From NCBI RefSeq assembly GCF_000151665.1, contig NW_013171818.1, positions 495,308-559,307 on the forward strand: 64,000 nt of DNA. Direction: 5' to 3'. Under the pieces are notes generated by a model that was given only the letters and a program-made list of their open reading frames with translations, was not told the origin of the DNA and did no database searches. Position numbers and translations under genes: made by a program. Below, in pieces: positions 1 to 64,000 of the stretch. This DNA is from Blastocystis hominis (Eukaryota; Sar; Bigyra; Opalinata; Blastocystidae). The first letter of the stretch is position 1; the number at the start of each line of letters is the position of its first letter.

Positions 1-387
1 AAAACATTTCAAATCGATGGATTGAATCGATTGGAAACTATCAATATCGGAAGCAATTCATTTACGGAAGTGAAATCAGATGATTTTGATTTTGATTTTG
101 ATGATGATGATTTTGATGATGATATTAATGATGATGATTATGATGAATATGATGAATATAATGATAATATATATGATATATCAAAATCATTCCACATATT
201 GAATTGTGAATCATTGGAATCCATTCAAATTGGTGAATATAGTTTCAGTGATTTTGCTGGAGACTTTGAATTGAAGAATCTACCACAATTACAATCCATT
301 CAAATTGGACCAATTGGAAGTTATTCATACAATTTCTTCAGTAGTTCGTTTGTGATTCGAGGTATTGATATGATATTGAATATTTGA
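1..387 (+). pseudogene. Leucine-rich-repeat protein fragment, cut by the left edge
   Basis: The frame is open from base 1 to the stop at 385-387 and no ATG begins it, so it is the 3' end of something longer. Repeated units of the type LESIQIG / LKNLPQLQSIQIG are visible at about residues 12-20, 70-80 and 90-105, which is an LRR (BspA-like) pattern. Between the first two units sits an Asp/Tyr-rich low-complexity stretch (bases 80-180), an expanded GAT microsatellite inside a repeat. The same repeats continue beyond the stop in other frames, so I read this as a decaying gene rather than a true C-terminus. LRR proteins of this kind bind proteins at surfaces; nothing here shows a specific role. 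Confidence 0.6.
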
Positions 388-720
388 ATGATGCATAGAT
401 CTTCCAAATCTACAATCCATTACATTAGGATATTATGCATTCCGTGAATCCTTATCGACAATAATTGAAAGTATTGAATGAATTCGAATGAAATGATTGA
501 TGTAGATCTTCCATCATTACAATCCATTCAACTTGGTTATGGTGCACTTGAAGGTAGTGTCAGTGATTCAAGTTCATTGATAATGCGAAGTAATAATGAA
601 TTGATTGGTTATGATTTGCTTTGTAGATCTTCCAAATCTAACATCATTCACTTCTGTACAATGGAGTTTCCTTTATCCTCGTGTAGTGACATTGGCAAGT
701 ATTTCTGAATATTGAATATG
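388..720 (+). pseudogene. Decayed LRR continuation
   Basis: Further LRR units can be read in shifting frames: DLPNLQSITLG near 400-440 and DLPSLQSIQLG at about 508-542 within the frame 478-708. Stops and frame changes separate them. This looks like the continuation of the fragment at 1-387 after mutation, although short introns could hide some of the shifts. Confidence 0.5.
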
Positions 721-1541
721 GATAGTATTTAGATATTCCAAATCTTCGAAATGTCAACCTACCTAATTCATTCAAGAGAGTTCAAGCACAATTAATTTCG
801 AGTATAGTTTGATTGATTTGATTTGATTCATAGATGTTTCTTCCATTCTCGCTGATCTTGTCCAGATCCATGAATAAATCTATAATTTTGATTTGATTTT
901 ATTTGTTCAGTGATTCGTCATTGTTTAGGATTATTTCGATTGATTGAATGCTTGTTTGTTTCAAACCGATTCTTGATCACAATTCATGATTCTATAATTA
1001 TCAAGATATCAATCCTGCCTAATTATTATGATGTTCTTCTTTACCATTTTAACAATGATACTGAATTATGATTGTTGTTTCTATCAATCAATCATTGTTT
1101 TCGATCATTATCATCATTATTATCATTATAATTATTACCAATGAGCCAATGATCACATATTGAACATTCACAAATGATGAATCCAATCTACCAATAATAA
1201 TAATAATAATAAAAATAATATACAAATGATGGTTTGAATAGGTTTGAACTAGGATTTGTTCAATATTGATAGGAAACTGCTTGCTTCGAATAATCATCAT
1301 CATAATCATGATCATCATGAATAATAAGATTGGATTTGATAGTGACACAATGGAATGGTTGGAATCGATTGATATTGGATGATTATTCACATTTGTGAAT
1401 CCATTGTTAAATCGGTAGATAATACAATACAATACAATACAATAGAATGATTGATATTGAATTAGGATATTGATTTTGACTTATTGAATAGGAATAGATC
1501 ACTGTATACATAGAATAGAATAGAATAAAACATTGGAGTAA
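721..1541. other. AT-rich region with one more LRR relic
   Basis: No gene is supported. At about 1351-1381 the plus strand still reads LESIDIG, an LRR relic. (TAA)n and ACAAT/TAGAA short tandem repeats occur at 1195-1210, 1424-1443 and 1512-1528. The minus-strand frame 1088-1432 is low-complexity Ile/Met and is not credible. Confidence 0.4.
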
Positions 1542-1659
1542 AAGAACAGCATCGAGACTTCTCAGCGAGTCACCCACACTGGTACTAACTCGACTCGTGA
1601 TGACTTAGCTTCCTAGATCGGACGGGTTAGGGCGCTTTCCATCAGATATGGCCGTTCTC
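1542..1659 (-). rRNA. 5S ribosomal RNA
   Basis: Read on the minus strand, the sequence has the 5S layout: GGCCATA near the 5' end, the loop A/helix III block with CCGTCCGATCT, GGAAGCTAAG, and GTTAGTACC...GGGTGACTC towards the 3' end. The first and last bases pair as helix I (AGAACGGC with GCTGTTCT, 8 pairs). The transcript ends in TTTT, a usual RNA polymerase III stop. Length is about 118 nt, normal for 5S. It is a single copy in this window, not a tandem array, and lies 3' of the lipid-transfer gene on the same strand. The exact ends are inferred from pairing. Confidence 0.93.
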
Positions 1660-1756
1660 ATTTCACTTCTACTCAATAACCTAATTATATATCACATTTT
1701 TATCAAGTAATCTCATATTTCCACTTTCAACTCGCTTGTTCGCACCACTGGACGAA

Positions 1757-4700
1757 TCAAACATTCAAGAACTTAATCAAATAAACAGACAAAAGCATGC
1801 TTTGAAGTTCCTCAAATCGATTGTTTACAAAGGTTTCTTGCTGAACTTCCGTGCAAATCGGTGTTGATTCCGAATGAGAAGGAATCGGAGAGTCGTGAAC
1901 GTGCTTTCCTAATAGAAGTCGAATCTTTCTCGATCGCTGCTTCTTTCTTCGTTTCGCGTTCACAAGCGAAGGAACAGGAACAGGCCTTCGCAATAGCGAA
2001 ACGATCCCAGAGAATCCCATTGCATTAGCCATTACAGCGGATGCTTGGGAAACATGTTGTGTGGCTTGAGAGAGTAAATCTGCGATTAAATGCATCCGCA
2101 AAGACGAGAAGATCTGCTTGATGGAGCAAATCCGATCGTGTAATGTGACTGGATGCAATCGAAATGGAATCAATGCGTAATTCACATCAACAGTAGAGGA
2201 GAACAATTCACAATAAACGTGGATCGCATTGACTCGCAAATATCGCAAATTGATCGCTTGCGAGAAATACGACGGCTTTGGATGTTTCGAAATCGAGGCA
2301 TCCTCAAAGAATGAAGCTATTGATTTGAGTGCCGGAATAGAAAAATGCAGTTGGAGGGGAGAAATACTCACAACGACCGAGGAAACACGCGGCAGTTGAC
2401 TGAGTTCGATATTCAATGTGACATGAAGAAAAGGAGACAAAGGCTCGGGTCCTTGTGTGGGTAGTTCCAGTACTGTGGAATTGGATTCAGATTTGCTGTG
2501 GTTGGTTTCTTCATTGGGCAAAAAGAATCGTTTCACTTTCAATGGACGATCCAATGTGGGGTGATTGAAATAGAGATTCGTGGAATCAATCAAAAAAGTG
2601 GAATGGATTAACGAATTATTCTCCACCAGCAACTCACATTCAAGTTGCGTAAAGTTGAGTTTCGATATGATATCGTTCTCCACATTCAGCTGAATGTCAA
2701 TCGACTCAATGTTCATGTTCACCTTTTCTGGAAGCTTCATTTGCTGAAGTTCCAGCGATTTGCACATCGCATTCAACACTTCAAGCAGTTCATCTGCATC
2801 CTTGTATTGCTGATTCCATTTTCTTTGTAACCATTGATTTCTTGTGTCCAAGAGTTGCTCTTTCCCCACTTTTCGAGGAATCGCTATGAAATGGCCACGA
2901 TTTGGAGTGCTCATTTCGTTCAATAAACCCAGAATCATCGACATCTCCGACAGACTAATTGTGCTTTCGATTTGTGGAATTCGAAGAGAAAGATACGATC
3001 GCATGTATTCAACGGATGGAGAAGGAATGGATAATATGCAGGCAGAGTTGAGATTAGAAAAAGTGTCCATCGAAAATGGGGATTTGCTGGATTTTACCGA
3101 AATGTCGCAATTGTGCCAAGAAAGAGTCGTAGAAGACAATGAAAAATCGGATATTTGACAGATTAGTCCTATTTGGTGAACGAGCTGCGGATCTGGATGG
3201 AGCGAAACATACATGACATTTACAATTTTGACATGAATCAAAAAGGAATCCAAGGGTTGGGATGGCTGTTCAGATGGATTCAATAATCGATTGATTCGAG
3301 GTTCGGTGATGAAATGAACGATCCAAGGCTGCAAATCGGATTGCAAATCAATCAAACTTTGAACGAGTCCAGCAGATATTCCAGCCTGGATCTTGTCTAT
3401 TTCAAATATCGAAGAAACTCCATGAACGCGTTTCACTAAAGCCAACGTTCTGGGTTTGTTGTTGGGATAGGAAACATTCAGTTGAAGCTGTTTTAGGGAA
3501 TAGATCTTGTTCGATTCTATGGCTCCTTCTGAGGCGATCAGTTGGATAATCAATGGATTGGATTGAAGTGTGAAATCCAAAGAAGCAAATTGAATCAAGA
3601 AGTCCAAATGGAATGGAACGGAGGGATAATAGGGAATCGGATGTAGATAGGAATAGATGGATGGTAGAATGTTGATTTTGACCGTGAGAGATGGGGACAC
3701 GAGAAGATTGGAGTTCGCATATGTCACTTTTCCATGTTGAAGATAAGCCAGGAAGAGCAGTGTACTTTCTTGCTGCACAGAAACACCAATGCGATCAAAT
3801 GAAATTGTCAAAGAAGAAGAAGAAGAAGAAGAAGATGATGATGATGATGATGATGTTGTTGTATAGTGAATGACAGAATGACTGGATCGAATTCGGATGG
3901 GTGATATAATCGGATTGTAAATACTGACATTAACAACCTCAATTTGGAATTGAGCAGTGATTGGTTGCTTTGGTTGAGATTGAGTCAACTTCACTGAGCA
4001 TTTGGGGAACAAATCAGACACCAATTGGAGTTTCATTTGTTTGGGGCAACCACGAATCGATTCCACGTTTCCACGAATATCAGTTGAACTTGAGGATGAT
4101 TGGATCTGAAGTTTTGTTCCCCGGATTTGGAGAGACGGATAAATATCATCCAGAAATAAGAATTGGATTACATTCGATGATACAACCGAAGAAGACTCGA
4201 AGCTTTTAACGGTGACTTCAGTAGATTGTGCTTGGATGAGTGGATGGTACGATTGCTTCAACCAGCGATTTAAGTTGTCTTCCTTCCATTCAAGGATTCT
4301 CCCCAGTTTGCTCAACAAAATACGTTCGAGCGGAGAAATAGCAACCAAAAATTGCACGGCGAGCGCTGTCATTGTTAGCACGATCTCTTCTGATGGATCT
4401 GGAGATTGCCAATAGAAGAAATTGTAGAATCGAGAAAAAGAGGGTCTGTAATAGCCAGTACTCTTCTGCAATAGCCGTGTACAGGTTTCAATACGATGAA
4501 TCATATCTTCAATCGCTGAAGTCGGGGACATTACATAGATTCGAGGCTTCTCAACGAAAACTTGAGTTTGCACATGATCTACACATTTAATTCCTTCCAT
4601 CCCAACACTCACATTCCAGTTTCTCTCCGCAGTATTCAAATCGCTGAAGCAATTCTCCTGTTGTTACTCCCCAAATAGCTTTTGATTCCTTCATTTCTCC

Positions 4701-6484
4701 CTCGAATTCATTAAGAAGTGAATCGCAAATCAATCGTTTGCACAGAGTAATGCCTTGAACATCGATCACAGCATTGTTTTCCATCCGAAACGAAACCTTA
4801 TTGAAATAGAATTCGATCGAAGGCATGTGATTCCCTCCCCATTCGCTCACTTGAATCGACCAATGATCTTCTTCACTGCGCATTTCCAGCCCTTCACATC
4901 GAATTCGATCCACTTGATTGCCATCTGTTGCAGGGGTTAATCTCCATTCATTCAAAAGCTTCTCTTTTTCTCTACGGTTCGAATAATCGCGATTTCGCAA
5001 ACTTGGCTGTGAAGCTTGGCTGAATTTCTTCCATGAACAATCCAAATAAAATCGATTTCGATCCCTGCAAAACGAATCGTTGCGTTTTCCGATTGAACAC
5101 TGGCAGAATTCCTCCACAATATCGTACATCGCACACCAAACTGAAAAAGTAACTTCCTGTGCGATTCGAAAGATGGTGGCAAACTTGGACATTGAAAAAG
5201 AAAGAGAAACTCCAGAAAAGAAAATGTCCAAAAATGAAACGTGATGGTGAGTGAATCCAGTGAGAACAGATGCACGAATCATCGCTATTTCACCTTCATC
5301 CTGATCCGATATTGAAGTGTTCATCATCCGAATAACCCATTCATCGGATGAAATCGACGATGATAATGAAGTATGAAGAGTAACGTAATGAACATCTTCA
5401 TCTTCTTCTTTTTCTTGCTCTTGATCAGAACTTTCAATCACTCTTCGATTTGATCCGTGTGAACAGTTTTGAACATCAATTGAAAAGAGAATAGTGCAGG
5501 ATGGAATTGAAATAGAGAGTGTTGGATTGTCAATAGAGGATTTATCGTCTCGAAATGATGGAAAATCAAACGAGCGATTGCAAAGGTCTGACTCAGGATT
5601 TTTCCATTGGTTGAGAGATGCAATCATGTGGTAGAATGTGGACAAGCATAGCGATTTTGGCAAAAACCGAATGATCGAGCAAGTGTCGTGAATGATGCTA
5701 TCAAGGAGAGAAGGAGAATAATAATAGAAGAGAGAGGAAGCCATAAAGAAATCTGGCTGAAACGCGATCCCCTTGACTTCCACCACATTCTTTGAGTTAC
5801 TATTCATTCTGATGTGTCTGCATGACCCAGAGAATTGTTGATCTGATGATGCGATAAGGGAGAATGAATTCAAATAGATTGTGCTCCGTGGAGCAATATA
5901 CTTCAAGTGGTCAACGGATAGACTGCAAGTACAGCTGAGTGGTTGGGACCCAGCTAGCAGTTGATCAAACTGAAATTGCACCGGTTGAACAAGGGTACAA
6001 TGATCTGCATGCAAAAGAAAAGAAATCTCGTTCTGTTCTCTTTGAAAGGCCAGCGTTCCATTCATCAAATCCAGTGTGTCAGAAAGTAACACTTTGTCGA
6101 CTGATATAGAAAATGAACTGAGCCGGAATTGAGGAATAATCGAGATTTCTGAAACCGAAAGCTCGTTGAGTTGAAACGAAGATATGCTAACTCCATACCT
6201 CGAAAAAGAAATGTCGCGAACTACACATTGATGGCAGAATGCATTTTTTGAAACGACATGAATTGACGGTACTCGTATATAAATACGAAATACCGGATAA
6301 GACTTGATAACCAAATACGGACAGATGGGATATTGTAGTCTTAGTGCAAAAGGCAGGCGAAGCACTCGCTGAATATATATCAACAGGAATGAAGAAAAGG
6401 CATTGATTAGGAAGTACTATGTTTGATGGTGTCAATTAATTTTACAAAAACAAATATGCAAACGAAAATAATTCCAAGAACCAT
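1757..6484 (-). CDS. Bridge-like lipid-transfer protein candidate (VPS13/Hobbit-like), 1,552 aa
   Basis: Three exons. The first exon is only 33 nt (6484-6452), followed by introns 6417-6451 (35 nt) and 4579-4612 (34 nt); the total is a whole number of codons. Splicing exon 1 to exon 2 creates a continuous N-terminal membrane anchor at about residues 3-30 that neither exon makes alone. The rest is long, lacks enzyme motifs, and consists of beta-strand-like alternation of hydrophobic and polar residues with repeated short segments such as SPLQLHFSIPALKS. A helical C-terminus ends in a basic Lys/Arg cluster. An N-terminal ER anchor plus a long beta groove is the plan of bridge-like lipid-transfer proteins, which carry phospholipids between membranes at contact sites. 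Family assignment is from architecture, not a clear motif. It is smaller than most family members. A run of Ser codons lies around 3815-3860. Confidence 0.55.
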
Positions 6485-6816
6485 ACAATAGAATGCGGAA
6501 TAAAAAAGGGATTTCAAACCTTGAATATCCCCTGGACGAAAAATGGAATTCCAAAAATAGAGGCATCCACTCGTTTCCTATCAAATGACGGTAATTCGAT
6601 GAATGAAGTGCGTATTATATGGAATATTGAAACGTAGATAAATACATCCTGTTATGTCTATTCAAGAGGAATTATCGATGCCGGCATTGTGAACGAGTAT
6701 ATAAATAATGTTTCGCGTATAAATTGGGGAAATCCATCAGTATATGAAATTAAAACGTTGCAGAAATACGTGGTACGCGTTTTTGATAGTAGGTTATGAA
6801 TAGGGAACCGTCATTG
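6485..6816. promoter_or_regulatory. Divergent intergenic region (shared upstream region)
   Basis: This 332 bp stretch separates two diverging start codons (minus at 6484, plus at 6817) and so must hold the promoters of both genes. It is AT-rich with no recognisable TATA or initiator pattern that I can defend. Confidence 0.4.
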
Positions 6817-8416
6817 ATGTTCTCTCATCTAAAAGCGAAGAATATCGTAATTCTGCAATTCGTTTCTTGTGTTCACTGCAGTTAACAGCATTGAAGCAAT
6901 TAAGAGCCTATGCACCTAAAATAATCTCTTTACTCTTAAACCGAAAGGTATTAACCTCAGCAAAGCAACGAAATGAACTACTCGAGGTTATTTGCGATTT
7001 TCTAAAACTATTCAAAGACGATCTGTCGATTATCGAAACTCTTTTGCGTTCTCTGGATGGATTAAATGGTGTTTTGAAAGAGAACGAGTTGCTCACTCTC
7101 TTGACGACTTTGTTGTTTTGGAGTGAATCGATTTTGTGTACTTACATTCAAGCCATCATTTCGATGATCGATTCCTACTCCCCGTTCATAAACCGGAATA
7201 AATGGATCGATTTAAAGAACAGATTGTATTCGATAGAACTCCGAGCACATCAAACAAAACAGCCCTTTGAAGAATACGAAGAAGTTCGATCCCGACTCGA
7301 ATCGTCTTTTGATCACTCCGATTCCTCGTTTTCTTTCTCTCATTCTCGGCTGAGTAATGAAAACTCTCGACTCAGCAATGAAAACTCTCGACTCAGCAAT
7401 GAAAACTCTCGACTCAGCAATGAAAACTCTCGATTTCTAAACGAAAATTCGATCCTAAGCAACAAAAGCAGTCAGCAAACCAACGAAATCTCGCGAATCA
7501 GCAACGAGAATTCGAGCTTTACCAACGAACACAATCGAATTGGAAACGAAAACTCTCAACTTGGAGTGGATCGAAATCGCTACAGCGGCGAACCTTCCTT
7601 CGTGGGGAGCGAACCCACTCAATCGAGCAGTGGAAAACCGCGGAAACGTGCGAGAATGGAAGAACCCAGTTATGGTCCAATCGTTTTTCTTTTCTTGTTT
7701 TTGTTTTTTTCTCTTTTTCTTGTTGCTTTCGTTTCGTGGAAGGCTCCGAAACGGTCGGTTCCCGTTTCGACCGAAGACGTTTACGTTTCTCCGAATTTCG
7801 ATGAATGGGCGCAGCCCTCGCATTCCGAAATTCCGGAAATCGGCCTGTTTTTCACAGAGACGCAAAGCCAACAAGAAGCAGAAGAGGTCGATGAGACCCC
7901 CACGAAACCCCCACCCCCAATAAACGAATTCAGTGAATTTATTAAACCCGATCATTCATCCACAACGCGGATTCGAGAGGAAGCCGATGCATTCATCATC
8001 GAGGAAATCTCCGAATCCGAATCTCCTGCCTCCTCCACATCATCCCATGGATCCCATGGAAACAGTGGAAACAGTGGAAACAGTGGAAACAGTGTGGGCA
8101 GCGAAACACATGAGGACTTTGTGGAAATATCGTTTGCGTCCGATGGACTGTCGTTCAACGTGCTTTTGCTCACGCTTTTGTGTGTGATTTGTACGAACTT
8201 TGAAGCATGGATTCATGTGTAGTTTTCTATGCGTGTTGGAAGGGATGTCAAAAACCATCAGACTCTCCGGACTTGTATTCCACGCCCGTGAAACGAAGGG
8301 ATTATTTGCAAGCAGAATCGATTCTGCAATGTCCGGATTCGATTGATGTGGGCGGTAGGAGGCAAAGGAAACAAGACTTTTCGAGTGTTCTCCCAAATCG
8401 ACAACGTAGATTTTAA
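6817..8416 (+). CDS. Two-span membrane protein with SNENSRL repeats, 510 aa, unknown function
   Basis: Three exons: introns 6847-6881 (35 nt, ends CAG) and 8191-8222 (32 nt). The ATG at 6817 is chosen because splicing its 10-codon exon keeps the frame; the first ATG in the main exon is absent. The N-terminal 150 residues are helical and leucine-rich. Then comes a low-complexity repeat of SNENSRL units (7347-7560), a first membrane segment at about residues 276-296, an acidic Ser/Glu/Pro-rich part, a GNS repeat, and a second membrane segment at about 437-458 formed across the second splice. A basic tail of 50 residues follows, ending in TAA. Such a topology would suit an ER or nuclear-envelope protein, but I do not recognise a family. 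It converges on the phosphatase gene, with interleaved poly(A) motifs. Confidence 0.6.
7347..7560 (+). repeat. 21-bp coding tandem repeat (SNENSRL)
   Basis: Four near-identical 21-bp units encode SNENSRL, followed by about eight diverged units that still keep the N/E/S pattern. All are in frame with the host gene. The gradient from perfect to degenerate suggests recent expansion at the 5' end. Confidence 0.85.
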
Positions 8417-8437
8417 CAAACAAGTGTACTGTTTGTT
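8415..8437. terminator. Interleaved pair of TGTTTGTT poly(A) motifs for convergent genes
   Basis: AACAAACA at 8415-8422 is the octamer on the minus strand; TGTTTGTT at 8430-8437 is the same motif on the plus strand. Each lies just past the end of the gene read in that direction. In Blastocystis this octamer sits about 5 nt downstream of the poly(A) site. On the minus strand that puts cleavage after base 8428, leaving CAG-T, which becomes TAA with poly(A). On the plus strand cleavage would fall near 8424, after an encoded TAA. Confidence 0.7.
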
Positions 8438-8972
8438 TTGTAAATATGAAACCAACTCGGAAGCAGAATCGGCCGCCATCTGATAAATCTCTTCAAAACA
8501 CGCTTTCTGATCTGCAAATCGATACAACAAACCAATGTTACCTCGAGCATAGTAAGCATCCGGTACTTCCTTTCCGTGTTGCCCGGGAATAAAATCAGCG
8601 AGCATTTTCAGTTCAGCCTTTCCTTTCGGATTCAAACTCTTTTTCATATACTCCAAATCCTCCATGTTTGAACTACGGCTCACAAAACCCAAATTCATCG
8701 TACTAATCCATGCCAATAATCAAATCGTAGTTATCAAAATCAGCAGCTTTCACTTGGCGAGCACGATGCTTGGAAATGTCAATTCCGTGTCCTTTCGCAC
8801 ATTTCTGACCTCCACTATGCGGATGCTCTCCAACATGATATGTACTCGTTGCAGCCGAGTCCGCAAAGAAAGTAGGGGCTAAATGGTTCTGGGCAAAGTA
8901 GGAAACAAAGTACCCTTCCACCAGAGGTGACCTGCAAATGTTTCCCAAGCAAACAAACAAAACACCGGGCAT
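8428..8972 (-). CDS. Low-molecular-weight protein tyrosine phosphatase, 171 aa, stop made by polyadenylation
   Basis: Hydrolyses phosphotyrosine through a cysteinyl-phosphate intermediate. The signature CLGNICRS lies at residues 8-15 (nucleophile Cys8, Arg14), close to the N-terminus as in the family. The C-terminal acid motif is PDAYY, where most members have DPYY; the Asp is present. One intron, 8673-8703 (31 nt), splits IGMDY-SNMEDL, a family-conserved block. The coding frame reaches CAA AAC AAA CAG T at 8428 and then meets the minus-strand octamer exactly 5 nt later; without poly(A) addition the frame would read on for tens of codons antisense to the neighbour. With it the length matches the family (about 160 aa). 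It starts 33 nt after the SRP receptor gene. Confidence 0.9.
8952..8959 (-). promoter_or_regulatory. TGTTTGTT octamer inside LMW-PTP codons 5-8
   Basis: The octamer occurs on the transcribed strand 47 nt after the SRP receptor beta stop, but within the codons for LFVC of the phosphatase active-site loop. It is the only copy near that stop, so it may serve as the 3'-end signal of the upstream gene. It could equally be a chance result of the codons for Leu-Phe-Val-Cys. Confidence 0.35.
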
Positions 8973-9005
8973 AAAGTAAAAAAAGTTTAAACTAGACTCT
9001 GCGAA

Positions 9006-9868
9006 TTAAACACATGCGCCAATAAACTCCAAAAAGATCCTCAGATTATTCATTAGCACGCTACAATTCATCGAATAGACCGTACAAGGGGCATATTTCT
9101 TAAAGGTGTACTTCTCATCGCCTCGAAGCTTCCCAACCTCTCGCTCAATCGCATCGTAAACATCCGTATTGAATTTGCAATTCTTCAAATCGCTCTTGTT
9201 CACAGCCAACAGCACAGGAGCGGGATTTTCAATGAATTGCGGATTGGTGAATAGAGTGTTCAAAAAATTCGCAGCATCGACTTCATTCACATTCGTTCCA
9301 TCGATCAAATAAATAATACAAACCGCAAACGAGAGATCGAGGGTTGCTTGATTGGAGGGAGCCAAATATTCTTCAAAAAGAATGTGGAGAAGCTTCATTT
9401 CTTTGTCTGTGTTGGTTTCCAAAGCGATATCGCACTGCCGCACAGAAGAGAGTTCCTGAACTTCACTGTTATGGGCTGCGGCAATCTACAGAACATGGAC
9501 TATACAGAGCAAAACAAACATTATTCATGAGCAACGTTCTTCCACTTCCCTTATCCCCAACCAAGACGGCTTTGGGTCGAAGTTTACTCCTTCGATCCTT
9601 TGCTTTCTCGATAAAGAAGAGGATTACTATACAAAAAACAGCCAGATTATCTACGTACAAAGAAACATGGTAAAACAAATGATATAGAGAAGTGAAATAA
9701 CGGAAATATATAAGATGGAAGATGCCTGATTCTACCGATCGCTTCCATAGCGCGAAAGCCTACATGGGTCACATGAAGTTTCCTCTGGATGAAGAGAGTC
9801 GAAGAATCAAAAGCCTTGAAGGCCCACGAGGGAACCAGGTCCATGAGCAGATCCAAATTGCGTGCCAT
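9006..9868 (-). CDS. Signal recognition particle receptor, beta subunit, 254 aa
   Basis: Membrane-anchored small GTPase of the ER that holds SRP receptor alpha for co-translational targeting. Four exons with introns 9732-9763 (32 nt), 9627-9658 (32 nt) and 9486-9519 (34 nt); the sum is in frame. Exon 2 encodes the single membrane span (about residues 40-64), missed if introns are ignored. The P-loop GDKGSGRT is at about 83-90, then the NKSD motif that reads guanine; the DxxG segment is weak, as is common in this subunit. ATG at 9868 lies 24 nt after the stop of the GT49 gene and directly after its octamer. The P-loop intron begins with GTTTGTT. Confidence 0.87.
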
Positions 9869-9871
9869 TCC

Positions 9872-9879
9872 AACAAACA
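9872..9879 (-). terminator. TGTTTGTT motif of the GT49 gene
   Basis: The octamer lies 13 nt after the encoded TAA (9893-9895) of the glycosyltransferase gene and 3 nt before the next start codon at 9868. Cleavage 5 nt upstream would give a 3' untranslated region of fewer than 10 nt. Confidence 0.6.
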
Positions 9880-9892
9880 GTAAAAAACTGGA

Positions 9893-12068
9893 TTACCACT
9901 TATAAAACTTTCTTGGATATTCACAACACACTCGAGTTGGTTTCACACTCCTATAATTCGTATTCAGCTCCCTCTGGAACTGACTATACACATTCCGCAT
10001 GTCACTTTTATCTCCCTTCAAACTGCTCAAATAATTCGTCCTAAACTTCGAATCCGGGTGCGGCAAATCCATCGCGAACGCGTTCGCCGCGATATAGAAC
10101 CGGTACCCCGCGGCTCTCAAGTGCTCGAACAGCTGCACCTTGTTGTACCCGTAATTCACAAACCGCTCGTCGAACAGCGGCGTCGTCGGCGCGTACCGCA
10201 GCAGCACGTACGGCTCTTGGAAGTCCGTGAGGAAGCAGCGCACCTGCACGAACGGGATATCCGCGGGGATGGTGAACCAATCGGGAAGGACGTAGAGCTA
10301 CGCGTGAGGCGATTCCCGCGGGAGTACGTGTGTGCGGATGCCGGGCTTGGAGGAGAGACAGGCCTTGGCGTAGAGACAGGCCTCGAGCGCGGTTTTGTTG
10401 GAAGGAAGGTGCTCGAGAGCGAGGAGAGCGCAGTCGTAGAAGGACTTGCAGCGATTGAGGACTTGCTTGCGGTCGAAGAAGAAGACAGGGAGGATGGCGG
10501 CGACGCGGCCGTCGCGGAGCGAGGGCGGGAGACGAAGCAGCTCGCGGTAGGTGTTGGGAGAGGGCCAGAGATCCATGTCGAGGACTTGGAAGTGCGTGGT
10601 GCGGATGTTGCGGATCGCGAGGTTGCGGAGAAGATTCACGGGGAAGAACCCGCGCTGCGGCATTAAATAGAGCAGCGTGGTGAGACGGGCGGGCAGGAAG
10701 TGCGTGTTGAGATAGTCGATGAACGCTTTCTCCTCGCTCACCACTCCGTTGAACACAATCACCAGCGGACTAGCCAATCAGATCCTCCAAAACATCCACA
10801 CCCTTCCCACCGGTATAACAGCTGCGTCAGCACCGTCAGACGGTCCCGCGTCGTCACGCACACTCCCGTCACGTCGAACGGCGCGTCTTCCGCGGGAAAC
10901 CGGTCTATCTCTCACGCACTCCCCGCGGTTCTACAGAACGTGGAGTTGTAGATGGTGAATTCCTCGCGGTTCCCCGCGAATTTCCGCAGAATCAGCGCCG
11001 ACCCGCCGCTCACGCGCAGCTCGAAGGGCGTTTCGACTTTGCAGCCGTCGCAGCGCGCCGGAGAATCGGCGGAGCGCCGCACGAAGCGGCGGAGAAGCCG
11101 GGAGCGGCGCTTGGTGTCTTCGCGGTAGCGCCGGTTCATCTCGCGACTGAGCTTCGCGTTGATGCTTTTGCGGTAGTGGGACTGGGCAGTGCCCGAGAGA
11201 GCGTTGAGCGTTTCCCACTGCTTGGCGGAGATGATTCCCGCGGTAGGGTTCTCCTGGAGGTACGCGGAGAAGTTCTGGTAGAAGGGGAGCAGTGGCTTGA
11301 AGTCGCTGGCGAGGCTGCGTAGCGTCTGGCGCTCGCCGTCGATCATGCGCTTGCGCGCGCTCCAGAGCTGGCCGTCGCTGACGTGGTCCCGCGGGTAGTA
11401 GGTCTCGTTGTCGCTGGCGTACTTGGCGAGCTTGACGTAGCGGTTGGTGAAGCGGAAGCGCTTGCTGAAGCGGGAGAGGGCGATGTCGCGCACTTCGGGG
11501 ACGGATTTGGAGAGCGCGGTTTGCTCTTCGAGCGTGTCGAAGGAGGAGTCTTCGAGGGCGGAGCTGTCGGGAACGGAGGAAGGAGAAGGAGAAGGGGAAG
11601 AGGAGGGAGGAAGGTTGGTGTTGAGTGTTTGTTTGACACGTTTGTTGGATTCTTGAAGCGGTTTGGTGAGATGGAGGGGTTCTTCTTTGGTGGAAGCATG
11701 GAGGATGGCTTGGGATTTTTCTTCTTTTTCTTCTTCTTCTTCGTCGTCGTCTCCTTTTTCTTCGGTGTTCTGATCTACAATTTGCGAATCTTCGGACTCT
11801 TCAGATTGAACGACAACCGATTCTTCATTCATGGAATCTGCAGATTGCGATGAAACCAAAGAAGAAGCTTCAGAAGAAGCTTCAGAAGCGACAGAATCAC
11901 GAGTGAATGCCTCTGTGAACGTCGACAAGGAAAGGATAGAATTAATGGTCGAATGAGGTACTTGAGAAGGAGAAACCACAGAACGTTCTTCTCGGAGTTC
12001 CGAGTGTTGGATAGAGAAGAGAGAAGACTAGGGAATACAACATCGAAAACACATACACGTCCTTGCAT
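9893..12068 (-). CDS. GT49 (LARGE/B4GAT1-type) glycosyltransferase, 684 aa
   Basis: Family members add GlcA or Xyl to glycans in the Golgi from UDP-sugars. Five exons; introns 12028-12056 (29 nt), 10905-10934 (30), 10770-10801 (32) and 10298-10327 (30). Splicing restores the family's opening block (DVT...RDRL...L..RWEGP), then FFPVNLLRNLAI, the metal-binding VLDMDLWP (DMD near residue 467), and the C-terminal EPYVLLRY...DERFVNYGYNK and NAFAMDLPH. The first 350 residues are Ser/Glu-rich and not conserved. No membrane anchor is seen, unusual for a Golgi enzyme, so the start at 12068 or a missed 5' exon is uncertain. The fourth intron ends ACGCGTAG, as do three Brr2 introns. GC content rises sharply within this gene. 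Confidence 0.85.
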
Positions 12069-12305
12069 AGAGAAATGATGTAAAGTGACAATATTTGAAC
12101 TGAATATCTCTCTACATGAAACCACAATCCAAACCAAACAATTGGAAAAACAACACACACAAAACCAAAACGATGGTTATCAAAAGGCCCCTCTCAAGTA
12201 ACTGCATCGTTATGGAAATCGAGAACCCCAGGGAGAAAAAAAGTGACAATTTGCAGAAAACGCTTATCCCTCAGCATTCAAGCGCAATTCTGCTTTTGTT
12301 TTTAG

Positions 12306-15300
12306 TCAACAAACAATCCACTTTGTCTCCACTACATCGAATTCGATCTCCTGCTCCTGATCACACCCAATATACGCGTCCGTCATGAAATACAGCATCC
12401 ACGAATAGTGTCCCGGCTTCTCCGGCGCTGTGAACGCCAGCTGCTTGCTTCGGCTTCGCTCCAGGTCCACTTCCACGATGGACTGAATGGAGCTGTCCGT
12501 GGGATCCCCCAAAATCAACCACCAGGTCTGCCGCAGCTTCTGCGGGTAGTTCTCGCTACGCACCTCGGTGCTATAAGTCTCTCCCTCCTCCCCTGCATTG
12601 AGCTGCACGTTTAGCACCGCGTCCTGTCCGCAGCAGACCTCGCCTCCCTCCAAGGCTGCATTGACCTCGATGTCGGGATACGCGTCGCAGAACTGCACGA
12701 CGTCTTCGATTTCGCGCTCGCTGAGGCCCTCCAGCAGCTTGGCGCGCGCTGCGTCCTCCATGTCGAGGAAGTCGAAGATGCTGCTGACTCCCTCGCCGTC
12801 GAACGCAGCGGCGCGGTCTTTATCGAAGTGGGGCAGCTGCAGCAGTCGCGAGTCCTCGTTCCACTGCCCCTGCACGACCATCTGGCAGAGTTCGATGGCG
12901 GCGATCGCCGGCTTGAGCCACGTGTTCGTCGAGCACACGTTCACCATGCCCTGCGTGTCATTCTGCTTCGGCGAACCCACGTGGAGGAGGCGCACGGCGG
13001 TGGGGAGCAGCTGCAGCGTGTCGCGGCGCAGGTCGCTGGGGAGCGCGTCGCGGTTGAAGAAGCTCTGCAGCAGCACGTTGACCTTGCGGGACACGGGCGT
13101 GGAGTTCTCGACGACGTACTGCAGGTGGTTCGCCATGCGCTGGAGAAGCAGAGACTCGTGCTGCCGCAGCGGGAGCTACGCGTTATCGCGGAGAGAGAGG
13201 ATGAAAAAAACCTCTTCGAACTCCTCGGCGGAGGAGAGAATCTGCAGGAGCCCGCGGCGTTTGGTTTTGGCGGTGATGGAGAGCGAGAAGAGCTTCGTGG
13301 TCTGCACGCGGATGTAGAGATGCGCGCTCAGCACGCCCAGATTCAGCGGCTCCAAGGCCTGCTCGTCGATGGCCACCGCGCCCGCGTCCTGGAGGTCGGT
13401 GGCGGTGTTCTCGATGAGCGTGGAGAGGAAGTCGCTGAGCTGCGCGTCGCTGACGCCGTCGAGCGAGTAGAAATTGGGGTTCTGCGGGAGCCGGCGATAG
13501 AAGAAGAACCAGGTGAGCCACTCGATGGCGTCCTGCATGGAGGCGACGGTGTGGCTGGTCACGGCGGCGTTGAGCACGTCGGCGAGGTGCAGATGGAGCG
13601 TGCTCTCGACGGGGAGCGGCTCGAAGAGGAACTTGTTGAGGTAGTCCTTCTTGGAGATGTGCGTCATCACCACCGCCTTCCCGCTCGCGTATTTGCCGCC
13701 ACGCGAAGCAAACCCGATCATTTCGAGGAGATCCACGATGGGATAGTCCACGTAGCGGTGATCCTTGCCATCGTAGAAGCACGTGTCTAGCCGTAAAGCG
13801 TCCGTCGCATCGCTACCCATCACGATCACCAGCTGCGCGCTCCAGTCCAACTCCCAGCACAGCTCCGCGGTCGCCACCAGCACTTGAATGAAGTCGCGAG
13901 AGAACAACTCGCGCACCAGCCGAGCGTCCTCCTCGTTCATGCCCTACCTCTCACTCCGTTTCCACGTTTCCACTTTGTAGAAGAAGGCGACGCCCGCCGC
14001 GAGGACGGTCTTCAGCGCGGGGTCGACGACGCGGCTGAGCACTTCGTCCATCTGGTCCTGCGGAATGTGGTTGAATCGGCGCGGCTTCGACGTCGCGGAG
14101 ACGAACGTGAGGATGTCGATCGCGGTCATCTGCGCCTGCTTGCGCGAGGGAACGAACACCAGCGCCGCGTGGCCGCCCGAGAGCGCGGTGAGCGTGGAGT
14201 AGACGGGCTTGCTCATCGCGAGGAGGCGCGTGCCCGCGTGGTTGATGTCGAATCCCTGCACGCGGACCTGCACCGGATTCACCTTCACCGAGGAGTGGAA
14301 GCTGAAGAGCCCCTTGTCCACGTTCAGCCAGCCCGCCAGCGAGCGCGCGTTCGCCAGGCAGGCAGAGAGCGCGACGAAGCGGAACTGGATCGCGAAGCGG
14401 CTCTTGGGATCGGCTTTGGCCTGGGCTTCGAGGGCGCGGAGACGCGAGAGAACGGATTCTAAGAGATAGCCTTGCGCGCTGCCGATCATGTGGAGATGCT
14501 CCACGACCACCAATTTGATTTGCTAGCCATCAGCAACCCGCCTCTCTCTAAACCTACTTGGATCAGCTTCAAATGCGAGCCCGTGCACGTGTACGCGTCC
14601 ATGTGTTCCGGCAGCGACACAATCACATCGCACGTGCTCAGAGTCCGCGAATCTTCCTTCGGCTCGCCGATCATCTGCCCCACGCTCTTCCCTAACGGCC
14701 GCATCATCTCCGTCCATCGCTGCACATGGCGGTCGCACACCGCCTTGATCGGACACAGAACCAGCGCCTTCCCTCCGGGCTGCGTCGCGAACAGGCGGAA
14801 CATCGCCAGCTCCCCCACGACGCCCTTCCCGCTGCCGCTTCGTGCCGCCAGAAGCACGTTGGCGTCGCTCTCGTAGACCGTGCGGAGCACCTGCGTCTGG
14901 ATGGGGTTGAACACCGTCAGCGTGGACGCCAGCGCGGCTTCGAAGGCGGGGTTGTGCAGAGCCGAGAGCGGAGCGGGCTGCAGGTCGAGCAGCTCCGTGT
15001 GGGGCGGGAATTTCTCGGGGAGGATCAGCGAACGGAAGGAAATGAGGTGCGTGGTCTCGGCTTGGAGCCAGGTGTCGCTGATAATGCGGAGGAAGTACTG
15101 CGGAGGCATGGGGTCGAAGAGCGGGACGGTGAAGTTGACGTACTGCACTTCCTCGGCGTACTTGGCTTTGAGGAGCCAGTACTGATAGTAGAGAATCTTC
15201 TCGCCGTCGCCGTCCTCCACGATCAGATGGAAGCCTTGCGAGGAGCCGTGCACCGCCGGATCGTAGTTGAAATCGGCGTGCAGCGCCAGCTCCACCGACA

Positions 15301-18300
15301 GCATCGATCGCGTGATCGGGAGAATGATGGCTTCGGCTTGCAGACGCGGGATTTGGTGGATCATCCGCTCCAATTTCTTGCCGATATTTCGAACCTGCTC
15401 GCCCTTTCCGGACACCAGCTCCTCCAAATCGCCCGCGCTCATCTCGAAGTACCGGTCAAACGCGATGGGCTTGTTGTCCAGCTTCTTCAGCACGGAGGCG
15501 GGGAGCTTGTTGAACTACGCGTCACCATGCTTTTTCGATCGCTACTTGATGCAGCGGCGACTGCGTAGCCCACTGCTGGTGCGAGACCATCTTGCACAGC
15601 TCCAAGCAGCGCTGCGCGAGCGACGACCAGCCGCGCAGCAAAGCGATTTCGAAGAGTGCGCGCAGGATTCGCCCCGCGGACTACGATGGATCGGGTTTTT
15701 ATGGTTTGTCTGCCTACCTGTGTGATGTACACCATGTCGCACGCCAAGGCGAACTTCTCGAGCTTCACGTGGGAGATGTAGGCTTGCAGCAGCACGTTCA
15801 CTTTGGCGCAGGGATCGTCCACCGTCTCGCGGATCGGGATCGGGACCTTGTTCATCAGCATGTTCAGCTCGAGCTTCTCTTCGGGCCGAACGACGATCTG
15901 GCTGAACTCCGCGGAGCGGCTGAACAGATTGAACAGCTCGATCTCGGTCATGTTGGGCTTGAGATGCTCGTTGTAGGTCGCGACGGAAGGGTTGGTGATG
16001 TAGTAATAGGACGCGATGCGACCCAGTCCGGTGGATTCGAACAAACCCGCCTTCACGTCGTACTTGATCAGTGCGTTCTTGGCGAGAAGACTCGCCGCAC
16101 TGTGGATCAGATCCACGCGATACTGCAGCAAGGTGGGGTCATCGCGAAGCGAGGTCGCATCCACGCCGTACAGCGCGGGATTCTTCAGCATTCGGACGAA
16201 GAGGTACGTGTATCCGAGCCATGAGACCGCGTCGGCGACGTTCTGGATGGTTCCCATGACGATCTCCGCGTTCAGATTGTCCGCCAACCGCTTGATGAAC
16301 TGCGACTCGATCGGCAGCTGCGCGTTCATCAGCGAGAGATAGTACTGCAGCTCGGAGATCCGCGTGATGATGATGCCCTCGCCGAACGACTCGAACTGCG
16401 GGCGTCCGGCGCGCCCCAGCATCTGCAGAACGTCCTGCGGCGAGAGCTCGACCCACGCGGACTGCTCGGGCGAGTACATCTGCGTGCCCTTGATGATGAC
16501 CGTGTGCGCGGGCAGGTTCACGCCCCACGCCAGCGTCATCGTGGAGACCAGCACGCGGATGAAGCCCGCGGCGAAGAGCTCCTCGACCGCGGTTCGGTCC
16601 GCTCGGCAGAGTCCCGCGTGGTGGATCGCGAAGCCGGTGGGCAGCAGACGCTTCAGATCGTCGTTCTTGATCGAGTACTTCTTGACCTCGTCCTCCAGCT
16701 TCTTCCGCGCCATCTCGGACGGGAAGAACAAGTGGTGCTGGTCCTTCTCGACCGCGGTGTCCAGCAGGAACTGCGCGGTGCGCGCGGTTTCCTTCCGGCT
16801 GTGCACGAACACCAGCACCTGCTTCTTCCCCGCCTTCTCGATCACCTTCTCGTAGCAGATCTCGTTCATCAGCTTCATCCGCTTGAACGAGCTCTTCTCC
16901 TTGATCCCCACGAACTGCTGCGCCAGACCCACCGGACGGAAGCTGCTGTCGAAGTGGAACAGTCCCTTCGCGGGGTCCACGCGCAAAAAAGTCGCCACGT
17001 CCTCGAAGTTCGGGAGCGTCGCCGACAGTCCGACCAGTCGCACCATTTCCTGCGTCACCTCCACTTGGCGCACCGTTCGCGCGACCAGAGCTTCCAGAAC
17101 GGGGCCTCGATCGTCGTGCAGCAAGTGGATCTCGTCCAGAATGATCAGACGGACCAGCTGCGTGTAGGTCCGATCGCCGCTCTTCCGCGTGATGATGTCC
17201 CACTTCTCGGGCGTGGTGATGATGAGCTGCGTCGACGCGATCTACTTCGAATTCTCGCCCAGCACTCACTTCTTCCTTCGTCAAATTCACGTCGCCCGAC
17301 AGCTCGCGCACGGCGATATTGTACGGCTTCAGCTTCTACATCGCATCGCATCGCACGGCTTCGCCTACGCGTCCGAAACTATCCACCATCTCCTTCACCA
17401 GCGCTTTCATCGGCGCCACGTACACGATCTTGAACTTATCGCGGTCCACGCTCCCGTCTTCCCGCCGATGCAGCCACATCTCGTGCAGAATCGTCATCAG
17501 CGCCACGTTCGTCTTCCCAGCGCCCGTCGGCGCGCACAGCAGCATGTTCTCCTACGCGTCACGCCCCTGTCCGACGCACACCGAGCTCAGCATGGCGCAC
17601 TCGTACACCTCGCTCTGCACCAGATTCAGCTTGGAAACGCCCTCGAACCCGGGCCGGAACCACTCGGGCATTTCCTCCACGCTCACCAAGTGATGGCTGC
17701 TCAGATACTCCGCGTCGCCGTACTTGTTCGCCGCCGCGGGCACGTGGATCTCCTCCCAGCCGGGCTTCAGCACGCGGTTCGTCCCCTCCGGCAGGTGCAG
17801 CGCGTTCTTGCTCATCAAATGCCCGCCCGCCGCGAACTCCAGGCTGCGCAGATCCAGCTGCGCCCTCGGCTTCGGCACCGCGAGCTCCTGGCTCAGCGCC
17901 AGGCGCTCTTCCTCGCGCAGCGCCTCCTCGTCCGCCTTCTCGCTGTGCGCCTTCGGGCGGGGCGTTGCGCGCGTCGTGGCCAGCGAGTCGCCGCCGGAGC
18001 GCCACGCGCGCGTGGCCTGGCCGCCCTCCAATCGCTTGAGAATGGCGGAGCCGTTGAGAGAGGCGTCGCTGAGCAGTTCCTGGGCGATGGCCTCGCGCTC
18101 GGCGTCGCTGGAGGCGCGTCGCCAGCGCGTGACGAAGGCGATTTTGCCGCGGTTGGCGAGGAGCTGCTGGATGAGCGCGGCGTGCTCGACGCCGATGCAC
18201 TCGACCAGACGATCCTCGTCGCCGCGCTCGTCGCTGCTCTGCAGAATCGACAGCACTTCCTCCGCGATGTGCTGCGACTTCTCCGCGTCCGGCTCGTACT

Positions 18301-19223
18301 CGTGGATCTGCCGCTGCAGCCAGAACGAGTCGATGTCTTCCACGCGCAGCGAGCCCTCGTCCTCTTCCGTCTCCGCGGCTGTGCTCATAATCGTCCCGGC
18401 GTTCAGCGAGTCCGCAGCCTGCGAAGCCTCCGCGTCCGAAGCGTCGGAAGCGTCGGACGCGATCTCGTCGAGGATTTCCTCCTCGCTCTCCACGTCCATG
18501 TTGAACGTCATGATGTTGTCCTGCTCCTCGTCCATCGCTCCTTCGCGAGCCTCTCCGTCCGCGTCGAAGTCGGTGATTTGTTTCCCCAGTTCCACCAAAT
18601 TGCCGAAATCGCGCTCGTTCATCTTTCCGAGAATCGCCTCGCACCGCGCCTGCTTCTCCTTGAGCTCCTCGCTTTTTAAAATCGAGAGGATTTCGTTCGC
18701 AATATCGGCCAGGATCTCCTAGAGGGGACTCAAACAAAAGGAAACAAACATCGGATTCATCGGGATAATGTTTCGTAATGATTTGCAGTAGATTCGCGTA
18801 TTTGATCTCTGTGTCTGCGGTTTTCGGGTGATAGATCCGGCTATTATAGTCGTCAACCGCTAAAACGCTTTTCACATTGGGATTCAAACTCACCCCAACG
18901 CGTCTTCGTTTCTGAACAACCGTCTCAGAGAGCATCTTTTCACGTTTTCTAGAAGCATTATTCATACACAACAACCCCAAACCGTTGTTCTTGGCGTTCT
19001 TTCCGTTTCTTTAATTCGTCTGACTGTGTTATCGCACGGTCTCCCATCTTTGGTATTTTTCGACCGGCCAAACTCTCTGCAGCTCCCGTTGGAACATTAC
19101 GCTCTCGCGGGCGCTCCCGATCGGCTTGTGTGACTTGATTTGCATTCTACTCGGTGATTCTCATTCAAAAGATCCAACGTTTGCGTAGGCAAACTGGCGC
19201 TCTTTGATCGCTCGTTCAGCCAT
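12306..19223 (-). CDS. BRR2: Brr2-type U5 snRNP helicase, about 2,185 aa
   Basis: Unwinds U4/U6 snRNA to activate the spliceosome. Eleven introns: 19147-19178, 18949-18982, 18719-18749, 17552-17581, 17336-17368, 17242-17269, 15681-15717, 15515-15545, 14523-14557, 13944-13973, 13176-13211 (28-37 nt, all ending TAG). The N-terminal exon keeps the Brr2 signature ...[13 protein letters not shown]...PTGAAESL...MGDR. Cassette 1 is complete: APTGAGKT near residue 522, DEIH near 633, SATLP, LGRAGRP. Cassette 2 is degenerate: GSGKG instead of GSGKT near 1377 and VEHLH instead of DExH near 1480, as expected since it is a non-catalytic regulator in other eukaryotes. Two Sec63 units follow the cassettes. 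The start ATG at 19223 is the only one that yields the conserved N-terminus. An encoded TGA lies inside the octamer TGTTTGTT, so the real stop may come from poly(A) after GAG ACA AAG T. Confidence 0.95.
12308..12315 (-). terminator. TGTTTGTT motif overlapping the Brr2 stop
   Basis: The octamer ends at the T of the encoded TGA (12306-12308). Cleavage 4 nt upstream of it would leave AAG T, completed to TAA by poly(A). This removes three residues encoded by the motif itself. Confidence 0.5.
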
Positions 19224-20469
19224 AGTAAAGAGAAATTCTGTTTATGCGGAAGCTAAATATAAAAGAGAAGCAAAAATAGAAAACCGATCAAAACTAAGTA
19301 AGCAGAAAGAAATAGTTTGGTGAGAAAAGGTTAATGGATCAACGAATGGGTGGTTGTAATTGTGGTTTCAAGACGAGTGAGGAGAAGCGAGTTGGGAGTA
19401 CTTTTGAATGAGATGTGTAAAAATGGATAGTTTGTTGTAGGAGGTTGAAGGACTTCGTGGAATAAGGAAGAAAATGAAGGATTTTCTGTGGGAAAAGTAG
19501 AAAAGGAGGAAAAAGGGAAAACAGCGACTTTGATGGGATGATTGAAGTATGGAATAGTGGTAGAGGAATGAACAAGCAAGAGAAGGAATAAAGAAAGCAA
19601 AAAAGGCATTCTTTTGGTAGGTGGGAGACAATTCTAGTAGAATACAAAGTGGTGGGGAAACTATTAGATAATCGGCGGAATTCGCGTGATGTGCAAGTTT
19701 CCATTGTGTTATTTTGACAGATAGCATTCATATAAGCAAGTAGAAAGCGATTGATTCCTGAAAGGTTAGAAAAATGAGTGGAGTTTCTACTGATAGGAGT
19801 AGGATTGCTATCAACAGAGAGATAGAATCGGAGAATGCGAAAATGTAAAGGTTTTCACATAAAATGGAAATGATTACAGGAGGTGTAAACAAACGCGACT
19901 TTCGAATATGATGATGATGATTATGACTACAATTTGGGCTCATTCATTTAGATGTTGTTGGGACTGTGGATTTGAGACTGCCTGAATTCTCAAACATTGT
20001 AGATCATTACAGGAAATATTTACTTGAAGGAATGTTTGAAAATATACTATTTGAAGAATTGGAAATAGGATCGCTTTCTTCTGATTGCTCCAATCATTTT
20101 TGGTCTATGGGTCTGTTTTTTTAGATTAGTTCGTGACGTTAAGAACTCATCCAGTTGTGAATAAAAAAGAAAGAGATAGAAAACATCATTTTATATACTA
20201 GCAATTATCATGGCGCTTTTAGAGGAGAGCCGAAGATGGAATACAAGGGATCCATTCGAATTGATTTCTAGTATCTTTTGCATCATTACGATTATGATTT
20301 CCACTTATCATTCCACTCACCTCTCATTCAATAATACAAACTACTCTCGATTATTCACAAACAAACATTCTTTCAATCAATCAACCAATTAGATCAAATC
20401 AAATGAATGCAAAGAGTTTTTATTTCAAATACCTTGTTGTTATTTCTCTCCAAATTCGATATCACTCCT
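19224..20469. other. Intergenic region, 1.2 kb
   Basis: This lies between the Brr2 start and the end of the modular secreted gene. A minus-strand frame at 19331-19609 begins with a signal-peptide-like segment (MPFLLSLFLLLLVHSS), but the rest is low-complexity Thr/Ser/Phe/Pro and lies in a purine-biased stretch that keeps several frames open, so I do not call it. A short plus frame at 20210-20392 is also not credible. Confidence 0.4.
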
Positions 20470-23400
20470 TTAGATTTTATTTTTCAGCGAAAATGCATAG
20501 CCAGCGATTCCAGCATAGTTTGCATCTGTATCGCTCTCAGTGATCGGGATATTCATTTCCACATTTTCACAAGGCACCACATTGAATGTTACGGTCCATT
20601 TTTCCTCATCAAATCCTCGCATCACGCCATAGAGGGAAGGCTGGCTTGTAGCTCCCGTGTAAATATCACTTCCAGTCACAGCATTCGCAGTTCTCAACCG
20701 AACCAGATCAAGAGCCATCAGCACAATTACAGGGTTTCTTTCAGCAATAAGATTCTTTAAACCACTACGATTGGGCACTTCGTTGTACACGGCGTCAAAT
20801 CGAATGTTGGAATCCAAAACAGAGCAAATCTCATCTAGCGGCTTTCTCGTGTCAATCTCCGATTCTCTCTTCAATCCATTCTCCGACAAAAATCGAATGA
20901 TACTACTGGGAGACACATTGTTCGGACTCACTTCCATCGACCTGAGCAAACAGTGGTAAAGATAATAGAAAGATAACTTCTCATAGTTTCCAGATTGTTG
21001 CAGAGCCGCTTCGGCTGCAATGATCGCTGCACTTGCCCATGACGTCGCAACAGGATTCGAAATCGAATGGTTTCTGAAATTGTCACACATATCACGAACA
21101 TAAAAAGTGTTCATTATCGGACTCGCCACCATCCCAGCAGGCTCAGCAAAGGAACCTTGACCCGAATACTTCACTCCCAAATCCATCATTTCTTGTAAGT
21201 CATCTTCTTGGAAATCCGAAAGAATCGAGAAACTCATTGGGTAATTGCGATATCTTGCCTTTTCGTGGATTTCCTCACACGATTTCTTGTAGTCTTCATA
21301 GTGGGACCTACACATCATTGAACTATATCAAAAATGTACGAGATATACTCTTCATTTTCCTGATATTCCTTGGGCTCATAATCGTTCAAATATTGCTCAT
21401 AGCCTGGGAGTCCACACGAATACAACCGATCTTTTCTCTTCACTTCGATTCGAATCGTCGTGGATACCACACTCACTTGATTCCTTGCAAAAATCGTGTA
21501 CGATCCTTTTTCAGACACCTTCGTGGGCGTACCTGTGATCTCTCCCGTCTTTGCATTCAATGAGAGTCCCGCAGGAAGAGAAGAGCTGGCATCCATATAG
21601 AACTCATCGACAATGTTGCTATAGGTAGGACTTGGAATGTAGCTCGATCTTCCTTTGAATAGAATGAAGGTGCCAACATTGATGTACGCATAATTTTCGA
21701 TCTTGTTCAGAATATAGAACTCATCTTGAATATCTCCCAGTTGTCCTCCTGAGCAAATTCGATAGGAGAATCCTCTATATCCATATCCACAACTTACAAC
21801 AGAAATCTCGCTTTCTCCAACAGATGGATAGTTCTCGAGTCCAGGACACATTTCTCGTCCCTCATTCTGGTCATACTGAAGAATAAATGAACTGATATCA
21901 GCGAGGGTGTTTCCATTCTTCGTCTCATATTTGAGCTGTTTAAATCCATTTCGATTCATGGGAATACGCCAAGCATTCCGTTGATTACCGTTTAAGGTTA
22001 TTGAATCAAGTTCGAGCAAGGGGTTATAACTACTTGTGTCTAGTTCAGCAGCATAGAGAACAAACCCATAATTAGGAATGGGACTTGATGCTTGAATACC
22101 AAAACTATTGAACTTGCTATTCTCCAAGTTATCAATTTTCCACTCAACAAAAGTTTGTGAAGAGTATGGATCGTCCAAAAAGGTAAAAGGAACCAGGTCG
22201 AACAACGGTTCAAAATTCTGTTGTTGATTTTCGTCAACATCACCATTTTCATCCACAATCGAATAGGAATCAGTCAGGATCGAACATTCATTCACACCAA
22301 ATACGCCAGTAGCATCGAACACAACAGGGTCAGAGGCTGATTCGTATTGAGAACGATGGATTTCAAAGGCTACTTCATTCTTACCAGTGAACTGACCAAC
22401 CATAGGCAGAATAACATGGAACTTGGAGAAAGAATTCGCATCATGCATTGTATCGCCCATCGTTTCCGCTGTAAAATCAGCTCCAAGGTTGAAACGAGCC
22501 ACCAGAAAACCATTATAGTAAGCGGCCACTCCTCCGACATATTTGATGCGAACGTTCAGCACACGATACCTAGAAGCATCAGGTATATTCAGCTCTTTAC
22601 GGATGTAGGTAGTGACCTTTTCATTCGTCCCAATTTCAGTTGCTTTCTTCGAAACCCAAGCAGAATCATCAAAAGCCAAATAATACCAGTTTTCCACAAA
22701 TTCATAGCTAATCTTCCAGTCAGAATATTCAATTTGGAAGGGTAGGTAGGCAGAGAATTGGGTGGATACAGACGCCACTCCATCAGGCACTTGGCCCATT
22801 TCAAAAATCATGAGATCCCGATCTACAGCAAGATAATAGCCAGCCTCAGCACCCCAGCCATTCTGATTCAAATCCAGTAACTCGAGAGTGTATATTCCAT
22901 TTTCCAAGCAAACATCCTTGTAGATCATTGTGGAGGCTTCAGAGAAACCTTGCCCAGTGACAATCGGATCTTGACTAAAATCACTATAAATCTTGTAGGA
23001 AATATCCTGAGGATAGCTATCTGTACGGATAATCAAAGAAATAAGAGAATGATGGCCTGTACATTCCGCAACAATGAGACTAAATTCAGTGCTTTCCATT
23101 TCTCCTGTCATCTTATATGCACTGATCGTATATACAGTTTCAATAGCCGATTCTAAAGATGAACCAGATATCACACCAGTTATAGGATCAATTGTTAGAC
23201 CATTTGGAAGATCAGGATTCACACTGAAATCATAATAGTATTCAGAATTTGGATACATATCTTCTATTCTTTCATATTTGTAAATAGTCAGGGAATCAAA
23301 TCCATAATCAAGAGCAGGAATATCAAATGATGTATATACCAATTTCAAATCCAATGTTCCTAATTTCCATCGACAAGAATTCGAATCACCACTACCAAAA

Positions 23401-26129
23401 TTAACAAATCGATATTGATTATATGCTTTGTTATTATAGAAATAAAATACTTTCGATTTTTCTGATTCAATCCATTCTACATTATTTACATCCAATAATC
23501 TTGTCCATTCACCTCCATTTTCGTTTTCATTTCGAGCCTCAAACGAGAATTGACGAGGTTGATCAACTTTTTGATTTTGTGCTAGAATAAGAGTTATGGA
23601 ATTGATCCATTCGTGTCAATCGTTATTGAAATTGATAGTAAATGAATTATCATTACATGTTTCCGATGACATACTGAAAACATAATATTGATATAATATT
23701 TGATTTGCAGTCGCTCCACTCATTCCATTTGACGAGGCATCATAATCAAATATACGTGATTCTTGTGGATCTGATATTAATCGAATAGCACAATCAAATA
23801 TAACCTCATTTTGAGTAGTATCCGAACCAACTAGACCTACGGCTATTGTATTCGTACCTTGTTTTATATAGTCTACAACAGTAGAATCACCTTTACTGTT
23901 GGTAATTCTCATGGGAAGAGATATTTGACGATACATGACTTCATCATATGTATTACTTGATGTACTCGATTCGGATATTGTAACATCATTCAGTCCTTTT
24001 CGGAATACTTCATTTCCATTCATATAGATTATACATCCATATTTGTACTTTATTGAAATTACAAATCCACCAATATTACTAATACTGTCACTTATGCTAA
24101 AAGAATTTCTATACAATTGGATATGATTTGTTAGAACTGTGGAAGGCAAATTATCGACATTTGCATTTGACCAATCACTACTCAAATCTAAATCGGAACT
24201 ATGCCAAGAATCGGGAATCGTTGGACCTGTATAATAATACCAATTAGAATGACTCGGAATCGAATAGGTAAGATTGAATGTACGTGTAGTAATAAGACCC
24301 GTAATCTTATCATATCTCATTCGTAGAATCGTCTCCATTTCATCATTCGAAAGTACAGTACGAACATATAAGAATGAAGATGAAAACCAGAAATTGAGAG
24401 TTGATCCAATAGTGATTTCATATTTGTTTTCATTGAGACAGATATAATAAGACTTCGTTTCTCCATCTTGTTGGCCGTCATCCGCATTAACATTCAATAC
24501 AACACTTCCAGATGAACTCTCCTTAATCGTGAAGAATTCTTTATTAGCTGCATTTCCATAATCCCGAAGAACGTCAACGAGTGTTCCAGAACATTCATTC
24601 ACTGTTAAGACAAATGATCCAGTGTAGGTATTTCCAAGAAGAATCGACGTTACAGTCACGGTCACAGATGAAGTTGATACACCTCTCTCAGTAACAATTC
24701 CAGATATGACACAAGTGTCGGAATCAATTGTAAGTCCAAGAGGAAGATCCGGTGCAGAACATGAGGTAAACTCGTTGATGTCAGGCTTTATGACTATTTC
24801 TTCATACTTTGCCCACACAGTATATGAGTCAGGAGTGAAAGTGATAGTTGAAGGAGGAGAATAAGCGCAAATTAGAGGCTGCATTTCATACAAGCGCATC
24901 ATGGGCGAATTGACGTTGCTTATAATGTTGAGTCGATAGTTATTGTAAAGTGTACCATGGAAATAGCCACTATAGATTTGATAAACGTTACTCTCTAACT
25001 GAGCATCCGACACAGAAACTACGTCAATCCAATCCAGGCTGTCGTTCGATCCTTGCCAAGTGAATGAGTTGGGGGCATTGGGGAGATAGGAAGACGGCCA
25101 TAAACGAAGAGAATTAATGTAAGGCTTCGGTCCCTCGAAAGCGTAGGTCACAGTAGCAGGAAGATATGTGGCAGCAACAGTATAGAAGCTGGCTGTTGAG
25201 AAGTCGAAACTATTTGCCGCACTAATTCCAACAGAAGAGCTGACTTTAACAACGTCAGGATAAATGAAGCAATTCGATTCCGCCAAAGAGGAAGCCAGAA
25301 AAGCAAGATAGGCATTGAAGTCGACAGTGGTTTGAGGAAGAAGGAAATGGATCTCAATAGCCAGAATAGACTACTGGTCAGTCACTTCAAATCCAGGACG
25401 AATGAATCCATGATAAGCTATTTCAGAGTATTCACCAGAAGCAACGGTAGCAGAATCAACATCTCCTTCAGGCATGTTGTCACGATAGACTTCGGCTCCA
25501 TTGATATAGGCAATCACTCCAGCCTTGTAGTACAGTCTCACATCATAGGCAGCCATGTTCGCAAGACCCACAAACTGTTTTCGGAAATACTGAGTTCCAG
25601 ATGTAGTAGTGGTAGAAACAGAGCCCAGAGTAGCATCCAGCCAGGAACTATCAGAGAATGAATATACATTCCATCCATCCGTAACAGATCCAGAAGCCAT
25701 CTTCCATAAGGCGCTCTGCTCAATACCATAATACAGAGATAGAACATGCGATTCTTCAGTTGAAGCAGTCAATGTTGCTTTGAATACAGCATTATCATAC
25801 TTACCAAAAATAGTGAGATAAGAGCCAGCTGGCCATGAATTATCAGAAATGGGGAGCAGCTTAATATTGTATTGATTATGGTTCGAGGAGGTTAAGCACT
25901 GTTCAATAGGAGACAAAGAAGGCGGATTGTGATCCGATCTAGAAAACAACACAGTATCCTCCAAAAGAATTTGGTAATTAATTTGGTCTAGGTCCGAAGG
26001 AAGATTTTCCACAATCTTCAGGTAGGTTTGTCCAGTACCGCAGGTTACCTGACTTGAGGCAAAAGAAACTATGTATGAGACGAATTACTAATACTTACAT
26101 AATAATCCAAGAAGAAGAATCAATACCAT
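20470..26129 (-). pseudogene. Large secreted modular protein with Ig-like repeats and a papain-like C-terminus; two in-frame stops
   Basis: Exon 1 (31 nt, ATG at 26129) spliced over intron 26069-26098 (30 nt) gives a signal peptide, MVLILLLGLLLFSFASSQ. A second intron is at 21308-21339 (32 nt). The full frame is 1,866 codons with no frameshift. Modules repeat: putative Ig units (LPxGLTID...GVISG type, three copies), Cys-containing units, and galactose-binding-like units with a GGVAAYYNG / AGVIAYING core. The last 280 residues resemble a C1 (papain) peptidase but have TSWAS where SCWAF is expected (Ser for the catalytic Cys), and the His motif is not evident, so it is probably inactive. Stops interrupt codon 243 (TAG, 25371-25373) and codon 828 (TGA, 23616-23618), each one base from a residue expected by comparison with the other modules. 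Pseudogene, allele or sequence error cannot be told apart. Confidence 0.7.
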
Positions 26130-26476
26130 TAATAAAGATTAACAAACTGTAGAATTTATAATTATGATAATAGATATGTGATTACTATACATTTTTCTAA
26201 AGGAATATTGTGATTTCAATAAGAATGTAGTGTACTCTATACAGACTTGAAGTTGTGCAGGCACGGAATCAATTAAACAAAAGACTTCCTTTTCTGAAAC
26301 AAAATGGCTATTATTGAAAACGGTGATTCATTTCATGGCGTAAAGCTAGATTGAACAGCATATTTAGATAATTCCAAATTCATGCCCAGCTCAAAGCCAT
26401 TTTCTAGTTTCCTACATACTATTAGTATTACTACTTTTGTAATTGGATGAATATTGGATTCTTGCCCATATTTTTT
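26130..26476. promoter_or_regulatory. Divergent intergenic region
   Basis: These 347 bp separate the start codons of the secreted modular gene (minus) and the TBC gene (plus), so promoters for both should lie here. No specific element is recognised. Confidence 0.35.
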
Positions 26477-28075
26477 ATGAAAATACCTTCGTTGGTAGAC
26501 AATCGTGCTGCACAGTTAGAACTAGTTGAATGTGTCTCTGAGCGTTCAGTTGGAACACACGGAGATTGTGTCCTCGCTCTCTGCGAACGATTTGTACTGT
26601 TTTGTGTGTAATGTGGATGCTTTGTGTGTGTCCTATCATGTAGTCGAATCTATCGATGAGCGGAGTTCGCAGCCTTGTGTGGAAGGTGGCGTTGGGTTGT
26701 CTAAGCGCCCATCGTAGCTACGAGATGGTTGTGTTATTTAGAGCCGTTGGAGCAATGGTGCAGCGAGATTGGGTTGCTGCGTGCGCGGTACGAAGAGCTG
26801 TGTCGGGACTATTCTCGTCGGTTTGCTCCGAACGTTGCGTCGGAGGAAGGCGAGGTTCGTGTTTCTCCGCGATAAAGCGAGGATCTGCGCGACCCGGAGC
26901 ATTAGGCAAGCGAGCAAACGATCCGGAAGGACTGCACGCGCACGTTCAGCCAGCTTCTGTTCTTCAAGAGCGCGGCGGTGCAGGACCTGATCGTGCGGCT
27001 GCTGCTGGTCTTCGCGTTCGCTCACCCGGAAATCGGGTACAAGCAGGGCATGACGGACCTGCTGGCCGTGCTGCTGCTCTGTCTGTACTGCGACCGGTGG
27101 CGACTGGGCGGCGGAGGCGAAGGCGAAGGCGAAGGCGAAGGCGGAGGCAGTCTTCCCCAACGGACCCAAGACATGCTGGACGAACATCTGCGCTTTCAGA
27201 GCCAAGCGTATCGACAAGAGGCGGAGGCGTTCCGGCGAACTCTTTCTCCCTCGCAGCGCCAAGCCATCGCGTGTCTGCAGATTCTGACCTCTTTAAAGTA
27301 TCTGGAACACGACTGCTTTTGTCTTCTGGAGGCGATGTTCGCTCCCCTTCGAGGCTGCTATGTGTCGGACAACAGCGATTCGAGTCTGGAATCGCGCATG
27401 GATCGCGTGATGTGGCTGGTAGGACGCTGGGACTCTGCGTTGGGAAGCCATCTCGCTGTATTTCCGTGACTCGAATACGATTCAGATGCTGGAAATCCAC
27501 CCCTCGATGTTCCTATTGCGTTGGATTCGGCTTCTGTTCTGCCGAGAATTTGCTTTGGAGGATGTGCTCTATCTCTGGGATCGGCTGTTTCTGCACGCTC
27601 TGCCCGATTTCCCCGCGGTTCCCTATCTCTGCACATCGATTCTGCTGGGCATGAGAGAGAGGATAAAGGGGTGCGAATCGATCTCGATGTTGCTATCAGC
27701 GATGCAGGAAGGACCGAGAGCATTAAACATAAGTGCGGTATGGGAACTAACGATGTGGTTGTGGCAAGTAATAGAGGGCGAAGCTGCTTTTAATCATAGA
27801 AGTACGAAGTGGTTGAGTACGAGAGAGTGGTGGGAGAAGAGAAAGAAAAGGAGAAAGCGAAGGAGAAAAAGAAAGGCCTGCTAGAGAGACTGCTTGGGAA
27901 ACGAGCGAAGCACCGCCCTTCTAAACTCGAAAAGAGCGAAGATAGTCCCAATTCAGCGAGTTGCACAGAGTTGGAAGCAAAGACTTTCATCGAGTCCGGG
28001 AAGGAATGCAGCCAGATTCCCTCTCCATCAAGCGAAAACACGGGTATTGAGGGTACTGCAGCTTCCAAAATATGA
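26477..28075 (+). CDS. TBC-domain Rab GTPase-activating protein, TBC1D5-like, about 466 aa
   Basis: Accelerates GTP hydrolysis by Rab proteins in membrane traffic. Both catalytic fingers are present: IRKDCTR (IxxDxxR arginine finger) and GYKQGM (YxQ glutamine finger). The TBC helices continue with EIHPSMFLLRWIRLLF and ALEDVLYLWDRLF. Introns: 26495-26525 (31 nt), 26613-26643 (31), 26714-26741 (28), one ending at 26905, 27458-27485 (28, ends CAG) and 27768-27799 (32). The one ending at 26905 could begin at 26855 or 26861 (51 or 45 nt), longer than all others; both keep the frame. A Gly/Glu stretch at 27118-27147 is a GGCGAA microsatellite inside the domain. The tail is Lys/Glu-rich. ATG at 26477 is chosen because it alone enters the frame through the first intron. 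Confidence 0.85.
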
Positions 28076-28087
28076 CCACTCTTGCAG

Positions 28088-28104
28088 TGTTTGTAATACA
28101 AACA
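28088..28104. terminator. Perfect palindrome of variant poly(A) motif
   Basis: TGTTTGTAATACAAACA is an exact inverted repeat with 8-bp arms around one base. The left arm (TGTTTGTA) lies 13 nt after the TBC stop on the plus strand; the right arm is the same variant for the converging cyclin gene. It appears to be a two-way 3'-end signal differing from the usual octamer only in the last base. Confidence 0.5.
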
Positions 28105-28110
28105 AGATAA

Positions 28111-29151
28111 TAGTTGTTTTGGTAGCGAGGAAAAGGAGGAGGGGGATAGGATGCAAATGGATTTAAAGGAACTGCACTTGCTATGTTCGCCTGAGAAGGA
28201 CGAGCCACTGCATTGGGAATGGGAGGAAAGTACATCTCCGTAGACCTTCCTTGTTGATATCCTGATTGTATGGACTGCGCAGATTGCGTTGACTGTACAG
28301 ACTGAATGGACCCAACTCGAAGGATCGGGTTCATTGCTGCTGGAGGTACTGGAGGCACTGGAGCCATTGGAGCCATTGGAGCCATTGGAGCCATTGGAGC
28401 CATTACGGCCATTGGAGGTACTGGAGGTACTGGAGGTACTGGAGGTACTGGAGCCATTGGAGGGTATCGAAGGCTCGAGAGATAAGGACGGGGCGCAACG
28501 AGTGGAATAGGAACAGCCAGAGGGGCGCGTTGCTGTTGCTGATGACGTTGTTGCTGCCGTTGCTGATGAAATCGAATGCTACGCTCCCTCTCCTTCTCTG
28601 AAAACACATATTTCAGAAGAGGACACTCCGTTTTGGATATGTTGATTATTTCAGGAAGAGAAGTGTGGCCTAGTCGATCAATATCAGCCATTTCCTACTG
28701 GCCTGAAGAGAAGGACAACTACACAGACCGCGTAACTCATTGTAAAAACTTTGGTACTCCGAAGGGTAAACAAACAAAGTGAAGTGAATGCGGCAGAGAA
28801 AATCCACTTCAAGAGCATTGAGCTCACTTACCGTCAAGTTGGCAAAACTGGCATAAAACTCAGACTTAAAACATATTTCATCAAAAAATTTCTGCGCAAG
28901 CACCAGTCTAAACCTCACTTTCAAAACACAAGCTAGTACGACGCTATTATCAAATTCTTGAGAGAGCCGTTATTTACAAGTCCCGGAATTACATTATGAA
29001 CTCGTTTTATGTATAGAAGAGATAAAATGTAGCATTCCAAGCAGCAACTCATCTGAGAAAATAAACTAGCTCATTATCAAACAAAAATAAAAGTATACTT
29101 CGAATAGAACGAAGAAAGAGTCATTAAAGGACTATCATATCGATAATACAT
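28111..29151 (-). CDS. PHO80/P-type cyclin with Q- and P-rich tail, about 315 aa
   Basis: Binds and activates a cyclin-dependent kinase, in yeast linked to phosphate and nutrient signals. Introns 29053-29082 (30 nt), 28908-28939 (32) and 28670-28698 (29) restore a cyclin box: CLECYILSLLYIKRV, then LIIASLVLAQKFFDE, FYASFANLTVSELNALEVDFL and FTLFVYPSEYQSFYNEL, which follow the PHO80 order closely. After the box comes a Gln-rich part, a PPVPPV/MAPMAP repeat (28345-28465) and a Pro/Tyr-rich end. The start at 29151 gives about 15 residues before the box. No encoded stop lies near the end: the frame would run to 27987, antisense to the TBC gene. The motif at 28097-28104 suggests that poly(A) creates TAA near 28112; the exact site is inferred. 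Confidence 0.8.
28345..28465 (-). repeat. Coding microsatellite (Met-Ala-Pro / Pro-Val-Pro)
   Basis: Tandem 9-bp units encode MAP and PVP triplets within the cyclin tail. The near-identical units suggest length polymorphism between strains. Confidence 0.75.
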
Positions 29152-30020
29152 TGACTGATCATTGAACTGGTTTTTCTATACGATATTCAATAGAAATCAA
29201 ACGATACAGCCTTGTTTTCTTCCACAAGTTTATCCACATAGAATACATATATTTTTGATATGTCGACAATATTATGTTCCTCCATAGAATAATTCCAAAT
29301 GGAAAGAGCACTATGAGAGAAAAAAAGTAAACATTCGAGTCAACTTTCCAATATTGATTGTTTGCGATAATTTAGATATAAAAATAGAAAAGAAGACAAG
29401 TGTTTTGACTTTGAGAAGACATATTCTTCATTGTTGTACTGCTTAAGAATGTCTGTATTTACAGTGCTACAGAGGTATTTTATTGAAACAACCACTTCCC
29501 GTTGCCTTTGTTGGAAAGCAAACTAATTGCTATGTTAATATAAGAGGTATCATATATCTTTATATTTACCATCAATAGGACAATAGAAATATATTACAAG
29601 CAGTAGCTGATTGTGTAAGGAGGAGTTAATTCATGTTCATATGTTTACAAATACTATACATAGGGTATATATATATAAATATATTTTTTAAATTAGATAA
29701 TTTATTTAGAAAATAAAGAAATACATTTTAATCGTTAAGGCACTATTAGTACAACAAGGCAAATCCTGTCGTATATATCCGTTTCAGGTGTATCTGAAAT
29801 CAACACTAAATGTAAATATATCATGTATACAAAGAACTGAGCACTATACATTTACTATTCTTGATGTAAAAACAAAATCACTAGCAGAGTATTTCTGGGT
29901 TAGTTTACTTGACCAAGCATGTGCCTACAACTGATAAACAAGGCATAGACCATATCACGATTTGTTGTGTATTTCGTTCGATCTTTCATTTTATTCATAA
30001 TCAATAGGTGTTGATAATAA
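29152..30020. other. AT-rich intergenic region
   Basis: About 870 bp with no supported gene, RNA or repeat family. Includes a TA-rich run near 29660-29720. Confidence 0.4.
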
Positions 30021-30023
30021 AAG

Positions 30024-31838
30024 TGTACTATAGGCAATGTTGGTAAGCTGTTCGATATGAATCCTGCGAGTTTTGCTTATGTGTACAAGGCGACTACTCC
30101 GACTCAGAAGTTCACGATCCAGTTCGCGAACGATGGAGCCGAAATGTTCAACAACTACTGTTTCATAACGAGTTCTCAGTCGAATAATTATGATCCTCGT
30201 GAGTGGAGCATTGAGGCATCGATGGATGGTCAGACCTTCAGCGAGTTGAAGAGCGAGTCTGAGGTGTACTTCGATTCGCGTTCTATGGAGTATTGCTTCT
30301 ACATGCCTTCGAATACCAAGGCGTGGACATACTACCAACTGACTCTGAAGAAGGCTCGTGTGGACGATACTGATAACTACTATGCTCTTGCTGATTGGAA
30401 TTTGTTGTTGCAGGACTATTCTTCACTGGAGATTCCGGAGCTGTCGTTCAGTCCGAGCGAGATTACTGCCTATACGGGTGCTGAAGTGCCTGGATGGACT
30501 TGCTCTTCTTCCTATTACAACACGTTCTCGATCACTCCTGAGCTTCCGAGTGGACTTTTGTTCAGTACGACGACTGGAATGATCACTGGAACTCCCACGG
30601 ACATCAAGGCTTCGACCGTGTACACGATCACTGCGCTGAATCCTCTGGGTGAGGAGAAGACGACGACGGTGACTCTGACGGTTCAGGAGTGCGCTGGAGA
30701 CATGGTATCCTTCAGCATTGAATTGACGTTCGAAACGGGAGCCTCTACATGCTCGTTCGTGTTGAAGGATCGTGCGACTGGCGAGGAATTGGAGGAGCGC
30801 TCGAACTTCGCTGACTACAGTTCGATCTCGATTCCGATGTGTCGTCCTGCAACGACATATGCTCTGGTGCTGAAGAAGCAAGGCACTGGCGGTTGGGGTA
30901 ACAGCAAAGCGACGGTGAAGCTGGCGGATGGGCGCACGCTTCTGTCGGAGTCGTTGGCTGCCGGAGCGACGGAGAAGGAGTACAACTTCAATCCTGCGTA
31001 TTCTGTGTATCCTCAGTGGACTCACTGGAGCTACCTGGTGGACGGCACGGCCGCTCCTGCGGGCTGGAACACTCTGAGCGGAGCTCCCTCGAATTGGGAG
31101 ACGCAGCGACCGGGTCAGTTCTTCGCGGCCAGCGGTGTGACCCAGTACTATTTCACGAAGTTCCAGATCGAGGATCTGACGGAGTTCGCTTCGATGGACA
31201 TCGCTGTGAACGTGAAGGCCGGAGTGGTTGTGTATCTGAACGGAGTCGAGATCCGTCGCTACAATCTCCCCGAGAATACGGAGGTGAAGGAGGATACTGC
31301 GGCTACGGGCGAGAGCGGCGAACCGTTCTTGCTGGTGATCGGAGAGGCCGTGCAGAGAGAGCGGCTGGTGGTGGGCGAGAACATTCTGGCGTTCGAGCTG
31401 CATCGCTATGAGGCGAACGAGGAGACGAACAGCTTCGATGGATCTGCGATTCTGATTCTGGACAACATGTACCTGCTGCTGGATGGTACGGGTACGACGG
31501 TGCCTGCTTTGACCGGAGTCGAGGGATCGGACAAGGTGTTCGATAACAATTCGGCCACGAAGATGCTGACTGCTACTGGAATCTGCGAGGGTGTGGAGCT
31601 GATCTGGTCGTGGAGCAATGATCGTCGTGAACCAATCGGTCGATACGGTCTGGTGTCTGGAAATGACTGCAACAACCGCCATCCTTCGGGTTGGACTCTG
31701 TATGGTTCGAATGACGGAGAGAGTTGGACGGTTCTGTAGTCGAAGGCTGGTCAAATATTCACTTCGTACTTTGAGCAGAAGCTTTACAACATGTTCAATG
31801 TGAATCTGTACAACAAGTCGATATTACATCACAGTTGA
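30024..31838 (+). pseudogene. GC-rich orphan fragment of the secreted modular family
   Basis: The frame begins after a TAA near 30017 without a credible start and directly enters a module equivalent to the region around codon 810-830 of the gene at 20470-26129 (KFTIQFAND matches SFTINFNND there). It contains one Ig-like unit (LPSGLLFSTTTGMITG), one Cys unit (VQECAGD) and one galactose-binding-like unit (AGVVVYLNG, VGENILAFELHR). At 31737-31739 an in-frame TAG is met, after which homologous sequence continues (QIFTSYFEQKLYN) for about 30 codons to a TGA at about 31837. Both ends are truncated, with no signal peptide. Codons are clearly more GC-rich than the paralogue and the flanks, so it probably came from a different, more GC-rich family member. 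Confidence 0.7.
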
Positions 31839-31839
31839 T

Positions 31840-33259
31840 CATATGTTCTATAAGAAGATAACATGTTAATTGCACAAATAGTCACTGCTTGTAAATAAAC
31901 AGCACGGCCATGAATAAACTATCAAATCAATATTAAGAAATACTATCAATTAAAAACTGAAAGTATGTAAATAGGATAATAAACAAGCATATTGATGTGT
32001 TGATAATAGAATCAATATCGAAAGTCATAGCTTCACTTAGACAAAATAAGAAAAATGGATAATACATTTATGAACGAAACATACACCATTATATAGTTCA
32101 GCATTATAAAAAATATGGATTATCTGATCACAGTCATAAATTCACTTTGAGAAACATAACTCCACCTCACTGGGCAAGTAAAAATAAAATCATCTTTATC
32201 TGAAAGAATGAATATTAGACATGGATGATTCAGATTCTCTCATTCCAATATTACATAGCAGGGTTAATGAATATTATTCATCATCTTATTTGTAAAGGCC
32301 ATAATCTTCAAGAAATATGGATTGTATGATATGATATAGGGTTTTTCATCATTCGAATTCATTCACATATTATCGAGTAGTATTATCTCAATGATCCTCC
32401 ATAAATTGCTTTGAATTCTCTTTTTTAAATTATCGAGTTCATTTAAAGTATGTAATCTTGATGTGGAAAAACGTGGATAGACGTATATTTTCAGATAGTA
32501 AACATAATTAGGACTAGCCACATTTATTTGTGAATTAAAATGAATTCGATGGGTGTTTGGTGTAGTGCGTTCTTTGATGTGATTAACAGGAATCGGCTTA
32601 TATTTTAGATGGCATTCAGAAAAAAGTATTATATATATATATAAATCGATGCGGTTCGTAATGATTGTAAAACTGTAACTACATTTTCTTGATGTGTGCT
32701 AAAACGGTTTTAAAATGTCTAGATGTGATATTATTGGACTAAACCCAACCAATCAAATCATTATTATTTGTATGAATATGTACAGAACGGAAACCGATTA
32801 TTATCGATATCAGAAAATACTTCAAAATGTGTATAATCGAATATCAATTCGCTATACTATTGTATTTTGTGATATATACATTAACAGATTCTGTACTAAT
32901 AATCAATTACAATCAAGAATGAAAATAAAAAACGTCAAAGTATTGATGTAATCATAGTAGAGTATCTGAATAGTATTGATAGTATAAGCTCTAATATGAA
33001 TGATAGAAAAATGTCTACCTATTCCAATATGACTACATATCTGAGTGTTGAGTCTCACACAATTTATTCGTAAATCCTTCATTCCATTAATCATATATAT
33101 ATATATATAGAATTACGATATGTGATAAAAAGAGGATAAAGAAAGTTGAACTGAAATACATTTTTCGATTTGAATTGTCCTATATTAATCGTAATAGACT
33201 ATCAACCTAATCCATTAATTTGAATACCAACACATACATGCAATCAAACCAAATCTAGG
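31840..33259. other. AT-rich intergenic region
   Basis: About 1.4 kb without a gene I can support. Includes (TA)n runs at 32630-32643 and 33095-33108. The frame 32715-32951 is AT-biased and has no relative in the window. Confidence 0.35.
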
Positions 33260-34222
33260 TGACATATTAATTTGTTTATCTGTATCACATTTAGTCTTTC
33301 AAATCAATTATTCCATATTCATTTTGCGATTTCATTTACATTCCATTAGAAATTATCATCATCATCATCATAATCATAGTCATCGTCATAATCATCATAA
33401 TGATGTAGAAATGTGTTATCTTATTCATTTACATTATTAACACATTTATCAACATTATGATTATCAATCATTATGTTTTCATATTTTTCATTTTCATTAT
33501 TATTGTCATACTATTAGAATTATCACTAGTTTCGATTCAGAATCAATATTGATTCGATCCAATATTATCTTCTTTTCAAACATATCTTCAATTTAGATAC
33601 AATTTTGTCTGTATGATTTGATTAGTGTAAAGAATCAACATTCTATATAGTATATATGTTGTATTCTATTTCTTATTCATCAAAATACTATGATAATTGT
33701 ATTGTTTGTACATTCATTGACACATGAACTTATGGTTATCATCATTGTTATCATCATTGTTATCATCATTGTTATCATCATAACTATTATGATAATCATT
33801 TGATCGATAAATTGTAATAGTAATATGGAATTTACTATTACGATGTGAATCATTTGTATCATTGATAGTTCTAGTAGTAACAAAATACCAATATTGTCTC
33901 AATTCATATATTACTATTTCATTATCTTCATATTTAGCTAATTTCGTTATACTTTGATTCCTCAATCATATATTCTTATTATCGTATTCGAATTTCATAA
34001 ATGTATATATATATATATATGTCAATGATTCCATGTGTTAGAACTAATATGGATCGATGGAATCGATGACACAAGATTATCTTGTCATATTCTTATTGTC
34101 TTATGTTTCCATATTGCCAAATTGCTGATTGTGATGTAGATATTATGTATTATAAGTACAATCGTAATTTTCATGAAATCTTTGATATATATATATATAT
34201 AAGAGTGTCCAATATCAATTCT
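33260..34222 (+). repeat. Repeat copy 1 of a 0.95-kb element found three times
   Basis: Nearly identical to 45021-45972 (same strand) and to 38155-39107 (opposite strand). It begins near GACATATT and ends abruptly at CCAATATCAATTCT, after which copies 1 and 3 differ. It contains (ATC)n/(GAT)n and (TA)n runs of different lengths in each copy. A short frame on the minus strand (33714-33965; KLAKYEDNEIVIYELRQYW) is kept in all three copies, but nothing shows it is a protein. Confidence 0.85.
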
Positions 34223-34740
34223 CAAACTATATATTGTTATACATGTAAGTGTCAACCATATCTTATCAAACTAGTCATTAATTTAACATAATTACAACTT
34301 CATTTTATTTATTGTACAACACACACAGCACCAACAATATAGAGTAAAACTATATTAGCAGTGGATTCAGGAAAAGAGCATGAATGATTAGATTCATCTA
34401 ATTATTCACACTATGCTTATTCTTGAAAGTAGTCCAACAAATATGCATGAAGGAGAAGTAACATATATTATTGTATTGCACATATTATTTATTACAACCG
34501 GTATTTGTATTAGTTGTTACTGCTTGTTATGTTTTGTATTTATTTTACTGTATCAAATTGTTTGTTATTGAATGCTTCATAAATAATCTTACATAGTACT
34601 TGCATCATTTTACATCTTAATATATAAATAAGTGAAACAACAATATTAGAATGGAAATAATTTACATTAAGAAGAACCAATAGATACAAAACCAGCCATA
34701 TGAATTATTGTAAAAAACAATAACCTGGTATAACGATGTT
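34223..34740. other. AT-rich region outside the left arm
   Basis: About 0.5 kb, no feature recognised. Confidence 0.35.
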
Positions 34741-34752
34741 AACTCATTCTTA

Positions 34753-36422
34753 TCAGAGTATTCTGTCGTTTTCAGGTGGTTTTGATTCGGTAGGAACAGA
34801 GTTTCCAGTTGTGGTGTGTTCCTCTGAAGAACCTATAATTCTGGCCCCCTCTTCTATTGTATTAGAAACAGCAGCTTCTTCTTCGACCGACTTTTCGACT
34901 TTCATTTCGGGCAGCTCAATCGACTTCGATTCGTCTTTGTATGTTGACTGTTTACCAATGATTCTAGCATTCGGCCAAGTACTCACATATGCCATAATGC
35001 AAAGGCCAATCAACGCAAAAATAGATGAAAAATAGTATATAGCTTCTTTGCTGTAAGGATAGATAGCAGCCAGTACTAAAGGAGAAATGATGAGGGAAGA
35101 AGAATAGCTTAAGTTATTCCAAGAAAGAACTGTTCCTTGAGTTTCAGGATTGGTTGTGGTCTATGTGTTATACCTACATCCACAATCTATCTACCGTGAG
35201 AATTGACGCAGAAGTAGGAGTACCAAAGCAGTAGCCAAGCCACAAAATATAGGTAGCTGTAACATTTCCATATACATTGTTGATTGCTCCCATACCAATG
35301 TAGGATACAAACTGAATAACCATTCCTGTCACTGCCAATTTAGGAATGCTCACATACTGAGCAATCCAAGGATAAAAGAATGCATGAAGCACAAAACAAA
35401 ATGCACCCTGAGTAAAGACGATGGTACTATAAATCACATATCAAAAGTACTCCTTACGAATAGGTGATCGAGTTAACGCCCCACTTATCAGTGAGATAAA
35501 TACCATATCGGGAATCAAAAGCATTAAGTGATTACCTAATACATAATTCGTAAATGAAACAAAGAGCCATCGTGGATGTGACTCTCACTTTGGCCTTTGG
35601 TTTTGGCTGATCTTCTTTTTCTTCTTCCTGTCTACCTTGCTCTTGTTGTTCATCGACCTTCGTTTCAACTTTGGCATCCGTTTCTATGTCTCCTTTTCTT
35701 ACTTCCCCGTTTATCACTTCATTCTTCTTCGCTTTCTTCGCTTTCAATTCTCACTGTTTCAGAACCTTAGGATTTGATTCTTCCAAAAAGATCATGGCCA
35801 CGATCATGGCAATACCAGAAACACCCCCAGCAACATACATCGGGAAATGATTGTTCACCTGAGCCAAAACACCACCAATACCTGGCCCGACAATGTATGC
35901 AAAGGAAATGCAAGCATCTAAACGAGATAGGTATTTGTTTCGATCTTCGGCAGTCGTAACATCGGCAACAACTCTAAAATTCACAATACAAACTCTCTTG
36001 TACGATTGAACCAAAATTTGGGATCCTGCAAACAGTCCAGTGAATGCTCGCCAGAATATGAGTGGCCACATTGCATACGACATTCCTTGAAACAGAGAAC
36101 CTATTCCCTCATATTGTCACTCTATTTCTACCAAAACACGATCCAAACAATGATAATAATAAGAAAGGCCTTCTTCCATAAATATCACTACCCGGACCCA
36201 TGATCAATAAACCTAAATGATATATATCTATTACTGTATAATACTAATAAGTTGCATGACAGAATACGCACTAAATAACAAACCTTCTTGCATAGGAGTA
36301 GAATTGAGCTCCTTGACTAGAAACGGTAGAATGGGCACAATGAGTGCATAGTTCATCATGTCAAAAAAGACCGTTATGAACGCTAGAACTAGTATAGTTT
36401 TTTCTCTCCTGGTAATTGTCAT
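34753..36422 (-). pseudogene. Dead copy of a major-facilitator transporter (left arm)
   Basis: Homologous over its full length to the intact gene at 48300-49903, with the same intron places (for example the one ending before GLLIMGPGSDIYGRR). Two codons are broken relative to the intact copy: AGA has become TGA at 35751-35753 (after NPKVLKQ), and TGG has become TAA at 35532-35534 (after YELCIR). No frameshift is evident and the exon ends are kept, so inactivation looks recent. The 3' part has an extra acidic segment of about 20 residues before the common ending PPENDR. Confidence 0.75.
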
Positions 36423-37474
36423 AGTAATGATTCAGACCTATAGGTAGACTCCCGATAGCAAAAATAAATAAACAAAGCTCTTGGAATTGGAAATAATGGC
36501 CTTTCCTCAAAAATAATTTATTGTGTTTATTCATTTGGTGTGACCCGAATTTTTGTATCCCCTATTTATTGTGCCATAACCCTATTTATGATTCGTGGTT
36601 TACTTTGAGGTAAACAAACAACACAGGTTGTCTTTAAACGTTTCTGTCATTTGTTTCGTATTTATGTATTGCGATTAAGTTGAACACGGAATTTAGATAG
36701 CTTTCGTCTATACCAAAACTACGAACGCCAAGGACTATACTTATAGGAATTATTATTCTTTGTAGTACTGGTTTACCATATTTATCAAACCATATGCTTT
36801 ATAAATAACTTCCAGTTGGGACGATATCTTTGGTGAGCTTGAGAATAAATACTTAGTGTAAATAAAATAGGAAGTATATTTCAAACAATAGAAAAGAATA
36901 AAGATTCCTATGATTGATGATCTCGATGGTGTCAAGAATGTAAATAACATAATATTTCAATACTACTACAAACATTAATCGGAATTGCTGCGATAAGATT
37001 TGGGATTCCTAATCCTCGGTGAAATGTTTTTTTGTGAATGTGTGGCTTGCAAATATTTATATATTTGAGTTATTTAAGCAGAAATAAGTTAAATACAAAA
37101 ATCTTATGCTCACATAAAGGCAAACAATCAATTCCTTGATTATACTAAAATCTGGATTATGCTTATACTTACTAGTTATGAAATACTATTTGCACAACGA
37201 TCACATATTTTAGGCGAAGAATACTGCGAAATGTGACATGCACGCACTTTTTTTCTAGTTCACGTTGATTTTGCCTAATTCAAGGTAAATACTCTCATCC
37301 CTCAAATTTCCGTGCCTTCTATAGAACACCAGAATACAATTGTGAGTAATAATGCCATATTTCTACAAAAACTATATAATCATAGCGTGGGTTGATGAAA
37401 TAAGAATCAGTATATTCTAATTATTATGATTCATGACTAGTTCTAAATATGAATTCTTATCGTTTAAAGTATTA

Positions 37475-38143
37475 CTAATAATGATATCGAGCTTCAGCTA
37501 GACAGAATCGTCCAAAATTAGTAATGACAATTTTGAAATCAAACAAGTCTCTATAGGAATTGGAAAATTCACTTTCAGATCTCGTTTGGAAAAACCAAAT
37601 GTTGATCATATTCTCTTTAGATTGTGAAAGTGATAATACTGAATAGATTGAGTGTTTTGAATGATAAGAATATGGTTGATAATGATACAATGTATTATAA
37701 AGAAAGGAATCATTCAAAGCAAATCACATTTCATATTGCTGATATAACTGTATTCACTAGGGATATCACAATGGAACAGTAAAGAAATGAGAAAAGAAAA
37801 ACGAAAGTGATAATAATTGTAATTTGAAGAATTGATAAACGATATGATGAATGGAGTAGTAAGTGTGACCATATTTGTTTTAGATAACATAAAGACATGG
37901 AATGTGGAACATTGAATGGTCGAAATGTAGAGATTATTGATATTGAATAAGAGGAAACCAAAATGAAAAATGAAAAATGAAAAATGAAAAATGAAAAATG
38001 AAAAATGTGTAATAATACAAGATTCGAAGAATAGCTACACTACATCCAAGAGTAGTAAAACACTTTTCTTTGCCAATATAATGATGATACCATTTCAATT
38101 GTTTTGTACTGTTAGTAAATGTATATCTCCATAATGAACTCAC
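37475..38143 (-). other. Conserved short frames in the arm, function unknown
   Basis: Three short minus-strand frames (37475-37717, 37731-37961, 37934-38143) are kept in the right arm (46166-46652 and 45984-46193, plus strand). The first ends FSNSYRDLFDFKIVITNFGRF. They are AT-rich, overlap, and one consists of an AAAAATG pentamer repeat (37963-38005). Conservation is explained by the recent duplication, so it does not prove coding. On the other strand a few LRR-like phrases (FEIKQVSIGIGKFTF) may be relics of LRR genes like those at the left edge. Confidence 0.3.
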
Positions 38144-38154
38144 AAATCATAGAA

Positions 38155-39107
38155 AGAATTGATATTGGACACTCTTATATATATATATATATATATCAAA
38201 GATTTCATGAAAATTACGATTGTACTTATAATACATAATATCTACATCACAATCAGCAATTTGGCAATATGGAAACATAAGACAATAAGAATATGACAAG
38301 ATAATCTTGTGTCATCGATTCCATCGATCCATATTAGTTCTAACACATGGAATCATTGACATATATATATATATATACATTTATGAAATTCGAATACGAT
38401 AATAAGAATATATGATTGAGGAATCAAAGTATAACGAAATTAGCTAAATATGAAGATAATGAAATAGTAATATATGAATTGAGACAATATTGGTATTTTG
38501 TTACTACTAGAACTATCAATGATACAAATGATTCACATCGTAATAGTAAATTCCATATTACTATTACAATTTATCGATCAAATGATGATCATAATAGTTA
38601 TGATGATAACAATGATGATAACAATGATGATAACCATAAGTTCATGTGTCAATGAATGTACAAACAATACAATTATCATAGTATTTTGATGAATAAGAAA
38701 TAGAATACAACATATATATTATATAGAATGTTGATTCTTTACACTAATCAAATCATACAGACAAAATTGTATCTAAATTGAAGATATGTTTGAAAAGAAG
38801 ATAATATTGGATCGAATCAATATTGATTCTGAATCGAAACTAGTGATAATTCTAATAGATGACAATAATAATGAAAATGAAAAATATGAAAACATAATGA
38901 TTGATAATCATAATGTTGATAAATGTGTTAATAATGTAAATGAATAAGATAACACATTTCTACATCATTATGATGATTATGACGATGACTATGATTATGA
39001 TGATGATGATGATAATTTCTAATGGAATGTAAATGAAATCGCAAAATGAATATGGAATAATTGATTTGAAAGACTAAATGTGATATAGATAAACAAATCA
39101 ATATGTC
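38155..39107 (-). repeat. Repeat copy 2 of the 0.95-kb element (within left arm)
   Basis: Inverted relative to copies 1 and 3. Compared with copy 1 it has one fewer GATAACAAT unit and a longer (TA)n run near 38180. Confidence 0.85.
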
Positions 39108-39331
39108 ATCATTCAAATTATCTATTGATGATGGAATTATATCGCATCTAGTTTTATAAGAAGTTGTGTATTATAATTCATATATCGATACTATGAAATG
39201 TTATCAATGATGTTTCATTCTTGTATATCACATGAAATCAATTGTAAACAATGATTCTATTCGAAATATGAGAGTATATGACAGATGTATTGTTCCAATA
39301 GAAGATAAGCAAACAAACAAACAAACAAATT

Positions 39332-39700
39332 ATTGACCTGCTGGAGGTTTTGAGCGGAATGTTCACTGCCTGTTACGTCACTACCTTACGACCTTGAACT
39401 TCTTCCCACTAGACGACCTCTGGGATTTGCTTGCTATCCCTTTATGCCACATACCATATAGAGTGGGTTGTTCATAGTAAGTGCTTTGCAAGAATCTTGC
39501 TACTTCCTCACAACCGACCAACTCATCTTCCTCACCAAAAGACATTCCACAACCAATACACAGTATCTACATTTTATCACAAGCCTTCATTTTTTCCTTC
39601 CTTCCTTCCTTCCTTTTTTTTCCTGTGTTCTAAATCGAAACATCCCTACCAAGGCTTTCCCAACCATGATATTCCATAGTCGATCCAATAAAAGATAAGA
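39332..39700 (-). mobile_element. Truncated 3' end of the non-LTR retrotransposon family
   Basis: Matches 53870-54200 in reverse, ending at the shared terminus CTCCTGCAGGTCAATAATTTG (read here as its complement), followed by a (CAAA)n tract at 39309-39330 that would be the element's 3' tail. It is 5'-truncated, as usual for LINE insertions. A TTCC microsatellite (39595-39615) interrupts it. It lies inside the left arm and is mirrored at 44397-44757. Confidence 0.6.
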
Positions 39701-39914
39701 ACCGATTTCATTACTGTTTCTAGATATGAGAGAAAATCAATCTATGAAAGAATGAAGTGAAGTATACTCATAGTTGTAAAATACAACTATATTTACAAAC
39801 ATATACATACATATATACATCGATATCGATTGTTGTTAAAACGAAAAGATAACTAGTATAAATACAAAATGTAAAGAACTGAATACTATGAATATTGAAA
39901 TGATCTATACACAC

Positions 39915-41699
39915 GTCTTATTTGTAACCATGTAAAATCGCATATTATCTAATTAGATATTATTATTTCTTTTATTGCGCCTAGAAATGATCCTATTATT
40001 ATTGTAATCATACAACCGTTTTGCTAATATCAATTAGCTAATTTACAAACATCTTCTATTTTGTTTTCCGTACTATAATTGGCTTTTTAGTTTTCTAAGA
40101 AAATTTCATTTATAATACAAATTATTCAAGTGTATTCATCAACAACAACAACGATATTAGAGTGTAGTGACTCAATAGAATTTCTTACCACTGATATAAT
40201 CTGGTCTCTTTTAGGGATCATAATTGATGAGATCATATCATATGCTTTTTAACTTTAAATACCATATACATAGTTTTCCTGTTATTTTCAGTACTATTGT
40301 TTGACATATTACTACTTACATTTCATGAATCAAAAGTCACAATATTTCAATCACGGTTATGATCTAACCTGTACATTTATATTCTTGAAATGCTAATCCT
40401 GAACTTGTTTAAGGGATATGATAATCCAATCAAGATAGCAATCCTTATATGATATTATATCTATGTTGTCACTGTCTTGATACAAGCGATAATATAACCG
40501 ATGGTAATCAACTTTATTGTTTCTATTTATGTAATATTGCTCTTGACTTTAACATAATCGTTTGAATCATCAAACCATTTCCAATCTATCTATTTCAGAT
40601 TCTATTCAGTGTATTAAAGAGTAAACATTTTCCCTGATTGCTGCTGAGCCATTTGGTCAGCATTATTGTCTATTGTAGTTTTACTGGGCTTTCTCTAGTA
40701 TCGCAACATTTTCCACAGGTCAATAGCGGCATTCTTCTGATTGTTTCACACTAATATTATCTCCTATTTTTGGTTTTCCATTACATTGTTCTATCAACCT
40801 TATGACACATATGCTCTAAAATACTATAACATCTTGGTCGTCATAATATTACTTATTCTGTTTTACTTTCTTCTACTGTCAATGGCCTTATTTATCATCC
40901 TCTCTTTCCCTATGGTATTACACCCCTCTATCATATATTTAATTCTCCATTAAATCATGCTCTTTTCTCTCACCCTTTTCATAATTACATGACCATCTTT
41001 TCGTTTCTTTGGCACTATTTTTACTTTTGACTAGTCTGGTCATCTCATCAAAATTCACGATTATGACCTTTACTGTTTTTTCGTTTACTAATGTCCATTC
41101 TCCTTTACTTTATTTTTGCATCATATTTCTTCTATCATAAATATATTTATATAGACCTCGGTTTTTCCATTATGAAATTTAAATCACTTCCTGCTATACA
41201 ATAATCATGAAAAAAATCGAAATGTATATTTTATAGTGAACAGATGATTGTAAAAATGAGATTCCATTGGTGGACAGTCAATATGCGGTATTGGAGTTCC
41301 TAAAAAGAGGGTAATAGAGTGGCAATGGTGAAATGATGAAATAGAGTAATCGCAGTGCCTTTGAAACGACAGAATGTAGGTTGTACTTTCTAGTAGTCTT
41401 TCGGCTTACTTCATTTTAGTTTCTTTATGTGTAAAGTGTAAGAGAATCGTGTCTGTTTGACATGTTGCGCCTATTTTCGAAACGATAGAAAGAGATTGTC
41501 CTTAATTTATGTTTCTAATGGAGTTATTGGTCAAATTGTGTTTTTTTCATTATGACAAAGCAATTTTCTAACATCGCCTATTTATTTCACTCAAAGCGAA
41601 CCCTATTCTAGTTCGAACCCACATCGTTAAATAACAACAAATAATCAATTTCACAAATAAAATAGTATTAACCTCTGTAAGTTTATTCCTCATTTTATA
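39915..41699. other. Spacer of the inverted duplication, left part
   Basis: About 1.8 kb of AT-rich DNA present once. No gene is supported; a hydrophobic frame at 40741-40953 is low-complexity. Confidence 0.35.
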
Positions 41700-43059
41700 T
41701 TAATAATCAAACCATTTCACGATCTTTGGACAGGATAAGGCTGCTGTTACCTGGCTGAGGCTACTTTTATGGACCCCGATAAAAACATAAGATCTTGTCA
41801 TAAGAAAGAGATCAGTTAGTGTAGAATGAACGATAGACTTATTTGCGCCAGTAGAATGACCTCTCACAACTTGACTATTTGACAGTATTTGGATAGGATC
41901 AAGTGCCTTGCTTAGATATTCCAATGCATAGGAACTATCAGTCCCGATAAATACCGTTTGGTTGCTCTTTCCACTTGATGTCTTTGATAAAGCTCGTATC
42001 TTTTCTGCAATTGAAGGTAACTGATTCTCGCTGACCATAGTAGTTCGTTCTTTGTAATTTGCCATTTTTCCACCACAACGAATATGCGCCGCAACTGAAA
42101 ACCATTTCGTGGGAAACTGGCTTAGCGCTGTATGGATTGAGTTCTGTACACCTTCCGAAGGATTTAGAAGCAGCCTATAAATAACTGCATGATATTCTGC
42201 CCAGTGTAGACTGCTAATAATTCCTAAACGTTTGAACAGATGGAGATTATTTGAAGAGTACAGTGACTGATTACGGCGAAAATCAATAGACACCACATTT
42301 GCCTCCGGTATGTCAAGATAACTGGATGTATAGTTACCGCCACAACCACCCTTGAATGTACAAACTATCAACCCCTTATATCCTTCATAGTACCGCAACT
42401 GGCGAAAGCAACTGTTGGTTTCTTCCCAAAAGCTATCCGGCATTTGTACTATTTAATAAGCAAAAGAAAATAAAACGCAAAAAACGACGACCAAGCAAAA
42501 TAGCATAAGTGATCGAATGGAATATGGAAATATATTTATGCCCTAATCCGCCATTGAAACTTCCAGAAATAATATAAAACGTGCCATTTTGAGTAATTCG
42601 CTTTAATACATTGTTGCATATGGAAGAATAGTCTAGCGTATCATCCCAAGGATAGTACTGTATTGCTTTCCAGGTTTTATCTTCATAAGGAGGAAAATAT
42701 ATATTCTTGTCATATGTGTGCCCAATAAACGCAGAACTTCCTTTTAAGGCTTCTCGTGTAGATCGATAATGAGATACTGTGGGTTCCGGCAATGAACTAC
42801 CTTGCCCAACATTATGCTTCAAAGTTATTCTTTTGCTAGTTGTTATCGGTTTCTGAGTGGCAGTTTTACAATTATTCAGCTTTCTAGCTGAAACGGCAAA
42901 AATTAGCCATTCCTTGCTTACCCCTAAAAAGAAAGTAAAAAATATGATAATACTATATTGACGTTCTAGTTGAAGATCATACAAATTAAATTGAATGTAT
43001 AGTACAGGAAATAGAGCGCTGATGGAAAAAAGCGCAAATCTATTTAAATATTCGAACAT
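41700..43059 (-). CDS. Membrane-anchored fucosyltransferase-like protein, 443 aa
   Basis: One 28-nt intron (42449-42476) joins GLGHKYISIFHSITYAILL to the downstream exon; the total is in frame. N-terminal hydrophobic segments at about residues 8-28 and 33-58 would anchor it; a further in-frame 30-nt intron within this part is possible. The core has a glycine loop (SGSFNGGLGHK), a basic HIRCGG motif, FIGTDSS, and a C-terminal helix FIGVHKSSLSQVTAAL. That order resembles inverting fucosyltransferases (GT23/GT65 type), where the His-Arg motif binds GDP-fucose. The match is by pattern only. It is the only gene in the single-copy spacer, flanked by inverted arms. A distant paralogue is at 54443-56217. 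Confidence 0.6.
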
Positions 43060-44172
43060 TCTTAATAGTTACATAAAGTAATATAAAAAATAGGAGGACA
43101 TAGATAATTTATAATGGAGGATAAGGACGGAGAGCCAATAATTATTATCGAATATACAATAGGCATGAATTATTGATTACAAATTAATAGATGACTGGAG
43201 AGGAATAGGAAATACATTTCACAATCATCATGCAGTTTTCAAAACTACAATATGAACAATATTGGGAAATTTGTATGTAGTCGATAATCCAGCAGTGTAG
43301 AATACGTATTCACAATAGTAATCCAGAAAAGCCAGTACATATCGTGTAATAAGCATAATATTTTCTATTTATAGCAATACAATACCAATAAAACAGGTAT
43401 TCGAATATCATTGCTGCATCGATACAACAGCACCCTTTATATGATGGTGTCGACTTGTAATATCGAATATATACTACCCTGGAAATTTGAAAATGTAGGA
43501 AATAGAAACAAAACGTGTCTTTGGGTTACTAAACATATACTACTTTATCCCTTGGACTATTTTTATGTATTTCCTCATTTTCTTTTTTGACAATATAAAG
43601 AGTCGCTATTTAGTACAAACGTTTCACTGTTCACAATCATATATATATATAAGAGTTTATAATTCTCTATTACAAAAGCGCTTCTAAAACTAATGGCATT
43701 GCGAAACGTTATCATATTGCTATTTAAGTTTAAACACATGTAATAGCATCAAATGAGTAATAACACAATGCATTTGCTAAAATTACATTTCTATATATCC
43801 TAGCTATTCTTTACTCATATTATCACTATCTCATGATATGCAACATTTTAAGAATATACTGCAATTCATTTCAAGAAATAAACAATTCTGTAAATATATA
43901 TATATATAATATTAAGTATTTAGACATAATAAGTCAATACCGCCTACGTTTTCTGAAAGCCATTGAAAGGAATATATCATAAAAGCAATATTACATTACC
44001 ATTAACGTGCACCATAGATATCATTATTCCTTATATATAATAATTGTCGTTAAATGTAAGTACTAAAAAGTGAAACAAGTGTTTCATCAATTGAGACTTA
44101 TCATAATATTGTTAAATCGAGTTATCTCTCGTTAAAAAAAACAAATACACATTGATTTCATTAGCTACGCCT
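43060..44172. other. Spacer of the inverted duplication, right part
   Basis: AT-rich, 1.1 kb, no feature recognised beyond (TA)n runs at 43640-43650 and 43895-43910. Confidence 0.35.
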
Positions 44173-44396
44173 GTATAGATCATTTCAATATTCATAGTCT
44201 TTAGTTTTCTACATTATGTATTTATACTAGTTATCTTTTCGTTTTAACAACAATCGATATCGATGTATATATGTATGTATATGTTTGTAAATATAGTTAC
44301 ATTTTACAACTATGAGTATACTTTACTTCATTCTTTCATAGATTGATTATCTCTCATATCTAGAAATAGTAACGAAGTCGGTTCTTATCTTTTATT

Positions 44397-44757
44397 GGAT
44401 CGACTATGGAATATCATGGTTGGGAGAGCCTTGGTAGGGATGTTTCGATTTAGAACACAAAAAGAAAAAAAAGGAAGGAAGGAAGGAAGGAAAAAATGAA
44501 GGCTTGTGATAAAATGCAAACACTGTGTATTGGTTATGGAATGTCTTTTGGTGAGGAAGGTGAGCTGGTAAATTGTGAGGAAGTAGCAAGATTCTTGCAA
44601 AGCACTATGAACGGCTCACTCTATATGGTATGTGGCATAAAGGGATAGCAAGCAGACCCCGAAGTCAGCTAGTGGGAAGAAGTTCAAGGTCGTAAGGTAG
44701 TGACGTAACAGGCAGTGAACATTCCGCTCAAAACCTCCAGCAGGTCAATAATTTGTT
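44397..44757 (+). mobile_element. Truncated 3' end of the non-LTR retrotransposon family
   Basis: Mirror copy of 39332-39700. After the terminus GCAGGTCAATAATTTG the tail is a (GCTT)n/(GGCTT)n tract (44761-44821), different from the (CAAA)n tract on the left, so the tail has changed since duplication. Confidence 0.6.
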
Positions 44758-45020
44758 TGATTGTTTACTTGCTTGCTTACTTGCTTGCTTGCTGGCTTGC
44801 TTGCTGGCTTGCTGGCTTGTTTATCTTCTATTGGAACAATACATCTGTCATATACTCTCATATTTCGAATAGAATCATTGTTTACAATTGATTTCATGTG
44901 ATATACAAGAATGAAACATCATTGATAACATTTCATAGTATCGATATATGAATTATAATACACAACTTCTTATAAAACTAGATGCGATATAATTCCATCA
45001 TCAATAGATAATTTGAATGA

Positions 45021-45972
45021 TGACATATTGATTTGTTTATCTGTATCACATTTAGTCTTTCAAATCAATTATTCCATATTCATTTTGCGATTTCATTTAC
45101 ATTCCATTAGAAATTATCATCATCATCATCATAATCATAATCATAGTCATCATAATGATGTAGAAATGTGTTATCTTATTCATTTACATTATTAACACAT
45201 TTATCAACATTATGATTATCAATCATTATGTTTTCATATTTTTCATTTTCATTATTATTGTCATCTATTAGAATTATCACTAGTTTCGATTCAGAATCAA
45301 TATTGATTCGATCCAATATTATCTTCTTTTCAAACATATCTTCAATTTAGATACAATTTTGTCTGTATGATTTGATTAGTGTAAAGAATCAACATTCTAT
45401 ATAATATATATGTTGTATTCTATTTCTTATTCATCAAAATACTATGATAATTGTATTGTTTGTACATTCATTGACACATGAACTTATGGTTATCATCATT
45501 GTTATCATCATTGTTATCATCATAACTATTATGATCATCATTTGATCGATAAATTGTAATAGTAATATGGAATTTACTATTACGATGTGAATCATTTATA
45601 TCATTGATAGTTCTAGTAGTAACAAAATACCAATATTGTCTCAATTCATATATTACTATTTCATTATCTTCATATTTAGCTAATTTCGTTATACTTTGAT
45701 TCCTCAATCATATATTCTTATTATCGTATTCGAATTTCATAAATGTATATGTATATATATATATGTCAATGATTCCATGTGTTAGAACTAATATGGATCG
45801 ATGGAATCGATGACACAAGATTATCTTGTCATATTCTTATTGTCTTATGTTTCCATATTGCCAAATTGCTGATTGTGATGTAGATATTATGTATTATAAG
45901 TACAATCGTAATTTTCATGAAATCTTTGATATATATATATATATATATATAAGAGTGTCCAATATCAATTCT
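45021..45972 (+). repeat. Repeat copy 3 of the 0.95-kb element (within right arm)
   Basis: Same orientation as copy 1 at 33260-34222 and inverted relative to copy 2. It has two GATAACAAT-type units like copy 2. Confidence 0.85.
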
Positions 45973-48299
45973 TTCTATGATTTGTGAGTTCATTATGGAG
46001 ATATACATTTACTAACAGTACAGAACAATTGAAATGGTATCATTGTTATATTGACAAAGAAAAGTGTTTTACTACTCTTGGATGTAGTGTAGCTATTCTT
46101 CGAATCTTGTATTATTACACATTTTTCATTTTTCATTTTTCATTTTTCATTTTTCATTTTTCATTTTGGTTTCCTCTTATTCAATATCAATAATCTCTAC
46201 ATTTCAATCATTCAATGTTCCACATTCCATGTCTTTATGTTATCTAAAACAAATATGGTCACACTTACTACTCCATTCATCATATCGTTTATCAATTCTT
46301 CAAATTACAATTATTATCACTTTCGTTTTTCTTTTCTCATTTCTTTACTGTTCCATTGTGATATCCCTAGTGAATACAGTTATATCAGCAATATGAAATG
46401 TGATTTGCTTTGAATGATTCCTTTCTTTATAATACATTGTATCATTATCAACCATATTCTTATCATTCAAAACACTCAATCTATTCAGTATTATCACTTT
46501 CACAATCTAAAGAGAATATGATCAACATTTGGTTTTTCCAAACGAGATCTGAAAGTGAATTTTCCAATTCCTATAGAGACTTGTTTGATTTCAAAATTGT
46601 CATTACTAATTTTGGACGATTCTGTCTAGCTGAAGCTCGATATCATTATTAGTAATACTTTGGACGATAAGAATTCATATTTAGAACTAGTCATGAATCA
46701 TTAGGAATCACGAAATGACATATACTATTCACGTTATAATTTAGCAAAGCATTATATTATATATAGAATGGTAAAAAAAACAAAACAATTCCATATTAAC
46801 AAAGGCAGGGAGCAAACGGTACACATCTGGTATGAATATTAGATAAAAAAGTACTTGATATTCCATTAAAAGTCTGAGTAGATTTCAGGAAAACTCGATA
46901 ACTCACATATAAAAGAAAATAACTTCAAAATATCACGTTCTTTACAATATGCTATCGTTCTTGTCAATTCAATTTGTCGATTATCCCTCAATATGGATAA
47001 ACGGTTTCAAATACATCTATATTGTTCTTCATACTCTCGTATTATATCTTACTATTCACTGCGCGATTATCACATAACTGGTCAACATATCTATTGATAA
47101 CTATTAGTATTAGGATTTTCTTTATTATGAACCATTTGCAACATCCATATGGTCCATTACATTTGTAAGGGAAATGTAGTACAACTAACTTCCTCAAGAA
47201 ACTCTTACATTGCTTTCGCTCCTCAAAGCCCTTCCTAGAATTATACTCCTTTTTCCTAATTATCTCACTGTAAAGTGTGCCTTATTTCAAAAGTACTGAA
47301 CTATCTGAAATAGTTAGAAAGAAATGCCTTATGCAAATCACAAACCTTACTGTCAAGCACCTTTTTGTTCAAAGATGTAATCGCTGTTTGGCAACAGTAT
47401 TCGGGCATCTAGGCCGTGCATTAAGGCTATTCTAACCCGGAATAACATATGGGATACATAATAATAATAGTATTCTCTTGATGTATAAAAACTTGTCACG
47501 ATTCCATTTCAAGTAAGTATTTTAAAGGTAGGTCTAGCATTTTTTGAGTAGCGACCATTAGTTTCAATCATAGCTTCAATAATCACAGGGTAGATTTGTG
47601 TTTCTCGTCAGATTTGAATAAGTAATACACAACCATTATAACTACCTATTTTCAATTTCATATTTTGGTGAATATTGTCCCTTATACAAATAGAATCGCA
47701 TTTCGTGAGGCAGCCATAATTTCACTTCTTATTCATAAAAGTACGTGTAACATTTGCATTGAATTTGAAATGGATAGTTACTACACACTACGAACTCCAT
47801 CGAGATCATCAATCATAAGAATCTCTATAATTTGTTATTATATGGAACATATGCCATGTTCTATATACACTAAGACTTTATACTCATACTCACCGACAAC
47901 TCCTTCCAAACTGGAACTTATATAGAAGTATATGATTTGTTTAATATAGAACACCAATATTACGTAGAATCCAAGTTTCAATAAGTATAGACCTTGGCGT
48001 TCGAAGTTTTGATATAGACAAAAGCTATCAAAATTCCGTGTTCTACTTCATTGCGGCATTCAAAGAAAAAACAAATACTTGAAACATTTGCAAACTTCCC
48101 TGGTTCAACGTTTACCTCAAAGTAAACCACTAAACAGAAGTAGGGCTATGATATTATAAATAGGGGTTATATAAATTATGGTCAGTCGAAGTTGGAATAT
48201 ACACAATTGTTTTTAAGGAAAAGCGATTTTCTCCATTTCTTCGGAATTTGGTTTCAAACACTATAATTTAGGAGTCTACTATTAGGTCTGAGCAATACT

Positions 48300-49903
48300 A
48301 TGGGATATACCAAAAGAGAAAAAACTATTATAGTCCTATCGTTCCTAACTGTATTTTTTGATGTGGCGAACTATGCACTCATTGTGCCCATTCTACCGTT
48401 TCTAGTCAAGGAGCTCAATTCCACTTCCATGCAAGAAGGTTTGTTATTTAGTGCGTATTCTGTCATGCAACTTATTAGTATTATACAGTAATAGATATAT
48501 ATCATTTAGGTTTATTGTTCATGGGTCCGGGTAGTGATATTTATGGAAGAAGGCCTTTCTTATTATTATCATTGTTTGGATCGTGTTTTGGTAGAAATAG
48601 AGTGACAATATGAGGGAATAGGTTCTCTGTTTCAAGGAATGTCGTATGCAATGTGGCCACTCATATTCTGGCGAGCATTCACTGGACTGTTTGCAGGATC
48701 CCAAATTTTGGTTCAATCGTACAAGAGAGTTTGTATTGTGAATTTTAGAGTTGTTGCCGATGTTACTACTGCCGAAGATCGAAACAAATATTTATCTCGT
48801 TTAGATGCTTGCATTTCCTTTGGATATATTATTGGACCTGCCATTGGTGGTGTTTTGGCTCAGGTGAACAATCATTTCCCGATGTATGTTGCTGGAGTTG
48901 TGTCGGGTATTGCCATGATTGTGGCCATGATCTTTTTGGAAGAATCAAATCCTAAGGTTCTGAAACAGAGAGAACTGAAAGCGAAGAAAGCGAAGAAGAG
49001 TGAAATGACAAATGACAAAGAGAATAAGGGAGACATAGAAACGGATGCCAAAGTTGAAACGAAGGTCGATGAACAACAAGAGCAAGGTAGACAAGAAGAA
49101 GAAGAAGAAAAAGAAGATCAGCCAAAGCCAAAAGCCAGAGTGAGAGTCACTTCCACGATGGCTCTTTGTTTCATTTACGAATTTTGCATTCGATGGGCCC
49201 TTAATGCTTTTGATTCCCGATACGGTATTTATCTCACTGATAAATGGAACATGAGCTCGATCGCCTATTCGTAAGGAGTTCTTTCGATGAGTGATTTATA
49301 GTACCATGGTCGTTGTTCAGGGTGTATACTGCTTTGGACTACACGCATTCTTTTATCCTTGGATTGCTCAGTATGTGAGCATTCCTAATTTGGCCTCTAT
49401 CGGAATGGCGATCCAGTTGGTATCCTACATTGGTATGGGAGCAATCAACAATCTGTGGGGAAATATTGGAGCCTGTTGTGTTTTGTGGATTGGCTACTGC
49501 TTTGGTACTCCTACTTCTGCGTCAATTCTCACTGTAAATAGATTGTGGATGTAGGTATAACACATAGACCACAACCAATCCTGCATTTCAGGGTACAGTT
49601 CTTTCTTGGAATAACTTAAGCTATTCTTCTTCCCTCATCATTTCTCCTTTAGTGCTGGCTGCTATCTATCCTTACAGCAAAGAAGGTGTCTTTTATTTCT
49701 CGGCTCTTATCGCGTTTATTGGTATGTGTATTATGGCATATGTGAGTACTTGGCCGAATGCTAAGATCATTGGTAAACACTCAACATACAAAGACGAATC
49801 GAAGTCGATTGAGCTGCCTGAAATGAAAGTCGAAAAGTCGGTCGAAGAAGGAGCTGCTGTTCCTGTCGAGAACAAACCTCCCGAAAATGATCGATCCCTG
49901 TGA
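48300..49903 (+). CDS. Major-facilitator-superfamily transporter, 481 aa (intact copy)
   Basis: Twelve-span secondary transporter by fold; substrate not predictable. Introns 48478-48509 (32 nt), 48591-48621 (31), 48719-48748 (30), 49271-49301 (31) and 49534-49567 (34) leave 482 codons. The first span is TIIVLSFLTVFFDVANYALI; the family loop between spans 2 and 3 is GPGSDIYGRRP, formed across the first splice; QSVVADVTTAEDRNKY after span 4 is also typical. A charged Lys/Glu-rich loop (about residues 200-255) separates the two halves. The pattern is closest to DHA/TCR-like drug or organic-cation carriers. TGTTTGTT lies 34 nt after the TGA. The left-arm copy is broken. Confidence 0.85.
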
Positions 49904-49936
49904 AAAGAATAAACTAACGTCTTTTATCTTTTTCGG

Positions 49937-49944
49937 TGTTTGTT
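49937..49944 (+). terminator. TGTTTGTT motif of the transporter gene
   Basis: Octamer 34 nt beyond the stop of the intact transporter. It is not in the region shared with the dead copy. Confidence 0.5.
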
Positions 49945-50159
49945 CTAATTTACTCTTTTGTACGCCATTCGTTTGTTCATTCATTCCTATGCTAAAAATA
50001 TAACTGAGTAGTTCACGGCATTATAGGTATTCTGATTAGTCATCCCATTTAGAATTCATGGTATACATCAAAATCCATGTTACCTGTCAACAGCAAACAC
50101 TTCGTGCCCTTTTTTCACGTTATTATAGATTAGAGGGCAGATTATGTGACAATAAAGCA

Positions 50160-50560
50160 CTGACCTGCAGGAGATTTTGAGCGGGTCGTTCACCGCCTAG
50201 TACGTCGCTACCTTCCACACTTGGACTTCTTCCCAGTAGCCCACCTCCGGGGTCTGCTAGCTATTCCTTTATGCCACATACCGTATAGAGTGAGCCGTTC
50301 ATAGTAAGTGCTTTGCAAGAATCTTGCTACTTCCTCACAAACAACCAGCTCATCTTCCTCACCAAAAGATATTCCACAACCAATACATGGTGTCTGGATT
50401 TTCTCAATCCTTCCTTCCTTCCTTCCTTCCTTCCTTCCTGTGTTCCTTCCTTCCTTCCTGTGTTCCTTCCTTCCTTCCTGTGTTCAGAATCGAAGCATTG
50501 TTCCTTCCTTCTCAAGGTTCTCCGAACCATGGTTCTCCCCAGACGAGTTAAATAGAGAAC
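50160..50560 (-). mobile_element. Truncated 3' end of the non-LTR retrotransposon family
   Basis: Closely matches the complement of 53870-54200, from the terminus GACCTGCAGGAG onward. A TTCC/TGTG microsatellite at 50408-50480 interrupts it. It lies outside the inverted arms and so is a separate insertion. Confidence 0.65.
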
Positions 50561-52384
50561 CAATAACCACTTCTCATCGAGCCCTAAGCACAATCGCCCC
50601 AGTTCGCACATTAAATTCTTTGAATGCCCCTCTGTCCCCAGCATCTTCTCGGAATAACTCTGCAATCACCACGGCTACGTAACGATCCTGTCAGATTTAC
50701 TAAGCCCTGATGCAAAATAAATGGATTTTGGTTTTTACTGTTCATATAAGGATTACTACCTCGACATCGTTTCCGAGGTAAACAATACTTCACTCTCTTA
50801 CGCTATCAATCTTCTTAGTCACCTAGTGCTACTCCAATATCGAGAAATATATAACCGACAACCACATGTGGGGAGAACTAAAAGGATATCACTAAAGGAA
50901 AGGGAATCAAAAATAGGGGATGAAATCCTTTGTAGCACACTATTCTTACTTCTACGAATAAAGCTGTTGTAGATATCAAGAGGATGAAAGTAGACAAAGT
51001 ACAGGTATCTATATTTCATGTGCTCTGCGCGTACCAAATAGAAACGTTATTCCAGAACGCATCAAGAAAACTTAGTGATGGTTATTCGATGTGTGTCAAG
51101 AATCTGAAGTGAGGAGTACGCAAGGAACCAAGTAGGCATGCATTCATATAGACGTGTAACATCGAAGGTCACTTAACATACGTGAAACTAAGGCACCATT
51201 TTCACTGGACATAAATTGGTGCACCCAATAATAACATATATATTGGTTCGGCCAATCAGATATGGGAGTTACTTTTGTATGAAAGAGAAGCATCTGAAAA
51301 CTCACTATGATGGCTTTAATACGCTACCAGGATAATATTCAAAATGAGTTGGATGTTGCTTGCATTTAGGGGAAAGAATATGTCTTTTGTGAGGAAATAT
51401 CCCGACAGACTGGTTATATACATTTAAGATGCTCGGCTAGTGAAGAATAATGTGATGGAAGAGAAGAGTTTGATAGAAGTTCTGTGAATCAACAGGTTAA
51501 TAGTACGGAACATAACGGTTTTTTACTTTTTACAAGTACGGCGAACAAGTACAAGGCTTTTCCGAAGACGTTGAATAGGGTTGTGAGACCAAAGAGCCTG
51601 GGAACATCCAAGTGGACTCAGAAGGGGAAGGGAATGCAATTGATTGAGAATCGGAGGCAGAATGACAAATTACAAGGTTTTATGAAAACGGAAGAAACCT
51701 GGAGGAAACACATGAGAAGATTCTAGACAATTTTTTGCGCTTATCGGTGGGTTATTAGAGAGGGTGGAACAACATTTTGGAGAGTAGAATATTGCATTTG
51801 ACAGAGGAGGTCAAGCTGTTTCAACAGTATCAGATTTCCTGAAGTCTAGAGTTCAATCTGAGATGTGGACGTGGAGGTATGATAAGAGGCTGCCGTGTGT
51901 TGAGGTGAAGGAGTGTACAGAAAGTAGCCGACTGAGAGCAAGTTGTTGTGACCTAGCATTGGAGAATCTATCTTTGGGGGGAAAGTGAAGCGGCTAAGGA
52001 TGTTTTTTCGGGTGAAGAGTTTGTAAGTCAGAGAGTTTGCGGAGTCTATTGGGAGACATCAAGTCGGAGGGAGTGATGACTTTGGAGAAGGCTACCAAAA
52101 GGAATCTGGGCACAATTGGAATAGGAATAATTCTTCGAGAAGCGAGAAGACAACGGTGAACATGTGACGTACAACCGTTGGAAACGATAATAAGGTAGCC
52201 AGTAGCAATGATGAATGGATGTTGTTGTCAAACACTGACAACGAGAAGAAGCGAGAATACAGTATACCAGAGGAGGTCATGTCTGTTTTGCCAAATATAT
52301 TACACGTTGATAAAGAAGGAGAACATGAAGATATCACTAGGAGTGGCGGACTGGCAGTCGATAACTAGCAAATTGAGCAAGAAC
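50561..52384. other. Unassigned region between retrotransposon pieces
   Basis: About 1.8 kb. A plus-strand frame at 51484-51726 (rich in Lys, Asn, Thr) has no relative I recognise. The stretch from 51480 is less AT-rich than its left flank and may be old element sequence, since the retrotransposon endonuclease begins directly after it. No gene is called. Confidence 0.3.
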
Positions 52385-52826
52385 CCGGTGCCCCTTTCTC
52401 GGTGCTTGGGAACCATATGGGATTCAGAGTGAGAGTGTTTCTCCAGAATCCCCGGCGACCAAAGGGGAAGAAATACCAATTTGACAGGAGACTAGTGTAC
52501 GGCGTGGCAACCCATAATGTAGGGACAGTGAAGAAGAAGAAGAAGATCGAAATCCTGAACTACATGAATGAGGTGGGTGCGAACGTATTGGCGCTACAGG
52601 AGACGAAACGGACGGAACGTGATGAAGTTTGGAAAGTTCCGGGCTGTGTGGTTTTCGAACACCGGCCGAAGAAGCTGGTGAAAGGAAACCTGGGAATAGC
52701 GACGATCGTTCAGAGAGACATGTTTCCCGAGGTGCTCGAGATCACAGAGAATATGATCTGGATTCGATGTGGCCGAGGCGAGAAGAAGCTGGTGAAAGGA
52801 AACCTGGGAACAATCGAATTATTGAC
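52385..52826 (+). mobile_element. Retrotransposon endonuclease fragment
   Basis: Nearly identical to the complement of 59290-59690 in the larger copy: PFSVLGNHMGFRV, then YGVATHNVGT...ANVLALQETKR, the start of an apurinic-type endonuclease domain. Homology starts abruptly at CCCCTTTCTC. A 22-bp segment (KKLVKGNLG codons) is present twice, at about 52669 and 52788, and the second copy joins to unrelated sequence, which suggests a microhomology junction. Confidence 0.75.
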
Positions 52827-54215
52827 CTGCAGGAGATCTTGAGCGGGCTGTTCATCGCCTATTACATCCATACCTATATTAGACTTGGACTCCTTCGAGA
52901 TCTCATATGTACGGAGGATGATTCCACGCCTTTGGATACGCCAGCTGCAGGAGAGCGATGCGCAGTTTCTGAGGACATACTTGACAAGAGGACGAGCCAT
53001 CAATCGGCGCTACCTGGACTTGTGGTTCAGGCATCCGGAGTTGGCGAGAGGGTGTCAGGTAATCCTGGAAATGCGCTGTGGGAGCTGGTGTTGTGTGGAG
53101 ACGCGCTACCCTAAGCTAGAGGGGCCAGAAGGGTGTAAGTGTCCTTGCTGTGGAGAGTGCGAGAGGGAGACCCTAGAGCACTTCCTCTTCAAATGCCGGA
53201 GATATATGAAAGAAAGATTGGCTTTGGTCCGGAGGATCAGGGAGAGGCTCACGTTGGGCGAGGAGCGTGACGTGGAGCCCCTGATCCGGATGGTTCTCGG
53301 ATTGGATGATGTGTCGACCCACAAAGCAGAAGTACAGGGAGTGAAAAGGAAGTCTGTGAAGAGGGATGCCCTACCTCTGCCCGATAGTCCGAACGACTCA
53401 GAGGCAGCTAGTAGGTTGACACGAGTGTTAGAGAAGGACACAAGTCCGAGACGCGGAGGGACAAAGTCGGATCATAGTGTTGGACCTGCAAGGGGAGATC
53501 AAGTAGAGAGCGGGAGAGTTTCGACGCCTGGGGGCGTACCTAAGAGGGAACAGTTGGTTAGTTGTGTCGCTATCACACCCACCAACTAGCTTTTCGGCGC
53601 CGGTTAAGGTGAGCTCTTTGCCACAGGTACCGGGTAGGAAGAAGAATAGACAGTCTGGAATCGACGAGTTTTTCAAGATGGCGACCAAGTGGTCAGACAA
53701 GGACAAGGATTTATCTTTGGACAAGACTTTGGACAAGAACAAGACTTTGGACAAGGACAAGACTTTGGACAAGACTGGAACAAGGACAAGATCAAGATGG
53801 ACTGACAGTAGGAGGACTGTTTTGGACCCGTCGAACCGAAAGCGTCTACGACTGGTACAGGAGAGGACATGGAATTGGTTCTCTGTGTGTATCTCGTCTG
53901 GGTAATATCATGGTTCAGAGAGCCTTTGGGAGGAAGGAAGGACTGTGATAAAATCCAGACACCTTGTATTGGCTATGGAAAGTCTTTTGGTGAGGAAGAT
54001 GAGCTGGTTGTTTGTGAGGAACTAGCAAGATTCTTGCAAAGCACTTACTATGAACGGCTCACTCTATACGGTATGTGGCATAAAGGTATTGCAAGCAGAC
54101 CCCGGAGGTGGGCTACTGGGAAGAAGTCTAAGGCCATAAGGTATTGACATAACAGGCGGTGAACGACCCGTTCAAAATCTCCTGCAGGTCAATAATTTGT
54201 TTGTTAACCCTAACC
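52823..54215 (+). mobile_element. Retrotransposon 3' part: zinc-knuckle C-terminus and 3' end
   Basis: Frame 52885-53589 gives a typical LINE C-terminus with CPCCGECERETLEHFLFKC (CCHC-type). This part is absent from the larger copy at 56924-61599. Downstream an Asp/Lys-rich (LDK)n repeat (53698-53780) and the shared 3' end with terminus CTGCAGGTCAATAATTTG follow, then a TTTG tail. The first 70 bp (52823-52895) match the element's own 3' terminus in reverse, so this copy has an internal inversion or a second insertion. Confidence 0.65.
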
Positions 54216-54217
54216 CT
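54205..54217 (+). repeat. Short telomere-like sequence at the element's 3' junction
   Basis: TAACCCTAACCCT directly follows the retrotransposon tail. Two units only. It may be chance or mark insertion into telomere-type DNA. Confidence 0.3.
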
Positions 54218-54442
54218 TTCGAAATACCTTTATACAGACAAATATTTATTAATAACCTTGTAATAGTCCATTTGCATAATTCCTTGTGACTAGAACGGAA
54301 AAACTTGCTTATTTCTAGTGAACAGAAAATATATATTAAACAAGTGAGAAAACAATAGCATACGGGGAAATGGAAAGTCCTTTTGAGTCAAAAAAAACAA
54401 TTATAAAAACACATTCATAATAATCATACAACTACTATAGGA

Positions 54443-56217
54443 ATGCGACTTTTGGAAAACAAGAAATACAGAATATTTGGGTGGTCATTATTCCTTACTT
54501 TATTATTTGGTGTTAATATGGTGCAGTTATTTGGGATTGCTTTTGCAAGCTATTTGCTGTAGTGTTCTGATGGAATTGTCATTATAGGTCACAATTGTTC
54601 GTTATTTACACCTATCCAAATAATGTTTGTCGCTCTACTTGTCTAGCATGTGAACCATTCATTTTATCATTCAGGTAACAAATCTCTCTGCTTATTCTCT
54701 GTAGACATTTTAGTAAAACCGAACAAAAGAGCAGCTCTCTGTTGATTGATCAAAGTGAAAATGAAGTGAAAGTGGAACCTACAAGCAATTTCGGAAGCAA
54801 TGGTCAGTTAGTTCCGACATTAGATTGGAGCAACATTACGACTATCCCACCAACTGTTAATGATGAAAATCAAACCACTACAGATAGTAATGTTGAAACA
54901 TTACTCAGTACAACTACTTTACCAACTGTTAAAGCTGAAAGTCAAACCACTACAGATAGTAATGTTGAAGCATTACTCAATACAAAGCGTGCTCATCCGA
55001 TGAAGAGAAATGGTGGGATTTGGGATTCACTACCTGGAATAATAGGCAAATATGGGTAACAGTTCGATGTTTAAGAATAATCTTTTAGTGATAGAGTTAA
55101 GGGTAAACTAAAATCGCCTATACAGCTTCACCAAATAATGTCTAAAGAGTTAAGGGCTTTGTAATACTAATTATTGCTTTCGTGTAATGCATAGAGCAAG
55201 CTCACGGCAGCGATTGATCCTGTTACCCAATTATAAAGGCTTGGGAAATCGCTTGCAACTGTTCAGTGGATTATATTTTCTATCAGCGAAGCACAGAATC
55301 CCTATTGCCAGTACGCTCAAAACCGTTGTTTAATCCTAGTTCCTTACAGTGCTATGTGGCATAAAGTGTGGAACATTCGGCAGAACTTTACGGGGCAGAT
55401 TATCTATGCTTCTGACCAAGGTATCGTTGAGACAATCGTTGATTACATAGATATAAACTATCTGCTTCATTTCAGTTATTTACTGGTTCCTAAACCTTTT
55501 GGAAAGTTCAAGAGACAAGATTTGCGATATGTTAACAAGGCAATAAAAACGGGAAGTGTTTATAAACTATTCCCAACAAAAATAACAGCAGTAATCGGAA
55601 ATTCACTTCTGCTGAGTTTTGTGATCGACTCTGTGGGATATCACGATATTCTCCAGTACTATGGAATAGTGAGCTATCAGAAGAGCATTTCATCCTATCT
55701 GCGGCAATACTATTGTTATGGAGAATTTTTGAGAAACGTTATGCAAATCACTGACCTGACAAAGCAGATCATGAGAGTGAGATATCCAATCGTCGACACG
55801 CAACCATTTGATGCGATTCAACTGAGAATGGGTGGAAGTCTTTCAGACTATCCCTTGAAAGAACAATGGTTGTCATATAAATCTCTTTCTGTAGCGGTTC
55901 GTTGTATAGAGTCACGCTTTAAATCCAATAACCTTTATGTTGCTTCTGATTCGATGTATGCAAAGAACTATCTGAAACGGCATCTGTTGAATCGAAATGT
56001 GAGTTTTGTGAATGAGAGAGCTCTATTCTCAGACACTCAAGTGATGAATGTGGACAGTGTTTCAATAGCTACATATACAGCAGTGGCAGATCTGTACATA
56101 CTAGGTAAAAGTAAATCGTGTATCATGACAAAAGACAGTACATTTGCATTTGCTGGATGTGCACTATCTGGTAATCCGCCCATCACAGTAACCCATAATG
56201 GGAATATGTGTTATTAG
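54443..56217 (+). CDS. Type II membrane glycosyltransferase-like protein, 539 aa
   Basis: Six exons; introns 54559-54587 (29 nt), 54675-54704 (30), 55056-55088 (33), 55161-55194 (34) and 55311-55339 (29), in frame throughout. The first exon gives a short cytoplasmic tail (MRLLENKKYRIFG) and one long membrane span, the plan of a Golgi enzyme. A Thr/Asn-rich stem contains a 20-residue repeat (VNDENQTTTDSNVETLL type, twice). The catalytic-like part begins LILLPNYKGLGNRLQLF, then QLRMGG, YVASDS and a C-terminal DLYILGKSKSCIMTKDSTF. The order matches the spacer gene at 41700-43059 (GLGH, HIRCGG, FIGTDSS, DLFLMTRSYVFIGVHKSS), so they are distant paralogues. Arg is kept in the presumed nucleotide-binding motif. 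Fucosyltransferase-like by pattern only. Confidence 0.65.
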
Positions 56218-56923
56218 TTTTATTCTAAGTAGTACAATAAATATTGTAGTGAGTGATATTTCTTTGTTTTGAATCTCCCTCATTGAAATGGTGAAGCGTG
56301 GAAGAATAGCCTCTATTACAAGTTTATCATCCCTTGAGTTTACTATTATCACAAACTCAAAACATGATATCGTTTATCAAACTCAAATAGGATTCAAGTA
56401 ATAACATGAATATAGACAATATCAGGAACACTAAGTGTTTAAAGAAAGAAACGTTGTTCCTTTCTTTATACTATTGTTTTTCATCATCATAGCAGAGAAT
56501 CATTTAGTCACTGAATGATATTAAAGTAACTGTCGTGAGATTTCCAGTATTTCCTTTACACTTTATTGATGCCGCAATCAATATGTTTCATTAAGATACT
56601 TTAGAATATCTCCTTACTTCGACATGAAACGTAATCTAAACTTTGTATCAATAAACTATTTTCAATTCAATAAATCTAACAACTACATAATAATATACGA
56701 ATAATCTCTTGACACTCATTTCCTTTGTTAATATTAATCCACCTAATGATTGATTCGCTTCATAGATCTTATTCCACAAAATTCTTATTCTCTCAAAATG
56801 AGATTATCACCCTTCCTTATACATTTCCTATATCAATTGGTCGTGTTTTGGTATTCAATTAAATCCCATGAATCTTTCAATTTTCAATGATTCATTCTCT
56901 TAGCTATTACATTTCAATAATTA
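56218..56923. other. AT-rich intergenic region
   Basis: About 0.7 kb between the glycosyltransferase stop and the 3' end of the retrotransposon. No feature recognised. Confidence 0.35.
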
Positions 56924-59900
56924 CTAACGAGTTCTCCAAATGTCTGATTCGAGTAATATCGAAATAGTGTAGATGGAACTAATACCAATGCCTTGTAGGA
57001 TGTAATTGAGACCTTTGTTTAGCACTTTTTGTACCTTCTGTGCCTCCTCCTTGTTTCCGCCCCATACTTCTGCTCCATAGAGCCCAGAGGTCAGCACAAC
57101 ACTCTGAAGTACTTTGACTCTTAACTGTGCCGGAATTCTGTAGTTGCATAGGAATCGCTTTTGGCTACCTAGGAGCATCTCCATCCTCCCAATTCTCGCA
57201 TTCATCATCTCCTTCCGGTCCAGATTGGGGGTGATCTTCACTCCTAAGTAGGTATATTCCTCAACTACCGCTATCGGTTCTCCTTGGAGAATCCATTCTC
57301 TTCCTTCATAGTTTGCGTTCTTCTCGGCAGTACCAAATAGCATCACACCACATTTGGCATGCCCCACAGACATCTCCCACGTATTCGCCCACTCCGAGAC
57401 ATGATCCAGCAACTTCTGCAATCTGTCTGCCGTCCTCGCAAATACCACGATGTCATCCGCAAACATCAAACCCTCAACCTTGGGTTCCCAAGAGAATAGT
57501 CTCTTCTTCGGTTTAGGGAGGATATCGTTAATGAAGATCGAGAACAATATCGGAGATAGTGGACAGCCTTGACGTAGACCTCTCTCTAAGGGTACTTTCG
57601 GGGATCGCAATTGACCCACTCGTACGCTTATGTAAGATCGGTCATACAGGGTTCGGATAAAATTGTACGTTTTACCCGATATCCCGTAAGCTCGTAACTT
57701 ATACAACAGTGCTTCATGGGGGACCGTATCGTACGCCTTCTTAAAATCGATAAAGCATGCAAAAGCCTGCAACTCGTCTTCCGGCAGCCTTATCCGATTT
57801 TTCACCGCTCGCGCTTCGATAGTCCATCGTTGTATAATCTCGATCAAAGCTCCGACCTGCCCTACACACTCCTGTTCTGGACGGAAACCCGCCTGGGCAT
57901 CCGACAGGAAGTGCTCCTTCTCAAAGACGGAGCTGATACGACAAGCTATCACTGCCGCCACGATCTTCACGCACACAGGCATCAAACTGATACCTCTGTA
58001 ATTGTTCATGTCCGTCAAATCTCCCTTTTTCGGTACCGAAACTACCGTAGAAGTCATCAAGTCCTCTGGTATGTTCCCATGGAAGATGGCATTCAGTACT
58101 CTCAGCAATATGTACGCTAATCCCCGATCTCCTCGAGGCCACTTATTTCGCGTTATTGCCTTGTACACTTCTCCTGGAATACCATCTATACCCGAGGCCT
58201 TCCCGTTTGCCATCGTCTTCACTACTTCTCGAACCTCCTTCCAAGATATGTCCTTGTTCCAGTACTCTTCGCTCCCGCACATACCCTGGTTTTGAGGCTT
58301 GTTCACCTCAAACTTCTCCCAGTATCCGAGATCCTTGCTATGGCCATTTCCCTTTGACCCTAGCTTCCTGTAGTGTTCAGCCCATAAGTCAGCCACTTCG
58401 TGCTCATCGGTACACAGCCTACCACTTGCAGGATCCTTTATCACCATCGCCTTCCTGCTCTTCTCCTCGTTCAGCTGTTTCCCTATCCATTGCCACAGTC
58501 TGCGGCTATCATTCCGGAGTTGGGATTCTATACCGCTATGAATCGCACGTATCTTCTCTTCTTCCTTGTACTGCTTTATGGCTCTCTGGCACTTCTTCAT
58601 CAGGGCTCTCTCTTCCTGCGATAGTTCCTCTCCTCTGTGTCTCTTCTTGAGTAAATTCCGTCTCTTCTCCGCCAATCTCTTTATCTTCCTCGGAAACGGC
58701 TTCTTTACTCTTTTACCAGGTTTGGGCGTTCGGACCATTCCTTTCTGCTCCAGCGAGTCTTTCAATTCCACTAGGAATCGAGACACAGCCTCGCTACTCT
58801 CGCCCTCTATCAACCCCTGGTACCGGCTGATGTCAAACTTGGAGTCATCCAAATCATCCTCCAAGCGTCGGAGTACTGCAAATCGGTTCACACTTTTGTA
58901 CACCGGACCTGAAGTCTTCTGCACAAAACTCAGAGTTGCAGATAATCCATTATGATCTGAGATTTTCAAATCCACTACCGAGACTTGGCTACACTTTGCT
59001 TTCCCTCCAATCGAATGTAGAATGTAGTCGATAACGCTTACACTCCTTCCTCTCTTGAAGGTTACTTCTCCTCTCCCCATTGGAGCTACCTCCACGGGGA
59101 TCTGCTGGCCTCGAATCCAGTTCTTCACCTCCGAGGGACTCATGTTGAAGTCTCCCATTACCACTAACTAAATTCACATTCTTCCTATCTCCCGCGTAAC
59201 CCATTATCTTCTTCTTCAGATCTTCTTTCACCACTTCCTTCTTCCCCCCAGCATTCGCTGTAGGGATGTACACGTTGCAGATCACAAGCTTCTTCTCGCC
59301 TCGGCCACACCAGGATCCAGATCATATTCTCTGTGATCTCGAGCACCTCGGGAAACATGTCTCTCTGAACGATCGTCGCTATTCCCAGGTTTCCTTTCAC
59401 CAGCTTCTTCGGCCGGTGTTCGAAAACCACACAGCCCGGAACTTTCCAAACTTCATCACGTTCCGTCCGTTTCGTCTCCTGTAGCGCCAATACGTTCGCA
59501 CCCACCTCATTCATGTAGTTCAGGATTTCGATCTTCTTCTTCTTCTTCACTGTCCCTACATTATGGGTTGCCACGCCGTACACCAGTCTCCTGTCAAATT
59601 GGTATTTCTTCCCCTTTGGTCGCCGGGGATTCTGGAGAAACACTCTCACTCGGAATCCCATATGGTTCCCAAGCACTGAGAAAGGGGTCACAAACTTATC
59701 GTTTGTGATTCCCTTCCCAGTCACTTTGAAGAAGCGCTCTTGGCCAATTTTGCGGAGAATTGTCACTTGGACGTCCTGCACTATCGATTCCAGTTCGCAC
59801 ACTTCCACCAACCGGTATATCAACTTGTACACCAGTTTCACGTTGCCCTCTAGCAATCCATAGATTCTCAGGTGTTCGCCCTTCCTCGGTTCACACACTA

Positions 59901-61599
59901 CTTCCTGCGTCGTATCCGAGTCTTTACGGCCTTCCTCGTTTCCTTTCTCTTCCTTCTTCGGTTTTCCTCTTCTACCTCGTCTCGACTTCTTCTTATTCTT
60001 CTTCTCCTCTTCTATCTCCGCTACCGTCTCCTTCGCCTTCTTAATGGCTGCCTCTAGATAGCGGTCGTCTTCCAGCGAGGTATTCTCTACCGATATCTCC
60101 TTCTTCTTCGCATCTTGCTCTTCCTTCACAGATATCTGCTTCTCTGATTCTTTCTCAGGCTCTGCCAAAAGTTCCTCTTTGCTCGGACCTTCGTTTCTTA
60201 CCTCCCTCTCCCCTTCCACACATTCCTTCTGGGGAGGAACTACCAAACCATCTGCATCGATGTTTATCCGGTAAGACTCCACAAGTCCGCGGTCTTCCAT
60301 AGACCAAACCTCAGGACCTTCCGAACCTTCTCGCCATCTCTCAATCTCCTCCTTCTCTACATCACTCTTAGGTTCGCTTTCCTCTGCCTGCGGTAAGCAC
60401 TTCCTCTCGGGCACTCGGACCATCATGTCCTCGTCCCAACTTTGGCTTCGCCTGTGCCACTTCACGTCAGGTCTGTGTACTTCGTCTCCTCTGTTGTGCA
60501 ATACTTTACTCTCTCCCTCTCTACCGAGGGTCTTCATCGTCCTCTCTTCTTGCAAGGGTTTCTCCTCCTCCTCCTCCTCCTCACTCTCTTCTTGATCCAC
60601 CTGGACATTCACTTTCACAGGTGTGACCACTCTGCAGTGTGAATTGGGGATAGTATCTCGTCTCGGTGAATGTTCTCGCGTTGAGGCGTTACTATAGTGA
60701 GATCTCTCACTCTCGGGGCTCGAGGGTCTCCAGCCACCCAGAGGGCTGCTCTTCCTTTCCTCCACCTCAAGCCATCCATCAACACTATCCGTCACCGAGT
60801 TCTCCATCGTGGAGTCACTCCAATATCCATTCTCGTTTTCATCCATCAAGACTTCCAGGTACTCTTCTTTCGGCCAATCCATGGGTGTCGTAGAAGGAGA
60901 GGACACTTCACTGCTACTCTCCTCTTCCTCCTCCCTGGCCCAATTCTGCCTTCCTTCCTCTGAGTACCTCCTTGTCTCTTCCTCTTTAGGATATTCTTCG
61001 ACCTCCCTTCCTTCGATACTCTCCTCACTCCATATCCTTCCGGGATTCTCTTGCTCCTTTGTTTCCATGGGGTGTTCCTTGGGTCCCGCTAGACACGTCT
61101 TCTCTACCGGGATATGCCCTACTTCCGTTTCTTCTTCCTTGGACATAGGTTTGTCACTCTTCACATCACAGCTTTCTTCTATCGGGTCTGACGGTCTCAC
61201 TGGCACCTCCATTCTCTCAAGCACCTGGGGCGATTCTGTCTTCTGGGGTCCATTGGTTCCCTTGGTTCCCTTCGGCTCCTGTAGCCTTACTCTTTGAACC
61301 CTCTCTTCGGTCGTCTCTTGTGCTTCCTCTCGGTTCTTCTCTTCCTTCACGGTGCTATCGTCTCCCTTTCTCTCTGCCTGTGATTTCTTCTCCGATGCCT
61401 TGGCTTCTAGCTCAACCTCCTTCCTTCTCGCCTCTCCCTTCTTCTTTCTTCTTTCTTCTTCTTCTTTCTTGGCTTCCAGAATTGGTTTCAGCTTCTTGTA
61501 CTCTTCTCTAGCCACTCTTATTCTATATGGTACTGTACCTCGCCTCCTCCTCTCTGTCTTGGCTGGTACCATATCTCCTCCAAAAGTGGGCATTTCCAA
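56924..61599 (-). mobile_element. Non-LTR (LINE-type) retrotransposon, nearly complete but damaged
   Basis: Read on the minus strand. The first long frame (61599-59185) has a Lys/Glu-rich charged region of about 580 residues (ORF1-like), then runs without a break into an apurinic-type endonuclease (VYGVATHNVG, LALQETKR). The frame breaks near 59305, continues as VICNVYIPTANAGG, breaks again near 59170, and resumes (59164-56924) with GDFNMSPSE, IDYILHS and SDHNGLSATL. Reverse transcriptase follows with FIDFKKAYDTV, GLRQGCPLSP and MFADDIVVF, all catalytic Asp present. The C-terminal zinc knuckle seen at 53140 is missing and the element ends at WRTR without the shared 3' terminus. Two frameshifts and the 3' loss mean it cannot move by itself. 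Confidence 0.85.
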
Positions 61600-62156
61600 C
61601 GAATTCCAGTACTACCATCGCATCCTGCAACTCTTTGAACCATGTCCTCTCTCTTCCCAAAGATAAGAGAAAGCAGAAAAATCAGTGTTTAATTTCCCAG
61701 ATGGGAAGGCAAATATACTGTCGGATCGAATTGGGCTCAATTTACTACAAATCGGCCCCTCATCCACCAAATCAAGTGGCGTATCCAAATTCGCATTCTT
61801 ATCCGACATTTCAGAATGAACCTTCTTATACGGCGGGACATTCTTCTGTTGGACCGTATTCGTCCTCTCTGATGAATCGCACTCTCGCTTCCTCACATTA
61901 TCACTACACAAAACCTTCAGGTCTTCTTTGTCATTACTGCTATCTTTTCCATACTATCTTCATTCATATATACTGTATCCATATTCTTTTTTCCTTTTAT
62001 TCATAGGGTGTCTTCATTCCTATTTGTATACGATTCTTCTTTCACAGCCGCTTCAAAACTCAATATTCCTGTCGAATTTGAGTTTCCCAATGTCTTCTTT
62101 GCATTCTCTTTCTTATTTCCTCTACACCACACAAAATTGAAAAATCGAAAAATCGT
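61600..62156. other. Region upstream of the retrotransposon, unassigned
   Basis: About 0.55 kb, possibly the 5' untranslated part of the element. A plus-strand frame over 61700-61990 is Ser/Tyr/Pro/His-rich (QVAYPNSHSYPTFQN); I do not recognise it. Confidence 0.3.
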
Positions 62157-62585
62157 TTACCACACATAGGGAGAATCAACATTTTGCTCCCAACAACTTA
62201 CCATCAATATACTGCTCTCTCTCTCGCTCTCTTTTTCCTTCTTCTTCTTCTTCTTCTTCACTTCTTCACAGGGCAGCTCACAATCCTTCTTCTCTTCCAG
62301 CAAACTCGACTCTACCTTTGTTGAAGGCGAAACCTCTTTTGGTTCAATCGGCTTGACCTCCTCTTCCAAACGCACTCTTTTACTCTCCGTGTGTCGCAAT
62401 ACCACTTCTTCCTTTTCACCTCCGGGTCTCTTCACACGGTTCTCACTATTCTTCTCTTGCGTTTTTATAGGAGTTTTGCCGTGGTTGGGAGATTTCGTAC
62501 CAGTCCTTCTTGATTTTGATTTTTGATTTCTAGAATGCTTCTTCACCTTCACGATCGTCTTCTTCTTCTTCATTTCCGCCTTCAT
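62157..62585 (-). CDS. Lys/Glu-rich hypothetical protein fragment
   Basis: Open frame of 142 codons, strongly basic then acidic, with several KKKK runs and no domain. The same frame continues upstream, without an ATG, to a stop near 62674. Composition resembles the ORF1-like part of the neighbouring retrotransposon, so it may be a piece of a related element rather than a gene. Low-complexity GAA/AAG repeats could keep the frame open by chance. Confidence 0.3.
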   Translation of the reverse strand: MKAEMKKKKTIVKVKKHSRNQKSKSRRTGTKSPNHGKTPIKTQEKNSENRVKRPGGEKEEVVLRHTESKRVRLEEEVKPIEPKEVSPSTKVESSLLEEKKDCELPCEEVKKKKKKKEKESERESSILMVSCWEQNVDSPYVW

Positions 62586-62879
62586 TGGGATTACCTCAGA
62601 CTGTTTTCTCTCACTGTCCTCTTTTAACTTCTTACAAGAGCCCTTGCCTTCTTCTTCTTCTTCTCTCTGTATCTACCTATCTGCACAACTTGTTCTTTTA
62701 ACCGATTATCTTCAGTACTTTCAACTTGTTCTTTCACAGACACCTCCACCGAACTCTTCCTTGACGTCCTTCGGCTCTTCACTAACCTCTCATTCTTCCT
62801 AAACTGCGGAAAACCAGTCTTCCTTGTGGATACACTTCATCAACAATCGTATACTTCTTCTCCAAGTACAATCAATATT

Positions 62880-62936
62880 AAACTCGTCTTGTCACGTGCT
62901 CTTGGAGGCGTTTCAACGCCATCAAGACGAGTTTTT
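62880..62936 (+). other. Nested hairpin followed by a T run
   Basis: AAACTCGTCTTG (62880-62891) pairs perfectly with CAAGACGAGTTT (62923-62934). Inside, GGCGTT and AACGCC pair around two bases (62907-62920). Five T's follow (62932-62936), a possible RNA polymerase III stop. A small structured RNA is possible, but no family is recognised. Confidence 0.4.
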
Positions 62937-64000
62937 CGGGTGTTATCATTTCACCCAACAATAACGAACTCCCACACCTGATTAGCTAATCCAATCAATT
63001 CAGTTCAATTCAATTCATGATATTTGTTGTGTGAAATACTAGTACTTTATGTGAAGTGAAAGTGATGAGGTCCCAAACATGTTAGGAGGCCATGAATACT
63101 CGATATCTCCATGAATTGTTGTCTTTGTGGATTGGTTCGTAGTCCTCTATCTAGATTCTTGGTACTCTCCATATACACTTCTTTCGCTCCTTCTCTTGGT
63201 GTGTTGTGACCCAACACTTCTCTTTAACACGCTGAGAACATATGAAATGAAATACTCCTCGATCCTCACCCCTGTTCTCTTCATGAGATCTGCATCAACC
63301 CCCTCCACAGAAGAGAGAGTAGTCTGCTGCAAAAGATCCCATTTTCCACTTTAGATCTCCCTATCCTCAGTGACCTCCAGTAAGATCTCCAAGCGTGTCG
63401 ATTTCAGCGAAATGAGTGTGATTATTAGAGTGGTCTTGTGTGGATGTGAAACTGAAAATAGGAAACTTGAGGTGGATTGAGACTTTCGTGAGATAGGTTA
63501 TTTTAACGATCGGTAGTGATGAAGTATTTTGGTATTAGAAATCGTATTAGGACGTAGTAAAGAATTGATGCGCTTTGCACTAATGTGGTAGCCGATAGTT
63601 CGACCTCTTTTGCACCGTGATGACAATTATGACCCTTTATCGGTCGTTGTAATCGACCAACTGACTTTGAGCCCTCATGGTTCTTAGGCTGCCAGGTCGA
63701 CAATCATCGGTTAGCAACCAAATTTCGCATTAAACGCGTCATTCCTTTACTACTGAGGATTGGCAAGTGTCAATGCTTTTCTCACAAAAGGCGTCAGTGA
63801 CACTTGGATGCAAGCAGCAGGGCACGATTCATCGCGCCGACAAAGTAGCGAGGCTGTAAATGCAGCGGACTCCAAAGGGTATTATAATGGTTTTTCATGT
63901 CTTTGAATTATGCTTAATTTGTAATGCCCACAAACCACTGTGTGCGTATTATCATCCAAAATCCATCTTTTGTTGTTTGTGCAACTTCTAAGTGTTGTGC
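62937..64000. other. Right-end region without a supported gene
   Basis: About 1.1 kb. A 9-bp inverted repeat, CAAGTGTCA / TGACACTTG, lies at 63764-63806. The GC content rises from about 63600. A box-C-like GTGATGA (63617) and box-D-like CTGA (63661) are spaced as in a C/D snoRNA, but the terminal stem is not convincing. Short frames here have no relatives. Confidence 0.3.

Follow-up and report, generated by a model that had tools for sequence, protein, structure and literature searches.

A low-molecular-weight protein tyrosine phosphatase gene of Blastocystis hominis with a stop codon predicted to be completed by the poly(A) tail, interlocked with a convergent gene end

The locus described here raises the question of how a protein can end where its reading frame holds no stop codon. 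In the window, by which we mean the whole stretch of 64,000 nucleotides of Blastocystis hominis DNA that was analyzed, a gene for a low-molecular-weight protein tyrosine phosphatase (LMW-PTP) occupies the minus strand from 8972 to 8429 and contains two short introns. An initial annotation had claimed that no stop is encoded at the protein end, and the frame is indeed open past its last conserved codon, which encodes glutamine, and beyond the octamer TGTTTGTT; it meets a stop only at 8260-8258, 56 residues further on. We consider it very probable that the poly(A) tail completes the stop codon of this gene, with cleavage after 8427 and a product of 161 aa.

We determined the gene structure by homology. 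Exon 1 (8704..8972, minus strand) starts with the ATG at 8972-8970 and carries the P-loop CLGNICRS. Excision of intron 1 (8673..8703, 31 nt, GTACG...CGTAG) converts MD-stop to MDYSNMEDL, and the relatives have MD on one side of this junction and SNMEDL, SNIEDL or SNVEDL on the other. Exon 2 (8542..8672) is followed by intron 2 (8512..8541, 30 nt, GTAAC...TGCAG), which is in frame and free of stops, and the last exon (8429..8511) ends in SYLQNKQ. When both introns are removed, the protein has 161 residues, from MPGVLFVCLGNICRSP to SYLQNKQ. The 171 aa first proposed for the enzyme retain the 30-base intron 2, and this longer product scores lower against Pfam LMWPc (PF01451) than the 161-aa form (107.7 against 114.3 bits; curated cut-off, 23.2). 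The 10 residues read through from intron 2 are identical in the near-identical relative P0018 but differ in P0028, P0121, and P0122, and in P0121 the region differs in length as well.

The 161-aa protein matches the LMWPc profile over residues 4-153 and spans the profile up to position 143 of 144. In a protein search, the highest score went to a homologue of 160 aa from Blastocystis sp. DL (62% identity), and the product agrees with it in length. Members of this family are marked by a C-X5-R-S P-loop and a late general-acid Asp. Among solved structures, the nearest in sequence include the human LMW-PTPs 7kh8 and 3n8i, and CLGNICRS and VPDAYY of the window protein are matched by CLGNICRS and IEDPYY in enzymes of this group such as 7kh8. 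Judged from these features, the product belongs to the LMW-PTP family, and phosphatase activity is predicted. The genome search for phosphatase paralogues gave only the two exon matches of the gene itself (E up to 0.001). The gene is nuclear by its setting, with introns of about 30 nt on a contig of 591,523 bases in an assembly of 40 contigs and 18.7 Mb.

At its 3' end, the minus strand reads CAG (8431-8429), T (8428), ACACT (8427-8423), and TGTTTGTT (8422-8415). The initial layout of CAG-T, five bases, and then the octamer thus matches the sequence exactly. We write the end as CAG-TA/CACT-TGTTTGTT, where an exact octamer follows four bases after a partial stop codon, TA (8427..8428). A spacing of four bases would give CAG-UA plus A, and a spacing of five would give CAG-U plus AA, while spacings of three and six give no stop. 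Because base 8427 is A, spacings of four and five yield the identical mRNA, and the proposed mRNA end CAG-U-AA holds with either, as UAA comes straight after the last conserved codon.

The published data on Blastocystis give this arrangement its meaning. Klimes et al. (2014, PMC4159000) mapped 2,419 poly(A) sites in subtype ST7, and at 2,333 of these (96%) TGTTTGTT, with no more than two substitutions, lies exactly four bases downstream. Stops made by the tail were reported there for 372 ST7 genes among the 2,419, comprising 359 UAA and 13 UGA, and 26% of genes have poly(A)-made stops in ST1 (Gentekaki et al. 2017, PMC5608401). When the motif and two upstream T's were altered in the 3' UTR of an ST7 reporter, expression fell 324-fold (PMC6395660). 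From these data, we infer cleavage, tail addition, and termination at the phosphatase gene. The gene would encode a 161-aa LMW-PTP with only the first two bases of its stop codon, TA; the UGUUUGUU element, predicted as the downstream poly(A) signal of the phosphatase (8415..8422, minus strand), would place the cleavage of the pre-mRNA after 8427, four bases ahead of the element; and UAA would be completed by the leading A of the tail. Since cleavage would fall right at the stop codon, the mature phosphatase mRNA would have no 3' UTR.

The initial annotation had placed cleavage one base earlier, after 8428, five bases ahead of the octamer. The base favored at -5 of octamers in this genome is T, and at the phosphatase octamer -5 is A and the T stands at -6, which counts for this placement and against a spacing of four. 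However, the published spacing is four (PMC4159000, PMC4360255), as at 96% of the mapped ST7 sites, and the predicted cleavage is accordingly after 8427. We regard the five-base spacing as unlikely; it leads to the same mRNA and is a variant of the best explanation rather than an exclusive alternative. In sum, the observation behind the initial annotation is confirmed, and its interpretation is supported while being wrong in the detail of length (171 instead of 161 aa) and spacing (five instead of four bases).

The encoded stop itself could be used, and the product would then be a 217-aa phosphatase. The 56-aa tail of this reading (8258..8428, minus strand) faces the predicted last exon of the neighboring gene, as had been pointed out when a long tail antisense to the neighbor was named as the alternative. 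The phosphatase frame is open to 8260-8258, and the ORFs of P0018 and P0121 also continue, both with YTCLLK like the window, which is compatible with an octamer. P0018, a very close relative, differs at just 2 of the 56 tail residues, but it is too near to the window to be informative. We searched for relatives with exon 2 of the close relative P0028 and obtained six proteins including P0028 itself. These are known as protein ORFs, so that the encoded stop of P0028 is deduced from the end of its ORF, and the octamers of P0018, P0121, and P0122 are deduced by back-translation.

The relatives that are informative argue for an end at the glutamine. P0028, with 3 differences from the window among the 71 phosphatase residues compared, has an exon-2 ORF that terminates at the same NKQ, although something else than an encoded stop may close that ORF. 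In P0121, differences from the window are found at 1 of 63 residues ahead of the predicted end and at 8 of 34 beyond it (Fisher p 8e-4). The more distant P0122 continues from LKKQ, one residue shorter than LQNKQ of the window, into an unrelated CCVCYF, and this continuation can encode TGTTTGTT at a distance of exactly four bases from a T that the tail would turn into UAA. Such a fit at a fixed position occurs in 91 of 254189 random open stretches of five codons (0.036%), and at any of five neighboring codon positions in 115 of 60000 (0.19%); the latter is the fairer figure, because the position in P0122 was picked by eye. P0123 and P0124 stop short of the endpoint region and are uninformative, and a search of viral contigs for DNA of a relative found none. 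The comparative endpoint, formed by the same end in P0028, the octamer of P0122 at the spacing of a created stop, and the drop of conservation in P0121, supports the predicted end of the phosphatase. A 217-aa phosphatase would moreover require an mRNA that crosses an exact octamer, against the four-base rule of the mapped ST7 sites. We consider the use of the encoded stop very improbable, and the tail is judged to be non-protein.

Splicing offers hardly a better way to an encoded stop: we enumerated eight candidate introns of 25-45 nt that have GT-AG ends and a donor at 8480-8401, and none is convincing. We give scarcely any credence to an extra intron at 8421-8390 (32 nt, GTTTGT...GGGAG) that would join T to AA and yield 163 aa (...NKQYT). 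It has GT-AG ends and a length usual in Blastocystis introns, but its donor lies inside the octamer and is unlike GTACG and GTAAC of the other donors in the gene, and its acceptor, GGGAG, is unlike CGTAG and TGCAG. Artificial introns that lead to a hypothetical stop are moreover described as a usual annotation error in such genes (Klimes et al., PMC4159000).

Completion of UAA by the tail remains our preferred reading, and it places the phosphatase end within that of its convergent neighbor. The predicted last exon of the neighbor (8223..8416, plus strand) contains about 63 open codons and closes with a TAA at 8414-8416, nine bases before its predicted cleavage site, with splicing assumed at a predicted intron of 32 nt (8191..8222, GTACG...TGTAG). 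The neighbor has its own TGTTTGTT at 8430..8437 on the plus strand, with T at -5 and predicted cleavage after 8425. The initial annotation does not name this second octamer, although its coordinates take it in. The plus-strand octamer is the reverse complement of 8 of the 9 bases of the last three phosphatase codons, N-K-Q. On the other strand, the phosphatase octamer overlaps the neighbor's TAA by its last two bases. The predicted mRNA ends, 8425 on the plus strand and 8427 on the minus strand, leave one base, 8426, between them.

The neighbor could also end at 8222 with a long 3' UTR, the intron being left unspliced. The unspliced frame ends in a TAG at 8220-8222 and reads IHV-stop (WIHV in the window), and the ORFs of the relatives P0125 and P0126 run into the intron and end in the same IHV plus stop. 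On the other hand, splicing is favored by an open frame that extends over some 63 codons as far as a TAA adjoining an exact octamer, and there is no good octamer near 8222, where the best has two mismatches.

On the upstream side, the end of an SRP receptor beta-like gene (9006..9443, minus strand) has an encoded TAA at 9008-9006, 33 bases ahead of the phosphatase ATG. Phosphatase codons 5-7 (LFV), which come just ahead of the P-loop, contain an exact TGTTTGTT with T at -5 at 8952..8959 on the minus strand, the only exact octamer starting in 9010-8941. Possibly, it serves as the poly(A) signal of the SRP receptor beta-like gene, with predicted cleavage after 8964, and the mRNA of that gene would therefore overlap the start of the phosphatase. 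The phosphatase transcript would have to escape cleavage at this internal octamer. The assignments of signals and ends to both neighboring genes are predictions from the sequence.

We also asked whether the octamer rule holds in the DNA itself. The window contains 18 copies of TGTTTGTT on both strands, whereas shuffled sequences have a mean of 3.0 (sd 1.9) and none of 100 shuffles reached 18. Along the window, G+C in 8-kb blocks ranges from 30% (32001-40000) up to 55% (8001-16000). For statistics, we combined the window with a 200-kb block of C1, giving 264 kb with 98 exact octamers, or about one per 2.7 kb, and the printed density for ST7 is about one per 2.8 kb (PMC5608401). Leaving out tandem copies and octamers within 300 bases of a start, 93 of the 98 were retained. 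At -5 of these, T reaches 58% and G is down to 9%. A stop completed behind at least 40 open codons was most frequent at a spacing of four (17 of 93), while the other spacings from 0 to 12 gave 5-13, with 13 at spacing 0; the peak at four over all 93 octamers is thus modest. Where the longest frame was open for at least 80 codons, 9 of 25 octamers create a stop at a spacing of four and 16 create none; the rate for random positions is 7.9% (p 7e-5). In the window, a Brr2/SNRNP200-like helicase gene with an octamer at 12315-12308 on the minus strand (region 12306-12330) reads ...VETK-T/GGAT-TGTTTGTT, and its UAA, too, seems to be completed by the tail, four codons ahead of an encoded stop.

Genome-wide, two octamers that face each other can be arranged in two ways. 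The crossed form of this locus, AACAAACA-N0-30-TGTTTGTT, was rejected as a genome-wide signal, as it occurs at 10 places against 19 for the reversed control; at a spacing of 7 it is found at this locus only, against 2 in the control. In 2 of the 10 crossed loci (this one and L007), both sides have 40 or more open codons followed by a stop, either created or encoded within 40 bases. The uncrossed form, TGTTTGTT-N0-30-AACAAACA, occurs at 81 places against 3 in the control, and its tight version, TGTTTGTT-N0-3-AACAAACA, at 49 against 0 in the reversed control, with C1:323262-323277 as an example. These places are partly non-independent, as tandem TGTT runs give several N0-30 entries and C2:1839752 and C34:660634 have identical flanks. 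Of the 49 palindromes, 22 carry T at -5 of both octamers and 9 carry it at -7 of both.

In the 200-kb block of C1, there is one exact pair with a spacer of 0-3, which was already known before the block was chosen, and 10 pairs when one mismatch per octamer is allowed. At the spacing of four, set in advance from the literature, 13 of the 20 sides would obtain their stop from the tail after 40 or more open codons. The corresponding count for the other octamers is 61 of 384 (Fisher 2.7e-6), and in 5 of the 10 pairs both sides would have such a stop. With a spacing of three, the counts are 7 of the 20 sides (Fisher 0.02) and one pair of the 10, and with spacings of two, five, six, and seven they are 1 to 3 of the 20 sides and no pair. 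The genes at these palindromes are open frames judged by length alone; at C1:278368, for example, the two sides have 630 and 223 open codons. With one mismatch and spacers of 0-30, the C1 block has 18 uncrossed pairs and 1 crossed pair, and the excess of uncrossed pairs is absent from the window itself (2 uncrossed and 3 crossed). The simplest reading of the uncrossed palindromes is that they may form a double poly(A) signal common to convergent genes. We consider it fairly probable that convergent genes in Blastocystis often use one palindromic double signal, TGTTTGTT-N0-3-AACAAACA, that both genes tend to lack encoded stops and to obtain UAA from their tails, that the DNA between the cleavage points is 24-27 bases, and that the window presents a crossed and tighter form in which each signal lies inside the transcribed sequence of the other gene.

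These results bear on annotation and on the limits of gene compression. Gene finders that demand an encoded stop would give the phosphatase a false tail of 56 residues, and a tail of this kind is present in P0018 and P0121 of a public protein set. The broader pattern hints at the extent to which the ends of eukaryotic genes may be compressed, in that a sharp downstream signal would make 3' UTRs and even stop codons dispensable and that one short palindrome can serve two genes. Because termination would depend on correct cleavage, convergent pairs may be good places to study read-through or antisense RNA control in Blastocystis. The mechanism itself is already known, and what is of further interest at the phosphatase locus is the interlocking of the gene ends, together with the palindromes found across the genome. 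We found no published mention of palindromic or common poly(A) signals in Blastocystis in a search that included the main texts of PMC5608401 and PMC4159000, with supplements and most subscription journals outside it, and the available text of PMC3129679 does not mention palindromes.

Among known systems, mammalian mitochondria and mammalian PAY* isoforms resemble the phosphatase in that the tail provides A's of UAA (PMC4159000). They differ in that the former belong to an organelle and the latter are alternative isoforms of nuclear genes, and the available text of PMC4159000 mentions no element of the TGTTTGTT type for them. In Blastocystis ST4, pairs of gene models split by a stop directed by TGTTTGTT overlap at their 3' ends until the octamer is considered, as here, whereas paired or common octamers are not described for them in the available text of PMC5608401. 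The nearest likeness is to the poly(A)-created stops of Blastocystis (PMC4159000, PMC5608401), which share with the phosphatase a partial stop, an exact TGTTTGTT at the published spacing, a nuclear gene with introns of about 30 nt, and an end without a 3' UTR. The poly(A)-made stop is a mechanism published in 2014, to which the phosphatase would add one further gene. The mechanism is the same and the difference is local: at the phosphatase, the last codons hold the neighbor's signal on the opposite strand, with a single base between the two predicted 3' ends.
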